Positions 1 through 64,000 of a DNA stretch of 64,000 nucleotides are shown one piece after another. Under the pieces are notes generated by a model. It searched no databases, was not told where the DNA came from, and saw only the letters and a list, made by a program, of their open reading frames with translations. The stretch's first letter is position 1, and the number at the start of each line of letters is the position of its first letter. The stretch comes from Halanaerobium saccharolyticum (GTDB lineage: Bacteria > Bacillota > Halanaerobiia > Halanaerobiales > Halanaerobiaceae): positions 217,489 through 281,488 of the forward strand of contig NZ_QLME01000002.1 of assembly GCF_003259895.1 (NCBI RefSeq). Direction: 5' to 3'. Position numbers and translations under genes: made by a program.

Positions 1-720
1 GTGATTGATTTAATAATTATGGTGGATATTGGTGACCGACGGGAGGGAATTTTAGCTGATAATTTAGAGGGGCTGGCTCAAAAAATTGAATCCCTGCCCG
101 GAGTTAGACTTAAAGGCATCGGAACTAATCTCGGCTGTTTTGCCGGAATAATCCCCGATCAAAAAAACACTCAGCATCTTATTAATTTAAAAAAGAAATT
201 AGAAGCTAAGCTGGGTCGGGAGCTTGAAATCCTCTCGGCAGGTAACACTGCAACTATCAGGCTCTTAAAAGATCAACAGCTGGCCCGGGAGATCAGTAAT
301 TTAAGAGTTGGTGAGGCAATTTTACTGGGCACTGATATTATCAATCAAAGTCTAATAGACGACTATCATCATTATAATTTCCGGCTGCAGGCAGAGATTG
401 TTGAGCTCAAAGAAAAGCCTTCAAATCCGGAGGGAGAAATGGCATTTGAGGGTCAGGGCAGAGGCCAGATTATTGAAGATAAAGGTCTGCGGAGGCGGGC
501 GATTCTGGCAGTCGGCAAACAGGATATAGACTATCACGGACTTTATCCGGAACTGGAGGGAGTAGAGGTTCTTGGAGCCAGCAGTGATCATTTAATAACC
601 GATGTCACAGATGCTGCCGGGGATCTGGAAGTTGGAGATATTTTAACTTTTAAAATTAACTATAGTGCTATGCTGAGAGCAATGACTTCTCAATATGTGA
701 CTAAAAATTATATAGAGTAG
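1..720 (+). CDS. Ornithine/alanine racemase family protein, C-terminal part (cut by window edge)
   Basis: PLP-dependent amino-acid racemase of the alanine racemase-like TIM-barrel family, closest by eye to the clostridial ornithine racemase (Orr) group. Visible motifs are IGTNLGCFAGIIPD (about residues 40-53), SAGNTATIRLL (79-89), LRVGEAILLG (101-110) and the SSDHLI segment near the C-terminus, all typical of Orr-like proteins. Family members are about 350-380 aa, so roughly the first third, with the PLP-binding lysine, lies before base 1. The GTG at base 1 is therefore probably an internal codon, not the start. A LysO-type exporter follows 16 nt after the stop, so the pair may handle ornithine/lysine. 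The substrate is inferred; a generic alanine racemase-like role is the alternative. Confidence 0.75.
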   Translation: MIDLIIMVDIGDRREGILADNLEGLAQKIESLPGVRLKGIGTNLGCFAGIIPDQKNTQHLINLKKKLEAKLGRELEILSAGNTATIRLLKDQQLAREISNLRVGEAILLGTDIINQSLIDDYHHYNFRLQAEIVELKEKPSNPEGEMAFEGQGRGQIIEDKGLRRRAILAVGKQDIDYHGLYPELEGVEVLGASSDHLITDVTDAAGDLEVGDILTFKINYSAMLRAMTSQYVTKNYIE

Positions 721-736
721 TTCTGGAGGGATATTT

Positions 737-1690
737 TTGGACTTTTATCTGATAATTTTCTTTTTATTTACAGGTATTTTACTGGGCTTTAAACTGGATG
801 AGAAAAATCATTTTGTTAAATTTGCAGATTCGATTACAAAAGTGGGGCTGGTGTTTCTTCTGCTGGCCATGGGTGCCGGCCTGGGCAGTAATAATCAGAT
901 TGTACTTCAACTTGGAGAAATTGGCTTTCAGGCCTTTGTTTTTGCAGCAGTCAGTATTATTTTTAGTCTGCTGGCTGTAATAATTTTTGTAAAGATTTTT
1001 AACTTGAATAATTTGCTTTTAGGGGCTGGCCCGGAAACAGAAGCAGAAATTGAAAATCCTGAAACTGAGAATACTCAGAAAGCCGACAATACAATGAGTA
1101 TTTTAATTTTTGCTTCAGTTATAATTGGTATTTTAATAGGTTTCTTTCTGCTTAATGGACAGGAATTAGTCTGGCTGGATTCGCTGACTAATTATTCTCT
1201 GGTAGTACTGCTTTTTGGGGTTGGAATTGATATTGGCGCCAGCCGCGAAATTATTAAAGATTTAAAAATTATGGGTTGGAAGTTAATTCTGATTCCTATT
1301 TTAATAGCTTTTGGCTCCATTCTGGGAACAGTTTTAACCGGTGGGATTTTTGGTTTTGCAGCCGGAGAATCAGCTGCAGTAGGAGCAGGTTTTGGCTGGT
1401 ACAGTCTCTCCGGGGTTTTAATTTCTAAATTACATAGTGCAGAATTGGGTTCACTTGCTTTTTTAACTAATGTTTTTCGTGAACTGCTGACAGTAATGAT
1501 CCTGCCTTTAGTTGCAAAGTATTTTGGTAATCTGGCAGTGATTGCTCCCGGGGGTGCAACTACTATGGATGTTACCCTACCTCTGGTTAAAGAGGCTGGA
1601 GGGGAGGCAGTGGTAATTCCTGCTTTTGTCAGTGGAGCTGTACTTTCTACACTGGTACCTGTTTTAGTACCCTTATTCTTAAATATTTAG
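737..1690 (+). CDS. LysO (YbjE/DUF340) family lysine exporter-like membrane protein
   Basis: Integral membrane protein of 317 aa with 8 or more hydrophobic segments, matching the LysO family (E. coli YbjE, L-lysine export; about 300 aa). Family-like features are the N-terminal GILLGF, the acidic linker near residues 97-117 separating two membrane halves, VVLLFGVGIDIGAS in the second half and GFGWYSLSGVLI further on. Start: TTG at 737 behind GGAGG at 725-729. It sits 16 nt after the racemase-like gene and is probably co-transcribed, which fits export of a basic amino acid. Substrate specificity (lysine, ornithine or other) is inferred from family and context only. No terminator is obvious after it. 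Confidence 0.75.
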   Translation: MDFYLIIFFLFTGILLGFKLDEKNHFVKFADSITKVGLVFLLLAMGAGLGSNNQIVLQLGEIGFQAFVFAAVSIIFSLLAVIIFVKIFNLNNLLLGAGPETEAEIENPETENTQKADNTMSILIFASVIIGILIGFFLLNGQELVWLDSLTNYSLVVLLFGVGIDIGASREIIKDLKIMGWKLILIPILIAFGSILGTVLTGGIFGFAAGESAAVGAGFGWYSLSGVLISKLHSAELGSLAFLTNVFRELLTVMILPLVAKYFGNLAVIAPGGATTMDVTLPLVKEAGGEAVVIPAFVSGAVLSTLVPVLVPLFLNI

Positions 1691-1807
1691 AACGTTAATT
1701 TTAAGCTTGTAATTTAAGCAGGAAATATCTTAAAATTTTAATCATTAATTGTTTAAGGAAAGCCAATAGAAAATAAACAAGTGATAAACTAGAAAGGAAT
1801 GAGTATT

Positions 1808-2293
1808 ATGAGTAAGAAAGAAGAAAGACTTAAAGAAATGAACCAGGCCCTGAAGGCCTTAATTGAACCGGAGGGAGACTGGCTTGCCAATCTGGCTAAT
1901 AGTTCAGCTTTATTATTTGATTTAATGGATGATCTTAACTGGGCAGGATTTTATATCTGGAAAAACGATCAGCTGGTTTTAGGTCCTTTTCAGGGCAAAA
2001 CAGCCTGTGTGAGGATAGATGAGGATAAAGGAGTCTGTGGAACAGCTTACTCACAGCGCAAGATAATGCTGGTGGAAGATGTAACAGAATTTCCGGGACA
2101 TATTGCCTGTGATCCTGATTCCCGTTCCGAAATTGTGCTGCCTGTAATTGTCGGAGGAGAAGTAATTGCAGTTTTAGATATAGACAGTCCTCAAAAGGCA
2201 CGTTTTGATGAACTGGACCGCAAATATTTAAAAGAATTTGTTGATATTTTAGTTGACGAAACTAACTTTTTACCACTGATGGAAAAGTTTTAA
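1808..2293 (+). CDS. msrC: Free methionine-(R)-sulfoxide reductase (GAF-domain fRMsr)
   Basis: Single GAF-domain enzyme, 161 aa, that reduces free methionine-R-sulfoxide in the cytoplasm as part of oxidative-damage repair. The sequence shows WAGFYIW (45-51), the three family cysteines in ACVRI (Cys67), GVCG (Cys77) and HIACD (Cys101), then SRSEIVLPV and AVLDIDSP, as in E. coli MsrC and B. subtilis YtsP. An in-frame ATG at 1799 lies only 1-2 nt after the AGGA, so the ATG at 1808, about 10 nt from AGGA (1794-1797), is preferred. It stands alone between the exporter and the HAD gene. Family call is strong; activity is inferred from the conserved cysteines. Confidence 0.88.
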   Translation: MSKKEERLKEMNQALKALIEPEGDWLANLANSSALLFDLMDDLNWAGFYIWKNDQLVLGPFQGKTACVRIDEDKGVCGTAYSQRKIMLVEDVTEFPGHIACDPDSRSEIVLPVIVGGEVIAVLDIDSPQKARFDELDRKYLKEFVDILVDETNFLPLMEKF

Positions 2294-2380
2294 ATAATCA
2301 CAAATAAAGGCATTTGTCTGTCTCAAATCAACTTTGATTAAGAAAAGAAATTGAGAGCAGAAAATATAGGAGGTAATCTT

Positions 2381-3112
2381 TTGTTTAAAGATAAAGATGT
2401 TTTTCTTTTTGATCTGGATGGTACTTTATTAAGTATTGAAGCTGAAGAATTTTTAAAATATTATTTTGGTGCTCTTTCTGCTGATTTTGAAGACTTATGT
2501 GCTGACCAGAAAGAGTTTGTTAAACTTTTAATGGCTTCTACCGAAAAAATGATCAGAAATGACGGCAGCCGCAGTAATCAGGAAGCTTTTATGGAAGCTT
2601 TTATGGAAAAAATGGAGATTAAAAACCAGGCCGAGGCTGAAAAAATAAAAGAACGTTTTGATCAATTTTATCAGACTAAATTTACTGCCCTGGATAAGTA
2701 TTTTGAGCTTGATCGGGAAACCCCGGCAGAGATTATTAAGCATTTAAAAAATCAGGGCAAAAAATTGGTGCTGGCAACAAATCCACTTTTCCCAAAAGAG
2801 GCTGTAGCAGCCAGGTTGAGCTGGATTGGAATTGAGGCTGAGGATTTTGAACTTTTAACCCACTATGAAAATATGAGCTATGCCAAACCAAATCCAAATT
2901 ATTACCGTGAGATTTTAGAAAAAATAGATGCAGAGCCTGATAACTGTCTGATGATCGGTAATGATTTAAAAGAAGATGCAGTGGCTTCTGAACTGGGGAT
3001 AAAAACCTTAATTATTTCTGACAAACTAATAGAAAGAGAAGACAGTGACTATCCTGTGGCCTGGCAGGGGAGTTTAAAAGAGTTTAAGGAATTGATAAAA
3101 GAAGAAATATAA
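2381..3112 (+). CDS. HAD-superfamily hydrolase (probable phosphatase)
   Basis: Haloacid dehalogenase-type hydrolase, 243 aa. Motif I FDLDGTLLS is close to the N-terminus (nucleophile and second Asp in DLD). A helical cap follows. Motif II LATNPLFP comes next, then a lysine in YAKPNPNYY (motif III), and motif IV IGNDLKEDA supplies the metal-binding acids. This is the layout of class I HAD phosphatases. A longer frame opens at TTG 2351, but the strong AGGAGGT at 2368-2374 points to TTG 2381. The substrate cannot be told from sequence. The gene stands alone between the methionine sulfoxide reductase and a decayed AAA/nuclease gene. Confidence 0.85.
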   Translation: MFKDKDVFLFDLDGTLLSIEAEEFLKYYFGALSADFEDLCADQKEFVKLLMASTEKMIRNDGSRSNQEAFMEAFMEKMEIKNQAEAEKIKERFDQFYQTKFTALDKYFELDRETPAEIIKHLKNQGKKLVLATNPLFPKEAVAARLSWIGIEAEDFELLTHYENMSYAKPNPNYYREILEKIDAEPDNCLMIGNDLKEDAVASELGIKTLIISDKLIEREDSDYPVAWQGSLKEFKELIKEEI

Positions 3113-3154
3113 TTTTTGGAGAAAGCAATTCAGTCTTTAAGGTGGTGTTAATAA

Positions 3155-4008
3155 ATGATAAAAATTCCATCTGAATTTCAAAAAATAGTAGGCCAGGCCG
3201 GATCTGTTAGAATATTTTTTGAAGCCTTAAAAGAAGCAACTGCTGACGGAATTATTTCAAGAATGTTTGTAACTGGCGTTAGCCCCATAGCTTTAGATAG
3301 TATGACAAGTGGTTTTAACATTGAATCAAATTTAACTACAGATCCAAACTTTAATCAGGCATTTGGTTTTACAGCAGAAGAAATCAAACCATTATTATCA
3401 GAGATTATTCCCAAATCTCAGAGAGATCATATTTTATCCAGATTGCATGAATATTATAATGGGTATTTATTTAGTAAATATGCAGATAAGCTGGAAATGA
3501 ACAGATGGGTAAAATAACTGGGGAATTTAATCTTAAAAGTGATTTTAGCCGTAAAGACTTTCTTTCATTATTATTTTATCTCGGTTTTTTAACAATTGAT
3601 CGAGAAGAAGATGGCTTTATTTACTTTAGAGTTCCTAATTATGCTGTTAAAGAAATATATTTTGATTATTTTACAAGTCTTTTAGATGAAAATTCTTCTT
3701 TTGATTCAATTGAAATTGAAGCAGCAGCGGTTGAGATATTAAAAAATGGTAAAATTAATAATTTTATCGAGAAAATAGAGAATGCACTTGCTTCTTTATC
3801 AAATAGAGATTATATTAGTTTTGATGAAAAATATATTAAGAAAAAAGACTTTGATTCAGAGGGTAAAAAACTGATTCAAGAAAAATTAGAAGAAGCTAAA
3901 AATCAGCATCTCAGTTATTCTAAAGCTGAAGAATTTAAAGATCGAAAAGACCTAAAGAAGTGGGCGATTATTTTTGTAGGGAACAAAGCTACAATCGAAG
4001 AACTATAA
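3155..4008 (+). pseudogene. Decayed AAA-ATPase-like / PD-(D/E)XK nuclease superfamily protein
   Basis: Two overlapping frames (3155-3517 and 3505-4008) both resemble the family with Pfam AAA-ATPase_like plus PDDEXK_9 domains, usually about 520-580 aa. The first holds the middle segment (SRMFVTGVSPIALDSMTSGFN, then HEYYNGYLFS). The second holds SRKDFLSLLFYLGFLTI and a C-terminus ending in the typical LKKWAIIFVG. The N-terminal Walker A region is missing. About 70-90 residues also seem to be lost at the junction near 3505-3517, where the frame changes. The first few codons (MIKIP) resemble the usual start of the family, so an internal deletion may have joined start to middle. Remnant of a gene family that is often multicopy in anaerobes; very unlikely to be functional. 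Confidence 0.75.
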
Positions 4009-4016
4009 TTTCAAAA

Positions 4017-4058
4017 AGGCTCCAGCTGGATAATTAATCCTGCTGGAGCCTCTATTTT
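4017..4058. terminator. Intrinsic terminator between convergent genes
   Basis: A 10-bp perfect stem AGGCTCCAGC (4017-4026) / GCTGGAGCCT (4042-4051) has a 15-nt loop. It is followed by a T-rich tract and preceded by an A5 run on the other side, so it can serve both the decayed gene on the plus strand and the phosphorylase gene on the minus strand. Confidence 0.85.
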
Positions 4059-4100
4059 AGCATAATTTTTCTAAAACTAATCAATTAAGCCAGCTGTTAA

Positions 4101-6404
4101 TTATTTTTCAACAACAAGCTCTTCGGTTTGGCTTAACTCATATTCCTGATCATAAACTTTGATTGTTAAGTCTTTACCTGCTTTCAGTGAGAAGACAGAT
4201 TCATTCTGGCTGACCTCAACTTTAATTCTGCGGCCTCTAAAGTTAATCATAAAGTTAAATCCACTCCAGGCTGCTGGTAAGAATGGTCTAAATTCTACCT
4301 GACCGTCTTTAACTTTAAAGCCGGCAAAACCTTTAATAATTGACATCCAGGTTCCTGCCATACTTGTAATATGCAGACCATCATCAGTATCAGTATTGTA
4401 ATTATCCAGGTCCAGTCGAGCCGTCCTTAGATATAATTGATAAGCTTTTTCTTCTCTTTCTAAATCAGCTGCCAGGAGAGAATAAATACAGGGGGAAAGT
4501 GAAGATTCATGTACTGTCCGCGGTTCGTAAAAATCATAGTGGCGGGCAATACTTTCCTGATCAAAGTCTTCTTTAAAGTAATAGATTCCCTGCATTACAT
4601 CTGCCTGTTTAATATAGGGGGAACGTAAAATTCTATCCCAGGACCAATTTTTATGGAGAGGAATATCTTCTTCTTTAAGGTCAGAGACCAGTTTTTGTTC
4701 CTTATCCAGATAGCCATCCTGCTGAGCATAGATATCATACTCTTCCAGATAAGGATAGTACATTTTTTCGGTCATCTCCTGCCATAATTCCAGCTCAGAG
4801 TCTTCAATTTCCAGTTCAGAAATCCACTCTTTATATTTATCTGGATCATTTTCCTTAATATTTTCTAAATTTTCCAGGGTATAGTTGAGAGTCCAGACCG
4901 CTATCCGGTTGGTATACCAGTTATTATTAACATTGTTTTCATATTCGTTAGGACCGGTTACTCCCAGGATCATATATTTTTCCTTCCGCGGATTAAAGTG
5001 AGCTCTATCAGCCCAGAAGCGGGAGATTTGAGCCAGCACCGGAATACCATATTCTTTAATATAGTCCTGATCTCCAGTATAGTCAACATAATCTTTTATG
5101 GCATGGGCAATCGCTCCATTACGGTGGATTTCCTCAAAAGTGATTTCCCATTCGTTGTGGCATTCCTCTCCATTAATTGTTACCATTGGATAGAGAGCAC
5201 CATCAACTCCCAGTTTATCTGCATTTTCCACAGCTTTTTCCAGGTGGCGGTATCTATATAATAATAGATTGCGAGCAACATCCTGACTGTGGGTAGACAG
5301 ATAAAAAGGAAGGCAGTAAGCTTCTGTATCCCAGTAAGTCAAACCACCATATTTTTCGCCTGTAAATCCTTTGGGCCCAATATTTAGACGGGGATCATGG
5401 CCGGTATAAGTCTGATTTAAATGAAAGATATTAAAACGGATTCCCTGCTGTGCTTCCGGGTCACCTTCAATTTTAATATCACTTTCCTGCCAGATTTTAG
5501 CCCAGGCCTCTGTATGTTCAGTAAATAATTGATCATAACCCTGGAAGGCAGCTTCCGCAGCTTTTGATTTTGCTTTTTCACTAACCTGATCAGCCTCATA
5601 ATCACGGCTGGTACAGACTGCTAGATATTTATTTAATTCTATTTTTTCGTCTGGAGCAGCTTCAAATATAATTTTATTTCCTACATAGTTTTCGTCTCCA
5701 GGTCCGGTTAATAACTTAACTTCCCGTTCTTCTTTATTTAATTTCCAGTTCATAGCTGTAGAAACAACAAAATCTGATTTTCTGGTTTTCATTGAAAGCA
5801 TTGCTTTACCCGGTTTGTTTTCTTTTTTCAGCCCCTTCCAGAAAAATTCATCATAATTGGCATCTTCATTTTTAACATCACCATCTAGATAGGGAATTAA
5901 TTCGATTTTTGCTGTCTGATCAAGTGCCTGTAGACTGTATTTTAGAGCAGCCAGTTCCTTATCCTGCTGACTCAAAAACCGAGTTTCTGTTACTTCAACC
6001 CGATTATCTTCCAGCTCCAGAGTAAAAGATCTCTCTAAATAAGCTTCTTTCATATTTAAAACCCTTTTAAAATTACTGAAATCAACCTCTGCCAGGTCAA
6101 TTTTCTGTCCATCTATTTTTAAATCAATCCCAATAAAATTAGCAGCATTAGCAATTTTTGCAAAATACTCTGGATATCCATTTTTCCACCAGCCAACAAT
6201 AGTTTTATCTGGATAGTAAACACCGGCAATATATGTTCCCTGCAGGCTGTCACCGCTGTAGCTTTCGGCAAAATTTCCGCGCAAACCCATATGACCATTA
6301 CCCAGACTCATTACACTTTCTGTAACTCTGTTGTAATTTTTATCAAAACTATTTTCAATAACTTTCCATTCATCAACTTCAAAATATTTTTTCAAAATCT
6401 CCAC
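4101..6404 (-). CDS. GH65 disaccharide phosphorylase, probably maltose phosphorylase
   Basis: Cytoplasmic inverting phosphorylase of glycoside hydrolase family 65, 767 aa, the usual full length. It would split an alpha-linked glucose disaccharide with phosphate to beta-glucose-1-phosphate plus glucose. Seen: N-terminal SLGNGHMGLRGNF (33-45), GLTYWDTEAYCLPFY, ECHNEWEITFEEIHRN (about 413-428) and VTGPNEYENNVNNN (about 482-495). The Glu near residue 487 falls where the general acid of L. brevis maltose phosphorylase is placed. The ECHNEWEITFEEIHRN block resembles maltose and trehalose phosphorylases more than kojibiose enzymes, so maltose is favoured but trehalose cannot be excluded. A beta-phosphoglucomutase gene, often a neighbour, is absent; the window's HAD gene is not adjacent or clearly of that type. 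Confidence 0.85.
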   Translation of the reverse strand: MEILKKYFEVDEWKVIENSFDKNYNRVTESVMSLGNGHMGLRGNFAESYSGDSLQGTYIAGVYYPDKTIVGWWKNGYPEYFAKIANAANFIGIDLKIDGQKIDLAEVDFSNFKRVLNMKEAYLERSFTLELEDNRVEVTETRFLSQQDKELAALKYSLQALDQTAKIELIPYLDGDVKNEDANYDEFFWKGLKKENKPGKAMLSMKTRKSDFVVSTAMNWKLNKEEREVKLLTGPGDENYVGNKIIFEAAPDEKIELNKYLAVCTSRDYEADQVSEKAKSKAAEAAFQGYDQLFTEHTEAWAKIWQESDIKIEGDPEAQQGIRFNIFHLNQTYTGHDPRLNIGPKGFTGEKYGGLTYWDTEAYCLPFYLSTHSQDVARNLLLYRYRHLEKAVENADKLGVDGALYPMVTINGEECHNEWEITFEEIHRNGAIAHAIKDYVDYTGDQDYIKEYGIPVLAQISRFWADRAHFNPRKEKYMILGVTGPNEYENNVNNNWYTNRIAVWTLNYTLENLENIKENDPDKYKEWISELEIEDSELELWQEMTEKMYYPYLEEYDIYAQQDGYLDKEQKLVSDLKEEDIPLHKNWSWDRILRSPYIKQADVMQGIYYFKEDFDQESIARHYDFYEPRTVHESSLSPCIYSLLAADLEREEKAYQLYLRTARLDLDNYNTDTDDGLHITSMAGTWMSIIKGFAGFKVKDGQVEFRPFLPAAWSGFNFMINFRGRRIKVEVSQNESVFSLKAGKDLTIKVYDQEYELSQTEELVVEK

Positions 6405-6419
6405 CTGCCTTTCAGCTAA

Positions 6420-6448
6420 ATTATATCAGAAATGCCAGGTTAATGAAA
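6420..6448 (-). promoter_or_regulatory. Possible promoter of the GH65 phosphorylase gene
   Basis: On the minus strand a perfect -10 TATAAT (6420-6425) lies 16 nt upstream of the start codon region, with only a weak -35 (TTTCAT) 17 nt further up. The short distance to the GGTGGAG ribosome site leaves a very short leader. Confidence 0.4.
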
Positions 6449-6550
6449 GAGCTTCCATTTTATAAAAAGAGCGGTATTGGAAGTATATTTATCTGAGATT
6501 TTTGCCTGAAATTTGATTTAAATTATTTCTATATGTCCTCTTACTTTTAA

Positions 6551-6594
6551 TTATTATCAATTTGTTATATGATAGGATTGATAATTGATAATAA
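6551..6594. promoter_or_regulatory. 11-bp inverted repeat resembling Fur-type operator halves
   Basis: The arms TTATTATCAAT (6551-6561) and ATTGATAATAA (6584-6594) are exact inverted copies 22 nt apart. Overlapping the right arm, GATAATTGATAATAATTA resembles the GATAAT-type hexamer arrays bound by Fur family regulators. It lies in the 316-nt gap between two minus-strand genes (6405-6720), which otherwise holds a 9-codon plus-strand ORF at 6627 and a weak hairpin at 6667-6706. No obvious gene is controlled, so this may be a leftover promoter region. Confidence 0.35.
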
Positions 6595-6720
6595 TTACTA
6601 TATATGGATATTTTGGGGGTTGAATAATGGAAGACTTTTGTGAAATTAATTATTAATATAGATAAGGATCCAGCTAAAAAGCCGAACCCTTAATTTTGAT
6701 CTGGATATTTTTAATCTGAA

Positions 6721-7590
6721 TTAAATTAAATCTGCTTCCTGCAGTAATTCTTCTAAAGCCTGTTTGATCGGGGTTGCAGGGCGTCCCAGTAGTTTTTCGA
6801 AATCATTACTTTTTACATTAAGTGCTCCCTCTCTAATTCCGCGTTGGATAGCAGCTAACATCGGTAGAGAAGATTCGGGCATTCCACTTTTTTTCATTAT
6901 CTGTTTATATTCTTCATCATTCACTCTTTTAATTGGAATTTCCTGGCCGATTACTTCTTCTGCGGCTGATACCAGTTCTGCCTGAGTAAGGGGTTGAGCG
7001 GAAAGCTCATAAACAGTATTTTCATGGCCTGATTCTGATAATACTTTAGCTGCAGCTTCTGCATAATCTTTTTGCAGGGCCCAGCCAACCTTTCCATCTT
7101 TAGCAGCGGTTACCCAGGGTTGACCTGAGATGGCTGCTTTAATACTGGGGAGTTCATTACGCAGATACCAGTTATTACGTAAAAAGGAATAGGGAATTCC
7201 TGTAGCTTTTATAGCTTTCTCAGTTTTTCTGTGGACAGGAGCCAGAAATAAAGAACTATTTTCGGCATCTGCCAGGCTGGTATAGGCAATAAAATCAACC
7301 CCAACTTCTGCTGCGGCCTGAACCGCATTTTGATGTTCCCTAATTCTTGTCTCGTTATCACCAGTGGTCGATATAATCAGGATTTTGTCTACATTTTTAA
7401 AGGCTGTGCTTAAAGTCTCGGGCTTCTCAAAATCTCCCTGGCGCACATCAACTCCTCTGTTTTTTAGATCTTCAGCTCTGGCTGGATCACGGACACTTAC
7501 GGCCAGCTGTTCAGCCGGGACTGCTTCCATTAAAAAATTCATTACTTTAGAACCAAGTTTTCCAGTTGCACCGGTTACTAAGGTTTTCAT
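6721..7590 (-). CDS. NmrA/QOR2-like NAD(P)-binding oxidoreductase
   Basis: Atypical short-chain dehydrogenase (NmrA-like, similar to E. coli QorB/YtfG NADPH:quinone reductase), 289 aa. The N-terminal VTGATGKLGSKV is the GxxGxxG dinucleotide-binding loop. VRDPARAEDL follows, then the long ISTTGDNETRIREHQNAVQAA segment and YTSLADAENSS, typical of this subfamily. A TTG six bases upstream (7596) is in frame, but ATG 7590 sits at normal distance from AAGGAGG, so it is preferred. The gene is alone in its direction; physiological substrate unknown, with quinone or redox stress suggested only by family. Confidence 0.8.
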   Translation of the reverse strand: MKTLVTGATGKLGSKVMNFLMEAVPAEQLAVSVRDPARAEDLKNRGVDVRQGDFEKPETLSTAFKNVDKILIISTTGDNETRIREHQNAVQAAAEVGVDFIAYTSLADAENSSLFLAPVHRKTEKAIKATGIPYSFLRNNWYLRNELPSIKAAISGQPWVTAAKDGKVGWALQKDYAEAAAKVLSESGHENTVYELSAQPLTQAELVSAAEEVIGQEIPIKRVNDEEYKQIMKKSGMPESSLPMLAAIQRGIREGALNVKSNDFEKLLGRPATPIKQALEELLQEADLI

Positions 7591-7876
7591 AAACAATTCC
7601 TCCTTTATAATTTTAAATTAATGTATTTTAAGTTTTAGAACTTTCGGATTAAGTTTAATACTGAGTATTTTCTTAAAATGATCTTAATCTAAATAATATA
7701 ATAACAAAAAAGATGGGAAAACAATGTTGTCATTTTACATTTAATAATTTTTTAAGTTTAAAATATACTTTGCTTTAAACTGTCGTTAATTTATTGTATG
7801 ATATAAGATAAGCAAAGAATTATGATTAATTTTAAAAGTATCAATTATTATAAAACATGAAGTAGGAGGCTATAAA

Positions 7877-8692
7877 ATGATTATTGATTTTTTGATTGAT
7901 TTGTCACCCATAACCCAGGCTTTACTGGCAACATTATTTACCTGGTTTGTCACAGCTCTGGGGGCCGGAGTGGTTTTCTTTTTTAAAGATGTTGATCGGA
8001 GACTTCTTGATAGTATGCTCGGGTTTGCTGCTGGAATAATGATAGCAGCCAGTTTCTGGTCTTTACTTGCTCCTGCAATAGAAATTTCCGAAAATCAGGG
8101 AGTAGCAGGTTGGATTCCCGCTGTAATAGGTTTTTTAATGGGAGGAATATTTTTACGTCTGGTTGATATGGTTCTGCCTCATTTGCATCCCGCTTTAGCT
8201 AAAAGTGAACCTGAGGGAATTAAAACTAACTGGCAGAGGAGTGTTTTGTTGGTTCTAGCAGTTACTTTACATAATTTTCCGGAAGGACTGGCGGTCGGAG
8301 TAGCTTTTGGGGCAGCTGCAGCAGGTATCCCGTCTGCTACTATTGCTGGTGCTGTTGCACTGGCAGTGGGAATTGGACTGCAGAATTTTCCTGAAGGAGC
8401 AGCTGTATCTATTCCTTTAAAAAGAGAGGGCCTCTCTGCAAAAAAGAGTTTTATGTACGGTCAGTTTTCAGGAGCTGTTGAACCAGTAGCAGGAGTTTTA
8501 GGAGCTGCAGGTGTTTATTATATGAGACCTATACTTCCTTATGCTTTAGCTTTTGCTGCAGGCGCAATGATTTTTGTGGTAGGAGAAGAGTTAATACCAG
8601 AAGCTAACTCAGAAGGTAACAGTCATCTGGCTACCACAGGTTTGATGTTGGGGTTTGCAGTTATGATGTTTTTAGATGTTTCTCTGGGTTAA
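7877..8692 (+). CDS. ZIP family divalent metal transporter (ZupT/GufA type)
   Basis: Inner-membrane metal permease of 271 aa with about eight transmembrane segments. The two signature helices are visible: [14 protein letters not shown] (TM4) and [12 protein letters not shown] (TM5), whose His, Asn, Pro and Glu residues bind the transported metal. The GufA-like bacterial branch is suggested by the N-terminal [15 protein letters not shown]. Start: ATG 7877 behind AGGAGG. Zinc or another divalent metal (Fe, Mn) could be the substrate. No metal-responsive operator is clear in the 286-nt upstream gap (7591-7876), which holds only AT-rich sequence and a TATGAT box near 7795. Confidence 0.88.
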
Positions 8693-8751
8693 TTTAAATG
8701 CTATTTTACTAATGAAACTAAGATATTTGTAGTAAAATCAAAATTATTTTC

Positions 8752-8780
8752 TTGACTTATTTAAAAAATTCAGTTATAAT
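8752..8780 (+). promoter_or_regulatory. trp operon promoter (sigma-A type)
   Basis: TTGACT (8752-8757) and perfect TATAAT (8775-8780) are separated by 17 nt. Transcription should begin near 8787, only about 5 nt before the first triplet of the TRAP-type array. It would drive trpEGDCFBA. Confidence 0.85.
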
Positions 8781-8791
8781 TAAAAAAATTC

Positions 8792-8845
8792 GAGATGAGA
8801 AGAGCCCAGATTAGTAGAGAAGAGTTAGAGATGAGATTAGCAGAG
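8792..8845 (+). promoter_or_regulatory. TRAP (MtrB)-type binding site: 11 (G/U)AG-like triplets
   Basis: Triplets start at 8792 GAG, 8797 GAG, 8802 GAG, 8807 CAG, 8812 TAG, 8817 GAG, 8822 GAG, 8828 GAG, 8833 GAG, 8838 TAG and 8843 GAG. Ten are (G/T)AG and one is CAG. All spacers are 2 nt except one of 3 nt. Eleven triplets with 2-3 nt spacers is the layout bound by the 11-subunit TRAP ring in Bacillus trp leaders. The array is followed 18 nt later by an intrinsic terminator, as expected for tryptophan-TRAP attenuation. The mtrB gene itself is not in this window. The RNA site is read directly; the protein is inferred. Confidence 0.88.
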
Positions 8846-8863
8846 CAAATATGTAATTAACGG

Positions 8864-8901
8864 GCCAGATTTATATCTATTTATATAAATGTGGCTTTTT
8901 T
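8864..8901 (+). terminator. trp leader attenuator (intrinsic terminator)
   Basis: Stem GCCAGATTTATAT (8864-8876) / ATATAAATGTGGC (8883-8895) has one mismatch and a 6-nt loop, followed by TTTTTT (8896-8901). It lies between the TRAP-type array and trpE. A possible competing pairing is GCCC 8804-8807 with GGGC 8862-8865; it is short, so the exact antiterminator is uncertain. Confidence 0.85.
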
Positions 8902-8915
8902 GTTTTAGTAAAAGA

Positions 8916-8941
8916 ATAATTTGAACTATAGTTCAAATTAT
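8916..8941. promoter_or_regulatory. Perfect 26-bp palindrome in the trp leader
   Basis: The left half ATAATTTGAACTA (8916-8928) is followed directly by its exact reverse complement (8929-8941) with no spacer. It lies just after the attenuator and 104 nt before trpE. It could be an operator for a dimeric regulator or a hairpin in the read-through transcript; nothing in the window decides. Confidence 0.6.
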
Positions 8942-8949
8942 AACTAAAA

Positions 8950-9047
8950 ATCTCTTACTAATAACTACGGTCAGGCTTTTAACCAAGCTCTGGCCGTTTT
9001 CTGGTTTCAGGGCAGAAAACTGAAATAAGTTAAAGGAGGAGAGAGAT
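8950..9047 (+). promoter_or_regulatory. Structured trpE-proximal leader with possible start-codon sequestration
   Basis: A hairpin ACGGTCAGGCTT (8967-8978) / AAGCTCTGGCCGT (8985-8997) with two G-U pairs is followed by TTTTC. A second small hairpin TTTTCTG/CAGAAAA follows. ATCTCTT at 8950-8956 can pair with GAGAGAT at 9041-9047, which covers the 3' side of the ribosome site and the first two bases of the trpE ATG. This resembles translational control added to attenuation in Bacillus trpE. The pairing is inferred by eye. Confidence 0.4.
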
Positions 9048-10554
9048 GAAAGGCAAAAATGAATTTTTAGAATTAACAGCAGAATATAATCTGATTCCGA
9101 TTTACGATGAGTTTATTGCAGATATTGAAACTCCAATCTCTTTATATAAAAAATTAGCTCTTGATGAAGATTATACCTATCTTTTAGAGAGCTCAGAAAA
9201 TGACCGCTATTCTTTTATCGGCTTAAAGCCAGCGACTGTTCTTAAAAATTATGATAATTATTTAGAAGTGATTAAAGAGGGGAAAAAAGAAAAGTTAGAG
9301 GGTGAGAAGATAGTTCCTTATCTGCAGCAGCAGCTGGCTGAACTTAATGTTTATGAAAATGAAAAGCTGCCTCCGTTTTCTGGCGGTTTTGTCGGCTATT
9401 TTAACTATGAGATGATAGAAAAATGGGAGGATATTTATCATCTGGAGGCAGATAAAGGATTAAAGAAGGATAATACCCCCCTGAGTCTGCTGGTGATGAG
9501 TAAAATTATAATCGCCTATGATCATCTGCATAATACGGTCAAGATTATTAATAACCTTAAAATAGAATCAGACTTAAGCCGGAAGGAAAAAGAAGATATT
9601 TATCTGCAGGCTAAAGAGGAAATCAAAAAAATTAAAGCTGAAATTGAAAATAATAATTCAGAATTAAAGCCAGCAGCAGTTAATTTAGATTCAAAACAGG
9701 ATAAAAAGTTAAAGTCAAATACTACAAAAAAAGAATATCAAAAGATGGTAAAAAAGGCGAAAGAACATATTAGGGCTGGAGATATTTTTCAAATTGTACT
9801 CTCCCAGAAATTTTCAATAAAAAATGATCTGCCTCCTTTTAAGATTTATAGGGCCTTAAGATCGGTTAATCCTTCTCCCTATTCTTTCTATCTTAATTTT
9901 CCCGAGATAAGAATCATTGGTTCTTCGCCTGAGGTACTGGTTAGAGTTAGAGATCAGAGAGTAATGACCAGACCGCTGGCTGGAACCAGACGCAGAGGCA
10001 AAGATAATAAAGAAGATCAGAAATTAAAAATGGATCTCTTAAATGACGAAAAAGAAAAGGCAGAACATACAATGCTTCTGGATCTGGGCCGCAATGATTT
10101 GAGCAGAATTGCAGCTCCCGGCAGTGTTGAGGTCACAGAATTAATGGAAGTTGAGTTTTATTCCCGGGTAATGCACATTGTTTCTCAGGTGGAAGCTGAT
10201 CTGAAAGAAGGTCTGGACAGCCTGGATGTTTTAAAGGCGGTTTTTCCGGCCGGCACGGTTTCCGGTGCTCCTAAAATAAAGGCGATTGAACTGATTGATG
10301 GACTGGAAAAAGAAGCGCGTGGAGTGTATGCAGGTACAGTAGCATATTTGAGTTTTAATGGTAATTTAGACAGCTGTATCACAATCAGAACCTTTTCTTT
10401 AGTTGAGGGCAGGCTTAACCTACAGGTTGGTGCTGGAATTGTTGCTGATTCTGATCCGGTTAAAGAATATCAGGAGACACTTAACAAAGGGCGGGCTTTA
10501 TTTGAGGCTCTAGAAGTGGTAAGAGAGGATGGTATCCGTGATTTTAGTAATTGA
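9046..10554 (+). CDS. trpE: Anthranilate synthase component I
   Basis: Catalyses chorismate to anthranilate with TrpG; first step of tryptophan synthesis. The 502-aa length is normal. The LLES feedback-inhibition motif (about 47-50) is present near the N-terminus. The C-terminal chorismate-binding domain shows GDIFQIVLSQKF, SPSPYSFYL-like segment NPSPYSFYLNFP, MTRPLAGTRRRG, LDLGRNDLSRIA and FPAGTVSGAPKIKA. Start ATG 9046 behind AAAGGAGG. First gene of trpEGDCFBA. Regulation by TRAP-type attenuation plus Trp feedback through LLES is expected from sequence and family. Confidence 0.97.
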   Translation: MKGKNEFLELTAEYNLIPIYDEFIADIETPISLYKKLALDEDYTYLLESSENDRYSFIGLKPATVLKNYDNYLEVIKEGKKEKLEGEKIVPYLQQQLAELNVYENEKLPPFSGGFVGYFNYEMIEKWEDIYHLEADKGLKKDNTPLSLLVMSKIIIAYDHLHNTVKIINNLKIESDLSRKEKEDIYLQAKEEIKKIKAEIENNNSELKPAAVNLDSKQDKKLKSNTTKKEYQKMVKKAKEHIRAGDIFQIVLSQKFSIKNDLPPFKIYRALRSVNPSPYSFYLNFPEIRIIGSSPEVLVRVRDQRVMTRPLAGTRRRGKDNKEDQKLKMDLLNDEKEKAEHTMLLDLGRNDLSRIAAPGSVEVTELMEVEFYSRVMHIVSQVEADLKEGLDSLDVLKAVFPAGTVSGAPKIKAIELIDGLEKEARGVYAGTVAYLSFNGNLDSCITIRTFSLVEGRLNLQVGAGIVADSDPVKEYQETLNKGRALFEALEVVREDGIRDFSN

Positions 10555-11101
10555 TAATTATGATTCCTTTACCTATAATTTGGTGCATCTGCTGGAGGAG
10601 TTTGATCAGGTAAAGGTAATGCGTAATGATAAATTGAGTCTTGATGATGTGGAAATTATGGCACCTGATAAAATAATTATTTCCCCTGGTCCCGGCCGTC
10701 CGGATGATGCAGGGATTTCTAAGGAACTAATCGAATATTTTAAGGATAAAATTGATATTCTGGGTGTCTGTCTTGGTCATCAGTGTATTGGTGAGGTTTT
10801 TGGTTCCAGGGTAGTTGAGGCGGATAGAATTGTGCACGGCAAGGTGGCTGCAGTCAGAAAAGTTAGAGATGACAGTCTTTTTGCCGGGATTGACGATGGT
10901 TTTGCTGCTACCCGCTATCATTCATTGATAGTTGATCGGGAAAGTTTAGGTTCAGAACTTGAGGTGCTGGCAGAAAGTGATCAAGGTGAAATCATGGCCC
11001 TGAAACATAAAAACTATTCAGTTTATGGAGTCCAATTTCATCCGGAATCAATTCTGACTGAAGTTGGAAGAGAGCTGATCAAGAATTTTCTGGAGCTGTA
11101 A
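10538..11101 (+). CDS. trpG: Anthranilate synthase component II (glutamine amidotransferase)
   Basis: Class I glutamine amidotransferase supplying ammonia to TrpE. Seen: N-terminal ILVIDNYDSFTYNL, the oxyanion motif PGPGRPDDAG, nucleophile elbow GVCLGHQ with catalytic Cys, and FHPES with His-Glu near the C-terminus, about 187 aa. The frame opens at ATG 10529, but that codon touches its AGAGAGG ribosome site; GTG 10538 gives correct spacing and the usual family start (M-I-L-V-I-D-N-Y-D). It overlaps the trpE end by 17 nt, so translation is coupled. As trpG lies in the trp operon, it may also serve folate (PabA role) if no second copy exists. Confidence 0.95.
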   Translation: MILVIDNYDSFTYNLVHLLEEFDQVKVMRNDKLSLDDVEIMAPDKIIISPGPGRPDDAGISKELIEYFKDKIDILGVCLGHQCIGEVFGSRVVEADRIVHGKVAAVRKVRDDSLFAGIDDGFAATRYHSLIVDRESLGSELEVLAESDQGEIMALKHKNYSVYGVQFHPESILTEVGRELIKNFLEL

Positions 11102-11162
11102 TTTTGATTAAAGTCTTAGTAAATATATTTGAAATTCAATTGAAATTATTTTTAAAAAAGAC

Positions 11163-11197
11163 TAGCTGAGATGAGTAGAAATTTTAGAGGAGGAGAG
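11163..11197 (+). promoter_or_regulatory. Possible second TRAP-type site over the trpD ribosome binding site
   Basis: (G/T)AG triplets occur at 11163, 11168 and 11173 and again at 11185, 11190 and 11195, each set at exact 5-nt steps. A further TAG lies at 11176. The last three overlap the trpD Shine-Dalgarno AGGAGGAG. In Bacillus, TRAP blocks translation of several genes by binding triplets over their ribosome sites. Only six to seven triplets are present and ribosome sites are naturally GAG-rich, so this is suggestive only. Confidence 0.4.
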
Positions 11198-11200
11198 AGT

Positions 11201-12238
11201 ATGTTTAACAAACATTTAGATAAAGTAGTGAGTGGAAAAGATTTAACTCTGGCAGAAATGGAAGAAGCAATGTCAATGGTAATGGAGGGTAAAACAACAG
11301 ACAGTCAGCTGGCGGGATTCCTGGTTGGACTGCGGATGAAAGGTGAAACAATAGATGAGATAACCGGAGCGGCCAGTGTGATGAGAAATAAGGCAGCAGA
11401 GGTTAAAACTGAGGCCCGGAATTTGATCGACAGCTGTGGCACCGGAGGAGATGAAAAAGGAACTTTTAATATTTCTACAACTACTGCTCTTGTTATGGCA
11501 GCTGGTGGTTTAAATGTTGCCAAACACGGGAACCGTTCCGTTTCTTCAAAAAGCGGCAGTGCTGATCTGCTGGAAGCTCTGGGGGTAAAAATTGATTTAA
11601 GTCCTGAGGCAGCGGGGAAATGTCTGGATCAGATTGGGATTTCCTTTCTTTTTGCTCCCCATTTTCATCAGGCAATGAAATATGCGATTGGCCCGCGAAA
11701 AGAGCTCGGCTTAAGAACGATATTCAATATTTTAGGACCGCTGACCAATCCGGCAAAGGCTGATTATCAGGTGCTGGGAGTTTATAAAGAAGAATTGGTG
11801 ATGCCTCTGGCCTATGTGCTCAAAAACTTAGGCTTAAAATCAGCAATGGTTGTCCACGGAGCCGGGGGAGTTGACGAGCTGTCTCTGGTTGGAGAAAATA
11901 AAACAGCGTATTTAAAAGATGGAGAAGTCAAAGAATATAATTTTAGCGCGGAAGATGCCGGCCTTGAGTCCGCACCTCTGGAGTCTATTTTAGGGGGAGT
12001 ACCAGAAGAAAATAAGCAAATAACTCTGGATATTTTAAAAGGTAAAAAAGGTCCCAAAAGAGATGTTATTTTACTTAATTCAGCAGCAGCTTTCCTGGTA
12101 GAAAACAGGGTGGATAGTCTGCAGGAAGGTGTTAAAATGGCAGCCGAACTGATTGACAGCGGAAAAGCGATGCAGAAACTGGAAGAGCTTATTCAATGCA
12201 GCAATTCATCTGATAATAGTTCCAGGGCGGTGTCTTAA
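11201..12238 (+). CDS. trpD: Anthranilate phosphoribosyltransferase
   Basis: Transfers phosphoribose from PRPP to anthranilate. Visible are the GTGGDEKGTFNISTTTALV PRPP loop, KHGNRSVSSKSGSADLLEALG, and FAPHFHQAMKYAIGPRKELGLRTIFNILGPLTNP, all signature segments of TrpD; 345 aa from the chosen start. The frame extends to 11171, but AGGAGGAG at 11189-11196 sets ATG 11201 as the start. A 99-nt gap after trpG carries possible TRAP triplets. The stop codon overlaps the trpC start (TAATG), so trpD and trpC are translationally coupled. Confidence 0.97.
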   Translation: MFNKHLDKVVSGKDLTLAEMEEAMSMVMEGKTTDSQLAGFLVGLRMKGETIDEITGAASVMRNKAAEVKTEARNLIDSCGTGGDEKGTFNISTTTALVMAAGGLNVAKHGNRSVSSKSGSADLLEALGVKIDLSPEAAGKCLDQIGISFLFAPHFHQAMKYAIGPRKELGLRTIFNILGPLTNPAKADYQVLGVYKEELVMPLAYVLKNLGLKSAMVVHGAGGVDELSLVGENKTAYLKDGEVKEYNFSAEDAGLESAPLESILGGVPEENKQITLDILKGKKGPKRDVILLNSAAAFLVENRVDSLQEGVKMAAELIDSGKAMQKLEELIQCSNSSDNSSRAVS

Positions 12239-12981
12239 TGATTTTAGATAAAATTGTAGAGCATAAAATAAAAGAAGTTGAAGAACTGAAACAGCAGAGA
12301 AATTCTTTGAAAGAAAGACTGGCAGCAGATAAAATTTCACTGCTGGCAGAAATCAAAAAAGCTTCCCCGAGTAAAGGTTTAATCCAGCCTGATTTTAACC
12401 CGGCCGCTCAGCTTGAGGCTTATGAGCAGGCAGGGGCGGCAGGGATTTCAATTCTAACTGACCATAAATTTTTTCAGGGCAGCAGTCAGATTTTAAAAGA
12501 AATGAGAAAGCTGACTGAACTGCCAATTTTGCGCAAAGAATTTATTATTGATCCTTTACAGATTTATGAGAGTTTTTTTCTCGGAGCTGATGTAATTCTT
12601 TTAATAGCTGCAATATTAGATGACCGGCAGCTGGAGAGTTTTCTGGCTCTGTCCAGAGAGTTAAATCTGGAGGCTGTAGTTGAGGTGCACAGCCAGGAAG
12701 AATTGAGTCGGGTTTTAAAAACCAAAGCAGAGATAATTGGAATCAATAATCGTGATTTAAATGATTTCAGTGTTGATCTGAAAACAACAGCTGATTTGAA
12801 TGCTGAACTGGAGAAGCTGGGCCAGCGTGATAATCATTACCTGATTGCTGAAAGTGGAATTAAAACTAAAGCAGATATAGATTTTTTAAGAGAAATTGGA
12901 GTAGATGGAGTTCTGATTGGGGAGACTTTAATGAGAGCAGAATCTCCAGCAGCAAAAGTTAAGGAGCTGGGGCTAATCTAA
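12238..12981 (+). CDS. trpC: Indole-3-glycerol phosphate synthase
   Basis: TIM-barrel enzyme converting CdRP to indole-3-glycerol phosphate; 247 aa. Catalytic segments are visible: LLAEIKKASPSKG (Glu and Lys), ISILTDHKFFQGS, LPILRKEFIIDPLQIYES (Lys, Glu), IIGINNRDLNDFSVDL and LIAESGIKT followed by DGVLIGETLM. The ATG overlaps the trpD stop by one base. It is monofunctional: trpF is a separate gene downstream, as in Bacillus and unlike the E. coli fused trpCF. Confidence 0.96.
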   Translation: MILDKIVEHKIKEVEELKQQRNSLKERLAADKISLLAEIKKASPSKGLIQPDFNPAAQLEAYEQAGAAGISILTDHKFFQGSSQILKEMRKLTELPILRKEFIIDPLQIYESFFLGADVILLIAAILDDRQLESFLALSRELNLEAVVEVHSQEELSRVLKTKAEIIGINNRDLNDFSVDLKTTADLNAELEKLGQRDNHYLIAESGIKTKADIDFLREIGVDGVLIGETLMRAESPAAKVKELGLI

Positions 12982-13037
12982 AGACACAGGGCTCTCAGAA
13001 AGAAGATGATTTATTTAAATATTCGGAGGTGGATAAT

Positions 13038-13697
13038 TTGTTAAAAAATAGAACTATGATCAAGCTCTGTGGAATGACCCGGAGAGAAGATATTGTATAT
13101 GCAGTTAATATAGGTGTTGACGCCTTGGGCTTTATTCTGGCAAAAAGTCCTCGACAGATCAGTCTGGAAAAAGTGAGAGAACTGACTCATAATTTACCAC
13201 CATTTATTAACCGGGTAGCGGTTGTGGTAAACCCTGAACCAGAAGAAGTGGCAGAAATCGAAAAAAGCGGACTATTTGATTATATTCAGTTTCATGGCAG
13301 TGAGGAGCCGGAGCTGCTTGACAGTACAGCCTTAAAAAGTATTAAAGCCATCTCAATTGCCGGAGAAAAAGACCTGGATGAGCTTAAAAAATATAGGGAA
13401 AGTGCAGATTATCTCTTATTTGATACAAAAATCGGCAGTCAGAGTGGTGGTACAGGAGAGAGTTTTGACTGGTCCTTAATCAGTGCACTTAAGCTTCCAT
13501 ATATATTGGCCGGGGGTCTGGGAGTAGATAATATTGAGGCGGCTCTTAAAAAATTGAACCCGCTGGCAGTTGATATTAACAGCCAGGTAGAAAATGAGCC
13601 AGGGAAGAAAAATCACAGGCTGGTTAAAAGGACAGTGGAGAAAATAAAAAGTTTTAAGCCAAAAAATGAAACCAAAATCAAATTAAAATTTATTTAA
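13038..13697 (+). CDS. trpF: Phosphoribosylanthranilate isomerase
   Basis: TIM-barrel isomerase acting between TrpD and TrpC; about 219 aa. It begins with the typical IKLCGMTRREDI (catalytic Cys), and shows ALGFILAKSPRQIS, VVVNPEPEEV, YIQFHGSEEPE, LLFDTKIGSQSGGTGESFDW (catalytic Asp) and YILAGGLGVDNIEAAL. The frame opens with a GTG at 13029 that is inside the GGAGG site (13025-13029); TTG 13038, 8 nt downstream, is the likely start. The C-terminus has a 15-20 residue basic, Lys-rich tail longer than usual. A 115-nt AT-rich gap precedes trpB. Confidence 0.94.
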   Translation: MLKNRTMIKLCGMTRREDIVYAVNIGVDALGFILAKSPRQISLEKVRELTHNLPPFINRVAVVVNPEPEEVAEIEKSGLFDYIQFHGSEEPELLDSTALKSIKAISIAGEKDLDELKKYRESADYLLFDTKIGSQSGGTGESFDWSLISALKLPYILAGGLGVDNIEAALKKLNPLAVDINSQVENEPGKKNHRLVKRTVEKIKSFKPKNETKIKLKFI

Positions 13698-13812
13698 ATT
13701 TTGATAAATCGAAGTATAGCAAGTCAGAGAACTACCGATTTAAAAATAAAAACCTGATTCGAAACTATAAATCGAAATCAATAATTTTCAAAAAATGAAA
13801 GGAGTAGAGAAG

Positions 13813-14997
13813 ATGAGCAGAGGTTATTTTGAAGAATTTGGGGGACGTTTTGTCCCGGAAACTCTAATGCCGGCTCTGGACGAGCTGGAAGAAGTATATT
13901 TAGAGCTGAAGGATGATCCAAAATTTATTAATCAATTAAAGTCACTGCTTGCTGATTACAGCGGCAGACCGACTTCTTTATATTATGCTGAACAGCTGAC
14001 TAAACACTACGGAGGAGCAAAAATTTACTTAAAACGTGAGGATTTAAATCACACCGGAGCTCATAAAATTAATAATACATTAGGTCAGATTCTGCTGGCC
14101 AAAAAAATGGGTAAAAAGAGAATTATTGCTGAGACTGGTGCCGGACAGCACGGAGTGGCAACAGCAACAGTAGCAGCCCGCTTCAACTTAGACTGCGAAA
14201 TCTATATGGGTGCTGAAGATATAGAGCGGCAGGCACTTAATGTCTATAAGATGGAAATGCTGGGGGCAGAGGTTATCCCGGTGACCAGTGGAACTCAGAC
14301 TTTAAAAGATGCTACAAACGAAGCAATTCGTGACTGGGTAACAAATGTTGAAGATACCCACTACATTATTGGTTCTGTAGTTGGTCCCCATCCTTATCCG
14401 GAAATGGTTCGGGATTTTCAGCGAATAATTGGTGATGAAACAAAAAGGCAGATTAAAGAAAAAGAAGGCAGATTACCGGACTATATTTTAGCCTGTGTTG
14501 GAGGCGGCAGTAATGCGATGGGAATTTTTTATCCTTTTGTTGAAGATAAAGAAGTGAAGTTAGTCGGGATTGAAGCTTCCGGGAAGGGAATAGACAGCGG
14601 CCAGCATGCAGCTACTTTAACTGCCGGTCGGGTTGGAGTTTTACACGGCAGCAAATCCTATCTGCTGCAGGATGACGGTGGTCAGATTATCCCGGCCTAT
14701 TCAATATCTGCCGGGCTTGATTATCCGGGGGTTGGCCCGGAACACAGTTATTTAAAAACCATTGAACGGGTAGATTACCAGTCAGCAACTGATATGGAAG
14801 CTGTAGCAGCTTTTAAACTATTAAGTGAAAAAGAAGGTATCATCCCTGCTCTGGAGAGTTCTCATGCCCTCTCATACTTAGAAAAACTTGCTCCAGAACT
14901 TGATCAGGATCAGATAATAGTGGTTAATCTTTCCGGTCGGGGAGATAAAGATATTAATAATTTTAAGAAGATCAGGGAGGCAGAAAAAGATGAATAA
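13813..14997 (+). CDS. trpB: Tryptophan synthase beta chain
   Basis: PLP enzyme condensing indole with serine; 394 aa, normal length for the TrpB1 type. Seen: [16 protein letters not shown] at the N-terminus, [18 protein letters not shown] with the PLP lysine in [46 protein letters not shown] and NLSGRGDKD. An upstream ATG at 13795 is in frame but sits in front of the AAAGGAG site; ATG 13813 fits better. It overlaps trpA by 8 nt, consistent with making the two subunits in equal amounts. Confidence 0.97.
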
Positions 14998-15784
14998 AAT
15001 AACAGCACAATTTGAGAACAAAAACCCTTTAGTCACTTATATCAGTGGTGGTGATCCCAGTCTGGAGATGACCGAGAAACTGATATATAAACTGCAGGCT
15101 GAAGGTGTAGATATTATTGAACTGGGGATTCCCTTTTCTGATCCGCTGGCTGATGGCCCGGTGATTCAGGAGGCTTCTCAAAGAGCTTTAAAGGCAGGCA
15201 CAACTTTAAAGAAGCTGATTGCAAAGGTTAATCAAATCCAGGATCAGGTTGAGGTACCGCTGGTTTTAATGGGCTATTATAATTCAGTTTTAAATTACGG
15301 CGAAAAAGAATTTGCCCGAGATATTTCTGAGGCTGGAATCTCAGGTGTAATTATTCCGGATCTGCCGGTTGATGAGAAAGCAGAACTTTCAGAGCATCTG
15401 GCTGATTACGGGATTTCTCAGATCATGCTGGTAACTCCCAATACCTCAGATCAGCGCTTAAAAGAAATAACCGCTAAAAGTTCAGGTTTTCTTTACTGTG
15501 TTGCCCATCTGGGAACTACAGGTGATGATAAGCAGGGAGTGTATCCTGGTCTGGAAAACTACCTTCAGCGGGTCCGCAAAACTGCCGGAGATTTACCGCT
15601 GGGACTTGGCTTTGGGATTGATGGCCCGGAAAAAGTAAAAAAAATAATTGATTATCCGGATGGAATTATTATTGGAAGTGCTCTGATAAAAGCTATTCAG
15701 ACAGGGAATACAGAGGCAGAAATGTTGGACAACGCCGGTGAATTTGTAAGTAATATAAAACAGGCAATGATCGAAGAAAATTAA
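14990..15784 (+). CDS. trpA: Tryptophan synthase alpha chain
   Basis: Splits indole-3-glycerol phosphate to indole and glyceraldehyde-3-P and channels indole to TrpB; 264 aa. The catalytic Glu is in [20 protein letters not shown] and the catalytic Asp in [32 protein letters not shown] (loop usually YLLSRAGVTG) and [11 protein letters not shown] follow. The CVAHLGTTG form departs from the common SRAGVTG but keeps the Gly-Thr-Gly. Last gene of the operon, followed by an intrinsic terminator. Confidence 0.96.
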
Positions 15785-15843
15785 ATAAATAGAGCTAATT
15801 CAAATTTATATAAATTTTTTTCTTGATAAACCCTCCTTAAAAA

Positions 15844-15868
15844 GGCCAGATTGATTCTGGTCTTTTTT
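15844..15868 (+). terminator. trp operon terminator
   Basis: GGCCAGA (15844-15850) pairs with TCTGGTC (15856-15862, one G-U), with a 5-nt loop and T6 at 15863-15868. The stem is 7 bp. It closes the trp operon 60 nt after trpA. Confidence 0.85.
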
Positions 15869-16023
15869 GTTCTTCAGGAGTAATTGAACTTTTTATGGAA
15901 GAGAAAAATTATTTTACAATATATAATAATTATAATATACTTTACTTAAGTGATTACACAAATGATTAGAGGTTTGCTTTAGGCTTTTTGAATTTAAAAT
16001 ATTACAATTGGAGGAGAGATAAT

Positions 16024-16506
16024 ATGGAAGATTATATGGAAAACCTTAAAGAAAGAGTAGATAAAAAGATAATGGATATTTTTTCTGCTGGTTATGAGGC
16101 TCATTATATGCTGAAAAAGGTTTTGAAAGATGATACCTTATTTGTAGAAAATAAAGATATCATCGATGTTATTTTTATAGAAAGAGAAGAAGTTAGCGGA
16201 GGTAGTGATTCTTCCACAAAACCATATGAACCAGCTAAAGTAATTATTGCAACTACTTATGGGATTCTTTTTTTAGAAGAGGGTTTTAGAGAAATAAATG
16301 ATAATTTACTTGGTTACAGGTTGAAAAAGACTTATTATAATAAAATTGATAGTGTAGAATTGGATATCTGTCTTTTAAATGGTAGTTTTAGGGTTTATAG
16401 TGGTGGTAATGTGAGTTCGGAAATTGAGTTTTCTACTGCAAAATATTTCAAAGAGTTTGAGGAATTCATGAGTATTATTCACGAAAATATTATGGAAAAT
16501 AAATAG
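16024..16506 (+). CDS. Hypothetical protein with bacterial PH-like domain
   Basis: 160 aa, cytoplasmic (no signal or membrane segment). The first 60 residues are helical and charged; residues about 60-155 alternate short beta strands (KVIIATTYGILFLEEGF, SVELDICLLNGSFRVYSG) and end in a long amphipathic helix (AKYFKEFEEFMSIIHENI). This is the pattern of YokE-like/bPH domains (small PH-fold proteins). The frame opens at ATG 15988, but the GGAGGAG site places the start at ATG 16024. It stands alone after the trp operon. Function unknown; PH-fold assignment is by eye. Confidence 0.6.
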   Translation: MEDYMENLKERVDKKIMDIFSAGYEAHYMLKKVLKDDTLFVENKDIIDVIFIEREEVSGGSDSSTKPYEPAKVIIATTYGILFLEEGFREINDNLLGYRLKKTYYNKIDSVELDICLLNGSFRVYSGGNVSSEIEFSTAKYFKEFEEFMSIIHENIMENK

Positions 16507-16561
16507 AAGTAGTGGAAGTACTAAAAACTTAATATTGTATAAAGGCATCAATTTAAATTTT

Positions 16562-16604
16562 GAGGCTGTCAAAATTAACTTATATTTGGCAGGCTCTTTT
16601 TTTT
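16562..16604 (+). terminator. Intrinsic terminator after the PH-like gene
   Basis: A 12-position stem (16562-16573 with 16585-16596) contains one G-G mismatch and one G-U pair, followed by T8 at 16597-16604. Confidence 0.75.
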
Positions 16605-16707
16605 AATATATAATAATCTTTCATTGAAGCAGGAAAAAGAAAAGCAAAGGTTAATTATAGAAATATAAAGATAATAAATACATTTATTAAGAAAAGAGGT
16701 TAGGGAA

Positions 16708-17241
16708 ATGAAAACTCTGATTGTCTACTGGTCTAAAACTGGTTTTGTCAAAAAATACGCAAAATGGCTGGCTGAAGAATTGGAAGCAGATATTATTTCA
16801 GGGGAAGAGATAACAGAAGATAAGCTAAAAGAATATGATGGCTATATCTTTGGCGGCAGTCTTTATGCTGTTGGGATCAATGGTGCAGATTTTATTAAAG
16901 AAAATATCAAACACCTGGAAGCTAAAAAAACTGCTGTTTTTGCAACAGGAGCTTCTCCGGCAAAAAAAGAAATTATTGAAGAAGTAAAAAATAAAAACTT
17001 TAGTCCTGAAGAACAGAAATGTTTTAAATTTTTCTATCTCCGGGGCGGCTTTGATTACAGCAAATTAGGATTTAAGGATAAAGTATTAATGAGTATTATG
17101 AAGTGGAAACTAAATAGTAAAAAGAAAAAAGGCGAAGAAATGACAGCAGAAGAAAAAGGAATGCTGGCTGCTTTTGATAACCCGGTGGATTTTACCGATA
17201 AAGAAAATATTGAAGAGATAATTTCTTATTTTAAAGAATAA
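16708..17241 (+). CDS. Flavodoxin-domain protein (HemG-like)
   Basis: 177 aa, cytoplasmic. The N-terminal TLIVYWSKTGFVKKYAKWLA is the FMN phosphate-binding loop of flavodoxins. The rest (DGYIFGGSLYAVGI, KKTAVFATGASP, FFYLRGGFDYSKL) follows the flavodoxin_5 / HemG-like subfamily, which includes menaquinone-dependent protoporphyrinogen oxidase. No haem genes are nearby, so a specific HemG role is not supported; a general FMN electron carrier or reductase is safer. Single gene with its own GAGGTTAGGG-like ribosome site. Confidence 0.75.
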   Translation: MKTLIVYWSKTGFVKKYAKWLAEELEADIISGEEITEDKLKEYDGYIFGGSLYAVGINGADFIKENIKHLEAKKTAVFATGASPAKKEIIEEVKNKNFSPEEQKCFKFFYLRGGFDYSKLGFKDKVLMSIMKWKLNSKKKKGEEMTAEEKGMLAAFDNPVDFTDKENIEEIISYFKE

Positions 17242-17428
17242 AGTTTATAAATTAAATTGTAGTGTATTATACATAATTACCAAATCCTTATTTATTTACA
17301 TACCCTTAATAAAATTGAAAAAAGATTGAAATAAAATATAATTTTACAAAAGTTAGAGATTTTTTAGATATTTAAATATTATAATAAAATTAGACTATTA
17401 TAATGAAAGATAAAAGGAGGAAATAAAA

Positions 17429-17590
17429 ATGTTACAATATGCCATTATATTTTTTGTGATTTCAATTATTGCAGGTATTTTTGGTTTTAGAGGTGTAGCA
17501 GGCACTACTCAATCAATCGCAAAATTTCTTTTTGTTTTATTCCTTATCCTTTTTGTCTTAACACTTTTATTTGGCAGTGCTATAATTTGA
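17429..17590 (+). CDS. Small DUF1328/YtjA-family membrane protein (53 aa)
   Basis: A 53-aa ORF with a strong AAAGGAGG site 9 nt upstream. It begins [20 protein letters not shown], followed by [15 protein letters not shown] and a second hydrophobic stretch. Two transmembrane helices around a GFRGVAG-type turn and an I-A-x-x-L-F-like segment are typical of the DUF1328 (YtjA) family of tiny membrane proteins of unknown function, often stress-induced in other bacteria. Its own terminator follows at 17604-17632, so it is a single-gene transcript. Confidence 0.82.
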
Positions 17591-17603
17591 TCAAAGTTAA
17601 AAA

Positions 17604-17632
17604 AGCCCTATTTAAACAATAGGGTCTTTTTA
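17604..17632 (+). terminator. Intrinsic terminator after the DUF1328 gene
   Basis: AGCCCTATT pairs with AATAGGGTC-type right arm (loop about 5 nt), followed by TTTTT ending near 17632, 14 nt after the stop codon. Confidence 0.82.
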
Positions 17633-17671
17633 TTAGCTAGGAAATTATACCTAAAAGGAGATTTTAAATTT

Positions 17672-17719
17672 ATGGCTAAATATTTTAATAAGAACTTAAA
17701 CTGGAGGCTAAAACAATGA
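17672..17719 (+). CDS. Possible 15-codon leader ORF coupled to the DUF1349 gene
   Basis: ATG 17672 has its own AAAAGGAG site and encodes MAKYFNKNLNWRLKQ, ending in TGA at 17717-17719 that overlaps the next gene's ATG (17716) as ATGA. The second gene's GGAGG lies inside it. This could be a coupled leader peptide or chance; no homologue is recognisable. Confidence 0.35.
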   Translation: MAKYFNKNLNWRLKQ

Positions 17720-18312
17720 GAAAAATAAAATTAGATAAAAGTATTTTTAATGATTTTTACTGGTTAAATGAGCCTAAAAAATATTATTTTGAAAATGAAC
17801 TGGTGATTGAAACAGAACCGCAAACAGATTTCTGGCAGAGAACTCACTACAGTTTTGAAAATGATAATGGTCACGCTCTGCTTACTAATTTTAGTGATGA
17901 CTTTTCTTTTTCAGCAAAATTTAAATTTGAACCGCAAACTAAATATGATCAGTGTGGTATAATGGTGAGAATTGACAGTGAAAATTGGATTAAAATCTCT
18001 ACCGAATATGAAAATCAAGAAATCAGCAGGCTGGGTTCTGTAGTTACTAATCTTGGCTATTCTGACTGGGCAACAGAAGATATAGGCTCAGAAGTTAACT
18101 CACTCTGGTACAGAGTTAGTAAAAGAGGGAATGATTTTTTAATTGAAAACTCTTTTGACGGCAGTAAATGGTCACAGATGCGGATTACCCACCTGCATCA
18201 GGATTTTGAAGAAATAAAAGTTGGAGTTTATGCCTGCAGCCCTAAAAACAGCAGTTTTAAAGCCAAAGTTGTGGAAATGAATATTGACGATAATCACTGG
18301 GAAGCAAAATAA
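17716..18312 (+). CDS. DUF1349 family protein (YesU-like, lectin fold)
   Basis: 198 aa without a signal peptide. The pattern is typical of DUF1349 (concanavalin A-like beta sandwich; B. subtilis YesU). FYWLNEP near the N-terminus is followed by TDFWQRTHYSFENDNGHAL, FSFSAKFKFEPQTKYDQCGIMVRID, WIKISTEYEN, SLWYRVSKRGNDFLIENSFDG and VGVYACSPKNSSFKAKV. Members occur with carbohydrate-use genes, but here there is no sugar operon. The start shares ATGA with a 15-codon ORF. Role unknown; probably sugar or small-ligand binding in the cytoplasm (inference). Confidence 0.78.
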   Translation: MRKIKLDKSIFNDFYWLNEPKKYYFENELVIETEPQTDFWQRTHYSFENDNGHALLTNFSDDFSFSAKFKFEPQTKYDQCGIMVRIDSENWIKISTEYENQEISRLGSVVTNLGYSDWATEDIGSEVNSLWYRVSKRGNDFLIENSFDGSKWSQMRITHLHQDFEEIKVGVYACSPKNSSFKAKVVEMNIDDNHWEAK

Positions 18313-18357
18313 ATATTTAATTATCTTATGTCATACTCTTTAAGGCTGATGCCGTGA

Positions 18358-19279
18358 GGTGATCAGCAAAACTATCCTTTTTTTAAGATTCAGGAAAGGC
18401 AAACAGGTTATAATTGGTTAGAGCACAGGAGTGAATTTGAATCTATGATTAGTTCAGCCCAAAGCCCTGGGGAGTTTTTTCTTGCGGTTGAAAAAATTGT
18501 ATTCAGCCTGGCTGGATAAGATTAAAAGTTCCCAGACAAATAAACAAAAAACGAAATCAGTTAAAGAAAATTCACGAGAGTTAAAATTGGAAATTATGCA
18601 GGAAAACAAAATTGCTTATCTTAAACTTCCAAGTTTTAGTCAGGATAGGGTAAAAAAAGATAAGAAGGAGCTATTTAACTTTTATAAAAAAATAAAGGAT
18701 TATTCATTTTTAATTATAGATCTCAGGGGGAATTCCGGAGGTTCTGATTTTTACTGGATGGAAAATATTGTAGGACCTTTGACTAATGAAACTATTAAAT
18801 TCAAAAGATATTCTACTTATAAGGGTGGTAAATATTCAATGCCCTTTATCAAGGCCAGGGTGGATCAATTATTTTCAATAAGTAAACTACCCAAAAAGCC
18901 CAGTTACCCGCCAGAGGTTAAAAAAAGCTTTAAATATTTTAGTCAAGAAATAGTAAAAATTGAACCTAAAAATTTAGCCAATTACAATGGCAAAATCTAT
19001 GTTTTAACTGATGAAGATAATTTTTCTGCTGCTGAAAGCTTTGCTATGTTTTGCAAGTCAACCAATTGGGCTGCACTAGTTGGAGAAAAAACAGGTGGAG
19101 ATGGAGTAGGCTTTGATCCTATTTTTTATATGTTACCCAATAGTGGACTCTTAATTAGATTTCCTATTGCTATGGGTTTAAATTCAGATGGAAGTGCAAA
19201 TTATGAAAAATGTACGGTGCCTGATATAAAAACAGGACAGCCATTAAAGAAGGTTTTAGAACTTACTAACAATAATTAA
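18358..19279 (+). pseudogene. S41-family peptidase, frameshifted and internally deleted
   Basis: The long frame 18482-19279 (TTG start) carries the catalytic half of a C-terminal-processing-protease-like S41 protein: FLIIDLRGNSGG, then NFSAAESFA with the probable nucleophile Ser, and VGEKTGGDG. It lacks the N-terminal domain. Reading the region just upstream in another frame (18358-18519, stop at 18517) gives YPFFKIQERQTGYNWLEHR and SPGEFFLAVEKIVFSLA, which look like the missing N-terminal part up to where a DGHT-type motif is expected. The gene therefore seems broken by a frameshift plus a loss of about 50-60 codons near 18500. A TTG-started product from 18482 with GGGGAG upstream is still conceivable. 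Confidence 0.62.
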
Positions 19280-19359
19280 AACTGGATCCAGACAAATAAA
19301 AAATGTATAATTAAATAAAAGGAATTGATAGCCAAAATTAATATTTGAGGTGAGATAAG

Positions 19360-20550
19360 ATGAGGGTTTATTTATTAGTTGCAATTCTGATTTTTTCCTT
19401 ATTTATTTCTACGACAGTTCTGGCAGTTTCGGAAGAGGAAGTCTTAAAAGATATTTTCAGAGTGGAAGCAGATAATCTGGAATCACTTTTTGCTGCTTCT
19501 TTTTTGGAACAGGTTTCTTTAAATCAGATAGAAGCAATTGTCAATCAGTATGGTGGTGCTCTGGGGGCGGTCCAAGCGGTAGAAAAAAATGAATCTGGAT
19601 ATAGTCTGCAGTTTGAAAGGGGAACTGCTCCGGCCCAGATAAGTTTAAACGAAAAAGACAAGATAATTGGACTCTGGTTTGGTAATTACACTCTGGCAGA
19701 AGATAATCTGGATGCTATTCTAGCAGATCTAAAAGAACTTCCTGGTCAACTTTCAATTTCGGTAATTAAAAATAATCAGGAAAAAGTATTTAGTTATCAT
19801 GATCAGAAAAAATTAGCTGTTGGATCGACCTTCAAATTACATGTGTTAAAGAAATTGTATGATCAACTTGAGGCAGCTGATAAAAATTGGAGTGAGGTAG
19901 TTGAGTTAGAGGAGAAAAATAAGTCTCTAGCTTCTGGTATTTTACAGGACTGGCCTTCCGGTACACCATTGACTTTGAGAACTTTAAGCAATTTAATGAT
20001 TTCTCAGAGTGATAATACAGCTGCAGATCATTTAATAGATTATCTAGGTAGAGAAAAATTAGAGACTGGTCTGGATGACCTCAATCTTCCATTTTTAAAG
20101 ACCAGAGAGTTTTTTATTCTAAAATTTTCTGATGATAATCAGCTGCGTCAGGAATACTTAAATTCAAATCTGGAGGAAAAAAGAGATGTCCTGGCTGAAC
20201 TTTCCGGACGCAATCTTGAAAATATTTCAGTCGGAAATGAACCAGTTTTGATTGAAGATCTGGAATGGTATTTTAGTACTGAAGAATTAGCTGGATTGAT
20301 CTATGAGTTAAAAGATGCTCCAGAAATTAAAATTAATTCTGGCCTGGTTGATAAAAATAACTATTATTTAGCCGGTTACAAAGGTGGCTCAGAACCAGGG
20401 GTGCTGCAATTTACCCATCTACTTCAGAAAACAGAGAATGCTGATATTTATGCCGTTTCGCTGACAATTAATAACAGTGAAAAAGCAGTTGATAGTCAAA
20501 AAGCAGCTCAGCTGACAGCAAGATTAATTTCTGCTGTGGTTGGTCTTTAA
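19360..20550 (+). CDS. Secreted class A beta-lactamase-fold serine hydrolase
   Basis: 396 aa with an N-terminal signal peptide (hydrophobic LLVAILIFSLFIST, cleavage near TVLA-VS), so periplasmic or secreted. An N-terminal Cpl-7/DUF3887-like segment (about 25-110) precedes the serine hydrolase domain. That domain has SxxK in GSTFKLHV, SDN in SQSDNTAADHL and KGG in AGYKGGSEPG, the three motifs of class A beta-lactamases and related enzymes. The Glu166 region is not clear. Such proteins in Firmicutes are usually annotated as serine hydrolases rather than resistance enzymes, so activity on beta-lactams is not claimed. Own AGGTGAG ribosome site. Confidence 0.8.
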   Translation: MRVYLLVAILIFSLFISTTVLAVSEEEVLKDIFRVEADNLESLFAASFLEQVSLNQIEAIVNQYGGALGAVQAVEKNESGYSLQFERGTAPAQISLNEKDKIIGLWFGNYTLAEDNLDAILADLKELPGQLSISVIKNNQEKVFSYHDQKKLAVGSTFKLHVLKKLYDQLEAADKNWSEVVELEEKNKSLASGILQDWPSGTPLTLRTLSNLMISQSDNTAADHLIDYLGREKLETGLDDLNLPFLKTREFFILKFSDDNQLRQEYLNSNLEEKRDVLAELSGRNLENISVGNEPVLIEDLEWYFSTEELAGLIYELKDAPEIKINSGLVDKNNYYLAGYKGGSEPGVLQFTHLLQKTENADIYAVSLTINNSEKAVDSQKAAQLTARLISAVVGL

Positions 20551-21160
20551 ATTTATTAATTATCAGCTAGATATTGATAAAGTCAATTTAATCGGTGTTT
20601 CTGCAGGGGGACCAACTGCTATTTATCTGGCAGCAAATTATCCAGCGAGAGTTAAAAAGTTGGTTCTAGAGTCTGCAGCTGCCAGGGCCTGGGTAACTAA
20701 AAAAGATTTAGAATATAATGTAGGGAAAATTATTTTTAACCCTGAATTCCAGAGAATAACCTGGTTTTTGCTGCGTAAAATTGCCAATAACTTTCCCGAT
20801 TTTTTTGCGAGAATATTTTTGCCACGATTTTCTACCCTGCCCAAAAGTGAAGTGATGGCTAGAATGGATAACAGCGATACAACAGAATTAGTTAAAATGA
20901 TTAATCGTTATGGTTCAGATGAGGGATTTATCTATGATTTTGAGCATCAGACCGAAAAAGAGGTGCTGCAGAAAATAGATGTTCCTACTCTAATTATGCA
21001 CAGTAAATATGATAAATCAGTTTCTTTTGAGCATGCAGAATATGCGGCAGAGAATATAAAAAACTCAGAAATATACTCTGATGATTTCTGGGGACATTTA
21101 ATCTGGATCGGTAGAAATAAGAAAAATAGAGATAATAAACTACTGAATTTTTTAGTTTAA
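20540..21160 (+). pseudogene. Alpha/beta hydrolase fragment lacking its N-terminal half
   Basis: The reading frame has the nucleophile elbow LIGVSAGGPTA near its beginning, the acid in HSKYDKSVSF and the base in FWGHLIW, so it is the C-terminal two thirds of an alpha/beta hydrolase. The usual first 80-90 residues (strands 1-4 and oxyanion-hole HG motif) are missing. Homology starts within a few codons of the preceding hydrolase's stop (20548-20550). There is no ribosome site and the only start is a TTG inside that gene. A deletion that joined the two genes is the simplest explanation. Confidence 0.72.
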
Positions 21161-21270
21161 AATCATCGCTGAAGTCAATCAGAGTACAGCTCTACTCTCT
21201 ATAGATAAGTTAAAAACAAGCAGAAATAAAGAATAAAAGAGAGAAATACTAAAATAATTTTAAATAATCC

Positions 21271-21299
21271 TTGACAGTGAGATATCAGAATGCTATACT
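21271..21299 (+). promoter_or_regulatory. Promoter of first cold-shock gene
   Basis: TTGACA (21271-21276), 17-nt spacer and TATACT (21294-21299) with an extended -10 TGC just upstream. The same arrangement precedes the second cold-shock gene. Confidence 0.85.
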
Positions 21300-21305
21300 A
21301 TGGGA

Positions 21306-21335
21306 GATGGAGAAAAAACAAGTAAGAGTTCCATC
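21306..21335 (+). promoter_or_regulatory. Conserved 5'-UTR hairpin of first cold-shock gene
   Basis: GATGGA (21306-21311) pairs with TCCATC (21330-21335); the loop contains ACAAGTAA, and CGTTAA follows the stem. The same stem, loop word and flank recur before the second copy (21788-21820) although surrounding bases differ. A temperature- or protein-responsive leader is possible. Confidence 0.6.
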
Positions 21336-21361
21336 GTTAAAAACTAGGAGGAATTTATTTA

Positions 21362-21565
21362 ATGATTTACACAGGAACAGTTAAGTGGTTTGATGGGAAA
21401 AAAGGTTTTGGCTTTATTGAAAGAGAAGACGGAGACGACGTGTTCGCACACTTCTCAGCTATTGAAGAAGAAGGTTTCAAAAACCTTGACGAAGGTCAAG
21501 AAGTAGAATTTGAAATCGTAGAAGGCGACCGCGGCCCACAAGCTGCTAACATCGTTAAATTATAA
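21362..21565 (+). CDS. Cold-shock protein (copy 1)
   Basis: 67-aa single-stranded nucleic-acid-binding CSD protein. RNP1 (KGFGFIE) and RNP2 (VFAHFSAI, usually VFVHFSAI) are intact. It differs from copy 2 (21845-22048) at only two residues (E/D at 39 and D/E at 44), and the DNA is nearly identical throughout the gene. It probably acts as an RNA chaperone in cold or growth transitions. ATG behind AGGAGG, own promoter, 5'-UTR hairpin and terminator. The two genes form a recent tandem duplication. Confidence 0.96.
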
Positions 21566-21592
21566 AGCAAATAAAAGTTTTATGAATTTAAG

Positions 21593-21622
21593 GCTCTGTT
21601 CATTAATTTGGACAGAGCTTTT
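21593..21622 (+). terminator. Terminator of first cold-shock gene
   Basis: GCTCTGT (21593-21599) pairs with ACAGAGC (21612-21618), followed by TTTT. The stretch AAGCAAATAAAAGTTTTAT just before it also recurs after copy 2. Confidence 0.8.
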
Positions 21623-21752
21623 CTAAACAAATTGCTTTATATTAATCGAAGTTAAAATCGGATTCAAAATTGTAATTTAGAATACAAAATGTGTTTGAGC
21701 GGCTAAACACCGGTCTATAAAAGAGAAAATTAATGTTTTTTAAAAATAATGG

Positions 21753-21781
21753 TTGACAGAAGCATTTTATAATGCTAAACT
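21753..21781 (+). promoter_or_regulatory. Promoter of second cold-shock gene
   Basis: TTGACA (21753-21758), 17-nt spacer, TAAACT (21776-21781) with extended TGC. The -10 is weaker than in copy 1, which may make the two copies differ in expression. Confidence 0.82.
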
Positions 21782-21787
21782 GTAAAA

Positions 21788-21820
21788 GATGGAAAACAAA
21801 AAACAAGTAACACTTCCATC
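21788..21820 (+). promoter_or_regulatory. Conserved 5'-UTR hairpin of second cold-shock gene
   Basis: GATGGAA (21788-21794) pairs with TTCCATC (21814-21820), with ACAAGTAA in the loop and CGTTAA after the stem, matching the leader of copy 1. Confidence 0.6.
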
Positions 21821-21844
21821 GTTAATAATAGGAGGAATAATTTA

Positions 21845-22048
21845 ATGATTTACACAGGAACAGTTAAGTGGTTTGATGGGAAAAAAGGTTTTGGATTTAT
21901 TGAAAGAGAAGATGGAGACGACGTGTTCGCACACTTCTCAGCTATTGAAGAAGATGGTTTCAAAAACCTTGAAGAAGGTCAGGAAGTAGAATTTGAAATC
22001 GTAGAAGGCGATCGCGGCCCACAAGCTGCTAATATCGTTAAGTTATAA
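21845..22048 (+). CDS. Cold-shock protein (copy 2)
   Basis: 67 aa, 65 of 67 residues identical to copy 1, with the same RNP1 and RNP2 motifs. Start ATG behind AGGAGGAAT. It has an independent promoter, leader hairpin and a stronger terminator (22078-22115). Because similarity extends over promoter, leader, gene and the first bases of the 3' region, the whole transcription unit was duplicated, with divergence mainly in spacer DNA. Confidence 0.96.
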
Positions 22049-22077
22049 AGCAAATAAAAGTTTTATAATAGAATTGA

Positions 22078-22115
22078 AAGCCCTGATTGCTTTTTTAAGT
22101 GGTCAGGGCTTTTTT
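22078..22115 (+). terminator. Terminator of second cold-shock gene
   Basis: AAGCCCTGA (22078-22086) pairs with TCAGGGCTT (22103-22111) across a 16-nt loop, followed by a T run. Confidence 0.85.
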
Positions 22116-22264
22116 GATTATAATAGAAAAATTGTAATATTTTTATATTACTGCATTATTATAGACAAAAGTTTTATATTTTTTTGGTTGAACGTTAGTG
22201 AATATGAATAAGTATAGAAAATAAGGAAGTTAAATTTAACTTTATAAGGGAAAGGGTTTTTAGT

Positions 22265-24070
22265 GTGGATAAAAGAGAAATAATAAATTTAGCGGTTATT
22301 GCCCATGTTGATGCTGGTAAATCAACCCTTGTTGATGCTTTTTTAAATCAGAGTGGAGTTTTTAGAGAAAACGAAGAAGTTGTAGACTGTATAATGGACA
22401 GCAATGACCTTGAACGCGAACGTGGAATTACAATTTATTCCAAAAACTGTGCTATTGAGCACAATGGAGTTAAAATTAACATTGTTGATACTCCAGGTCA
22501 TGCGGATTTTTCTTCCGAGGTAGAACGGGTTATTAAAGCCGTGGATTCTGCAATTTTAATTGTAGATGCAACTGAGGGTCCAATGCCCCAGACCAGATTT
22601 GTCCTTAAAAAATCTTTAGAAAAAGGCATTAAACCGATTGTCTTTATTAATAAAATTGATAAAAATAATCAGCGGGCAGAAGAGGTACATGATGAGATCA
22701 TTGATCTTTTTATCGAGCTTTCTGCAGATGATAATCAGTTAGAATTCCCTGTAATTTATGGAATTGCAGTGGAAGGAAAAGCATTTTTTGAGCTGGATCA
22801 TGAGAGTGAAAACCTGGATCCGCTTTTTGAAACAATTATTGAGAGTGTTGACAGTTATCCAGATTTAGATAATGAGCCACTGCAGATGCAAATTTATGAC
22901 CTTGCTTATGATGATTATCTTGGAAGAATGGGTATTGGTCGAGTTTATAAAGGAACACTCAAAGATGGACAGCAGGTAGAAGTTTACAAGCGTGATGGTT
23001 CTACTAAAAAGGGTAAAATTACTAAACTATCTGTATACGAAGGTTTAAAACAGAATGCGGTTGAGGAAACTCACAGTGGAGAAATTGTATCGATTGCCGG
23101 TTTACCGGATATCTCGATTGGAGAAACAGTCTGTGAGGTAGGTAAAGTTGATCCACTGCCAATGATCGAAATCGCCGAGCCAACTCTGGCCATGTATTTT
23201 CTGGTCAATGATTCACCATTTGCCGGTCTTGATGGTGACTACCTGACAACCCGTCATCTTAAAGCACGTCTGGAAAGAGAATTAGAAGTAAATGTTGGGC
23301 TGCGGGTTGAAAAAGCCGAGAATACCGAAGCTTTTAAAGTTTCCGGTCGTGGTGAGCTGCACCTTTCAATTTTGTTAGAAAATATGAGGCGTGAGGGTTA
23401 TGAGGTTTCTGTTTCCAAGCCCGAGGTTTTAATGAAAGAAATTGACGGTAAAAAACATGAGCCGATTGAAAAAGTAATGGTTGAGCTGCCGGAGAAATAT
23501 TCTGGAACTGTAATTAATAAATTGAATCAGCGGAAGGGAATTATGCAGTCTATGATGCCCGAAGGTGATTATGTACATTTAGAATATCTGGTACCAACTA
23601 GAGGCTTAATTGGTTTTAGAAGTGAATTTATCAATGATACCAGTGGGGAAGGTACTCTGATCCGTTCATTCGAAAAATATGAACCCTTTAAAGGTGAGGT
23701 TCCAAAACGTAAAAATGGTGTTTTGATTTCCAATCAGGAAGGAACTGCCATGGGTTATGCACTTTCTAATCTGGAAGATAGAGGCCAGATGTTTATTGAA
23801 CCTGGAACCAAAGTTTATGAAGGAATGATCATTGGTTTACACAACCGTGATAATGACCTGACAGTTAATGCCTGTAAAAACAAGAAGCTGACAAATGTTA
23901 GAGCTTCTGGTTCTGACGATTCTATTAACCTGGCACCTGCCAAAAAGTTCACCTTAGAGCAGGCACTGGAGTTTATAGAAGATGATGAACTGGTAGAAAT
24001 CACACCGGAGGCAATTCGTCTGCGCAAAAAGATTTTAGATGAAAAAACGAGACTGAGAAATAAAAAATAA
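22265..24070 (+). CDS. typA: Ribosome-associated translational GTPase BipA/TypA
   Basis: 601 aa, normal BipA length. G1 AHVDAGKST, G2 region ERERGITIYSKN, G3 DTPGHADFSSEVERV and G4 NKIDK are in the first 140 residues. Domain II, the EF-G-like domains III and V, and the BipA-specific C-terminal domain (RGLIGFRSEFINDT, GTAMGYALSNLEDRG, NLAPAKKFTLEQALEFIEDDELVEITPEAIRLRK) follow. It binds the ribosome and supports assembly at low temperature and under stress. Position next to the cold-shock genes fits that role, though each has its own terminator. GTG start 22265. Confidence 0.96.
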   Translation: MDKREIINLAVIAHVDAGKSTLVDAFLNQSGVFRENEEVVDCIMDSNDLERERGITIYSKNCAIEHNGVKINIVDTPGHADFSSEVERVIKAVDSAILIVDATEGPMPQTRFVLKKSLEKGIKPIVFINKIDKNNQRAEEVHDEIIDLFIELSADDNQLEFPVIYGIAVEGKAFFELDHESENLDPLFETIIESVDSYPDLDNEPLQMQIYDLAYDDYLGRMGIGRVYKGTLKDGQQVEVYKRDGSTKKGKITKLSVYEGLKQNAVEETHSGEIVSIAGLPDISIGETVCEVGKVDPLPMIEIAEPTLAMYFLVNDSPFAGLDGDYLTTRHLKARLERELEVNVGLRVEKAENTEAFKVSGRGELHLSILLENMRREGYEVSVSKPEVLMKEIDGKKHEPIEKVMVELPEKYSGTVINKLNQRKGIMQSMMPEGDYVHLEYLVPTRGLIGFRSEFINDTSGEGTLIRSFEKYEPFKGEVPKRKNGVLISNQEGTAMGYALSNLEDRGQMFIEPGTKVYEGMIIGLHNRDNDLTVNACKNKKLTNVRASGSDDSINLAPAKKFTLEQALEFIEDDELVEITPEAIRLRKKILDEKTRLRNKK

Positions 24071-24120
24071 ATTTTGTTTAGTATCAATTAAATAAAAATG
24101 AATTTTGAGTTTCTTTTCAT

Positions 24121-24151
24121 CCGACTGGAGTCAAATCTGGTCGGTTTTTTT
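24121..24151 (+). terminator. typA terminator
   Basis: CCGAC (24121-24125) pairs with GTCGG (24140-24144), extended inward by two G-U pairs and a G-C, then T7 at 24145-24151. Confidence 0.75.
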
Positions 24152-24198
24152 CATTTTTAAAAAATCAATCTGCTGCTATTTGACCAACAATTAAAATA

Positions 24199-24250
24199 TT
24201 GACATTAGATAGTAGATATGATAATTTTAACTTGATAATAATAATCACTC
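24199..24250 (+). promoter_or_regulatory. Promoter with overlapping Fur/PerR-like box
   Basis: TTGACA at 24199-24204, 17 nt to TAATTT at 24222-24227. Just downstream TGATAATAATAATCA (about 24233-24247) is close to the 7-1-7 consensus of Fur-family operators (one arm imperfect). It lies in front of the MDR oxidoreductase gene. Regulator identity is inferred. Confidence 0.4.
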
Positions 24251-24312
24251 TCATAAAACTAAAAAGTTTTAAAAGTAAAGTACTATAAATAACTAAAAGA
24301 AGGTGTTAATTA

Positions 24313-25254
24313 ATGAAAGCAATTGTTATTAATCAATATGGTGATAAAGAAGAATTAACAGAAGAAGAGTTAGCAAAACCGGAACCTGAAGCTGATGAAG
24401 TTTTAATTGAAGAACATGCTGCAGCAGTTAATCCAATTGACTGGAAATTAAGATATGGTTATCTAAAGGAAAAACTGAGCTTTGATTTTCCCATTGTGTT
24501 AGGCTGGGATGTAAGTGGGACAGTTGCAGAAGTTGGAAAAGATGTAAGTGCTTTTGAGAAAGGAGATCGGGTTTTTGTTCGACCTGAACTTACAAATAGA
24601 GGTGCCTATGCTGAATATACGACTGCCAGAGAGGATTTAGTAGCCAGAATGCCAGATAACATTGATTTTAAAGAAGCAGCTGCAGTTCCTCTTGCCGGGC
24701 TAACTGCTTATCAATGCCTGGTAAATGTTGGTGAACTAGACTCAGACCGCAAAGTATTGATTCATGCTGGTGCTGGTGGTGTTGGTAGTTTTGGGATTCA
24801 AATAGCTAAGAGTCTGGGTGCCTATGTTGCAACCACAGGCAGCACAAAAAATGTAGAGTTTTTAAAGTCCCTGGGCGCTGATGAAGTCATTGATTATACT
24901 AAAGATGACTTTTCTCAGATCCTTGAGGATTATGATCTAGTTATTGATACTCTTGGAGGAGAAATCCAGGATAAAAGCCTCAATATTTTAAAGGAAGGTG
25001 GAATGCTGGTTTCGATTGTTGAAGAACCTGATCACAAAAAAGCCAATGAGCTTGGTGTAACAGCTAAATTACACTGGTTAATACCTGATGGAGAAGAACT
25101 TGCTGAACTGGCTGAAATGATGGAAAATGAAACTCTAAAACCAGTTGTAGGATCAGTCTTTCCATTTTCAGTACAGGGAGTTAAAGATGCTCATGAGTTA
25201 AGTGAAACCCATCATGCCAGAGGAAAAATCATTATTGAAATCCGTTATTTGTAA
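24313..25254 (+). CDS. Zinc-independent MDR oxidoreductase (quinone reductase-like)
   Basis: 313-aa medium-chain dehydrogenase/reductase. GroES-like half: AAAVNPIDWKLRYGYL, VLGWDVSGTVAEVG, FEKGDRVFVRPE. Rossmann half: VLIHAGAGGVGSFGIQIAKSLGAYVATTGS followed by LGADEVIDYTKDDF and DLVIDTLGGE. The cysteine ligands of zinc alcohol dehydrogenases are absent, as in quinone oxidoreductases and YogA/AdhP-like reductases. NADPH-dependent reduction of quinones or enals is the likely chemistry. A Fur/PerR-like box upstream and rubrerythrin downstream suggest a redox-stress role. Confidence 0.85.
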   Translation: MKAIVINQYGDKEELTEEELAKPEPEADEVLIEEHAAAVNPIDWKLRYGYLKEKLSFDFPIVLGWDVSGTVAEVGKDVSAFEKGDRVFVRPELTNRGAYAEYTTAREDLVARMPDNIDFKEAAAVPLAGLTAYQCLVNVGELDSDRKVLIHAGAGGVGSFGIQIAKSLGAYVATTGSTKNVEFLKSLGADEVIDYTKDDFSQILEDYDLVIDTLGGEIQDKSLNILKEGGMLVSIVEEPDHKKANELGVTAKLHWLIPDGEELAELAEMMENETLKPVVGSVFPFSVQGVKDAHELSETHHARGKIIIEIRYL

Positions 25255-25425
25255 GTTTTTTCTTTTTGACCTGGTTTAGCGAATGAAAAAAATTACTAAT
25301 AAAACATTAAAATTAAGTTAAAATTTAACTATTTTAAATTTTAAAGCAGGAAAATTGATTTTTAGATAGAAATAATATATTAAGTGGAAGTATTCTGTTT
25401 TACTGAAATTTATCAGTAATTGTTC

Positions 25426-25455
25426 TTGACAGAACTTATTTTAGGATGCTATACT
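25426..25455 (+). promoter_or_regulatory. Promoter of rubrerythrin gene
   Basis: TTGACA (25426-25431), 18-nt spacer, TATACT (25450-25455) with TGC extension. It is very similar to the cold-shock promoter of copy 1 (GGATGCTATACT versus GAATGCTATACT). Confidence 0.8.
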
Positions 25456-25495
25456 ATTAACAGGAATTATTATTAATAATTGGAGGTATGTAAAA

Positions 25496-26068
25496 ATGGT
25501 AAAAAATGATCAGACGGCTCAAAATTTACGTTCCGCATATGCTGGAGAAAGTATGGCTTATCAGCGCTACATAGCCTGGGGCAGAAAAGCAAAAGAGGAA
25601 GGCTTCGAAAATGTAGCTCTACTTTTTAAAGCGATTGCAAATGCTGAACAGGTTCATGCTGGAAATCACTTTGAAGCACATGGAAATGTTGACGGAGGCT
25701 TTTTAGTTGCCGGTGGAGGAGAATTTGGCTATGGAACAACTTCCGAAAATCTTGTTGGTGCTATTGCAGGTGAAGAAGGCGAAATTGAGCAGATGTATCC
25801 TTCCTATAGTTTAGTTGCTAAAGATCAGGGAGAATCGGATGCAGTACGTTCATTCCACTATTCTTTAGAAGCTGAGCAGATTCATGCTAAACTTTTCAGA
25901 GATGCTAAAGAACATGTTGATAATGGCGAAGATATTGAATTAGAATATGTTAGTATCTGTCAGGTTTGTGGACATACAGTTGTTGATGATCTACCGGATA
26001 AATGTCCTGTTTGTGGAGAGCCTAAGTCGAAATTCCGAAAGTTTACCAAACAAATAGTTGCTGAGTAA
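25496..26068 (+). CDS. Rubrerythrin
   Basis: 190-aa non-haem diiron peroxidase with a C-terminal rubredoxin domain, used by anaerobes to remove H2O2 with electrons from rubredoxin/NADH. Diiron ligands are visible in YAGESMAYQRY (Glu), ANAEQVHAGNH (Glu, His), AGEEGEIEQMYP and SLEAEQIHAKL (Glu, His). The rubredoxin iron site is CQVCGH...CPVCGEPKSKF. It has its own promoter and lies 87 nt before superoxide reductase, with which it forms an oxygen-defence pair (superoxide to peroxide, then to water). Confidence 0.95.
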   Translation: MVKNDQTAQNLRSAYAGESMAYQRYIAWGRKAKEEGFENVALLFKAIANAEQVHAGNHFEAHGNVDGGFLVAGGGEFGYGTTSENLVGAIAGEEGEIEQMYPSYSLVAKDQGESDAVRSFHYSLEAEQIHAKLFRDAKEHVDNGEDIELEYVSICQVCGHTVVDDLPDKCPVCGEPKSKFRKFTKQIVAE

Positions 26069-26155
26069 TTAAATTGGATTTTTTAAATCACTTTCAATTT
26101 AGGAAGTTGATTTAGTTAATTAAATAAACAACAAAACTATAAGGAGGAATTTTTA

Positions 26156-26512
26156 ATGGGTTACTATGATCTTAAAAAGTTAGAAAACACTGGTGAAGAC
26201 AAGACAGCCTTGGAGAAAAAACATGTTCCTTATATTCAATGTCCTGATAAAGTTCAAAAAGGCGAATATTTTGAGGTAACTGTTACTTTTGGTAAGGAAA
26301 TCACTCATCCAATGGGACCAGATCACTATATTCAATATTTTGATCTCTATGCTAATTATGCAAGTCTGGCAAGAGTAGATTTTACACCTGATATGAAAGC
26401 AGAAGCTACTCTAACACTTAAGTTAGAGGAATCCTGTGATTTAAATGTATATGCATTCTGTAATTTACATGATCACTGGGAAGGTTCCAAATCAATTGAA
26501 GTTGTAGAGTAA
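26156..26512 (+). CDS. Superoxide reductase (desulfoferrodoxin family, neelaredoxin type)
   Basis: 118 aa, the one-iron type without the N-terminal desulforedoxin domain. Active-site iron ligands are His23 in EKKHVPYI (with the preceding Glu-Lys), two His in THPMGPDHYIQYF, and Cys102 plus His105 in CNLHDHW. It reduces superoxide to peroxide without making oxygen, which the adjacent rubrerythrin can remove. ATG behind AAGGAGG; a terminator follows at 26545-26568. Confidence 0.95.
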   Translation: MGYYDLKKLENTGEDKTALEKKHVPYIQCPDKVQKGEYFEVTVTFGKEITHPMGPDHYIQYFDLYANYASLARVDFTPDMKAEATLTLKLEESCDLNVYAFCNLHDHWEGSKSIEVVE

Positions 26513-26544
26513 AAAAACATATAATTTAATCTAAGTATTTAAAT

Positions 26545-26568
26545 GCCGCCCCTAGTGGGCGGTTTTTT
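26545..26568 (+). terminator. Terminator of rubrerythrin/superoxide reductase unit
   Basis: CCGCCC (26546-26551) pairs with GGGCGG (26557-26562), 5-nt loop, T6 tail. GC-rich and strong. Confidence 0.9.
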
Positions 26569-26598
26569 GTAGTTTTAAAGAGAAAATTTAAAAAAAGA

Positions 26599-26627
26599 TT
26601 TACAAAATCAAAATAATCTGTTATACT
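26599..26627 (+). promoter_or_regulatory. Promoter of psuK-psuG
   Basis: TTTACA (26599-26604), 17-nt spacer, TATACT (26622-26627). It starts a transcript about 35-50 nt before the psuK coding region. Confidence 0.78.
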
Positions 26628-26669
26628 TAATTTAAACTAAAATTTAGTTACTTAAATAAATATTTAAAA

Positions 26670-27818
26670 ATGGAGGTGCTGGCAATAGATAAGTTAACTG
26701 AAAGGGAGAAGGAAGTTCTGGAACTAATCAAAAAAGATGCCACAGTCAGCAGAGAAGAAATAGCAGATCAGCTTGCTATTTCTGAATCGGCTGTAGGTAC
26801 TTATATTCATCACTTGAGCAGCAAGGGCTATCTTCTGGGCCGGGGATATATTACTGCTCCCGAAAAAAAGGTTGTTGTTGTGGGAGGGGCTAATCTTGAT
26901 ATCAAGGGTTACAGTCCCAATTATATCAAAGGAAGTTCCAGCCCGGGCTGGATAGAAGAAAGTTCTGGTGGTGTTGGGAGAAATATTGCAGAAGATCTGG
27001 CGCTTCTGGGTCAGGAAGTAGTTTTACTGACCACAATCAGCAGTGATCACTTTGGTCAAAAATTAAAAGAAGAAACAAAAGATGTAGGGGTTGATATTTC
27101 ACATTTTAAAATCACCTCAGCTCAGGAGTATAAAACTGGAGTTTATCTTGCCCACCTTGATCAAAATGGAGATTTAATCGGAGCTGTAAATGATATGCGG
27201 ATTTTAAAAGAAATTGACCGTAATTATCTGCAGGAAAAGAGAAAAATCATTGAAACTTCAGCTATGATTATTTTTGATACAAATTTAGAGCAGAGTACTA
27301 TTAACTTTTTAGTTGAGCTCTGTTCAGAAAAGAAAATGACAAAAATTGCTGATGCAGTTTCAGTCGAAAAAGCGCTTAAATTAAAGGGTAAGTTAGAATC
27401 TCTTGATTATCTAAGAGGGAATCTGGATGAAATCGAAGTAGCAATGGATATTGTAAAAATTGAAGAAACTGAGAAAGCTCAAAAATTAGAGATTGTTGAT
27501 AGAATTGATCGGATTAAGAATTATTACGAAAAGAATCAATATCTGCCGGAACTTGTGATTAGTGCGGGTAAAGATGGTGCTTATTATATCAGCCGTCAGG
27601 ACGGTAAAGTAAAATTAAAACACTTTAATGCAGTAGAAATTAACAGTGAAGAAATTGTCGAAACAACTGGGGCTGGAGATGCACTTACAGCCGGTCTAGC
27701 AGCAGGAATTATGAATAAATATTCTGTCGCAGAAGCAATTGAACTGGGGATTAAGGCATCTGCTCTGACGGTAAAATCGGAACTGACATGTAATCCTGAT
27801 CTGGCTGAACTAAAATAA
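26670..27818 (+). CDS. psuK: HTH-containing PfkB-family sugar kinase, probable pseudouridine kinase
   Basis: About 380 aa. Residues 8-60 form a winged-helix HTH ([27 protein letters not shown]...). From about 65 a PfkB/ribokinase domain follows: [28 protein letters not shown] and the C-terminal ATTGAGD-type motif [17 protein letters not shown]. With psuG next door it should phosphorylate pseudouridine, and the HTH may let it sense or regulate. The start is uncertain. ATG 26670 has no ribosome site, while a perfect GGAGGTG at 26672-26678 lies after it and points to an in-frame ATA at 26685, a very rare initiator. No ATG, GTG or TTG fits that site. Confidence 0.88.
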
Positions 27819-27840
27819 ACTACAATATGGAGGTAATATA

Positions 27841-28758
27841 ATGAAAAACTTAGAAAAATATTTAGAAATTAAAGATGAGGTTAAAGAGGCACTTGCAGCT
27901 GGCAAACCGGTTGTGGCCTTAGAATCTACAATTATAGCTCACGGGATGCCCTATCCACAAAATATAGAAACAGCATTGGAAATTGAAGATATTATTAGAG
28001 ACAATGGTGCGGTTCCAGCTACAATTGGAATTATTGACGGTAAAATAAAAATTGGTTTAACTAAAAAAGAAGTTGAGTTTTTAGGTGAATCAGACGAAGT
28101 AATCAAAGTCAGCCGCCGTGATCTACCGGTAGTTCTGGCCGAGAAAAAGCATGGTGCAACTACTGTTGCCGGGACAATGATTGCAGCTGACCTGGCTGGA
28201 ATTAAGATTTTTGTGACCGGTGGAGTTGGAGGAGTACACCGGGGAGCCGAAAAAAGTTTTGATGTTTCTGCTGATTTAGAGGAATTAAAAAAGACTTCAG
28301 TTGCTGTAATTGCAGCAGGAGCTAAATCAATACTTGATCTTGGTTTGACCCTGGAAAAATTGGAAAGCTTTGGAGTTCCTGTTCTGGGTTATCAGACAGA
28401 AGAACTGCCGGCATTTTACAGCCGTCACAGCGGATTTAACTGTGACTATAAATTGGAGAGTCCGGAGCATACAGCAGATATTTTAAAAGCAAAGTGGGAA
28501 CTTGGATTAGAAGGTGGAGTTTTAATTGCCAATCCTGTTCCAGAAGCAGATGAAATTGAATACTCTGTAATCAACGAAAAGATTGAGCAGGCATTAGCAG
28601 AAGCAGAAGAGCAGGGAATTAGCGGTAAAAAATTGACTCCCTTCTTACTGGATAGAATTAAAGAAATTACAGATGGCCAGAGTTTAGAAACCAATATTGC
28701 TCTGGTTAGAAATAATGCAGTAGTTGGTGCGAAAATAGCAAAAGCTTTTTCCAATTAA
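27841..28758 (+). CDS. psuG: Pseudouridine-5'-phosphate glycosidase
   Basis: 305 aa. Cleaves pseudouridine-5'-phosphate C-C bond to uracil and ribose-5-P. Family segments are [17 protein letters not shown] (catalytic Glu), [37 protein letters not shown] (catalytic Lys), [23 protein letters not shown] and [14 protein letters not shown] behind GGAGG, 22 nt after psuK; the two form an operon for using pseudouridine released by RNA decay. A hairpin inside the inverted-repeat element at 28765-28884 can end the transcript. Confidence 0.95.
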
Positions 28759-28764
28759 TCCAGG

Positions 28765-28884
28765 TACCGTTAACCACCCGATTTATGTCAACAATTGTCG
28801 AAAGCCACCGTTAATCCGGTGGTTTTTCGTGATTTAAGAGCATTTTTGACAAAAGACGACATAAATCGGGTGGTTCCCGGTAGG
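28765..28884. repeat. About 120-bp nested inverted-repeat element with internal terminator
   Basis: The outer arms share an exact 18-bp inverted match, AACCACCCGATTTATGTC (28772-28789) with its reverse complement (28859-28876). Extra matching blocks lie outside (TACCG) and inside (TTGTC). In the centre GCCACCG (28804-28810) pairs with CGGTGG (28817-28822) and is followed by TTTTT, an intrinsic terminator for psuG. A small MITE-like insertion that supplies a terminator is a reasonable reading; no transposase is present and no target duplication was identified. Confidence 0.65.
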
Positions 28885-28924
28885 AGAAAGTAATAGTAAA
28901 TTTATAATTTGTAAATTTACTTAA

Positions 28925-28953
28925 TTGATATAAAAAGTTTGTTGTGATAATAT
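28925..28953 (+). promoter_or_regulatory. Promoter of the peptide-type ABC operon
   Basis: TTGATA (28925-28930), 17-nt spacer, TAATAT (28948-28953), 43 nt before the first permease gene. Confidence 0.65.
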
Positions 28954-28995
28954 TAGTTAAAAGATATAGAGATGTCATAATCAGGAAGTGAAAAA

Positions 28996-29940
28996 ATGCG
29001 GAATTATATAATAAAAAGAATACTACTTTTGATTCCAATAATATTTATTGTAGCTGTAATTGCCTTTTTTATTACAAATTTAATGCCTGGAGATCCGGTC
29101 AGAGTTATTCTCGGTAATATGGCTACAGAGTCAGAGGTAGCAAGACTGGAACAAACTTTAGGACTTGATCAGCCGCTCATTGTGAGATTTTTTAGATGGC
29201 TGGCTAATATAATGAGGGGTGATTTTGGTGACTCACTTTATTTAAATGCCCCGGTGGCAGAAGTTTTAATCAAGCGGCTGCGGCCAACATTTTTAATTGC
29301 TATTCTGGCTGAGATTTTAGGGATTGCTGGTGGTATGCTGCTGGGAATTCTGGCAGCAGTTAAACACAGAAAATTTTTAGATCAGTTTTCAATTACTCTT
29401 TCACTTTTCGGAATTTCGATTCCCAGTTTCTGGCTGGCTTTAATGCTGATGTATCTTTTTTCCGTAAGACTGGGTTGGTTTCCGGTAAGCGGCTATGAGC
29501 CCTTTGCAGAAGCTGGATTTGGAACTTTAAGATATATAATTTTGCCGGCGGTAACACTGGCTTTTATGCAGGCTGGTTTGATAGCCCGGATGACCCGAAG
29601 TGCTATGCTGGACACACTTAAACAGGATTATATTAGAACCGCAAAAAGTAAAGGCCTGTCAACTAAAAGTATAGTTTTTAAACACGCACTTAAAAATTCT
29701 ATGATGCCGGTGATTACAGTAATTGGTCATAACTTTGCAGTGCTGCTTGGAGGAACCTGGATTGTAGAAACAATTTTTGTGATACCAGGTACTGGTTTTA
29801 TGGCAATCAATGCAATTATGCGCCGTGATATCCCTGTAATTCAGGCTTCGATTATTTTTGTGGCAGTAATTTATATAATTTTAAATTTATTTGTGGATTT
29901 AAGTTATGCTTTTTTAAACCCAAAAATTCGTTATAATTAA
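28996..29940 (+). CDS. Peptide/nickel-type ABC transporter permease (DppB/OppB family)
   Basis: 314 aa, six transmembrane helices. The N-terminus YIIKRILLLIPIIFIV and NLMPGDPVRVILG, the GFGT-free loop, and the EAA-type cytoplasmic loop ARMTRSAMLDTLKQDYIRTAKSKGLS (interaction site with ATPase) are typical of DppB. First gene of a permease-permease-binding protein operon. Substrate probably a peptide or related oligomer taken up across the inner membrane; nickel or glycoside uptake is possible in this family. Confidence 0.9.
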   Translation: MRNYIIKRILLLIPIIFIVAVIAFFITNLMPGDPVRVILGNMATESEVARLEQTLGLDQPLIVRFFRWLANIMRGDFGDSLYLNAPVAEVLIKRLRPTFLIAILAEILGIAGGMLLGILAAVKHRKFLDQFSITLSLFGISIPSFWLALMLMYLFSVRLGWFPVSGYEPFAEAGFGTLRYIILPAVTLAFMQAGLIARMTRSAMLDTLKQDYIRTAKSKGLSTKSIVFKHALKNSMMPVITVIGHNFAVLLGGTWIVETIFVIPGTGFMAINAIMRRDIPVIQASIIFVAVIYIILNLFVDLSYAFLNPKIRYN

Positions 29941-29951
29941 GGGGTAATAAA

Positions 29952-30794
29952 TTGCTTTTTTTAAAAAGATATAAAAAATATGAGCATCCGTATATTACAG
30001 CATCGATAATCATCTTAATTTTTTTAGTATTTTTAAGTCTATTTGCTCCGGTACTTACAGATTATAGCCCTGTAAGGAACAATGCCCGCAACAGACTGCA
30101 GCCTCCTTCCAGGGAACATCTGCTGGGAACAGATCAATTTGGGCGAGATATCTTTACCCGTATTCTTTATGGTATTCGGACCTCGATGCAGGTTGGACTG
30201 GCAGTTGTGCTCCTGACCGTAATTTTTGGCGGTGTTGTTGGGGTGGCAGCCGGATATTATTCGCAAATTGACAGGGTGGTTATGCGTATTTTGGATGCAA
30301 TGATGGCTTTTCCAGGTATAATTATTGCGATTTCACTTGCTGCTATCTGGGGAGCAGGAAAATTGAATATTATTCTGGCTTTATCTTTTGCCTATTTTCC
30401 AAAAATGGCAAGGATTGTTCGCAGCTCGGTAATTTCAATTAAGGATCTGGATTATGTAGATTCAGCTCGGGCAGCAGGAGCTAAAGATTCAAGAATTATA
30501 GTTAAGTATATTCTTAAAAATTCGGCATCTCCGATTATGGTTCAGGCTACTTTTAATTTTGCTTTAGCCATTCTGGATGAGGCGGCACTCAGTTTTTTGG
30601 GGGTCGGTATTATGCCACCTGCTCCAAGTTTGGGAGCCATGGTTACAGATGCCAGGACATATATGGTAGTTGCACCCTGGATGATATTAGCACCAGGAAT
30701 TATGATTGTACTTGCAGTGCTGTCTTTAAATTTATTGGGAGATGGTCTGCGCGATTTGTTGGATCCGCATTTAAAAAATACATTCCAAAAATAA
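29952..30794 (+). CDS. Peptide/nickel-type ABC transporter permease (DppC/OppC family)
   Basis: 280 aa, partner permease. Seen: LLGTDQFGRDIFTRILYGIRTSMQVGL (DppC signature) near residues 54-80, AARSAGAKDSRIIVKYILKNS-like EAA loop (DSARAAGAKDSRIIVKYIL), and LDEAALSFLGVGIMPPAPSLGAMV. TTG start 29952 behind GGGG, 11 nt after dppB-like stop. Would pair with the DppB-like protein to form the channel. Confidence 0.9.
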   Translation: MLFLKRYKKYEHPYITASIIILIFLVFLSLFAPVLTDYSPVRNNARNRLQPPSREHLLGTDQFGRDIFTRILYGIRTSMQVGLAVVLLTVIFGGVVGVAAGYYSQIDRVVMRILDAMMAFPGIIIAISLAAIWGAGKLNIILALSFAYFPKMARIVRSSVISIKDLDYVDSARAAGAKDSRIIVKYILKNSASPIMVQATFNFALAILDEAALSFLGVGIMPPAPSLGAMVTDARTYMVVAPWMILAPGIMIVLAVLSLNLLGDGLRDLLDPHLKNTFQK

Positions 30795-30806
30795 AGAGGT
30801 GGAAAA

Positions 30807-32387
30807 ATGAGAAAAGAAATAAAGATTACTTCAATTGTTGTGCTGGTATTAGTTTTTTCACTATTGTTAAGCGGCAGTGTGCTGGCTCAGGAAGAGGACC
30901 GTTATGGTGGTACACTTAATGCTGCACTTCAGATGTCAGTAGCACATCTTGATAGTGACAATTCTACTGATTCGATGATTACAGCGATGATGAACCATGT
31001 TTATGAGGGCCTTTTTGAATTCGATGAGAATTTAAACTTAGTGCCCCACCTGGCAGAAAGCTATCAGGTAGGAGAAGATGGTTTAGTTTATGAAGTTAAG
31101 TTAAGAGAAAATGTAATGATGCATAATGGTCAGACTATGGATGCTGACGATGTGGTTGCTTCCTTTAGAAGATGGCTGGAGCTGAATAATGGCGGCCAGC
31201 TGGTTGCTCCATATTTTGATCAGGTGGAAAAAATTGATCAATTCAATGTTCGTTTTACTTTTGAAGAAGCCTATGCTCCATTTTTAAATATTCTGGCTTC
31301 ACCGGTTTCCAATCAGAAGTTTGTGGTGAGAGCAGAGGAAGTTGTAGAAGAATTTGGTAGTGATGTTATTGACAGGCATGTTGGTACTGGACCCTATAAG
31401 TATGAGGAATGGGTACCTGATCAAAAACTGACCCTGACTCGTTTTGAAGATTATACCCCTAGTTCACGAGAAGGATCATTTTTTGCAGGTGAGCGAATTC
31501 CATATTTAGATAAAATAGTTTTTAACTTTATACCTGATGCTCAGGTTAGAGTTTCTGGAGTTCAAACAGGACAGTTCCACTTTGCGGAAGAGGTTCCGAG
31601 AGATCAGTATCAGATTTTTGAGATGGATCAGAATATAAAAAATGAAATCATTTATCCTGACCGGATGTCAATGCTGATTTTCAATAATGCAGAACCACCA
31701 TTTGATAATAAGTATGCACGTCGGGCAATTGCCTATGCTCTAGATTTTGAAGAGCTGGGTTATGCAATGATTGGTGATCAACAGTTCTGGCGTCTGGAAC
31801 CGGCTCTGCATGAAGATGGGAACCCCTGGCATGTTCCTGATGCAGGTGAAGGTATTTACGGAGTTTATGATCCGGAAAAGGCTAAAGAGCTGCTTGATCG
31901 GGCAGGTTATGATGGTCAGCCGCTTGTTATTTTAAGTGGTCAGGATAATCAGATGGAAAGACAGGGAGCAATTGCAATTCAGGATCAGTTAGAAAAGATT
32001 GGAATTGAGGTTGAGCTGCAGTTATTTGACCGTCCAACTGTAGTAGAGAGAAGATCTAGGGAGGAAGGATGGCATATGCACCTTTCCCCATTTATAAAAG
32101 TAGTCCCCGATCCTCAGATTCATGAAGGCTGGACCGGGACCAATAAATGGATCAGCAACTGGGATAGTGAAGACTCAAGACAGATGGATCAGATTTTTGC
32201 AGAAATGCTGAAAGAGGTCGATCAGGAGAAGAGATATGAGATTGTCGAAAGAATGCAGGCTGAACTCTGGGATTCTGTCCCTTACTTTAACATTTTAGAT
32301 TACAGCCGCCTGCATATTAGGAGAACAGAACTTAAAAACTTCCAGGCAGGCTGGCAGCCGTTCTTCTGGAATACCTACCTGGAGTAA
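30807..32387 (+). CDS. Periplasmic substrate-binding protein, SBP_bac_5 family
   Basis: 526 aa. A Sec signal peptide (VVLVLVFSLLLSGSVLA, cleavage before QEED) without a lipobox cysteine means a soluble periplasmic protein, which fits an organism with an outer membrane. The family 5 fold is clear: GGTLNAAL, VYEGLFEFDENLNLVPHLAESY, YEVKLRENVMMHNGQTMDADDVVASFRRW, VGTGPYKYEEW, ARRAIAYALDFEELGYAM, YDPEKAKELLDRAGYDG. It binds peptides or similar ligands for the two permeases upstream. No ATPase gene follows; the operon ends at a strong terminator. Confidence 0.92.
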   Translation: MRKEIKITSIVVLVLVFSLLLSGSVLAQEEDRYGGTLNAALQMSVAHLDSDNSTDSMITAMMNHVYEGLFEFDENLNLVPHLAESYQVGEDGLVYEVKLRENVMMHNGQTMDADDVVASFRRWLELNNGGQLVAPYFDQVEKIDQFNVRFTFEEAYAPFLNILASPVSNQKFVVRAEEVVEEFGSDVIDRHVGTGPYKYEEWVPDQKLTLTRFEDYTPSSREGSFFAGERIPYLDKIVFNFIPDAQVRVSGVQTGQFHFAEEVPRDQYQIFEMDQNIKNEIIYPDRMSMLIFNNAEPPFDNKYARRAIAYALDFEELGYAMIGDQQFWRLEPALHEDGNPWHVPDAGEGIYGVYDPEKAKELLDRAGYDGQPLVILSGQDNQMERQGAIAIQDQLEKIGIEVELQLFDRPTVVERRSREEGWHMHLSPFIKVVPDPQIHEGWTGTNKWISNWDSEDSRQMDQIFAEMLKEVDQEKRYEIVERMQAELWDSVPYFNILDYSRLHIRRTELKNFQAGWQPFFWNTYLE

Positions 32388-32444
32388 AACATCTGTACCA
32401 GGTACTTGTAAATTGTTGGAAATGATTAAAATTGCATAAATAAT

Positions 32445-32494
32445 AAAAGCAGCAGTTTTGAGGAAAGTTAAAACCTCCTGACTGCTGCTTTTTT
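32445..32494. terminator. Bidirectional terminator
   Basis: AAAAGCAGCAG (32445-32455) pairs with CTGCTGCTTTT (32482-32492), with an inner GAGG/CCTC stem. A's on the left and T's on the right let it work for both the ABC operon and the convergent permease genes. Confidence 0.88.
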
Positions 32495-32501
32495 AATATT
32501 A

Positions 32502-32541
32502 TATTTGGAAATAAATGGGCCTGTAAACGGTAGCTGCACAC
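32502..32541. repeat. 40-bp dispersed repeat, copy A
   Basis: Matches 34640-34679 at 32 of 40 positions in the same orientation; shared blocks are ATTTGGAAA, GTAAACGGTAG and TGCACA. It touches the stop codon of the convergent permease gene. Confidence 0.6.
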
Positions 32542-33077
32542 TATTCCGCTTTTGGTATTTTATAACCAATTCTGGTGAAGAAATTACCTAAAATAATTGA
32601 ACTGATAATTACCAGTGGTAGTGAAACCCCGATTCTGATTGCAGTAAACTTAATTCCAAGTATTGAAGCTTCCATAATGCTCATCGGAATCATCACCAGT
32701 GAGGCAGCGGTAACATAGGTAAAGATGGAAGAATAATTTGCTCCCTTATGGTATAAAGTATTTGCTACCGGGAAGGCAACAAAGGTTCCCCCAACAGTAG
32801 TAGCTGCCAGCAAAATTGCATAAATGTATTTTTTAAAGCCGGAAGTATGGCCGAAGTTATTTTCGATACTTTCTCTGCTGACCCAGACATCAAATAAACC
32901 GATCAGAATAAAAGCTGGTGGTAAAATTGAAATCATATCCCGGGCAAAAATCATAAAATTAGAACCGATTCTGGCTCCGAGATCAAAATTTAAAAAATAT
33001 GATCCGATAATAAAGGCCACAAAAACTGTAAATATAAGATAATTCCACCTGTTTATTTTCTTTTTGTTTTTAGCCAT
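32541..33077 (-). CDS. ArsP/DUF318-type permease, second half (split gene)
   Basis: 178 aa with about five transmembrane helices. SILPPAFILIGLFDVWV, the TTVGGTFVAFPVANTLYHKGANYSS turn and FTYVTAASLVMIPMSIMEASILG resemble one half of DUF318 (ArsP_1) permeases, which consist of two such halves in about 300-350 aa. The gene overlaps the end of the partner half by one base (ATG/stop at 33077), so both are co-translated. Substrate unknown: organoarsenical, metal or sulfur species efflux are known or proposed for relatives. Confidence 0.65.
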   Translation of the reverse strand: MAKNKKKINRWNYLIFTVFVAFIIGSYFLNFDLGARIGSNFMIFARDMISILPPAFILIGLFDVWVSRESIENNFGHTSGFKKYIYAILLAATTVGGTFVAFPVANTLYHKGANYSSIFTYVTAASLVMIPMSIMEASILGIKFTAIRIGVSLPLVIISSIILGNFFTRIGYKIPKAE

Positions 33078-33559
33078 TAGACTAACACCTCTCCGTATAA
33101 GACTCCTGTAGCAACAGCGATTAAGGCCGAAATGATAAAGCCGGCAATATTACGCCAGATAGTTGCTTTAATTCCGAAATATTCTTTTTCTACCGGATAA
33201 GTCGCAACTCCAACAAGCATTAAAGTTGTAATAAAGGCAGCAACAACCATGTAATTAACTCCCCTGGAAACTAAAATTCCTGCCAGTGGATAGGCAATAA
33301 AACCGGGCATCATAGTAATAGAGCCGATGATCAGCCCCATAATAAGACCGACAAAGGGAGCCTGTCCCCCGAGATAATTAATGATAAACTGATCCGAAAT
33401 TAATAAAATAAATGACAAAATAATCAATAACTTAAGATAGGTACCCAGAATTTTAGAAAATTTCTTCCAGCCAATCTTTAAGCCTTTAATAGTTTTTTCG
33501 CGATCTGCAAAAAATGAAATTAAGACTGCAATACCTGCAATGTAATAAAGTGTGTACAT
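33077..33559 (-). CDS. ArsP/DUF318-type permease, first half (split gene)
   Basis: 160 aa, four to five transmembrane helices. GLIMGLIIGSITMMPGFIAYPLAGILVSRGVNYMVVAAFITTLMLVG mirrors the P-F-x-A-Y/GANY...FVTAASLV block of the other half, as expected for inverted-repeat permeases. A basic cytoplasmic stretch (FADREKTIKGLKIGWKKFSK) separates the first two helices. First gene of the two-gene unit; a CsoR/CstR-like palindrome at 33578-33594 lies 18 nt before the start codon. The split into two proteins is seen in several clostridial relatives (inference from memory). Confidence 0.65.
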   Translation of the reverse strand: MYTLYYIAGIAVLISFFADREKTIKGLKIGWKKFSKILGTYLKLLIILSFILLISDQFIINYLGGQAPFVGLIMGLIIGSITMMPGFIAYPLAGILVSRGVNYMVVAAFITTLMLVGVATYPVEKEYFGIKATIWRNIAGFIISALIAVATGVLYGEVLV

Positions 33560-33577
33560 TATTTTCCCTCCCTGATA

Positions 33578-33594
33578 ATACCCTCATGGGGTAT
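33578..33594. promoter_or_regulatory. CsoR/CstR-type operator palindrome
   Basis: ATACCCTCATGGGGTAT is a perfect 6-5-6 inverted repeat (ATACCC / GGGTAT). This matches the G/C-tract operators of the CsoR family (copper-sensing CsoR, persulfide-sensing CstR). It sits directly upstream of the split permease genes. The regulator gene is not in the window; the assignment is inferred from the motif. Confidence 0.6.
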
Positions 33595-33704
33595 CTTTGT
33601 AGTAATCATATGATTAAAACAGCAGAAAAAAAGTAAAGCAGATAACAATTTTGTAAATTATATTTAAAAAATGCGATATTATTCTCAAAATGAACCTTAA
33701 GAGC

Positions 33705-33733
33705 TTGTTTAAAAACCCCAATTGTATTATAAT
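33705..33733 (+). promoter_or_regulatory. Promoter of secreted Asn/Lys-rich protein gene
   Basis: TTGTTT (33705-33710), 17-nt spacer, perfect TATAAT (33728-33733), 35 nt before the ATG. Confidence 0.75.
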
Positions 33734-33767
33734 TAAACATAGAATAGAAAAAGGGGGTAATAAAAAA

Positions 33768-34577
33768 ATGAAGAAGAAATTAAGTATCTTATTGATCATA
33801 ACAGTAATGCTTTTTGCCTTTGTACCTGCCTTAACACTGGCTCAGGATGAAGAAACAGCAGTAGAAGAGGAAACCGATCAAATTTCTACAGAATTAGAAG
33901 AAATTTTAGCAGCAGATTATGCAACTGTGGAAGAGTACTTGGCTGCTTTAGAAGAAAATGAAATGCTTTCAACTGTTGAAAAAATAACCTTAGAGAAAAA
34001 ATTGAGCTCATATGAGGAAAATTTAAGTATGGACAGCATAACTTCAGTTGTTGACAAAGTATTAAACAAAGAAATTGATCTGGGACAGGGCTTTGTGATC
34101 TTAAATAATTTAGAAGAGAGCACAGTAAATGGTTATGACGAGGAAAAGGCTTTAGAAATGATCAATAGTTATCAGAATCAGGAAAACTCCGGTCACTTGG
34201 CTTTCCAGACCGCTCTGGAGCTGCGCAAGTTGAGCCGTGAAGATCTATCTGGAGAACAAACAGATGCCTTTTCTGAGCAGATAGCTGCTATTATTGAAGA
34301 AAACGGAGAGATTCAGACTTCTGAATTAAAACAGCTGGCAGCAGAATATAGAAAAGAAGCCAGAGAAGAGGGAAGAGAGCAGAGAAAAATCGCTAAATCT
34401 GAAAAGGGAAATTCAGCTTCCGAAAATGCTTTAGAAAATGGGAACCCCAATAAAGCAGCAGATAAAGATCAAAATAAAGATAATAAAGGTAAAGGTAATT
34501 CCAATAATTCAAAAGCAAAAGACAAGAGTAATGGTAACTCTTCAGGAAAATCTTCAAATTCCAATGCAAAAAATTAG
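33768..34577 (+). CDS. Secreted protein with helical body and Asn/Lys/Ser-rich tail, function unknown
   Basis: 269 aa. A signal peptide (MKKKLSILLIITVMLFAFVPALTLA, cut before QDEE) directs export. The acidic helical body (about 30-210) is followed by a Lys/Arg/Glu helix (AEYRKEAREEGREQRKIAK) and a disordered tail of about 50 residues made mostly of Asn, Lys, Ser and Gly. No family was recognised. The frame opens at 33690, but GGGGG at 33754-33758 and the signal peptide fix ATG 33768. It may sit in the periplasm or at the surface; the tail could bind acidic polymers (inference). Own promoter and terminator. Confidence 0.7.
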   Translation: MKKKLSILLIITVMLFAFVPALTLAQDEETAVEEETDQISTELEEILAADYATVEEYLAALEENEMLSTVEKITLEKKLSSYEENLSMDSITSVVDKVLNKEIDLGQGFVILNNLEESTVNGYDEEKALEMINSYQNQENSGHLAFQTALELRKLSREDLSGEQTDAFSEQIAAIIEENGEIQTSELKQLAAEYRKEAREEGREQRKIAKSEKGNSASENALENGNPNKAADKDQNKDNKGKGNSNNSKAKDKSNGNSSGKSSNSNAKN

Positions 34578-34579
34578 AT

Positions 34580-34620
34580 AATTCCAATCCTCACTTTAAA
34601 CGGTGGGGAATTTTATTTTT
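34580..34620 (+). terminator. Terminator after the secreted protein gene
   Basis: CCTCAC (34589-34594) pairs with GTGGGG (34603-34608, one G-U) with outer AATTCC/GGAATT pairing, followed by TTTTATTTTT. Confidence 0.7.
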
Positions 34621-34639
34621 GGAAGGATTTTATAAAAAT

Positions 34640-34679
34640 AATTTGGAAAAAATTGGTTCGGTAAACGGTAGGTGCACAT
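34640..34679. repeat. 40-bp dispersed repeat, copy B
   Basis: Same element as 32502-32541 (32 of 40 matches). It lies between a terminator and the pgi promoter. A weaker third match (GGTTC, ACGGT, ACATAAA words) is at 61597-61628. Confidence 0.6.
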
Positions 34680-34687
34680 AAAAAATC

Positions 34688-34716
34688 TTGCAAAATTGTG
34701 CTGAAAAATATATACT
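34688..34716 (+). promoter_or_regulatory. pgi promoter
   Basis: TTGCAA (34688-34693), 17-nt spacer, TATACT (34711-34716), 55 nt before the pgi ATG. Confidence 0.75.
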
Positions 34717-34770
34717 TGTGATAGTATTATTAATCTAGGCAGCAATATAAGAATATAAGGAGGAATTACG

Positions 34771-36207
34771 ATGTCTGCAGAGAAAAAAGTTAAGTCACAG
34801 GATGAGTTAAGACTAAAACTGGATATTAACAATGTTTTTGCGGAAATGATTGGTCAGGAACATGGAATAACAGTAGAAGAATTAGAGGAAGCAAAGGATA
34901 AAGCAATGGAGGCACATCAGAATATTCTTGAGGCAGAGGCTGAGGGTAAGATGGGCTTTATGGAACTTCCATATAAACAGAAGGAAGTTGTGGAAGAGCT
35001 GAAGCAAACTGCGGAAGAATTAAAGGACAAATTTGATAATTTTGTGGTTCTGGGAATTGGAGGATCTGCACTCGGTAATATTGCCGTTCAGACTGCAATC
35101 AACCACCCCCACTATAATTTATTTAAAGAAGAACGGAATGGTTATCCACGTCTTTTTGTAAGTGATAATGTTGATCCAGAAGGAGTTAAGGCTCTGCTGG
35201 ATAAACTTGATCCTGAAAAGACTCTTTTTAATGTGATTTCTAAATCAGGAAGCACACCTGAGACAATGAGTCAGTTCTTAGTGGCCCGTAAATTTGTGGC
35301 CGATGCTGTTGGGGAAGAAAATGTCGGAGAGCATTTTATTGCTACCACAAGTAAGGACTCTGGCTACTTAATAGAAATTGCTAAGCGGGAGGGAATGAAG
35401 AAATTCTTTATTCCGGATAATGTAGGAGGAAGATTCTCTGTTTTAACACCGGTAGGCCTTCTGTCGGCTGCAATGACAGGAGTAGATATCGATCAACTGC
35501 TCGCAGGTGCAGCTTATATGGATCAAATCTGCCGTGAAAGTGATTTCTGGGAAAACCCTGCTTTAGTTAATGGTTTAATTCAGTATCTGGCCTATAAAAA
35601 AGGTAAGGTGATGTCTGTAATGATGCCTTATTCTGACCGCCTGCGTGATGTAGCTGACTGGTACAGACAGTTATGGGCAGAATCTCTGGGTAAAGAAGTT
35701 GATCTGCAGGGCAATACGGTAAATGTAGGTCCAACCCCAATCAAAGCTTTAGGTGCCACCGATCAGCATTCACAGGCACAGCTTTATATGGAAGGTCCTT
35801 TTGATAAAATTATTACCTTCCTTGAAGTAGAAAATTTTGCTGAAGAACTTGAGATCCCTGCAGCTTATGAGGATTTAAATGGCCTGGGTTATTTAGGCGG
35901 CAACAGCTTTGCGGAGTTAATTAATACCGAAAAGTGGGCGACAGAGCTGGCTTTAAATAAAAGAGAGAGAATGAACCAGACTGTTAAGGTACCGGAAGTT
36001 AATGAGTTTACCCTGGGTCAGTTATTCTATTTCTTTGAATTCCAGACAGCTGTGACAGGTGAATTACTAAATATCAACACCTTTAATCAGCCTGGAGTTG
36101 AACTTGGTAAAAACTATACCTATGGTATTTTTGGACGTGATGGTTATCAGGAGAAGAAGGAAGAATTCGAGAACGCTGCAGATCATAAAGATGATCTGAT
36201 TCTCTAA
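34771..36207 (+). CDS. pgi: Glucose-6-phosphate isomerase
   Basis: 478 aa. Interconverts glucose-6-P and fructose-6-P. The SIS-fold phosphate loop is NFVVLGIGGSALGN, followed by NVISKSGSTPETMSQFL, VGGRFSVLTPVGLLSAAMTG, LWAESLGKE (catalytic Glu region, family signature GxxxAESLGK) and TDQHSQAQLYMEGP (catalytic His). Start ATG behind AGGAGG. Single gene with its own promoter; the 36305-36345 hairpin follows. It also links glucose-1-P from the GH65 enzyme to glycolysis once converted to glucose-6-P. Confidence 0.96.
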   Translation: MSAEKKVKSQDELRLKLDINNVFAEMIGQEHGITVEELEEAKDKAMEAHQNILEAEAEGKMGFMELPYKQKEVVEELKQTAEELKDKFDNFVVLGIGGSALGNIAVQTAINHPHYNLFKEERNGYPRLFVSDNVDPEGVKALLDKLDPEKTLFNVISKSGSTPETMSQFLVARKFVADAVGEENVGEHFIATTSKDSGYLIEIAKREGMKKFFIPDNVGGRFSVLTPVGLLSAAMTGVDIDQLLAGAAYMDQICRESDFWENPALVNGLIQYLAYKKGKVMSVMMPYSDRLRDVADWYRQLWAESLGKEVDLQGNTVNVGPTPIKALGATDQHSQAQLYMEGPFDKIITFLEVENFAEELEIPAAYEDLNGLGYLGGNSFAELINTEKWATELALNKRERMNQTVKVPEVNEFTLGQLFYFFEFQTAVTGELLNINTFNQPGVELGKNYTYGIFGRDGYQEKKEEFENAADHKDDLIL

Positions 36208-36304
36208 TTGAGATAACTAATTTAAAAGAAATTATTTTAAATGGATGTCAGCTTATTTTCATCTATTTTTAATAATTATTTGTTATAATTATAATAAGTA
36301 GAGA

Positions 36305-36345
36305 AGTTTATCCACCCGCAGTAATTCTGGGTGGATAACTTTGCT
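36305..36345 (+). terminator. Hairpin/terminator between pgi and the pseudokinase gene
   Basis: TATCCACCC (36309-36317) pairs exactly with GGGTGGATA (36329-36337), outer AAGTT/AACTT pairs extend it. Only a short T tract (CTTTGCTTATT) follows, and it ends 34 nt before the next ATG, so it could also be a leader structure. Confidence 0.6.
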
Positions 36346-36378
36346 TATTCTAATTTAATTAAGGCCGGGGGAATTGCT

Positions 36379-37737
36379 ATGAGTAATCAAGGACAGGAAG
36401 AAAAAAAATTGCATAAAGAAAAATTGTTTAAAGATGTTGTACCTCGTTCAAGGGTACAGCTTGATATTGTAAAAAGAGTAAGAACTGCAATAGAAAATTT
36501 ACCAGCAGAACTCCCTGCAAAGATAATTTCTTATCAGGATGTTGTTAGAGAAAATGGGGAATATTATCTGCTCTATCGGGGTAGTGAAAATTTACAGCCG
36601 TTAGCAGAGTATTTAAATAAAAATTCAGCTAACTCTCAAGAAATCATCAAAGAATTTACGGAAATACTGGAACTGCTGGAAGATGTTGAACTGATACGCA
36701 AACTCTTTCCAGCCGGAATCAATGCAGCCAACTTCTGGATCGATGAGGATCAAAATGTTTATTTGATGCCCGAAGAAATGCTGCGCAGCAAGAGAAATTA
36801 TAAGGAGTTTGAGCTGGAAATACCGCTGGCAGACTATTTTATGCCGCCTGAGTTAATTGCAGGTGAGGAATGGAATCTAAAATCCTATATGTTTAACACT
36901 GCAGCGGTCTTTTATTATTTTTTGAGTGGGGAAACAATTTTTAGTGACCGGGATAATGCAAAAGTTTTAAATAAAATCCAGAGCGAAAAAATTTTGAACA
37001 TTAAAGCTTTAGTACCGGAGTTGAGCGATAGTTTAAATGAGTTGATCATGAAAATGCTGGCTAAAGAGCAGTCAGAACGTCCGGACTTAAATTTTGCTGT
37101 AGAAGATCTTAAAAAAAGTGTGGGAGAAAACGACTTTAAATTAGAACCTTTTTTAGAACGGGAAAATATAGTTGACAGCAAGATAGTAAAAAAGAAAAGA
37201 AGAAATGAAAATATTAAGCTTTTTTTCCGCCAGAGCTGGAAGGTTATCCTCTTTTTTGCAATTATAGGTGGAGGATTTATCTGGGGTCTGAGTTCGGGTT
37301 CGCCGACTACAATTACGCCTGACCATTCAGCCGCAGAGGTTGTCAACTATTTTTATGAAGGAATTGCAACCAAAAATATTAATCTGGCAAATGAAGCTGT
37401 AACCTTTGACCTGGGTGAGATGGAAAGGATGATTTCTGAAACCCATGTTATAGAAAAAATGCAGCAGGCCTATGGTGGTGGTCTAGAACAGGGTGAAGAA
37501 GTTAACGAAGTTTACAGCCTTGAAAACCTGGAAGTTGTAGAACTTTCCACCACAGGAGATAAATATAGATTTAGAGCTTCCTATGACTTTAACTATAGAG
37601 ATCGGGAAGGTCGTTACAGTAATCAGGTTGTGGATCAGCTGGTGGTTGAAGAGATTGATGGAATCTGGAGAATTACAGCAATCGAAGGTGATTTTCAAGA
37701 TATGATTGCAGGAGAATATCCCTGGAGGGAAGAGTAA
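36379..37737 (+). CDS. Membrane-anchored protein-kinase-like (probable pseudokinase) protein
   Basis: 452 aa. Residues about 20-265 follow a bacterial Ser/Thr kinase layout, but the catalytic residues look lost. The expected HRDxxxxN loop reads FPAGINAANFWID and the DFG position reads YLMPEEM. The C-lobe part (YFMPPELIAGEEWNLKSYMFNTAAVFYYFLSGETIFSD) and the final arginine helix MLAKEQSERPDL keep the PEL/P-x-E and R-P features. A transmembrane helix at about 288-306 leads to an external NTF2-like domain (AAEVVNYFYEGIATKN...). ATG 36379 behind GGGGG. Its stop overlaps the nadE start (TAATG), so it is coupled to nadE. Function unknown. Confidence 0.65.
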   Translation: MSNQGQEEKKLHKEKLFKDVVPRSRVQLDIVKRVRTAIENLPAELPAKIISYQDVVRENGEYYLLYRGSENLQPLAEYLNKNSANSQEIIKEFTEILELLEDVELIRKLFPAGINAANFWIDEDQNVYLMPEEMLRSKRNYKEFELEIPLADYFMPPELIAGEEWNLKSYMFNTAAVFYYFLSGETIFSDRDNAKVLNKIQSEKILNIKALVPELSDSLNELIMKMLAKEQSERPDLNFAVEDLKKSVGENDFKLEPFLERENIVDSKIVKKKRRNENIKLFFRQSWKVILFFAIIGGGFIWGLSSGSPTTITPDHSAAEVVNYFYEGIATKNINLANEAVTFDLGEMERMISETHVIEKMQQAYGGGLEQGEEVNEVYSLENLEVVELSTTGDKYRFRASYDFNYRDREGRYSNQVVDQLVVEEIDGIWRITAIEGDFQDMIAGEYPWREE

Positions 37738-38498
37738 TGGATAAAAATATTATTAGAGAAAATGATTATACAAAAATTAAAGATAATTTAGTCAGCTGGC
37801 TGCAGACAGAGGTTCAAAATGCAGGCTTAAAAGGAGCAGTTGTTGGTTTGAGTGGAGGAATTGACTCTTCTGTTACCGCCCGGCTCTCACAGCTGGCATT
37901 TGGGGAAGATGTACTGGCAGTAATTATGCCCTGTCATTCCAGCACCCAGGATCGAGAAGATGCACTTATGGCAGCCAATAAATTTGGACTGCAGGTAGTT
38001 GAAAATGACTTAAGTGAAATTTATGACCATTTTTTAGCTAATTTAAAGGAAAGTGGAATTGAAGGCGGAAAACTGGCTGCAGCAAATATTAAACCCCGTC
38101 TGCGGATGACAGCTCTGTATTATTATGCTCAGGCCAAAAATTATCTGGTTGTCGGTACAGACAACCGAAGTGAGTTAAAGATTGGCTATTTTACCAAACA
38201 TGGTGATGGTGGAATAGACCTTGCTCCCCTGGGTTCTCTGGTCAAACATGAGGTCAAGGAACTGGCAAAGGTGCTTGAAATCCCAGCTGAAATTATTGAG
38301 AAAAAACCTTCTGCCGGACTCTGGGCAGGACAGACAGATGAATCAGAGATGGGATTTAGTTATCAGGAACTGGATAAATATATTCTGACAGGTGAGGCTG
38401 AGCCTGAGGTTAAAGAGAAAATTCAAAAACTGGCCTCTAAAAACAGTCATAAAGTTGCACCAATTCCAATTCCAGCCAGAGATGAGATAGTCAAGTAG
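37737..38498 (+). CDS. nadE: NH3-dependent NAD(+) synthetase
   Basis: 253 aa, the short, ammonia-using type without a glutaminase domain. The PP-loop GLSGGIDSSVTARL is the ATP-binding motif. VGTDNRSELKIGYFTKHGDGGIDLAPLGSLVKHEVKELA and PSAGLWAGQTDESEMGFSYQELD are signature stretches. It makes NAD from deamido-NAD in the cytoplasm. The ATG overlaps the stop of the kinase-like gene, an unusual partner. A BtuF-like gene follows after 17 nt. Confidence 0.96.
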   Translation: MDKNIIRENDYTKIKDNLVSWLQTEVQNAGLKGAVVGLSGGIDSSVTARLSQLAFGEDVLAVIMPCHSSTQDREDALMAANKFGLQVVENDLSEIYDHFLANLKESGIEGGKLAAANIKPRLRMTALYYYAQAKNYLVVGTDNRSELKIGYFTKHGDGGIDLAPLGSLVKHEVKELAKVLEIPAEIIEKKPSAGLWAGQTDESEMGFSYQELDKYILTGEAEPEVKEKIQKLASKNSHKVAPIPIPARDEIVK

Positions 38499-38515
38499 AG
38501 ATGGGGTAGATATTA

Positions 38516-39440
38516 ATGAAAAATAAGAAGTTAATATTTTTTTTTGCTGATATTTTTTATTTTTGCGGTTTCAACTCCCTTATTAGCTCAGAATTTTCCG
38601 ATTCATTATACTGATGATCTGGGCAGAGAGATTACAATTGAAAAAGAAGTCGAAAGGATTATTTCGCTGGCCCCGGGTATAACCGAAGTGATTTATGCTC
38701 TCGGTCTTGAAGATAAACTGGTGGCAGTAAGTTCTGCCTGTGATTATCCGGAAGAAGCTCTGTCTAAAGAAGATATAGGAAGAATTGATGAGCCCAATCT
38801 AGAAAAAATAGTTGCTTTAGAACCAGATCTGGTGATTGCTGCGTCTGTAACTAAAGTTGAAAGCTTAAATAGGCTAACAGAATTGGGTATTAAAAATATT
38901 GGTTTTAAACCTGCTTCAATTAATGATACAATAGATATGATTGAAGATATTGCTTATTTGACTTCTGCCGGCAGGACAGGAAATGAAATAACTTCGGAAA
39001 TGCAGGCAGAATTTCAGCGGCTCAAAGATTTAGTTGATCAGAAACTAAAAAACAATGATCGAAAAAAAGTTTTTTACGAAATTTGGTCAGATCCTTTATA
39101 CACAGCAGGTAAAGGAACTTTTATTGATAGTTTAATCCAGGCTGCTGGTGGTTATAATATTGCGCGAGAAGCAGAGGGAAGCTGGCCAACTTACAATCTG
39201 GAAAGTCTGATTGCTGCTGATCCGGAAGTTTATATCAGCAGTGCCCACAGTACCCCAGATGGTTTAACTCTGGCTGAACTTCGCCAGCGTGATATTTTCA
39301 GAGAAATTTCTGCTTTTAAAAATGACCGTTTATATTTAGTGGATCAGGATTTAGTTAACAGACCTTCACCCAGAATTATTGAAGGTTATAAGGAATTTAT
39401 TAAAGCTATTTTTCCAGAACTAAAAGAGGAGATCAATTAG
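38516..39440 (+). CDS. BtuF-like (cobalamin/iron-complex) binding protein, frameshifted in signal peptide
   Basis: Mature part (from about 38586) is a class III periplasmic binding protein: YTDDLGREITIEKEVERIISLAPGITEVIYALG, IVALEPDLVIAA, KVFYEIWSDPLYTAGKGTFIDSLIQAAGGYNIA, and NRPSPRIIEGYKEF. These proteins bring vitamin B12 or iron complexes to a BtuCD-type importer. The natural start ATG 38516 (MKNKKLIFF) runs out of frame at a run of nine T (38537-38545). With eight T the frame would give a complete signal peptide MKNKKLIFFLLIFFIFAV...LLA. As it stands, only a TTG at 38544 opens the long frame. It may be restored by slippage, or be phase variable, or be an assembly error. No permease or ATPase gene is adjacent. 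Confidence 0.75.
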
Positions 39441-39475
39441 TTTTGTTGAATAGCGATAGTGGCAGGTAAAGTTTA

Positions 39476-39495
39476 GGCGTTTTCAAGCCTTTTTT
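39476..39495 (+). terminator. Short hairpin terminator
   Basis: AGGC (39476-39479) pairs with GCCT (39487-39490) followed by T6; the stem is only 4 bp, so weak. Confidence 0.4.
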
Positions 39496-39536
39496 AAAAG
39501 GACATAAGTAAGAAAATAAGACTAAGAGGTGATTTG

Positions 39537-40004
39537 ATGAATTTATCAGATTTTACAATTGATGATTTTACAGAAATTGATGGTGGACAGTCAATCGGGA
39601 AGGTGGCTGTACTGCTTTCTATGGTTAATGACGAATATGACGGCAAGATTATTGATGCCTATAAAAATGAAGGCTATAAGGCAGTAATTACTAGAGCAGG
39701 AGGTAAAGGCTCTAAGTTAAAAGATAAAGTTTTACGCAACTGTCTGGGGGCGGCAATCAAAGGTGATGTAATTACCGAATCCGTTCAGGACCAGCGTATT
39801 TTAACCCGCTGTGTGGAGAGAGCAATGATTGACTTTGACAAACCTCTTTCCGGAATCTCAGGTGCAGGAATTAAAATTGGAATCGTAAGTAAGGAGCCTC
39901 ATTTAGCAGTAGCTCTCTATGGAAAACTCGGTATCCCTGGTTTAGATGTTGATCACGAAATCTCAGGAATGGGGATTCACTACTATGGACTCAGCAAAAG
40001 ATAA
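39537..40004 (+). CDS. HutP-family RNA-binding protein
   Basis: 155 aa. Similar by eye to B. subtilis HutP, the histidine-dependent antiterminator. IGKVAVLLSMVNDE, the YKAVITRAGGKGSKLKDKVLRNCLGAAIK middle, GAGIKIGIVSKEPHLAVALYGKLGIPGLDVDHEISGMGIHYYG at the end (B. subtilis ends VSLYGTIGAP...EHETFGVGINHI). The C-terminal metal-binding His (in DHE) is kept. The other two metal His (H73/H77 of HutP) seem to be Arg here, judging from a remembered alignment. No hut genes are near; it overlaps an MsbA-type exporter by 20 nt. It may bind a different ligand. Start ATG 39537 behind GAGGTGA. Confidence 0.78.
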   Translation: MNLSDFTIDDFTEIDGGQSIGKVAVLLSMVNDEYDGKIIDAYKNEGYKAVITRAGGKGSKLKDKVLRNCLGAAIKGDVITESVQDQRILTRCVERAMIDFDKPLSGISGAGIKIGIVSKEPHLAVALYGKLGIPGLDVDHEISGMGIHYYGLSKR

Positions 40005-41763
40005 CAACCAATTTGATTTATTAAAAAGAGTATTTAAATATGTTTTACCATATAAAGGCAGGCTGGCAGGGGGAGTAATCTCCATGCTGGTTCATGCCTT
40101 TTTAACAGTTTTTTTCGTCAGGGTTTTTCAGGGACTTCTGGAAACAATTATCTCAGATATTCATATGGGTCGAGAAGGGATGATTCAGTTATCTCTGGTT
40201 GCAGGAATGATGATTGTGGTCTATTTTCTCAAAGGAGTTTCTTACTACGGAAAAACCTATCTCGTTTCTTATGTTTCCCAGAAGTCAATTAGAGACATCC
40301 GGGATGACCTTTATTCTCATCTCCACAACCTGTCGCTGAGTTTTTACAGTAAAAATAAAACTGGAGATATTCTCTCAAGAGTGACCAATGATGTACAGCA
40401 GCTGGAAAGCTCGATAATTAATACTACTGTGGGAACCATAGATAAAGTATTTACTCTGATTGGAGGAATTATTTATCTTATTTATTTAAACTATCGACTT
40501 ACAATCTTTTTGATTATAATTTTACCTTTTATTACCTATGTAATAACAAAGTTCAATTATAAACTTAAAAAGGTCAGCCGCAGGGTACAGATTAAAATTG
40601 CAGATGTCTCAGATGTACTGCAGGAGACACTTTCGGCAGTCAGGGTTGTTAAATCTTTTGGTCGGGAAGAATATGAGTTTGACCGTTTTAGCAGTGAAAA
40701 CCAGGCCAATTTTAGGGCCAAGATGAAAAAAACTCAGTATGGTGCTATTTTAACTCCGCTGGTAGAGTTCCTGGCTGCAATTTCTTTTACAGCCATTCTC
40801 TGGTATGGAGGCTATGAGGTAATGCAGGGGAGGATGACAGCTTCTGAGCTGATTGCCTTTTTCACTCTGCTTTTAACTATCAGTGAGCCCCTGCGCTCAC
40901 TTACCAAATTAAGCAAAAGACTGCAGAATTTATTTGCTTCTGCCGAGCGAGTTTTTGAGATTATGGACACCGAAAGTGAGCTGCGGGAAGATGATGAGAA
41001 TAAAATTGAGTTAGAAGAGGTAGAAGGTGAGGTGGTCTACGATAAAGTCACCTTTGCCTATAATAGAGATGAAGTAGTCTTAAAAAATATCAATTTAACT
41101 GCTGAACCGGGTGAGGTTGTAGCCCTGGTAGGGCACAGTGGGGCTGGTAAAACAACAATGGTGGATTTAATCCCCCGCTTTTTTGATCCGATTGAAGGAC
41201 GGATGCGCCTTGATGGTCATGATCTCAAGGATTTAAAAATAGACAGCCTGCGTGATTTTATTGGAATAGTACCCCAGGAAACAATTTTATTCAGTGGTTC
41301 TTTAAGAGATAATATAGCTTATGGTGACTTAGATGCTGATGAAGATGCTATCAAAAAGGCAGCTCAGGCAGCAAATGCGCATGAGTTTATTATGAATTTT
41401 CCTGACGGCTATGATACAATGGTTGGAGAAAGAGGAGTTGGTCTCTCCGGTGGTCAGAAACAGCGGATTTCTATTGCCAGAGCTATTCTTAAAAATCCAA
41501 GGATTTTGATTTTAGATGAGGCTACTTCTTCGCTTGACTCGGAGTCTGAAGCTCTGGTTCAGGAAGCCTTAGAACATTTAATGGAAAATAGGACAACCTT
41601 TATTATTGCCCATCGACTTTCTACTATCAAAAATGCAGATAAGATTGTGGTCGTAGAACAGGGTGAGATTATGGAAATGGGAAGTCATCAGGAACTGCTT
41701 GCAAAACAGGGGAAATATGCTTCCCTGTATCAGGGTCAGTTTATTGAAGACCCCAATGCTTAA
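39985..41763 (+). CDS. msbA: MsbA-type lipid A / lipid ABC exporter
   Basis: 592 aa half-transporter. Six transmembrane helices (about 20-310) are followed by an ABC ATPase. The intracellular loop SIRDIRDDLYSHLHNLSLSFYSKNKTGDILSRVTNDV is typical of MsbA/lipid exporters. ATPase motifs: Walker A GHSGAGKTT, Q-loop VPQETILFSG, signature LSGGQKQR, Walker B ILILDEATSSLD, H-loop IIAHRLST. Directly followed by lipid A and Kdo genes, so it is likely the flippase of lipid A core across the inner membrane. The frame opens at 39946; ATG 39985, overlapping the HutP-like gene end, is preferred. Confidence 0.9.
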   Translation: MDSAKDNNQFDLLKRVFKYVLPYKGRLAGGVISMLVHAFLTVFFVRVFQGLLETIISDIHMGREGMIQLSLVAGMMIVVYFLKGVSYYGKTYLVSYVSQKSIRDIRDDLYSHLHNLSLSFYSKNKTGDILSRVTNDVQQLESSIINTTVGTIDKVFTLIGGIIYLIYLNYRLTIFLIIILPFITYVITKFNYKLKKVSRRVQIKIADVSDVLQETLSAVRVVKSFGREEYEFDRFSSENQANFRAKMKKTQYGAILTPLVEFLAAISFTAILWYGGYEVMQGRMTASELIAFFTLLLTISEPLRSLTKLSKRLQNLFASAERVFEIMDTESELREDDENKIELEEVEGEVVYDKVTFAYNRDEVVLKNINLTAEPGEVVALVGHSGAGKTTMVDLIPRFFDPIEGRMRLDGHDLKDLKIDSLRDFIGIVPQETILFSGSLRDNIAYGDLDADEDAIKKAAQAANAHEFIMNFPDGYDTMVGERGVGLSGGQKQRISIARAILKNPRILILDEATSSLDSESEALVQEALEHLMENRTTFIIAHRLSTIKNADKIVVVEQGEIMEMGSHQELLAKQGKYASLYQGQFIEDPNA

Positions 41764-41819
41764 TAAATAATGCTCAAACAAATAATAAGTAATGCTCAAA
41801 TAAAGAAGGAGGGAGACGA

Positions 41820-42479
41820 TTGTCAGCAGGAAAAAAAGTTTTAAAAGATAAGATGATTCCTCCTTTTGCCTATAACCTGATTAAATTAACAAATCAGAGT
41901 TATCGGCTGGAAGTTGCAGGTTGGGAGCCGGTAAAGAAGGCCCTGGAAGCAGGGGATTCTCTGGTTTTTTCCAGCTGGCACGGTAAAAGCTGGGTTCCCG
42001 CCTATTTTTTAAGAGACCTGGGAATTTATGCGCTGACCAGTTTAAGCCGGGATGGTAGTTATATGACCGAGATTCTGCATAAACTGGGCTGGAAAACAGT
42101 TCGCGGCTCCAGCAGCAGAGGTGCAAGTCGTTCACTGCTGGCTCTCTATCGCAAGTTAAAAACAGGGGCCAGTACTGCCTTAACTCCGGATGGCCCAACC
42201 GGACCAATCTATCAGATTAAACCAGGAATTATTTTCCTGCAGGAGAAGGCCGGTTCAATGCTGGTTCCAATAGGGGTAGATGCCCGCTGGAAAAAGAATT
42301 TTAACAGCTGGGATCAGTATCTGCTGCCGCTTCCTTTTAGCAAAACTGCTCTGGTTTTCGGTGAGCCCTTTTCTTTTGAGGCTGATCTGGAAATGGAAGC
42401 AAAACAGGAAATATTAAAAGAAAAAATGGAAGCAGTTAATTTAAAAGCAGCTGAAATAGTCAGAGAACAGCCGAAATAG
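41820..42479 (+). CDS. DUF374 lysophospholipid acyltransferase-like protein
   Basis: 219 aa, DUF374 family, related to LPLAT acyltransferases and found in lipid A clusters. VFSSWHGKSW supplies the H-containing motif, LSRDGSYMTEIL follows, then VRGSSSRGASRSLLALYRKLKTG, ALTPDGPTGPIYQIKPG and VPIGVDARWKKNFNSWD. TTG start 41820 behind GGAGGGAG. Likely adds an acyl group to lipid A or a related glycolipid at the inner membrane (inference from family and position between msbA-like and lpxK). Confidence 0.85.
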   Translation: MSAGKKVLKDKMIPPFAYNLIKLTNQSYRLEVAGWEPVKKALEAGDSLVFSSWHGKSWVPAYFLRDLGIYALTSLSRDGSYMTEILHKLGWKTVRGSSSRGASRSLLALYRKLKTGASTALTPDGPTGPIYQIKPGIIFLQEKAGSMLVPIGVDARWKKNFNSWDQYLLPLPFSKTALVFGEPFSFEADLEMEAKQEILKEKMEAVNLKAAEIVREQPK

Positions 42480-42506
42480 TCAAAAAGTAATGGTGGTATT
42501 AAATAT

Positions 42507-43631
42507 ATGGATAAACTGCAGAGGTATTTAGAAAAAATAATAGATGGTTCAAAAAAGGGCAAAATGGCAGCTGTAATCCGTTTCATTTTATTTCTGCTTT
42601 CACTTGTTTATTCACAGCTGGCTAAGATTAGATCAGTCTTATATCAAAATAATATTTTAAAGAAAAAAGAAGCCGAGGTACCGGTAATCAGTATTGGTAA
42701 TATTACTACCGGAGGAACCGGGAAAACCCCTTTTACAGCTTTTTTAGCGGAAGCATTAAAATCGGAATATAAGACAGCTATTATCAGCCGCGGTTATGGA
42801 GCTGCCACAGATGTAGAAGAGCCATTTTTGATTAAAGATGATAATCAGCTCTATGCCGATGCCGCAGAGGCCGGAGATGAACTTTTTATGCTGGCCCGCA
42901 GTAATGATCAGCTGATTTTTATCCGTTCTGCCAACAGATATCAGGGTACAAAACTTGCAGAAGACCGGGGGGCAGAATTAATTTTGCTTGATGATGGATT
43001 TCAGCACTATCAATTAAAGAGAAATTTGGACATAGTTTTAATTGATGCCGAAGAACCCTTTTCTAATAATCGAGTGCTGCCAGCAGGGTTATTAAGAGAA
43101 CCTTTTGCTGCTTTAAAAAGAGCCGATCTTTTTCTATTAAATAGAAGTGAAAATGTTGATTTAAGCCGTGTTAAGGAGCTGAAAAAATCTTTAAATACTC
43201 TCAGTCCTTCCAATAAAGGTATCTTCAGAGCAGAAACCAGATTAGATAATTGTGTTTCTGTAGCTTCTCAGGAAAAAGAATCTCTTGACTTTTTAAAGGA
43301 GAAAAAGGTTTTTGCTTTTTCTGGAATTGGAAGTCCTGAAGCTTTCAAAAAAAGTATAGAAAGTGCTGGAGCAAAATTGGTAAGTTATAGGATCTTTAAA
43401 GATCATTACAATTACCAAAAAGAGGATTTGTTGACTCTGCTTGATCAGTATTCTGACTCACAGGCAGATCTGATTTTGACCACAGAAAAAGACGCTGTTA
43501 AATTATTTGAGTTTGCAGAGATGATTGGAGAATTACCTTTTTATTATCTTAAAATTTCTCTGGTGATTGAGAACAGGGAAAAATTACTGGAGATTGTTAA
43601 AGATGGAATTAAACACGGGAAAGCAAAATAA
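42507..43631 (+). CDS. lpxK: Tetraacyldisaccharide 4'-kinase
   Basis: 374 aa. Phosphorylates the 4' position of the lipid A precursor at the inner membrane. An N-terminal hydrophobic helix (VIRFILFLLSLVYSQLA) is followed by VPVISIGNITTGGTGKTPF (P-loop), IISRGYG, AGDELFMLA, LLDDGFQHYQLKRNLDIVLID and VLPAGLLREP, all LpxK signatures. It defines this organism as a lipid A producer. ATG 42507 follows GGTGG. Co-directional with kdsB 21 nt downstream. Confidence 0.95.
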   Translation: MDKLQRYLEKIIDGSKKGKMAAVIRFILFLLSLVYSQLAKIRSVLYQNNILKKKEAEVPVISIGNITTGGTGKTPFTAFLAEALKSEYKTAIISRGYGAATDVEEPFLIKDDNQLYADAAEAGDELFMLARSNDQLIFIRSANRYQGTKLAEDRGAELILLDDGFQHYQLKRNLDIVLIDAEEPFSNNRVLPAGLLREPFAALKRADLFLLNRSENVDLSRVKELKKSLNTLSPSNKGIFRAETRLDNCVSVASQEKESLDFLKEKKVFAFSGIGSPEAFKKSIESAGAKLVSYRIFKDHYNYQKEDLLTLLDQYSDSQADLILTTEKDAVKLFEFAEMIGELPFYYLKISLVIENREKLLEIVKDGIKHGKAK

Positions 43632-43651
43632 GGATTTGAGGTGGATTTTGA

Positions 43652-44401
43652 ATGTCTAAACTAAAAACTGCTGCCGTGATTCCTGCCCGTTATGCTTCTA
43701 GCCGTTTTCCGGGGAAAGCGCTGGCGGAAATTATGGGTCAACCAATGATTGTGCGGGTGCTGAAAGCAGCAGAAAAATGTGAATTAATAGATGCGGTTTA
43801 TGTTGCTACAGATGATGTGAGGATTAAAAATCAGGTCGAAAAAGCAGGTGGCAGTGCAATTATGACTTCAGCCCAGCATCAGAGTGGAACTGATAGAATT
43901 GCTGAGGCTGCTGCTGAAATTGAAGCTGATTTAATTGTGAATATTCAGGGGGATGAACCTCTAATTAAAGCAGAGAGTATTGCCCGGGCTTTAAAACCTT
44001 TTGCCAAAGAAGCTGAGCTTAAAATGAGTACTTTAAAAAGAAAAATTACAGCTGAGGAAGCAAAAAATCCAGATCTGGTTAAGGTTATCACTGATCAAAA
44101 TGACTATGCTTTATATTTTTCTCGCTCGCCAGTTCCCTATTATCGAAGTGCTGAACCAGAGGCTCAGAATTATTATCAGCATATTGGACTTTATGTTTAC
44201 CGTAAAGACTTTCTGCTGCAGTATGCCGGGATGGAGCAGACTCCTTTAGAAAAGGCGGAGTCTTTAGAACAGCTGAGGGCCCTGGAGAATGGTTTTCAGA
44301 TAAAGGTTCTGGAAACAGAGTCGAAGTTAATCGGGGTTGACCGCAGAGAAGATATTGAGCTGGTTGAAGCAGAGATTAAGGCCAGAAGATTTGATAGTTA
44401 A
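43652..44401 (+). CDS. kdsB: CMP-Kdo synthetase (3-deoxy-manno-octulosonate cytidylyltransferase)
   Basis: 249 aa. Activates Kdo with CTP for transfer to lipid A. VIPARYASSRFPGKALAEIMGQPMI is the nucleotide-binding start, then VYVATDD, GGSAIMTSAQHQSGTDRIAEA, LIVNIQGDEPLI, YFSRSPVPYYR and YQHIGLYVYRKDFL. Located between lpxK and kdsA, 90 nt before the latter. In the expected order of the Kdo pathway with kdsD and waaA. Confidence 0.96.
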   Translation: MSKLKTAAVIPARYASSRFPGKALAEIMGQPMIVRVLKAAEKCELIDAVYVATDDVRIKNQVEKAGGSAIMTSAQHQSGTDRIAEAAAEIEADLIVNIQGDEPLIKAESIARALKPFAKEAELKMSTLKRKITAEEAKNPDLVKVITDQNDYALYFSRSPVPYYRSAEPEAQNYYQHIGLYVYRKDFLLQYAGMEQTPLEKAESLEQLRALENGFQIKVLETESKLIGVDRREDIELVEAEIKARRFDS

Positions 44402-44491
44402 TTTTGATTCAGTCAGATATTTGTTCTTTTTACTATTGATTAGCAAAAAACCTGGTTTAAGAGAAATTTAAATTTGAGATGGAGGTAAATA

Positions 44492-45337
44492 ATGCAAAAA
44501 AAGGTCAAATTAAATGATGATATTATATTTGGTGATCAGGAAAGACCATTTGTACTTTTAGCAGGTCCCTGTGCAATTGAAGAAGAAGATAGAGTGCTGA
44601 GAATTGCAGAAGGAATCAAAAAGATTACAGAAAAGCTGGGAATTCCCTATGTTTTTAAGGCTTCTTTTGATAAGGCCAACCGTTCTTCTATAGAATCCTA
44701 CCGGGGACCGGGACTGGAAGCGGGTTTAAGAATTTTAGAGAAGGTTAAAAAAGAATTTGACTTAGCTGTGATTTCGGATATTCATTTACCAGAGCAGGCA
44801 GCAGCAGCGGCTGAAGTTTTAGATATCATGCAGATTCCTGCCTTTTTGTCCAGACAGACAGATATGCTGACCGCAGCAGGTAAAACAGGCAGTATAATCA
44901 ATGTTAAAAAAGGACAGTTTTTAGCTCCCTGGGATATTGACCAGGTTGTAAATAAAATTGAGAGCACAGGTAATGAGCGGATTCTGCTGACCGAAAGAGG
45001 AGTTTCTTTTGGTTATAATAATTTAGTGGTAGATATGCGTTCACTGCCCCGGATGCGCAAAACTGGTTATCCGGTTGTTTTTGATGCCACTCACGCTGTC
45101 CAGCTTCCCGGAGGCGCTGGAGATAAATCAGGTGGAGAAAAAGAATATGTCCCTTATTTAATGAGGGCTGCACTGGCGGCCGGGATTGATTCTTTATTTA
45201 TGGAAGTTCACGATAATCCCGCTGTTGCTAAAAGTGATGGTGCCAATATGATTCCCTTAGAACAGCTGGAAGGAATTTTAAAGCAGGGTCTGGCAATTGA
45301 TTCAGCGATGAAAAACTGTGAGGAAATAAATTATTAA
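44492..45337 (+). CDS. kdsA: Kdo-8-phosphate synthase, metal-dependent type
   Basis: 281 aa. Condenses PEP with arabinose-5-phosphate. [15 protein letters not shown] carries the Cys used as metal ligand in class II enzymes (E. coli class I has Asn there). [83 protein letters not shown] and [17 protein letters not shown] follow; the His, Glu and Asp metal ligands are in place. ATG behind GGAGG. 15 nt before kdsD start. Confidence 0.96.
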
Positions 45338-45352
45338 ATACGGGTGAATAAA

Positions 45353-46342
45353 ATGACAAAAACCAGTAGAGATGATAAATTAAGAACAGGAATTGAAGAA
45401 GCAAAAAATGCCCTGCAGATAGAGGCAGAGGCAGTCTTAAAATTAAAAGAAGAATTGGACGGCAGCTTTAAACGGGCAATGGAACTGATTATTGATGCAA
45501 AAGGGAGAGTCGTTTTCACTGGAGTTGGCAAAACAGGACTGGTGGCCAAAAAGCTGGCTGCAACATTTTCCAGCACGGGTACTTCAGCCTTTTTTGTCCA
45601 TGCAGGAGAAGGCTTACACGGTGATCTGGGGATGATTCGAGAAGGTGATGTAGTAATTGCTGTTTCCAATAGTGGGGAAACAGATGAGGTGATTTCCTTA
45701 ATCCCTTCTTTGAGGAGAATTGGGGTAACTCTAATTGCTCTGACAGGTAATGGTGATTCAACCCTGGCTGAACATGCCGATTTAATTTTGAAGGCAGATG
45801 TAATTACAGAGGCCTGTCCTCATAACCTGGCACCTACTGCCAGTACAACTGCTGCTATTGCACTGGGAGATGCCCTGGCAATTGCACTCTCAACTTACCA
45901 TGGTTTTACCCCCGAAGATTTTGCGCTTTATCATCCTGGAGGTTCTCTGGGGAGAAAACTGCTGACCAAAGTTAGAGATGTAATTAAAATCAGAGAGCAG
46001 AACCCGGTGGTAAAGATTGAGACTTCAGTCAGGGAAGCCTTATTTAAAATGACCAAAAGCCGGATGGGTTCAACCTCTATTGTTGATCAGGAAGGTAAGC
46101 TGAAGGGAATAATCACTGATGGTGATATCCGCCGACTTTTAGAAAAATCATCAGATTTTATTGATCGTCCGGTTAAAGACTACATGACTGTCGATCCAAT
46201 TTCTATTGCACCGGACAGACTGGCAGCAGAGGCCTTACAGATTATGGAGGCCAAAGAAATTAATGATTTACCTGTTGTAGAAGATCAGAAGCCGGTAGCT
46301 ATGCTCAATTTCCAGGACTTATTGCGCGCAAAAGTTTTTTAG
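45353..46342 (+). CDS. kdsD: D-arabinose-5-phosphate isomerase (KpsF/GutQ family)
   Basis: 329 aa. SIS domain (VVFTGVGKTGLVAKKLAATFSSTGTSAFFVHAGEGLHGDLGMI, VIAVSNSGETDEV) followed by two CBS domains (TSVREALFKMTKSRMGSTSIVDQEGKLKGIITDGDIRRLL and YMTVDPISIAPDRLAAEALQIMEAKEINDLPVVED). Makes arabinose-5-P from ribulose-5-P for Kdo synthesis. The frame begins with GTG 45344, part of the GGGTG site; ATG 45353 is the better start. CBS domains suggest nucleotide-type control. Confidence 0.95.
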   Translation: MTKTSRDDKLRTGIEEAKNALQIEAEAVLKLKEELDGSFKRAMELIIDAKGRVVFTGVGKTGLVAKKLAATFSSTGTSAFFVHAGEGLHGDLGMIREGDVVIAVSNSGETDEVISLIPSLRRIGVTLIALTGNGDSTLAEHADLILKADVITEACPHNLAPTASTTAAIALGDALAIALSTYHGFTPEDFALYHPGGSLGRKLLTKVRDVIKIREQNPVVKIETSVREALFKMTKSRMGSTSIVDQEGKLKGIITDGDIRRLLEKSSDFIDRPVKDYMTVDPISIAPDRLAAEALQIMEAKEINDLPVVEDQKPVAMLNFQDLLRAKVF

Positions 46343-46387
46343 AAATAAATTTTATTTTGAAATTATGAAAGTTAAAAGAGGTTAAAA

Positions 46388-47254
46388 ATGAAGGATAAAC
46401 TCAGTATTTTTTTATATAATATTTTCAGATTTGTTTTAAAAAAACTTCCTGATCAGGCCGGTCGTTATTTGGGAAAGTTAATTGCTTTTTTAGCTTATTT
46501 TATTACACCGGGGCGGCGGGAACACTCTCGTTTAAATTTAAAGCGAGCCCTAAAGGTCAGTGATCAAGAATCGAAAAAACTAATAAAAAAAGTTTATCAA
46601 AATCTGGGCTATGATTTTACAGAATTTTTAATGGAAGATAGTTTTACTGAGGAAGATATAGATAAAATGGTTGATTTTGAGGGTTTAGAATATCTTGATC
46701 AGGCTTTAAAAGAAGAAAGAGGAGTTATTATATATACAGCCCATCTTGGCAACTGGGAACTGATGGGAGCTGTTTTAGCAATTAAAGGTTATAGGGTTCA
46801 TTCAATTGCTCAGGAACAAAACAATTCTCTTTTTGATGAGAAGATAAATGAAATACGAAATAATGTTGGAGTCGGAATTATTCCCAAGGGTTTATCAATT
46901 AGAAAAGCATTTAAAGTTCTAAAGGCTAATGAAATTTTAGCTATTTTAGGAGATCAGCATGCGAGAAAGGATGGCTGGGAACTTGATTTTTTTGAACGGC
47001 CTGCGTTAACATTTCCTGGTGCTGTGAAATTTGCTCAGAGAACAGGAGCTTTAATTGTCCCGGCCTTTTTTCACCGCCAGGGCTGGCTTAAACATGAACT
47101 TAAATGCTATCCACCGCGGAAAATTGATAAAGATGCTCCGGAAACAGAACTGAAAGCAGAACTGCAGTCTCTGCTTGAGCTGACCGAAGCAGAAATCAAA
47201 AAAGAGCCTGCTGATTGGATGTGGCTTCATAAACGCTGGAAGACATACAGTTAA
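46388..47254 (+). CDS. Lipid A late acyltransferase (LpxL/HtrB-like)
   Basis: 288 aa, LPLAT superfamily. The HxxxxE catalytic motif is TAHLGNWELMG, preceded by GRREHSRLNLKRAL and followed by IAQEQNNSLFDEKINEIRNNVGVGIIPKG, LAILGDQHARKDGWELDFFERPALTFPGAVKFAQRTGALIVPAF and PADWMWLHKRWK, all features of Kdo-dependent lauroyl/myristoyl transferases. It would add a secondary acyl chain to Kdo-lipid A. Located between kdsD and waaA. Confidence 0.92.
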   Translation: MKDKLSIFLYNIFRFVLKKLPDQAGRYLGKLIAFLAYFITPGRREHSRLNLKRALKVSDQESKKLIKKVYQNLGYDFTEFLMEDSFTEEDIDKMVDFEGLEYLDQALKEERGVIIYTAHLGNWELMGAVLAIKGYRVHSIAQEQNNSLFDEKINEIRNNVGVGIIPKGLSIRKAFKVLKANEILAILGDQHARKDGWELDFFERPALTFPGAVKFAQRTGALIVPAFFHRQGWLKHELKCYPPRKIDKDAPETELKAELQSLLELTEAEIKKEPADWMWLHKRWKTYS

Positions 47255-47297
47255 ATTTTGAGTAATAAATTTTTTAGTATCATGGAGGGGGAGAAAT

Positions 47298-48614
47298 ATG
47301 TACTTTGTTTATAATTCATTATTGTCTATTCTGACAGTTTTTTTACTTCCCTATTATTATTTTAAGAGCAAAAAGAGTGGAGAAAAACTTAATTTAAGAG
47401 AGCGTTTTGCTTTTTATGATCAAAATTTAGATCTTCTATTTCCAGCACCACAGGTGATCTGGATTCAGGCTGCTTCTGCAGGAGAAACTCTTGCAGCTCA
47501 AAAATTAACGGCTGAGATCAGGGAAAAGCATCCGGAAGCAAGAATCATTTTTTCTACAATGACCGCCAGCGGTAAGAATCTGGCTAAAAAGAAAATTAAG
47601 GGTGCTGACTTAATTATTTATCTACCCTTTGATTTAAACTGGGTTGTCAAAAAGTCAGTTAAGATTTTTCAGCCTGATCTATTTATTATGATTGAGACTG
47701 AACTCTGGCCCAATTTAATCAGAGCCCTGGATAAACAGGGTGCACAGATTATGCTGGCCAGCGGCCGAATCAGTGATGATTCTTTTGGACAGTATAAATA
47801 TCTTGGCTCACTTTTGGAAGATATGTTAGAGCGAGTTGATATATTTAGTATGCAGCATCAGGAAGCGGCGGAGAAAATTAAGGATCTTGGAGCAGCAGAA
47901 GATCATGTCTGTATCAATGGAAATTTAAAATATGATATTGATTTGAACCTACCAACCAAAGAAGAATATTTTCAAAAACGAAAACTTTTCCAAATTAAGG
48001 ATCAGACAAAAGTACTGGTTGCCGGAAGTACTCATCAGGGTGAAGAAGAGATGATTATAGATCTTTACCAGCAGCTTAAACCAGATTTTGAGAAGCTGAA
48101 GGTTTTACTTGCTCCCCGCTATGTTGAACGCAGGGAAGACCTTTTAGATCTCTGTAGGGAAAAGGGAACTGCAGCGGTGCTCTATTCGGAACTTAAAAGA
48201 AATGAGATTCAGCTGGCAGAGGATACAGATGTAATTATTATTGACACTATGGGGGAGCTGGCTCAACTTTATTTTTATGCTGATTTAGTTTTCATTGGCG
48301 GTTCTCTAATTGATCGGGGTGGTCATAATGTAATTGAGGCTGCTGCCAGAGCAAAAGTTGTGTTATTTGGTCAGAGTATGTATAATTTTAAAGAGGAAAG
48401 AGATTTTCTTTTAGAAAATGAAGTAGCCTTTGAAATAGAAAATGCTGATGATTTTTTTGAAAAAACATATCAGCTGCTGGCCAATGACCAGTATCGAAAG
48501 CAGAGAGCAGAAAAAGCGGCTGAATTAATTGATCAAAATCGTGGTTCAGTTAGAAAACAGCTGCAGCTGGTTGATGTGCTGTTAGAGCAGGGAGAAGATT
48601 ATAATGGTGGATAA
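47298..48614 (+). CDS. waaA: Kdo transferase (first copy)
   Basis: 438 aa, GT30. An N-terminal membrane anchor (YFVYNSLLSILTVFLLPYYYF) is followed by WIQAASAGETLAAQKL with the catalytic Glu in SAGE. FSTMTASGKNLAKK, PFDLNWVVKKSVKIFQPDLFIMIETELWPNLIRAL, LASGRISDDSFGQYKYL, VAGSTHQGEEEMI, LAPRYVERREDL and VFIGGSLIDRGGHNVIEAAARAKVVLFG complete the family pattern. Transfers Kdo from CMP-Kdo to lipid A at the inner membrane. A diverged second copy is at 60149-61447. Overlaps the next heptosyltransferase by 11 nt. Confidence 0.95.
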   Translation: MYFVYNSLLSILTVFLLPYYYFKSKKSGEKLNLRERFAFYDQNLDLLFPAPQVIWIQAASAGETLAAQKLTAEIREKHPEARIIFSTMTASGKNLAKKKIKGADLIIYLPFDLNWVVKKSVKIFQPDLFIMIETELWPNLIRALDKQGAQIMLASGRISDDSFGQYKYLGSLLEDMLERVDIFSMQHQEAAEKIKDLGAAEDHVCINGNLKYDIDLNLPTKEEYFQKRKLFQIKDQTKVLVAGSTHQGEEEMIIDLYQQLKPDFEKLKVLLAPRYVERREDLLDLCREKGTAAVLYSELKRNEIQLAEDTDVIIIDTMGELAQLYFYADLVFIGGSLIDRGGHNVIEAAARAKVVLFGQSMYNFKEERDFLLENEVAFEIENADDFFEKTYQLLANDQYRKQRAEKAAELIDQNRGSVRKQLQLVDVLLEQGEDYNGG

Positions 48615-49659
48615 TGATGTAGAAAAAATATTAATTGTGAGATTGAGTGCTATTGGGGATGTAATCCATTCTTTACCTACTGCTTATGCTTTACGCCAGA
48701 AATATCCAGAGGCTCAGATTGACTGGCTTGTTGAAGAGCAGTCTTATCCCCTGGTTGATTTGAATCCGTATTTAGATAATGTGATTATTCTACCTCGTGA
48801 TCACTGGAAAGAATTAATAAAAAAAGATGTTATCAAAGGTCTTAAGTCATTTTTTTCATTTTTTAAAGATCTGAGGGCTGAAAATTATGATATTGGTTTA
48901 GATTTACAGGGTCTTTTTAAGAGCTCTATAAGTTCCTTTTTGGTTAATCCTGATTTGCGTATGGGACCAGCTGACGGAAGAGAGTTGAGCACTTTATTTT
49001 ATCAGGCAGAAATAGATGTTCCAGAAAACAAAGTTCATAGAATAAAGAAATATCTTCATTTTGCTGGAGCTCTTGCTGCTGAGATGAATAAAATAAATTA
49101 TGGACTTAAAATGACTCCGATTATTAAAAGTAGAGTAAGCCGGCTCTTTGAAGAAAATAAAATTGTTACTAATAAAAAAAATATTATCATCAACCCCTTT
49201 ACAAATTGGGAGTCTAAAAATTGGTTTTTGGAACGTTATTTTAGTCTGGCTAATGAACTTATTAAAAACGGTTATTATGTTATATTTACTGGAAGCAGAG
49301 ATGATAAAGAAGCTATTGATAATTTTATAGCTATTAATGAAGAGAGTTATAGCAATCTGGCTGGAAAAACTGATCTGCAGGAATTAGCCGAGGTCTATAA
49401 TCGAGCAGATTTATATATTGGTGGGGATACTGGACCTACTCATCTTGCAGCAGCAGTAGGGACACCTGTAGTAGCTTTAATGGGACCTACTGACCCAGAA
49501 ACTAATGGTCCCTTTGGTGAGGGGCATACTGTGATTCAGGATAATAGTTTAGAATGTATTCGCTGCTGGGACAGGCACTGCAGCCGGAAGATGCAGTGTA
49601 TGAAGTCGATAAGTGTTGAACAGGTGCTCAGGATAGCTAAAAAGAAATTAAATGATTAA
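48604..49659 (+). CDS. ADP-heptose:LPS heptosyltransferase family (GT9), first copy
   Basis: 351 aa, GT9. ILIVRLSAIGDVIHSLPTAYALRQKYPEAQIDWLVEE is the N-terminal donor domain signature of heptosyltransferases; YDIGLDLQGLFKSS, IIINPFTNWESKNW and YIGGDTGPTHLAAAVGTPVVALMGPTDPETNGP are the C-terminal Rossmann motifs. The C-terminus has clustered Cys (IRCWDRHCSRKMQCM), common in this family. Probably extends the inner core with heptose or hexose. Overlaps waaA by 11 nt. No heptose synthesis genes are in the window, so the sugar is not certain. Confidence 0.9.
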   Translation: MVDNDVEKILIVRLSAIGDVIHSLPTAYALRQKYPEAQIDWLVEEQSYPLVDLNPYLDNVIILPRDHWKELIKKDVIKGLKSFFSFFKDLRAENYDIGLDLQGLFKSSISSFLVNPDLRMGPADGRELSTLFYQAEIDVPENKVHRIKKYLHFAGALAAEMNKINYGLKMTPIIKSRVSRLFEENKIVTNKKNIIINPFTNWESKNWFLERYFSLANELIKNGYYVIFTGSRDDKEAIDNFIAINEESYSNLAGKTDLQELAEVYNRADLYIGGDTGPTHLAAAVGTPVVALMGPTDPETNGPFGEGHTVIQDNSLECIRCWDRHCSRKMQCMKSISVEQVLRIAKKKLND

Positions 49660-49667
49660 GTGGAGTA

Positions 49668-49980
49668 GTTTTAGGCTAACAGCACAAATTTTAAAATATG
49701 ATTATAGATATAAGTATTTGCTAAAAAGAAAATAAATCTTCTTCCAAATTATCTTTTAAATCACAACTAAGATTCATAAACTATTTAAATTTAGCTTCCT
49801 TCCCGATTGCCACCTCCTGTGGCACGGTCAGCAAAAAACGTCCTGTTTTTTGGCTTAATTTAGATAGTTTATTCTTCAAGTTGTATTAAAAAAAGATACT
49901 AAGTCATCAGCTTGATTTTCTTTTTAGCAAATATATGATTAAAATATATCTAAACATAATTTGTACTGTTAGCCTAAAAC
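49668..49980. repeat. 313-bp fold-back (MITE-like) inverted-repeat element
   Basis: Ends match exactly for 15 bp (GTTTTAGGCTAACAG at 49668-49682 and its complement at 49966-49980). The arms remain alignable for about 125 bp each, including TATTTGCTAAAAAGAAAAT and ACTATNTAAATT blocks. A central hairpin GCCAC/GTGGC (about 49810-49825) and CAAAAAACG/CGTCCTGTTTTTTGG-type repeats occupy the middle. There is no ORF. It fills most of the 425-nt gap between two GT9 genes, 8 nt after the first one's stop. No clear target-site duplication was found. Confidence 0.75.
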
Positions 49981-50084
49981 ATTCAGCTAATATGAAAATC
50001 AATTAATTTCTTTTAACATTAATTTAACCTGTTCAACTCTTATCTCAAAGTTAGATAGTCTATTTTATACAGGGAATGGTTATT

Positions 50085-51146
50085 ATGGAAACTATCAAAA
50101 GAATAATAGTGGTGGATCTTTTGTATTTGGGAGATTTATTATTTGCGCATCCATTTTTTGCAGGCTTAAGGCAGCTTTTTCCTGAGGCCAGGATTGATCT
50201 GGTGGCAAATAGTAATTTCGCAGAAATTATGAGAGCTAATCCCAATTTAGATCATGTTTACAGCTATAATAAAGATTGGACTGCTGCCCGGTCTTATAAG
50301 TTTGCTAAAAAGCTGAAAATGAATAATTATCAACTGGGAATTAATATTCAGGGAAACTGGAGAACTGCTCTGCTTTTAAAACTAATTTCGGCTGATAAAA
50401 GTATAGGTTATGGAGGTAAGGGTAGAGGATTATTTTTAGATGAGGAAGTTGAAAAAAATATATCTTCTCATATGATAGAATTTTACCTTGAATTTTTAAA
50501 TCAAATGCAGCAGAGTCGACTGCTGAAAAATTATTTTAATGGCAAGAAAAAAGAACTCAACTCTGAAGAAGATGTTTTTCCAGTCTTAAGTGTTGACCAA
50601 GCTTATCAGCAGAATGCAGAAAGAAAGCTGAAAAAGATCGGGCTGAAAGATGAGTTTGTTGTTTTAAATACAGGAGGCAGCTGGAAAACAAAACGCTGGC
50701 CGGAAGAATATTTTGCAGAAATTGCCAACCAGCTGATGGAGAAAGGATATAAAATTCTTTTTGTCGGTGGTCCTTCTGATACTGAAAGAGTAAGTTATAT
50801 TCTGAATAAAATTGAGAATAAAAAGATGATCTATAATCTAAGCGGTAAAACTTCTTTATTAGAACTAGCTGCTGTTTTAAAAAAAGCCATTTTAGTAATT
50901 AGTGGTGATACAGGACCGGTTCATGTGGCTGCTGCAGTTGGAACTAATACAGCTGCTATATTTGGACCTTCTGATGAAAAAAAGTATGCTCCCAGAGGAA
51001 GCGGCAAGAATATTGTGATTAAAAATTCCGGCCTGGAGTGTCGTCCCTGTGGTGAGCACGAATGTCCTCTTGAACATTTTAAGTGCATGCGGGAGCTGAG
51101 CCCTGAGATAGTGGTCGAAAGAATTGAAAATGGGGGAATGATATGA
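50085..51146 (+). CDS. Heptosyltransferase family (GT9), second copy
   Basis: 353 aa, GT9. RIIVVDLLYLGDLLFAHPFFAGLRQLFPEARIDLVAN, YQLGINIQGNWRTALLLKLI, FVVLNTGGSWKTKRWPEEYFAEIANQL and VISGDTGPVHVAAAVGTNTAAIFGPSDEKKYAP match WaaF/RfaF-like enzymes. C-terminal Cys-rich segment (LECRPCGEHECPLEHFKCM). The frame opens at ATG 50076, which abuts AGGGA; ATG 50085 has normal spacing. Follows the fold-back element; overlaps the next GT2 gene by four bases (ATGA). Sugar donor inferred only. Confidence 0.9.
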   Translation: METIKRIIVVDLLYLGDLLFAHPFFAGLRQLFPEARIDLVANSNFAEIMRANPNLDHVYSYNKDWTAARSYKFAKKLKMNNYQLGINIQGNWRTALLLKLISADKSIGYGGKGRGLFLDEEVEKNISSHMIEFYLEFLNQMQQSRLLKNYFNGKKKELNSEEDVFPVLSVDQAYQQNAERKLKKIGLKDEFVVLNTGGSWKTKRWPEEYFAEIANQLMEKGYKILFVGGPSDTERVSYILNKIENKKMIYNLSGKTSLLELAAVLKKAILVISGDTGPVHVAAAVGTNTAAIFGPSDEKKYAPRGSGKNIVIKNSGLECRPCGEHECPLEHFKCMRELSPEIVVERIENGGMI

Positions 51147-51901
51147 TGAAAAACCTTACAGCTTTAGTATTAACTTATAATGAGGAAGATAATATAGCTG
51201 ACTGCCTGGACAGCATTAACTGGATCGAGAGGGTTGTTGTAGTTGATTCTTATAGTGATGATCGAACAGAGGAAATTTGCCAACAGTACGATAAAGTAGA
51301 TTTTTATAAAAATGAATTTAATGATTTTGCCTCTCAAAGAAATTTTGGTCTGGATAAAATTGAAACAGAATGGGTCTTTGTGATTGATGCTGATGAGAGA
51401 GTTACTGAGGAATTAAGAGATGAAATAAAAGATGTTTTAAATAAGCCTGAGGCAGAAGGTTATGAAATCTCCCGCAAAAATTATTTTTTAGGTAAATGGA
51501 TTAAATACTGCGGCTGGTATCCTGATTATACTTTAAGATTATTTAGAAGCAAATATAAATACAAGGGTTTGGTACACGAGTCACCTCAAATACATGGAAG
51601 AATTGATAGGTTGAAGAATGACTTTATTCATTATACGTATAAAGATTTAACAAGTTATGTAGCTAAAATGAATCAATATACTACTCTTGATGCTGAGAAG
51701 AAATATAGTGCTGGCAAAACAGTTGGAATTACTTATATTTTAAGTAGACCTTTTTTAGAATTTATAAAAAAATATGTATTAAAAAGAGGATTTTTGCTTG
51801 GAAGTCAGGGGCTGATTTTATCTATATTATCAGCATATTATCAGTTTCTTAAAAGTGTTAAACTATGGGAACTAAATAAATTTGGAGATGGGAATTTATG
51901 A
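51143..51901 (+). CDS. Glycosyltransferase family 2, WaaE/KdtX-like
   Basis: 252 aa. LTALVLTYNEEDNIADCLDSINWIERVVVVDSYSDDRTEEIC is the GT-A nucleotide-sugar site; FVIDADERVTEEL has the D-x-D-type motif; YEISRKNYFLGKWIKYCGWYPDYTLRLFRSKYKYKGLVHE is highly typical of the WaaE/KdtX beta-1,4-glucosyltransferase group that decorates inner-core heptose. The C-terminus has hydrophobic helices, so probably membrane-associated. Starts within the end of the GT9 gene; overlaps the following GT4 gene by 4 nt. Confidence 0.88.
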   Translation: MMKNLTALVLTYNEEDNIADCLDSINWIERVVVVDSYSDDRTEEICQQYDKVDFYKNEFNDFASQRNFGLDKIETEWVFVIDADERVTEELRDEIKDVLNKPEAEGYEISRKNYFLGKWIKYCGWYPDYTLRLFRSKYKYKGLVHESPQIHGRIDRLKNDFIHYTYKDLTSYVAKMNQYTTLDAEKKYSAGKTVGITYILSRPFLEFIKKYVLKRGFLLGSQGLILSILSAYYQFLKSVKLWELNKFGDGNL

Positions 51902-53025
51902 AAAACATAGTATTTTTAAATACCTGCCCTGTTTGGGGTGGTGGCGAAAAATGGACTTTTACAACTGCTAAAATTCTAAATGAAGATCCAGAATTTAATG
52001 TTTATATTGCTACAGGAAGTGATACGGAATTATTTAAGAGAGCAGAAAAAGCAGGAATTAAAACTAAAGAAGTTAAAGTTAAAAGCGGAATAACAGTTTT
52101 AAACTTGTTTAAAGTTTTCAGATTCAAAAATTTTTTGAAAGAAAAAGATATTGATATATTGTTTTTAAATATGTCTCAGGATTTGAAATTTGGTGGGATT
52201 ACCGGTAAATTAGCTAGTTTGGATAGAATAATTTATAGGCGTGGTAGTGCAATCCCGATTAAAGATAGATTTTATAATAAATATTTGTTAACTCAGTGTG
52301 TGACAGATGTTATTGCTAATTCTAAAGCTACAAAAGAAACAATATTAAGGAATACATCACATTGGTTAAATGAAGATAAAATTGAGTTAATTTATAACGG
52401 GATTGATTTAGACAAGGTAGATAAAGCATTAGAAAATCCGGTTGATATAAGCCAGGAATTTGGAATTGCTGATAATAAGAAGATCATAGGAAATATTGGA
52501 CGCCTCAGTTATCAAAAAGGGCATGAATTTTTAATTGAAGCTGTAGAATTATTAAAGCAAGAAAGAAATGATTTTGTTGTTTTAATAATTGGTGATGGAG
52601 AAAGAAAAAAAGAATTAAAAAATTTGGTTAAAGAAAAAGAATTGGATGATTATATAATTTTTACTGGTTTTAGAGATGATGTGTATAATCTTTTACCAGG
52701 ACTTGATTTTTTAGTACATACTGCAAGATGGGAAGGTTTTGGTTTTGTAATTGCAGAAGCAATGGCAGCAGGAATACCTGTTGTTAGTACGGATGTTAGT
52801 AATATTTCGGAGATAGTTGTTGATGGTAAGTCTGGTTATCTTGCTAAAGCTGAAGATGTTGAAGATATAAAAGAAAAAATTTTTAATTTAATGCAAAGTG
52901 ATTATAATTTAAAGAATAAAATGGGTAATAATGGAAGAAATATAATTGAAAATAAATTTTCAATTGATTTAATGATTAATAAATTAAAATTATTTTTAAA
53001 GGGGAAGTTTTATGTTTGCGATTAG
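51898..53025 (+). CDS. Glycosyltransferase family 4
   Basis: 375 aa, GT-B fold. N-terminal VFLNTCPVWGGGEKWTFTTAKIL, central IIGNIGRLSYQKGHEFLIEAVELLK (donor domain start), VLIIGDGERKKELKNL, DDYIIFTGFRDDVYNLLPGLDFLVHTARWEGFGFVIAEAMAAGIPVVSTDVSNISEIV, including the E-x7-E motif. Acceptor unknown; acts in LPS outer core or O-chain assembly. It is similar in layout to the gene at 55345-56442, so the two may be duplicates that have diverged. From here to about 56.4 kb the DNA is clearly more AT-rich. Confidence 0.9.
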   Translation: MKNIVFLNTCPVWGGGEKWTFTTAKILNEDPEFNVYIATGSDTELFKRAEKAGIKTKEVKVKSGITVLNLFKVFRFKNFLKEKDIDILFLNMSQDLKFGGITGKLASLDRIIYRRGSAIPIKDRFYNKYLLTQCVTDVIANSKATKETILRNTSHWLNEDKIELIYNGIDLDKVDKALENPVDISQEFGIADNKKIIGNIGRLSYQKGHEFLIEAVELLKQERNDFVVLIIGDGERKKELKNLVKEKELDDYIIFTGFRDDVYNLLPGLDFLVHTARWEGFGFVIAEAMAAGIPVVSTDVSNISEIVVDGKSGYLAKAEDVEDIKEKIFNLMQSDYNLKNKMGNNGRNIIENKFSIDLMINKLKLFLKGKFYVCD

Positions 53026-54187
53026 TCAAGAAAAATATTTATTTATTTTAAAGACTTTAATTTACTTGTTAGCTTTTGTTATTCCAATTTCTTTAGGTGG
53101 GTTAAATACTGTTTCAGTAATATTATTTTTGCTGTTTATATTTTATATAATTCGTTATAAAACATTAAAATTTTGGGATGATGATTTATCGAAAGGTATT
53201 TTTTTATTTACCTTATCAATATTGATCTCATATTTTTTTGCTTATAATAAAAAATCTGTTGTTGAATTCTTTGTTAGTCCATATTTAAAATATTTTTTAC
53301 TTTTCTTTGTTATAGTAAATACTTTGAAAGAAAAAAAAGATATTTTAAATGTATTAAAGTTATACTGGATCTCGAGTTTGATTGGAGCTTTGTTTTCTTT
53401 ATATGAATATTTGGTTTTAAATATTAATAGGGTAAGTGGTTTTACACATAATGCAAATCGTCTAGGATCTTCTATGATGATTTTTGCGCTATTTAATTAT
53501 GGAATTCTATTGAATTCAAAAAAGAAGAGTGTTAAATTAATAGGTTTTATAGGTATAGTTATTTCTGTATCAAGTTTATTTGCTAGTGCATCTAGAGGTG
53601 CTCTATTGGGATTGTTATTTGGTTTATTTATAATGACTATTATTACTAGAAAGAAAAATTTTATTATATTAATAATATTGTTAATCCTGATATCAGTGTT
53701 TATGCCCACTTCTTTTTTAGTAAGAATAAATAAGATAGTTGATTTCGAAAGCAACAATGTTCAGCAAAGATTATTGATGTATCCGGCTGGACTGAAAGTT
53801 TTTAAAGATAATTTCCTTACTGGAATAGGTTTAAACAACTCTAGAAATATTTTTGATCATTATAAATTTCCGAGGCTAACAAATAATTACAAGCATTTAC
53901 ATAATCTGTTTTTAAATACAGCAGTAGAGCAGGGAATATTAGGTTTGATTTCATTAATATATATAATTTATGTTGTGTTTAAGTACACAGTAAAAGATTA
54001 CCGAAAAAACATAGATTTTTATAATCTTTCATTTATGGGTATTTTTGCTGGACAAATGATCCAGAATATATTTGATGTCACTATGTATGGAGATGAAGTT
54101 GGATTTATAATTGTATTATTAGGATCGATTATGTTTATAAAAAGTAAGTATATTATTAAGTTTGAAGAATTTATTGATATTAAGTAG
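53012..54187 (+). CDS. O-antigen ligase / polymerase (WaaL/Wzy_C family)
   Basis: 391 aa, about 10-12 transmembrane helices. The Wzy_C signature is seen in SASRGALLGLLFGLFI, the periplasmic RINKIVDFESNNVQQRLLMYPAGLKVFKDNFLTGIGLNN, and LHNLFLNTAVEQGILGLIS, whose His-Asn starts a conserved motif of ligases. It would join a lipid-linked glycan to lipid A core on the periplasmic face, or polymerise it. Overlaps the preceding GT4 gene by 14 nt. AT-rich DNA; choice between ligase and polymerase not possible from sequence alone. Confidence 0.85.
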   Translation: MFAISQEKYLFILKTLIYLLAFVIPISLGGLNTVSVILFLLFIFYIIRYKTLKFWDDDLSKGIFLFTLSILISYFFAYNKKSVVEFFVSPYLKYFLLFFVIVNTLKEKKDILNVLKLYWISSLIGALFSLYEYLVLNINRVSGFTHNANRLGSSMMIFALFNYGILLNSKKKSVKLIGFIGIVISVSSLFASASRGALLGLLFGLFIMTIITRKKNFIILIILLILISVFMPTSFLVRINKIVDFESNNVQQRLLMYPAGLKVFKDNFLTGIGLNNSRNIFDHYKFPRLTNNYKHLHNLFLNTAVEQGILGLISLIYIIYVVFKYTVKDYRKNIDFYNLSFMGIFAGQMIQNIFDVTMYGDEVGFIIVLLGSIMFIKSKYIIKFEEFIDIK

Positions 54188-54206
54188 TAAATAGGAGAGA
54201 TTCAAA

Positions 54207-55340
54207 GTGTATATAAAATATGTGTTTGGTGAAAAATGGCCAAGTCAATCTGCTGGTATAAGTTTTACGACGTTTGCTAATTATGGAATAGCACAGGCAA
54301 ATCCCCAAAATGATATTGAATTAATAGTAACAGGTCAAAGGCAACAAGATGAAGTTTTAAATAACTACTTTGGTTTAAAACCACTTAACAATTTTAATAT
54401 AAAATATATAAAAGACAAATCAATATTAAGTAAGACAACAAAATTTTATTGGAATACCTATAATTATCTAAAAAATAAAGCTAAAAATAAAGAATTAGAT
54501 GTTATAATAACGAGAAAAATAGGGTTTTTCCCTTTTTTATTAATGCTGAAAAAGAAATATGATATAAAAATATTTTATGAAGCGCATAATTTTTATTTAG
54601 ATCTATCTTTAAAAGAAGAAAAACATTACAAAAAAAAGTTATATCAAAAATTATTTTTACCTTATTTTAATGGTATAATTTGTCATCATGAAACTTTGAA
54701 AGATTTATATAATAATTATTTACCAAATCAGAAGTATATTATTGCAAGAACCGGTATTAAAAATATTTATAATTATAAAAAAACCAACTACAATTTGGCT
54801 TACATTGGAGCACTTGGAGATAGAAAAAATTTAAAAGATATGTTCAAAGCTCTTTCAAAAATAAAAAATCAAAAGTCAAAGCTAATTATTATTGGAGGAA
54901 CAAATAAAGAAAAAATAAAAAAATGCAAAAAAATTGCTGAAAATTATAATGTTGAAGATAGAATTGAAATAACTGGTTGGATTAATAGAAAAGAAATAGA
55001 CGATGTTTTAAGAAATGTTATGATTGGTTTAGTACCTTTAGAAGACATATTTTTTAATAGATATTTAACTTCTCCGATGAAAATTTTTAATTATTTTTCA
55101 CATGGAATTCCTGTGATTGGAACAAATATACCAACTGTTAAAGAAATACTTAATAATAAATATGGACTATTATATAGACCAAACGATTATATTGATTTGG
55201 CTGATAAAATTGATATTTTAATGGAAGATAATAAATTATATAATAATATTTCTAAAAAGATCATAAATGATTATAGCTCAATGAAGTGGAAAGATCGAGG
55301 AGAAAAGATACTTAATTCTATAGAAATAATTGGGGAGTAA
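54207..55340 (+). CDS. Glycosyltransferase family 4-like
   Basis: 377 aa. The N-terminal part is poorly conserved (IKYVFGEKWPSQSAGISFTTFANYGIAQA; FYEAHNFYLDLS), while the donor domain is clear: LAYIGALGDRKNLKDMFKALSKI, LIIIGGTNKEKIKKCK, DRIEITGWINRKEIDDVLRNVMIGLVPLEDIFFNRYLTSPMKIFNYFSHGIPVIGTNIPTVKEIL. GTG start 54207 behind AGGAGAG. Probably adds a sugar in O-chain assembly. Among the most AT-rich genes of the cluster (many AAA, ATA, TTA codons). Confidence 0.82.
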   Translation: MYIKYVFGEKWPSQSAGISFTTFANYGIAQANPQNDIELIVTGQRQQDEVLNNYFGLKPLNNFNIKYIKDKSILSKTTKFYWNTYNYLKNKAKNKELDVIITRKIGFFPFLLMLKKKYDIKIFYEAHNFYLDLSLKEEKHYKKKLYQKLFLPYFNGIICHHETLKDLYNNYLPNQKYIIARTGIKNIYNYKKTNYNLAYIGALGDRKNLKDMFKALSKIKNQKSKLIIIGGTNKEKIKKCKKIAENYNVEDRIEITGWINRKEIDDVLRNVMIGLVPLEDIFFNRYLTSPMKIFNYFSHGIPVIGTNIPTVKEILNNKYGLLYRPNDYIDLADKIDILMEDNKLYNNISKKIINDYSSMKWKDRGEKILNSIEIIGE

Positions 55341-55344
55341 AAAA

Positions 55345-56442
55345 ATGAAAAAGATATTATTTTTAAACACAGGTATTATTTGGGGAGGAGTTGAGGGTTG
55401 GCATTATAAAACTGCAAAAGAATTACTGAAACGAGGCTATAATGTTAAAATACTAGCTGTAAAAAATACACCTTTCCATAAGAGATGTCAATCAGCTGGA
55501 CTTGATGTTGATTTTATAAAAAAGATAAATAGTGGTACTTTTTTAAATCCAATAAGAATATTCAAACTAAGTAGATATTTTAAAAAAGAAAAAATAGATA
55601 TAATGTTTTTTTGTCAATCTTCACATTTTAAAATTGGATCTGTGGCTGGATATTTGGCTGGAGTTGAAAGAATTATCTATAGAAGAGCTTTAGCCAAGCC
55701 AATAAATAATCATTTTTATAATAGAATTTTTTTAAACAAGTGTATAACCGATTTTATGGCGATTTCTAAAACAACATTAGAAAAAAGCTTTGAGAAACTT
55801 CCGGAAAATGTTATTTCGAACAGTAATATAAAGTTGATTTATAATGGAGTAAAAAAGTCAGACTTTTTGGAATCAAAAGCAGATTCAAATTTAAGGAAAG
55901 AATTTAATATTAAAGATGATGAAGTATTAATAGCTAATATTGGAAGACTTGGGAATCAGAAAGCACAACAAGATTTGTTATATGCAGTTAGTGTTTTAAA
56001 GAAAGAATTCACAAAATTTAAGGTTTTGATTGTTGGAAAAGGGAATAAGATTAATGAATATAAAGATATTGTGAATAAATTAAACTTGAATGATAAAGTT
56101 ATTTTTACAGGTTTTCGTAAGGATATACCATCAATTTTGAAACAAATTGATTTTGTTGTTCATACTGCATTATATGAAGGATGTCCTTGGATTGTTTTAG
56201 AAACAATGGCAGCAGGTAAGCCAATTGTAGCTGTAGAAATTCCAAGTATAGATGAATTAGTTATAGATGGAGAGACAGGTTATCTTTCTCCAAGAAATAG
56301 AAATGAATTAGCAGACAATATTTTTCGAATGATTAAAAGTAAAAATAAAGAAGAAATGGGAAAAAAAGCAAAAAATATTTTTGAAAACAATTATACTTTT
56401 GAATTGATGATTAATAAAATAGAAGATTACTTTTTAAGTTGA
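55345..56442 (+). CDS. Glycosyltransferase family 4
   Basis: 365 aa, GT-B. ILFLNTGIIWGGVEGWHYKTAKELLKRGYNVKIL, VAGVERIIYRRALAKPINNHFYNRIFLNKCI, LIANIGRLGNQKAQQDLLYAVSVLK and VIFTGFRKDIPSILKQIDFVVHTALYEGCPWIVLETMAAGKPIVAVEIPSIDELVIDGETGYL. It parallels the 51898-53025 gene over the whole length (both have WGG near the start and IIYRR..A.PI..RFYNK/HFYNR in the middle). The frame extends to 55330, but GGGGAG places the start at ATG 55345. It slightly overlaps in region with the preceding gene's end (stop at 55340). Confidence 0.9.
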   Translation: MKKILFLNTGIIWGGVEGWHYKTAKELLKRGYNVKILAVKNTPFHKRCQSAGLDVDFIKKINSGTFLNPIRIFKLSRYFKKEKIDIMFFCQSSHFKIGSVAGYLAGVERIIYRRALAKPINNHFYNRIFLNKCITDFMAISKTTLEKSFEKLPENVISNSNIKLIYNGVKKSDFLESKADSNLRKEFNIKDDEVLIANIGRLGNQKAQQDLLYAVSVLKKEFTKFKVLIVGKGNKINEYKDIVNKLNLNDKVIFTGFRKDIPSILKQIDFVVHTALYEGCPWIVLETMAAGKPIVAVEIPSIDELVIDGETGYLSPRNRNELADNIFRMIKSKNKEEMGKKAKNIFENNYTFELMINKIEDYFLS

Positions 56443-56474
56443 TAATAGATAATAAAATACAGGGGTGTTTATAG

Positions 56475-57416
56475 GTGAAACATTTAATAACAGGATCAGC
56501 AGGTTTTATTGGATCAAATTTAGCTAAAAAGTTACTGGCAGAGGGCGAAGAAGTCATAGGTATAGATTGTTTTACAGATTATTATGCCAGAGAATTAAAA
56601 GAAAACAACATAAAAGAAATTTTAAATGATCCTAAATTTACTTTTATTGAAAAAGATCTTTTAAAAACAGATCTAGAAGAGTTAATAAAAGGTGTAGATT
56701 ATATTTATCACCAGGCAGCCCAGGCAGGTGTGCGTTCCAGCTGGGGAGAAGACTTTAAAATTTACAATCAAAATAACATTCTCTTGACTCAAAAACTTTT
56801 AGAAGCTGCAAAAGAAAGTAAAAGATTAAAGAAATTTGTTTATGCTTCTTCATCTTCAGTTTATGGTAACACAGATCAGATGCCTATGACAGAAGAACAG
56901 AGGCTGCAGCCGGTTTCACCTTATGGTGTTTCAAAACTTGCTGGAGAAAATCTCTGCTATTTATATTATAAAAATTTTAAGGTACCCACAGTATCATTAA
57001 GATATTTTACTGTTTTTGGTGAAGGCCAGAGACCTGATATGGCTTTTCATATATTTATTAAGGCTTTTTTGCAGGGAGAAAGCATTAACGTTTTTGGTGA
57101 TGGTGAGCAAAGCCGAAATTTTACTTATGTAGGTGATATTGCCCGTGCTAATATTCTTGCAGCTCAAAAAGCTCCGGCTGGAGAAATTATTAATATCGGG
57201 GGGACTAATACTGTTAAATTGAATCAGAGTCTTGAATTAATGGAACAAATAATTGGCAGTGCTCCAAAAATCATTTATTCAAACAAAGTTAAGGGTGATG
57301 TTAAACATACTGCTGCAGATATTAGTAAGGCAGAAAAGCTGCTGGACTATTCTCCTCAGGTTACCTTTAAAGAAGCTTTAGAAAGGGAAGTTAACTGGCT
57401 TAAAAAAATTTATTAA
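56475..57416 (+). CDS. NAD-dependent nucleotide-sugar epimerase/dehydratase
   Basis: 313 aa extended SDR. LITGSAGFIGSNLAKKLLAEGEEVIGIDCFTDYY is the GxxGxxG NAD site. YASSSSVYGNTDQMPMTEEQRLQPVSPYGVSKLAGENLCYLYYKNFKVPTVSLRYFTVFGEGQRPDMAFHIFIKAFLQGE contains the Ser and YxxxK catalytic residues. Closest in pattern to UDP-glucuronate 4-epimerases and UDP-glucose epimerases. GTG start 56475 behind GGGGTG. It would supply an epimerised sugar for the glycan made by the neighbouring transferases; codon use returns to the genome average here. Confidence 0.9.
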   Translation: MKHLITGSAGFIGSNLAKKLLAEGEEVIGIDCFTDYYARELKENNIKEILNDPKFTFIEKDLLKTDLEELIKGVDYIYHQAAQAGVRSSWGEDFKIYNQNNILLTQKLLEAAKESKRLKKFVYASSSSVYGNTDQMPMTEEQRLQPVSPYGVSKLAGENLCYLYYKNFKVPTVSLRYFTVFGEGQRPDMAFHIFIKAFLQGESINVFGDGEQSRNFTYVGDIARANILAAQKAPAGEIINIGGTNTVKLNQSLELMEQIIGSAPKIIYSNKVKGDVKHTAADISKAEKLLDYSPQVTFKEALEREVNWLKKIY

Positions 57417-57461
57417 TTACTTTTAATTAGAAATGGTAATTTAAAGAAAGGAGGAATTTGT

Positions 57462-59054
57462 ATGTCTTTACTTAATAAAGATGTAAGGAATACTTATATT
57501 TATCTGCTAATATTAATTGCTTTTAGTATTATTTTATTTGTTCCCTCAACTCTGGATCGAGATCTTCACTATCGTGATGAGTTAAGATATACAGAGGTTG
57601 CCAGAGAGATGGAAAATAGTGGAGATTATTTTGTTCCACATCTTGGTGGTAGAAATTATACAGATAAACCTCCCTTTTATTTCTGGTTTTTAATTTTAAA
57701 TAAAAAGATTTTTGGTGAGTATTCTGCTGCGGCAATGGTTAGTCCCAGTATTATTTCTGCTGTAATAATCATATTACTGACTTTTTATTTCGCTAGATCT
57801 TTTTTAGAAGAAAAATATGCTTTTTTAGCCGGTATAATTCTGGCCACGACTGTATTATTTTTTAGTTTATCTATATTTGTCAGAATGGATTTATTGATGA
57901 TGGTTTTTATAACAGCTGCTTTATTTACTTTTTTTAAAGCATATCAAAATCAAAAAGACTATTTATATTTTCTAACTTATTTATTTATTGGTTTTGCAAC
58001 TGCTATTAAGGGACCTGCTGGATTTTTGATTCCTTTAATAACTATTCTTGGATTTCTTATCTGGGATAATAAGCTAGAAAAATTAAAAGAAATCAAATTG
58101 ATTCAGGGAGCAATTATTTTCTTATCTGTAATTTTATTATGGTTAATACCTGCCTTTATTTTTGGTGGTAAAGAATATATTTATCAATTGGTAGTTCTGC
58201 AGACTTTTGGGAGAGCGGTTAATTCTTTTGCTCATAGTGAACCATTTTATTATTATTTTACTACACTTCCACTAACTCTTTTACCCTGGACATTTTTATT
58301 AATTTCAAGTTTTTTTTACATAATTAAATATTACAGAAATATTAATCAAGAACTTAAATTTATATTAAGCTGGTTTTTCTGGCCTCTGCTTTTATTTTCT
58401 TTTTTTAGTGGTAAATTGGTATTTTATCTGCTTCCAATCTATCCGGCAGCTGCAATTTTGATTGCATATTTATGTCAGCAGATTATAGTCAATCAGGATA
58501 ATAAGAAATTTATAGTTATTCCAGTTCTGTTAACCATAATAGTAATTATAGCTGGCAGTTTTTTTGTTCCCGAAAATATTGAAGGTTATAATCTTAGAAA
58601 TTTATTAAAGCCAACAATTATAGCAGCTGTTTTTATTTTATTGGCAGCCGCGGTTTTATATTTTAAAAACAAATATTTATCTCTGATTTATCTTCTACCG
58701 GCTTTGATGCTGTTTTTTTCTCTTAATTTAAGCCTTGTAATAGTTCCCACAGCAAGTCAGAATTATAGTAAAAGACCAATTTCTGAAGAATTAAAAAATC
58801 TTAGAGAACAAAAAAATATTGAAAATATTGCTGCTTTCAGATATGGACAGCCGGAAACTCTGGCAGTTTATACAGACTTTTTTATTAAGGACCTGGGTAA
58901 TGAAGACAGACTTATTAATTATCTTCAAGAAAAGCAAAAAGCTGTTATTTTAATCAGTGAAGAAGATTTTAAAAGAGCCAGAGATATTTTCATTCAGAAA
59001 GAAGTTATATACCATTCAAATGGATATAATCTGGTTTATCATTTAGTTAAATAG
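57462..59054 (+). CDS. ArnT-like lipid-linked-sugar glycosyltransferase (GT39/83 family)
   Basis: 530 aa, about 12 transmembrane helices, GT-C fold. The first periplasmic loop carries DRDLHYRDELRYTEVAREMENSGDYFVPHLGGRNYTDKPPFYFWF, with the Asp-Glu pair and the Y-x-D-K-P-P-x-x-Y/FW motif typical of ArnT. LATTVLFFSLSIFVRMDLLMMVFIT and TAIKGPAGFLIPL follow. ArnT moves aminoarabinose from a polyprenyl-phosphate to lipid A; here the sugar is unknown. The following GT2 and LABN genes complete a modification module. AGGAGG before ATG 57462. Confidence 0.85.
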   Translation: MSLLNKDVRNTYIYLLILIAFSIILFVPSTLDRDLHYRDELRYTEVAREMENSGDYFVPHLGGRNYTDKPPFYFWFLILNKKIFGEYSAAAMVSPSIISAVIIILLTFYFARSFLEEKYAFLAGIILATTVLFFSLSIFVRMDLLMMVFITAALFTFFKAYQNQKDYLYFLTYLFIGFATAIKGPAGFLIPLITILGFLIWDNKLEKLKEIKLIQGAIIFLSVILLWLIPAFIFGGKEYIYQLVVLQTFGRAVNSFAHSEPFYYYFTTLPLTLLPWTFLLISSFFYIIKYYRNINQELKFILSWFFWPLLLFSFFSGKLVFYLLPIYPAAAILIAYLCQQIIVNQDNKKFIVIPVLLTIIVIIAGSFFVPENIEGYNLRNLLKPTIIAAVFILLAAAVLYFKNKYLSLIYLLPALMLFFSLNLSLVIVPTASQNYSKRPISEELKNLREQKNIENIAAFRYGQPETLAVYTDFFIKDLGNEDRLINYLQEKQKAVILISEEDFKRARDIFIQKEVIYHSNGYNLVYHLVK

Positions 59055-59101
59055 AAATAAACATCAACTTTATAGGCGTATATAAATTAAGGGTGGTGGA
59101 A

Positions 59102-59821
59102 ATGCAGAATTATAAATATGATTTTTCAATAGTGGTACCCATTTATAATGAAATCAAAAATTTGTCTCCTCTAACAGATAGTATAATGAATGAATTAAAG
59201 GAGGATAAATATAATTATCAAATAATTTATGTTGATGATGGAAGTCAGGATGGCAGCAGTAAAAAAATTGATTTATTGCAGAAAAAAACAGATAAACTTT
59301 CAGCAATACATTTTACTGAAAATAATGGACAGACTGCTGCATTTTTAGCTGGTTTTAAAGAAGCGGAAGGAAAATATATAATAACTTTAGATGCTGATCT
59401 CCAGGTTAGTCCGGCTGACATTCCAAAACTGATTCCCTTTTTAAAAGATTATGATATGGTAATAGGGATGAGGACAAATCGGAATGATGGTCTGATAAAG
59501 AAATTATCTTCAGTAGTTGGTAATGGGGTTCGAAATTTTATTACTGGTGAAAAGATTACTGATACCGGCTGTCCTTTAAAAATTTTCAAAAATGAGATTC
59601 ATAAAGAATTTTATCCTTTTAAAGGCATGCACAGATTTTATCCTACTTTAGCCAGAATTAATGGATATAATGTGAAGCAGGTTCCGGTTGACCATTATCC
59701 CCGCAAGTATGGTCAGTCTAAGTATGGGATTAATAATAGGATGTGGAGAGGATTATTTGATACTCTGGTTATGCTGTGGATGAAAAAAAGAATTATTAAT
59801 TATAATATAAAGAGGGATTAA
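59102..59821 (+). CDS. Polyprenyl-phosphate glycosyltransferase (GT2, ArnC/DPM1-like)
   Basis: 239 aa. FSIVVPIYNEIKNLSPLTDSI, IIYVDDGSQDGSSKKID, AIHFTENNGQTAAFLAGFKEAEGKYIITLDADLQVSPADIPKLI (D-A-D motif) and MVIGMRTNRNDGLIKKLSSVVGNGVRNFITGEKITDTGCPLKIF match dolichol/undecaprenyl-phosphate sugar transferases but it lacks ArnC's two C-terminal helices. It would load a sugar on undecaprenyl phosphate for the ArnT-like enzyme. The frame opens at GTG 59093; ATG 59102 after GGTGG is more likely. Confidence 0.88.
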   Translation: MQNYKYDFSIVVPIYNEIKNLSPLTDSIMNELKEDKYNYQIIYVDDGSQDGSSKKIDLLQKKTDKLSAIHFTENNGQTAAFLAGFKEAEGKYIITLDADLQVSPADIPKLIPFLKDYDMVIGMRTNRNDGLIKKLSSVVGNGVRNFITGEKITDTGCPLKIFKNEIHKEFYPFKGMHRFYPTLARINGYNVKQVPVDHYPRKYGQSKYGINNRMWRGLFDTLVMLWMKKRIINYNIKRD

Positions 59822-59824
59822 TTT

Positions 59825-60091
59825 ATGATATGGATAATAATTGGTTTTGTTGGTCAGGCAATGTTCACCTTACGTTTTGTTATTCAGTGGATTGCGTCAG
59901 AAAGAGCCAAAAAAAGTATAGTCCCAAATGCTTTCTGGTATTTTAGTATTGCAGGAAGTCTTACTTTATTAGTTTATGCAATTCATCGGCGGGACCCGGT
60001 CTTTATTGTAGGACAGTCAACCGGTTCTTTTATTTATCTGCGCAACTTATATTTAATTAAAAAAAATAGAAAAAGCGCAAATAATAGTTAA
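59825..60091 (+). CDS. LABN-domain (lipid A biosynthesis N-terminal) small membrane protein
   Basis: 88 aa with three hydrophobic segments. MFTLRFVIQWIASERAKKSIVPNAFWYFSIAGSLTLLVYAIHRRDPVFIVGQSTGSFIYLRNLYLI is the LABN domain, known from proteins next to or fused with GT2/ArnT-type lipid A modifiers; it is thought to help flip or present the lipid-linked sugar. It starts 3 nt after the GT2 stop codon, so the two are coupled. Last plus-strand gene of the LPS cluster. Confidence 0.88.
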   Translation: MIWIIIGFVGQAMFTLRFVIQWIASERAKKSIVPNAFWYFSIAGSLTLLVYAIHRRDPVFIVGQSTGSFIYLRNLYLIKKNRKSANNS

Positions 60092-60148
60092 TATAATTAG
60101 ATCATTTTACATAGTATTTTCTGGTGATGTGAGAAGCAGGAAAACAAA

Positions 60149-61447
60149 CTAATTATTTTGCTTCTGCTTGAGTACTTTTAAAGTATGCTCAAGAATTCTT
60201 TTAGATGCACCTCTATTATTCAGAATTACTTTTCTGGCCTTTTCACCTTTACTATTTAAATCATTTAAATGATTTAAATAATATAGAAGTTGTTCTTTTA
60301 AACTCTGCCAGCTATTGACCTGTATTCCTGCATCATTTTTAAGTAAAAGATCTCTGCTGTCTTTAAAATTAGACATATCAGGACCAAAAAATACTAGTTT
60401 TCCCTGGGCTGCAGGTTCTAAAATATTATGTCCACCTTTTCCCATCATGCTGCCTCCGACAAAAACCAGATCAGCTATACTATATATTTGTGCGAGTTCT
60501 CCAATCGTATTTAAAATAAGAGCATCAATTTTATCAGGGTTTTGATTTTTAAGCTCTGATTTTTTTATGGGATCGATATTATTTTTTTGGAAAAGACTTT
60601 CAATTTCTGCTGCTCTTTCAATATCACGGGGAGCAATGATAAAATATAAACCTGGAAAATTCTCTTTTAAATCTTTATAAATTTGAATTAGATGTTTTTC
60701 CTCATCATCATGGGTGCTCCCGGCGACAAAAACTAAATTATCTTCATTAATTTTAAATTTGTTTCTATAATCTTCTTTTTTACTTTCAGAAATTGAAGAA
60801 TAGTTCTGATCAAATTTGGTGTTACCTAAGTTAAGTACTTTTTCTGCATTAGCGCCAAGTTCTATCACTCTTTCTTTATCCTGTACCGACTGCATTGCCA
60901 GACAGTCAATATTATTAAGCATATCAGGCAAAATTGAACCTAAATATTTATATTTTTTAAAGCTGCTGTCGCTAATTCTACCATTTGCATAGATAATTTT
61001 ATGACCCTTATTTTTTGCTATTTTGATAAAATTTGGCCAGAGCTCTGTTTCGATGATCATGATGAGCTCAGGATTAATCGCTTTTAAAGCTTTCCTAACC
61101 GCAAAGGGTAAGTCAAAAGGAAAATAAACAACAGCGTCAGCGTCATCAATGATTTTGTGAGCCATATTTTGTCCGGTGTAAGTAGTGGTTGAGAAAATTA
61201 CTTTATGTTCAGGTAATTCTTTTTTTAACTCTTTTACAATTGGGCTTGCGGCAACAGTTTCACCAACAGAAACTGCATGGATCCAGATCACCTTATTATT
61301 TTTTGCTAATTTTTTTATATCTTTAGAATAAAAACCAAACATCTCTTTGATGTTTTTTTTGTTTGTATTGGTGATTTTTTTATATATTAAAATTGGTGAG
61401 TAAAATATTAAAATTATAAAAAGTAATAGATTATAGATTAAGTACAT
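60149..61447 (-). CDS. waaA: Kdo transferase (second copy)
   Basis: 432 aa, GT30. WIHAVSVGETVAASPIVKEL has the catalytic Glu (SVGE), then FSTTTYTGQNMAHK, PFDLPFAVRKALKAINPELIMIIETELWPNFIKIA, YANGRISDSSFKKYKYL, VAGSTHDDEEKHLI, IAPRDIERAAEI and VFVGGSMMGKGGHNILEPAAQGKLVFFGPDMSNF. It is full length and matches 47298-48614 along the whole chain but is clearly diverged, so both may act, for example adding different Kdo residues. It faces the cluster on the minus strand and has its own start region at 61447. Not a recent duplicate. Confidence 0.93.
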   Translation of the reverse strand: MYLIYNLLLFIILIFYSPILIYKKITNTNKKNIKEMFGFYSKDIKKLAKNNKVIWIHAVSVGETVAASPIVKELKKELPEHKVIFSTTTYTGQNMAHKIIDDADAVVYFPFDLPFAVRKALKAINPELIMIIETELWPNFIKIAKNKGHKIIYANGRISDSSFKKYKYLGSILPDMLNNIDCLAMQSVQDKERVIELGANAEKVLNLGNTKFDQNYSSISESKKEDYRNKFKINEDNLVFVAGSTHDDEEKHLIQIYKDLKENFPGLYFIIAPRDIERAAEIESLFQKNNIDPIKKSELKNQNPDKIDALILNTIGELAQIYSIADLVFVGGSMMGKGGHNILEPAAQGKLVFFGPDMSNFKDSRDLLLKNDAGIQVNSWQSLKEQLLYYLNHLNDLNSKGEKARKVILNNRGASKRILEHTLKVLKQKQNN

Positions 61448-61620
61448 TTTTAAAAACTCCTTATTATCAACTGCTAAATGAATTATATCAGAAGTTAAAA
61501 ATTAAGACAAATTTATTAAAATTGAATAAATTTTAAATTAAGAATATTTATTATAGATTATAACATATAATTAATTAGCTGTTAGGAAATCGACAAAAAC
61601 CGATAGGTTCACGGTGCGTG

Positions 61621-61650
61621 TACATAAATACACATAAATAAACATAAACG
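61621..61650. repeat. Three 10-bp tandem units (ACATAAA core)
   Basis: TACATAAATA, CACATAAATA and AACATAAACG follow each other exactly at 10-bp steps. The outer words GTGCGT (61615-61620) and ACGCAC (about 61647-61652) are an inverted pair around them. It lies just beyond the tRNA-Glu terminator in the 61448-61653 gap, which is otherwise AT-rich and featureless. Confidence 0.6.
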
Positions 61651-61653
61651 CAC

Positions 61654-61680
61654 AAAAAAAAGACAGCCGATTGGCTGTCT
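61654..61680 (-). terminator. Terminator of tRNA-Glu transcript
   Basis: On the minus strand AGACAGCC pairs exactly with GGCTGTCT (plus 61661-61668 / 61673-61680, 4-nt loop), followed by a T8 run, 12 nt after the tRNA end. Confidence 0.88.
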
Positions 61681-61691
61681 TAATCTCAAAA

Positions 61692-61767
61692 TGGTACCCT
61701 CAAGGGGATTCGAACCCCTGCCGCTAGGATGAAAACCTAGTGTCCTAGACCCCTAGACGATGAGGGC
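61692..61767 (-). tRNA. tRNA-Glu (anticodon UUC)
   Basis: A 76-nt cloverleaf on the minus strand. Acceptor GCCCTCA pairs with TGAGGGT (first pair G-U), anticodon stem CTAGG/CCTAG with loop TTTTCAT gives anticodon TTC, T arm AGGGG-TTCGAAT-CCCCT, and ACCA at the 3' end is encoded. Typical glutamate tRNA D-arm GTCTAGGGGTCTAGGAC. It reads GAA and GAG. Confidence 0.97.
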
Positions 61768-62040
61768 AAATTTTTATACAGTTTTGTTGACTGCAATAAA
61801 TATAATAGCATAAGAAATAGCTTCCGTCAAGAAATTTTCTGAAGAAATATAATTTAAAATTTTCGCTCTATTATGGCTGTGAGTATAGTAATTCTGGGGG
61901 GCCTAAAATTTATATTTTAATCTGAATTTGTTAATTAATAATGAGAACCAATTTTAGGACAAGGAAGTAACCGATAAATCTAGAATAATATATTTAGAGC
62001 AGAAATTACTTATAATATTTTTCAACTGGGGGAATTTAAA
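61768..62040. other. Intergenic region upstream of tRNA-Glu and the flavoprotein gene
   Basis: A 273-nt AT-rich gap between divergent genes. It must hold the tRNA promoter (minus strand) and the flavoprotein promoter. An isolated GGGGGGCC run at 61895-61902 and the word TAATGAGAACCAATTTTAGG at about 61938-61957 stand out, but no clear -35/-10 pair, operator or riboswitch was recognised. Confidence 0.4.
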
Positions 62041-63387
62041 ATGAAAATTGCAGTTATAGGTGCTGTAGCAGCAGGTACAAGTGCAGCTGCCAAGGCAAGA
62101 CGAACAGATAAAGATGCAGAAATAGTAGTTTTTGAAAAAGATACAGATATTTCCTATGCGGGCTGTGGACTTCCTTATTATATTTCAGGAGTAACTCCAA
62201 CTCGGGATAAAGTTGTAATGAATACGGCTCAGGATTTTAAGGAAAAATATAATGTAGAAGTACGTCTGCAGCATGAAGTAACTAAAATTAATAAAGATGA
62301 TAAAAAACTTTATTATAAAAACCTTAATAGTGGAGAAAATGGAGAATATCAGTTTGATAAATTAATTATTAGTACTGGTGCTTCAGCAATTAAGCCGCCA
62401 TTTGCTGGACTTGATTTAGAAAACATATTTACACTGAGATCAGTAGAAAGTGCTGATCAGATTAAAGTAGCTGTCAGTAGACAGGAAACGCAAAAGGTTG
62501 TAATTATTGGTGCCGGTCTGATTGGCCTGGAAATGGCAGAGGCTTTTAGTAAATTAGGGTTGGAGCTTACAGTTGTTGAACTTGAAGACCAGGTTTTACC
62601 ACCATTTAGTAAAGAAATGGCTGATCTTGTAGCTGAACATTTAAAAGAAAAGGGTGTTAATTTAATTTTAGATGATGGTATAGACCATTTTGAAGGTTCA
62701 GGCAGGGTAGAAAAAATTGTAACAGCTTCTGGTAGAGAAGTTGAAGCTGATCTGGCACTGCTTTCAATTGGAGTTAAACCTAACTCGAAACTGGCCCAGG
62801 AGGCTGGAATCGAAGTTGGTGAGACAGGGGCAATTAAAGTCAATGAAAAATTAGAGACTAATGTTAAAGATATTTATGCTGCCGGTGACTGTGCTGAATC
62901 AACAGATCTGTTGACAAATAAAGATGTCTGGGTTCCGCTTGGTTCAACTGCTAATAAACAGGGAAGGACTGCCGGCGAAAATGCTGCTGGGGGAGAGGCA
63001 GAGCATTATGGAATTTTAAAAACTGGAATCACCAAGATTTTTGATCTCACAGCTGCTAAAACTGGTTTAGGATTAAAAGAAGCTAAAGAAGAAGGTATTG
63101 ATGCAGTAGCAGTTAAAATTAAGGCCCACAATCATGCCAGCTACTATCCCGGAACAGACTCTATTCATCTCAGAGGTATTTTTGATAAAGAAAATGGTGT
63201 TATAGTGGGAGCAGAAGTAATTGGTGGTGATGGCTCTGATAAAAGAATTGATGTTCTGGCAACAGCAGTTTATAATCGTATGACAGCAGATGAGCTTTTC
63301 CAGGTTGACCTTGCCTATGCACCTCCTTATTCCGGCCCCAAAGATGCTGTGGCTATTCTGGGAATGGTTGCTGAAAAGAAATTATGA
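62041..63387 (+). CDS. CoA-disulfide reductase / NADH oxidase-like FAD protein
   Basis: 448 aa, pyridine nucleotide-disulfide oxidoreductase with one redox Cys. KIAVIGAVAAGTSAAAKARR is the FAD-binding start, and Cys42 lies in SYAGCGLPYYISG, the single-cysteine motif of CoA-disulfide reductases, NADH oxidases/peroxidases. KVVIIGAGLIGLEMAEAF is the NAD(P)H site; DIYAAGDCAES closes the FAD domain; the C-terminal dimerisation domain ends in YAPPYSGPKDAV, where the Tyr pair interacts with the Cys in CoADR. No rhodanese fusion. Likely keeps CoA or other thiols reduced, or handles S0/O2 in an anaerobe. Confidence 0.88.
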   Translation: MKIAVIGAVAAGTSAAAKARRTDKDAEIVVFEKDTDISYAGCGLPYYISGVTPTRDKVVMNTAQDFKEKYNVEVRLQHEVTKINKDDKKLYYKNLNSGENGEYQFDKLIISTGASAIKPPFAGLDLENIFTLRSVESADQIKVAVSRQETQKVVIIGAGLIGLEMAEAFSKLGLELTVVELEDQVLPPFSKEMADLVAEHLKEKGVNLILDDGIDHFEGSGRVEKIVTASGREVEADLALLSIGVKPNSKLAQEAGIEVGETGAIKVNEKLETNVKDIYAAGDCAESTDLLTNKDVWVPLGSTANKQGRTAGENAAGGEAEHYGILKTGITKIFDLTAAKTGLGLKEAKEEGIDAVAVKIKAHNHASYYPGTDSIHLRGIFDKENGVIVGAEVIGGDGSDKRIDVLATAVYNRMTADELFQVDLAYAPPYSGPKDAVAILGMVAEKKL

Positions 63388-63473
63388 TTTTGTTCTTTTC
63401 TCCCTAATCTGTTATAATAAATATATCAAAGTATTTTACTTAACTTTAAATAAATGTAACAGGAGTGGAGATT

Positions 63474-63881
63474 ATGGCACGTCCAACCAAAGATCGAATA
63501 ATAGAGAAATTACCAGAAATCAGGTTTTTTAAGCCGGCGGGAGTCCCCGGGCATCAGCTGGAAACAGTAGAGATGACTATGGAAGAAGTGGAGGCCCTGC
63601 GCTTAAAGGATGTTGAAGGTTTAAAACAGGCCGAAGCTGCAGAGGTTATGAATGTATCCAGACCTACTTTTCAGCGGGTACTGACTTCAGCTCGTCAGAA
63701 GGCGGCAGAAGCCTTAACCTGTGGAAAAGCGATTAAATTTGCAGGTGGAGATTATAGATTAGTCCGTCCCGGTCACTGTCCCAAATGTGGTAAAAAAATG
63801 AAAAAGGGTAGAACTCGGCAAGATGGTGAGGACTCCCGGAAAAAGCCATGTCATGATTGTGATGGCAGTCAGGATTCTTAA
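63474..63881 (+). CDS. DUF134 DNA-binding protein
   Basis: 135 aa. MARPTKDRIIEKLPEIRFFKPAGVP is the constant DUF134 N-terminus; VEALRLKDVEGLKQAEAAEVMNVSRPTFQRVLTSARQKAAEALTCGKAIKFAGG is a sigma-like HTH. The tail adds CPKCGKKMKKGR and CHDCDG, a possible zinc knuckle not always present in the family. Members often sit beside dinitrogenase-iron-molybdenum-cofactor (NifX/NafY-type) proteins; none is seen before the window ends. Frame opens at GTG 63465 inside the ribosome site; ATG 63474 is the start. Confidence 0.88.
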   Translation: MARPTKDRIIEKLPEIRFFKPAGVPGHQLETVEMTMEEVEALRLKDVEGLKQAEAAEVMNVSRPTFQRVLTSARQKAAEALTCGKAIKFAGGDYRLVRPGHCPKCGKKMKKGRTRQDGEDSRKKPCHDCDGSQDS

Positions 63882-64000
63882 ATTTGTAGCTTAATTTTTG
63901 GCTCAGCATTAATAATAGTTTATAAAGTTAATTGAAGTAAATTGTCCTGAAGAGATTAGAGCAAATCCGGTACTGTCTAAAAATCTATGAAAAAGTGATA
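63882..64000. other. Window end, no gene recognised
   Basis: The last 119 nt are AT-rich with no ribosome site, ORF or terminator that can be supported. The promoter or start of the next gene probably lies beyond the edge. Confidence 0.5.

Follow-up and report, generated by a model that had tools for sequence, protein, structure and literature searches.

The trp operon of Halanaerobium saccharolyticum appears to be controlled by TRAP, acting through an array of 11 triplets at the beginning of the operon leader. Judging from sequence comparison, we put the probability of this reading at about 0.9. The reading is carried by the periodicity of the array, by an mtrB gene elsewhere in the genome, by terminators located between the array and trpE, and by the conservation of these elements in related genomes.

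The window, i.e., the entire 64,000-nucleotide stretch that was analysed, contains a complete trpEGDCFBA operon (9046 to 15784) downstream of the leader; assignment of the genes to Pfam families bears out the first-pass annotation, which had called the operon probable (Table 1). Further downstream, at 21362-21565 and 21845-22048, the window contains tandem, nearly identical cold-shock-like ORFs of 67 aa.

Table 1. Elements of the trp leader and genes of the trp operon, with positions in the window
Feature	Sequence	Position	Strand	Basis or remark
Sigma-70-type promoter	TTGACT-17-TATAAT	8752..8780	+	11 of 12 consensus bases; same layout 5' of relatives' arrays
Putative TRAP-binding array, 11 triplets	GAGatGAGaaGAGccCAGatTAGtaGAGaaGAGttaGAGatGAGatTAGcaGAG	8792..8845	+	Direct reading, chain score, relatives
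Switch element in array	AAGAGCCCAGATTAGTAG	8800..8817	+	5' arm of predicted T2 antiterminator
Second array segment	AGTTAGAGAT	8823..8832	+	Predicted partner ATCTCTTACT (8950-8959)
Terminator T1	GGCCAGATTTATAT...ATATAAATGTGGCT then TTTTTGTTTT	8863..8896, U-run 8897-8906	+	-13.4 kcal/mol; co-varying stem
Two-partner segment		8950..8966	+	Predicted to pair with array (TRAP free) or trpE Shine-Dalgarno region (TRAP bound)
Terminator T2	ACGGTCAGGCTTTTAACCAAGCTCTGGCCGT	8967..8997	+	Hairpin scan, relatives, alignment
trpE Shine-Dalgarno	AGGAGG	9034..9039	+	Predicted partly hidden with array held open
trpE, anthranilate synthase component I		9046..10554	+	PF04715, PF00425
trpG, glutamine amidotransferase component		10529..11101	+	PF00117
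Short triplet cluster over trpD ribosome site	TAGctGAGatGAG...TAGagGAGgaGAG	11163..11197	+	Score 4.5
trpD		11201..12238	+	PF00591, PF02885
trpC		12238..12981	+	PF00218
trpF		13029..13697	+	PF00697
trpB		13810..14997	+	PF00291
trpA		14990..15784	+	PF00290

Direct reading of the leader confirmed the promoter and the 11 triplets, with the spacers that had been described for them. Eight triplets are GAG, two are TAG, and one, the fourth, is CAG; nine spacers are 2 nt long and one is 3 nt. The transcription start was placed near 8787 from the position of the promoter, and the array would thus begin about 5 nt past it. The first-pass annotation had this distance right, but opened the region at 8787, while the array itself begins at 8792. 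The trp leader of B. subtilis carries a 5' stem-loop before its array; this feature, which we do not take as defining the family, is absent from the Halanaerobium leader, where the ca. 5 nt separating the presumed start site from the array leave no room for it.

The chain score of the array was 9.55, while the best score among 20 dinucleotide-shuffled 64-kb windows was 4.85; the maximum on the minus strand of the window was 2.7. A genome-wide search with a pattern of seven consecutive triplets, two mismatches allowed, returned only the array and one other site, where a second trpB gene begins. The minimum free energy fold of the 125-nt leader was not unusually stable (z -1.1), and the structure was therefore argued from the comparison of relatives, which included H. 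saccharolyticum, H. congolense, H. kushneri and H. polyolivorans. In almost every genome of the order trpE is preceded by a periodic array, as it is in 22 of the 25 TRAP-positive genomes scored in the wider phylum, and the expected arrays were recovered at Bacillus loci used as positive controls. The triplet periodicity, the loss of which in close relatives would have told against the annotation, is thus kept.

Lack of mtrB would have refuted the annotation, but, as it had anticipated, the gene is encoded elsewhere in the genome, at G000:C17:60476-60679 (PF02081, E 7.2e-38), with a DNA polymerase III-like ORF on one side and a phosphofructokinase-like ORF on the other. The encoded protein shares 59% identity with its B. 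subtilis counterpart, its relatives in the PDB are TRAP chains, and all six RNA-binding residues listed for TRAP (F32, E36, K37, D39, K56 and R58 in B. subtilis numbering; PMC3184956) are kept. A search with the Pfam model found mtrB in 32 of the 38 Halanaerobiales genomes, and TRAP was found in 200 of 398 genomes sampled from the phylum, i.e., in about half; in three genomes (G029, G076 and G213) mtrB is located close upstream of trpE. No homologue of anti-TRAP (rtpA) was found, the best matches being zinc-finger stretches in DnaJ-like frames of ca. 380 aa. One step of the earlier reasoning, from 11 triplets to a ring of 11 subunits, is not safe, since Val11 of the B. subtilis protein is replaced by Leu in the host TRAP, and B. 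subtilis TRAP with the V11L substitution forms a 12-mer (PMC3184956). A one-to-one match between triplets and subunits may therefore not hold.

A sister family, f7, served as a negative control. It is without mtrB in the Pfam model search of the order, which has a positive control, and in a second profile search, which has none of its own. Arrays are absent from the trpP leaders of two f7 genomes, G033 and G037, where 68 and 101 of 200 shuffles, respectively, reach the observed scores. Most trpP genes of mtrB-bearing genomes, by comparison, carry ribosome-site arrays that score above nearly all shuffles. Two isolated cases were also noted. In G036 (C72:2041-2063, L087), a genome that is 62% complete and belongs to a family in which no mtrB was found, an array precedes a sodium:neurotransmitter symporter-like gene. 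In a Halanaerobium genome, G014, mtrB and a trpP array (L231) are kept while a trpE match is absent, which suggests that TRAP has been kept there for the control of transport alone.

These data bear on two explanations that dispense with TRAP, both of which we consider very improbable. The triplets could be a chance purine-rich stretch, or could be read by another factor; the unremarkable stability of the leader fold is the one point in favour of this, while an array score twice that of the best shuffled window, conservation of the array across families and its co-occurrence with mtrB all argue against it. Control of the operon by a Trp T-box or a leader peptide was rejected. The host genome does contain 11 T-box matches, but the neighbours that could be read look like argF, serS, argG, thrS, ileS, pheS and ilvB, with no trp gene among them (one T-box at a contig end has no readable gene); the leader matches no Rfam family, and the stretch between the array and T2 shows no Trp-rich leader peptide. 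The earlier preference for TRAP over a T-box or a leader peptide is supported by mtrB, by the conserved arrays and by the lack of a T-box at the operon.

A TRAP attenuator requires a terminator between the array and the first trp gene, and the leader has two, T1 and T2. The intrinsic terminator that had been reported 3' of the array, T1, is real, and the covariation that the annotation proposed to look for in related leaders was seen in its stem, where an A-U pair is replaced by G-C in G010 and G012 and by G-U in G015. T1 is, however, only the first of the two; T2, which had gone unmentioned, is separated from trpE by 48 nt and adjoins its ribosome site. A terminator at the T2 position was observed in every family of the order having a readable leader, while T1 was observed in most leaders, but was not found in G018, G024, G025 and G026, which retain T2 and the array. 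In an alignment of 13 T2 sequences, 97% of cells were paired, and the covariation score was above that of every shuffle. We conclude that T2 is more widely conserved than T1. The T2 hairpin of the host species, like that of its nearest relative, G017, is followed by a broken U-run (TTTCTGGTTT; TTTCTGG), which makes the strength of T2 in the host uncertain; T2 may be weak there, with T1 doing the work.

The array is complementary to T2 beyond chance. When leaders were folded up to the terminator loop, the array paired with the terminator 5' arm in 23 of 23 cases, in 20 of them via a GAGCC(C/T) element located toward the 5' side of the array. Since such truncated folds give the arm few other partners, the pairing was tested against shuffles. 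With one genome taken per genus, freeing the array yielded a larger energy gain than freeing shuffled versions of it (Stouffer z -6.0), and tests of the array-T2 arm duplex gave Fisher p values of 8e-5 and 2e-5; these folding tests were chosen after the pattern had been seen, and were applied to related genomes with hand-picked genus representatives. The sequence of the T2 arms differs between families, while their complementarity to the array stays. The main predicted helix, between AAGAGCCCAGATTAGTAG (8800-8817) and CTACGGTCAGGCTTTT (8965-8980), was paired in 91% of cells, and the structure showed a covariation score that none of the shuffles attained. The helix predicted for the second array segment had 68% paired cells, with changes on both sides at five of nine pairs. 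The 40 nt upstream of T2 alone paired with the array no better than shuffles in most genomes, and the signal is located in the T2 arm itself. Based on these predictions, an antiterminator of T2 that uses array sequence is moderately likely. The CAG triplet and a CC spacer would then be accounted for, since pairing, in addition to TRAP, would constrain this part of the array. In equilibrium folding, T2 formed in most leaders even without TRAP, and antitermination, if it occurs, must therefore be kinetic.

From these models we infer TRAP binding, termination at T1 and T2, antitermination and an effect on translation, which could be combined as follows. When tryptophan is plentiful, the TRAP ring would bind the 11 triplets of the nascent leader and block pairing of the array; with the array occupied, T1 and then T2 would fold in turn, and most transcripts would stop. 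When tryptophan is scarce, the free array segment AAGAGCCcagATTAGTAG would pair, over a long range, with the T2 5' arm; T2 could not form, and trpEGDCFBA would be transcribed. In TRAP-bound RNA that has been read through, the segment at 8950-8966 would become available for pairing with the ribosome site of trpE, and less TrpE would be translated. This last step is suggested by folds with the array held open, in which the segment was predicted to pair with the Shine-Dalgarno region of trpE, and the Shine-Dalgarno sequence was less accessible with the array open in 16 of 20 leaders of the order (sign test p 0.012, the genomes being related to each other). We regard the chances that TRAP binding lets the leader segment hide the Shine-Dalgarno sequence as even. 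The whole scheme, a three-step repression relay (T1, T2 and trpE translation) set off by one binding event, in which the array would supply the 5' arm for two antiterminators in succession and would also free the segment that hides the Shine-Dalgarno sequence, operating across Halanaerobiales without the Bacillus 5' stem-loop or anti-TRAP, is put forward tentatively, as less likely than not.

Two other arrangements would leave TRAP in control but assign the terminators different roles. T1 alone could be the TRAP-controlled attenuator, kept open without TRAP by pairing of 8804-8816 with 8850-8865, with T2 unregulated or decaying. With its full U-run and co-varying stem, T1 makes a good terminator, an antiterminator of T1 can be drawn, its helix is the minimum free energy structure of the array plus the T1 5' arm (-11.8 kcal/mol), and in one genus (g5, G002-G004) only 13-46 of 300 shuffles match the T1-array pairing; the interrupted U-run of T2 in the host species points the same way. 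Within Halanaerobium, however, shuffled arrays paired with T1 just as well as the real ones (mean z -0.16), the four genomes in which no T1 was found keep T2 and the array, and the invariant GAGCC element is complementary to the T2 arms. The best-supported antiterminator thus appears to act on T2 and not on T1, and we consider control through T1 alone rather unlikely. It is less probable still that TRAP stops transcription mainly via the elongation complex once the array is bound, hairpins being secondary. B. subtilis TRAP does cause efficient termination in vivo despite a mutated or deleted attenuator (PMC3913778), but it is unlikely that two terminators that are conserved, co-vary and have U-runs, one of them with an arm complementary to the array, would be kept unused.

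Other targets of TRAP were sought with patterns and family searches, as opposed to an exhaustive scan. Two adjacent trpP-type transporter genes of the host (PF17099, G000:C8 ~33160-34304; L075 and L246) have arrays over the Shine-Dalgarno sequence and start codon; at the first of them, 11 triplets are arranged in two blocks. The second trpB, separate from the operon, has triplets around its start codon (G000:C3:198633-198665, L003), a pattern seen in eleven genomes of the family. Judging by these arrays, TRAP probably also controls the two transporters and the second trpB. The triplet cluster at the trpD ribosome site was not significant alone but is kept in several Halanaerobium genomes, and is a possible weak second TRAP site of the operon. 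In related genomes, arrays before a nadA-like gene (L071, G011) and an uncharacterised ORF (L078, G021:C5) mark possible further targets.

TRAP attenuation is a textbook mechanism that has been studied almost only in Bacillus. In the literature searched, no account of TRAP in Halanaerobiales was found, although subscription papers were mostly outside that literature and the absence proves little. The presence of TRAP in half of the phylum genomes sampled, together with arrays before trpE in most of those inspected, indicates that the mechanism is probably far commoner than this literature suggests. TRAP is the likely means of tryptophan control in an anaerobic lineage that bears an outer membrane, with a small predicted regulon consisting of the trp operon, two trpP genes and the second trpB, and with no recognisable anti-TRAP. 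Such natural variants could be used to test which of the Bacillus parts are essential: the 5' stem-loop, the single terminator, the ring size and anti-TRAP.

The layout of the Halanaerobium leader differs from the Bacillus model in its tandem terminators, in the predicted long-range antiterminator acting on the second of them, and in the absence of the 5' stem-loop, the array lying ca. 5 nt from the start. Like it, the leader of B. subtilis trpEDCFBA carries, upstream of trpE, 11 (G/U)AG triplets spaced by 2-3 nt, and an intrinsic terminator with array sequence as an antiterminator arm (PMC4027176, PMC11255114). B. subtilis, however, has a single terminator (+108 to +133), its antiterminator spanning +60 to +111 (PMC4027176), whereas in Halanaerobium the main antiterminator arm is near the array 5' end, and its partner is about 150 nt away; also unlike in B. 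subtilis, an anti-TRAP homologue was not found. Bacillus halodurans likewise has a TRAP family protein and a NAG-triplet array in its trp leader, but its triplets number 19 and its ring has 12 subunits (PMC3184956), compared to 11 triplets here. Hiding of the trpE Shine-Dalgarno sequence, as predicted here, resembles the TRAP-dependent trpE Shine-Dalgarno hairpin of B. subtilis (PMC11255114). The Halanaerobium trpP arrays, lying over the Shine-Dalgarno sequence and start codon, are similarly reminiscent of translational repression of trpP and trpG by TRAP in B. subtilis, from which they differ in the two-block arrangement at the first trpP and in the extra predicted targets, the second trpB and possibly trpD.
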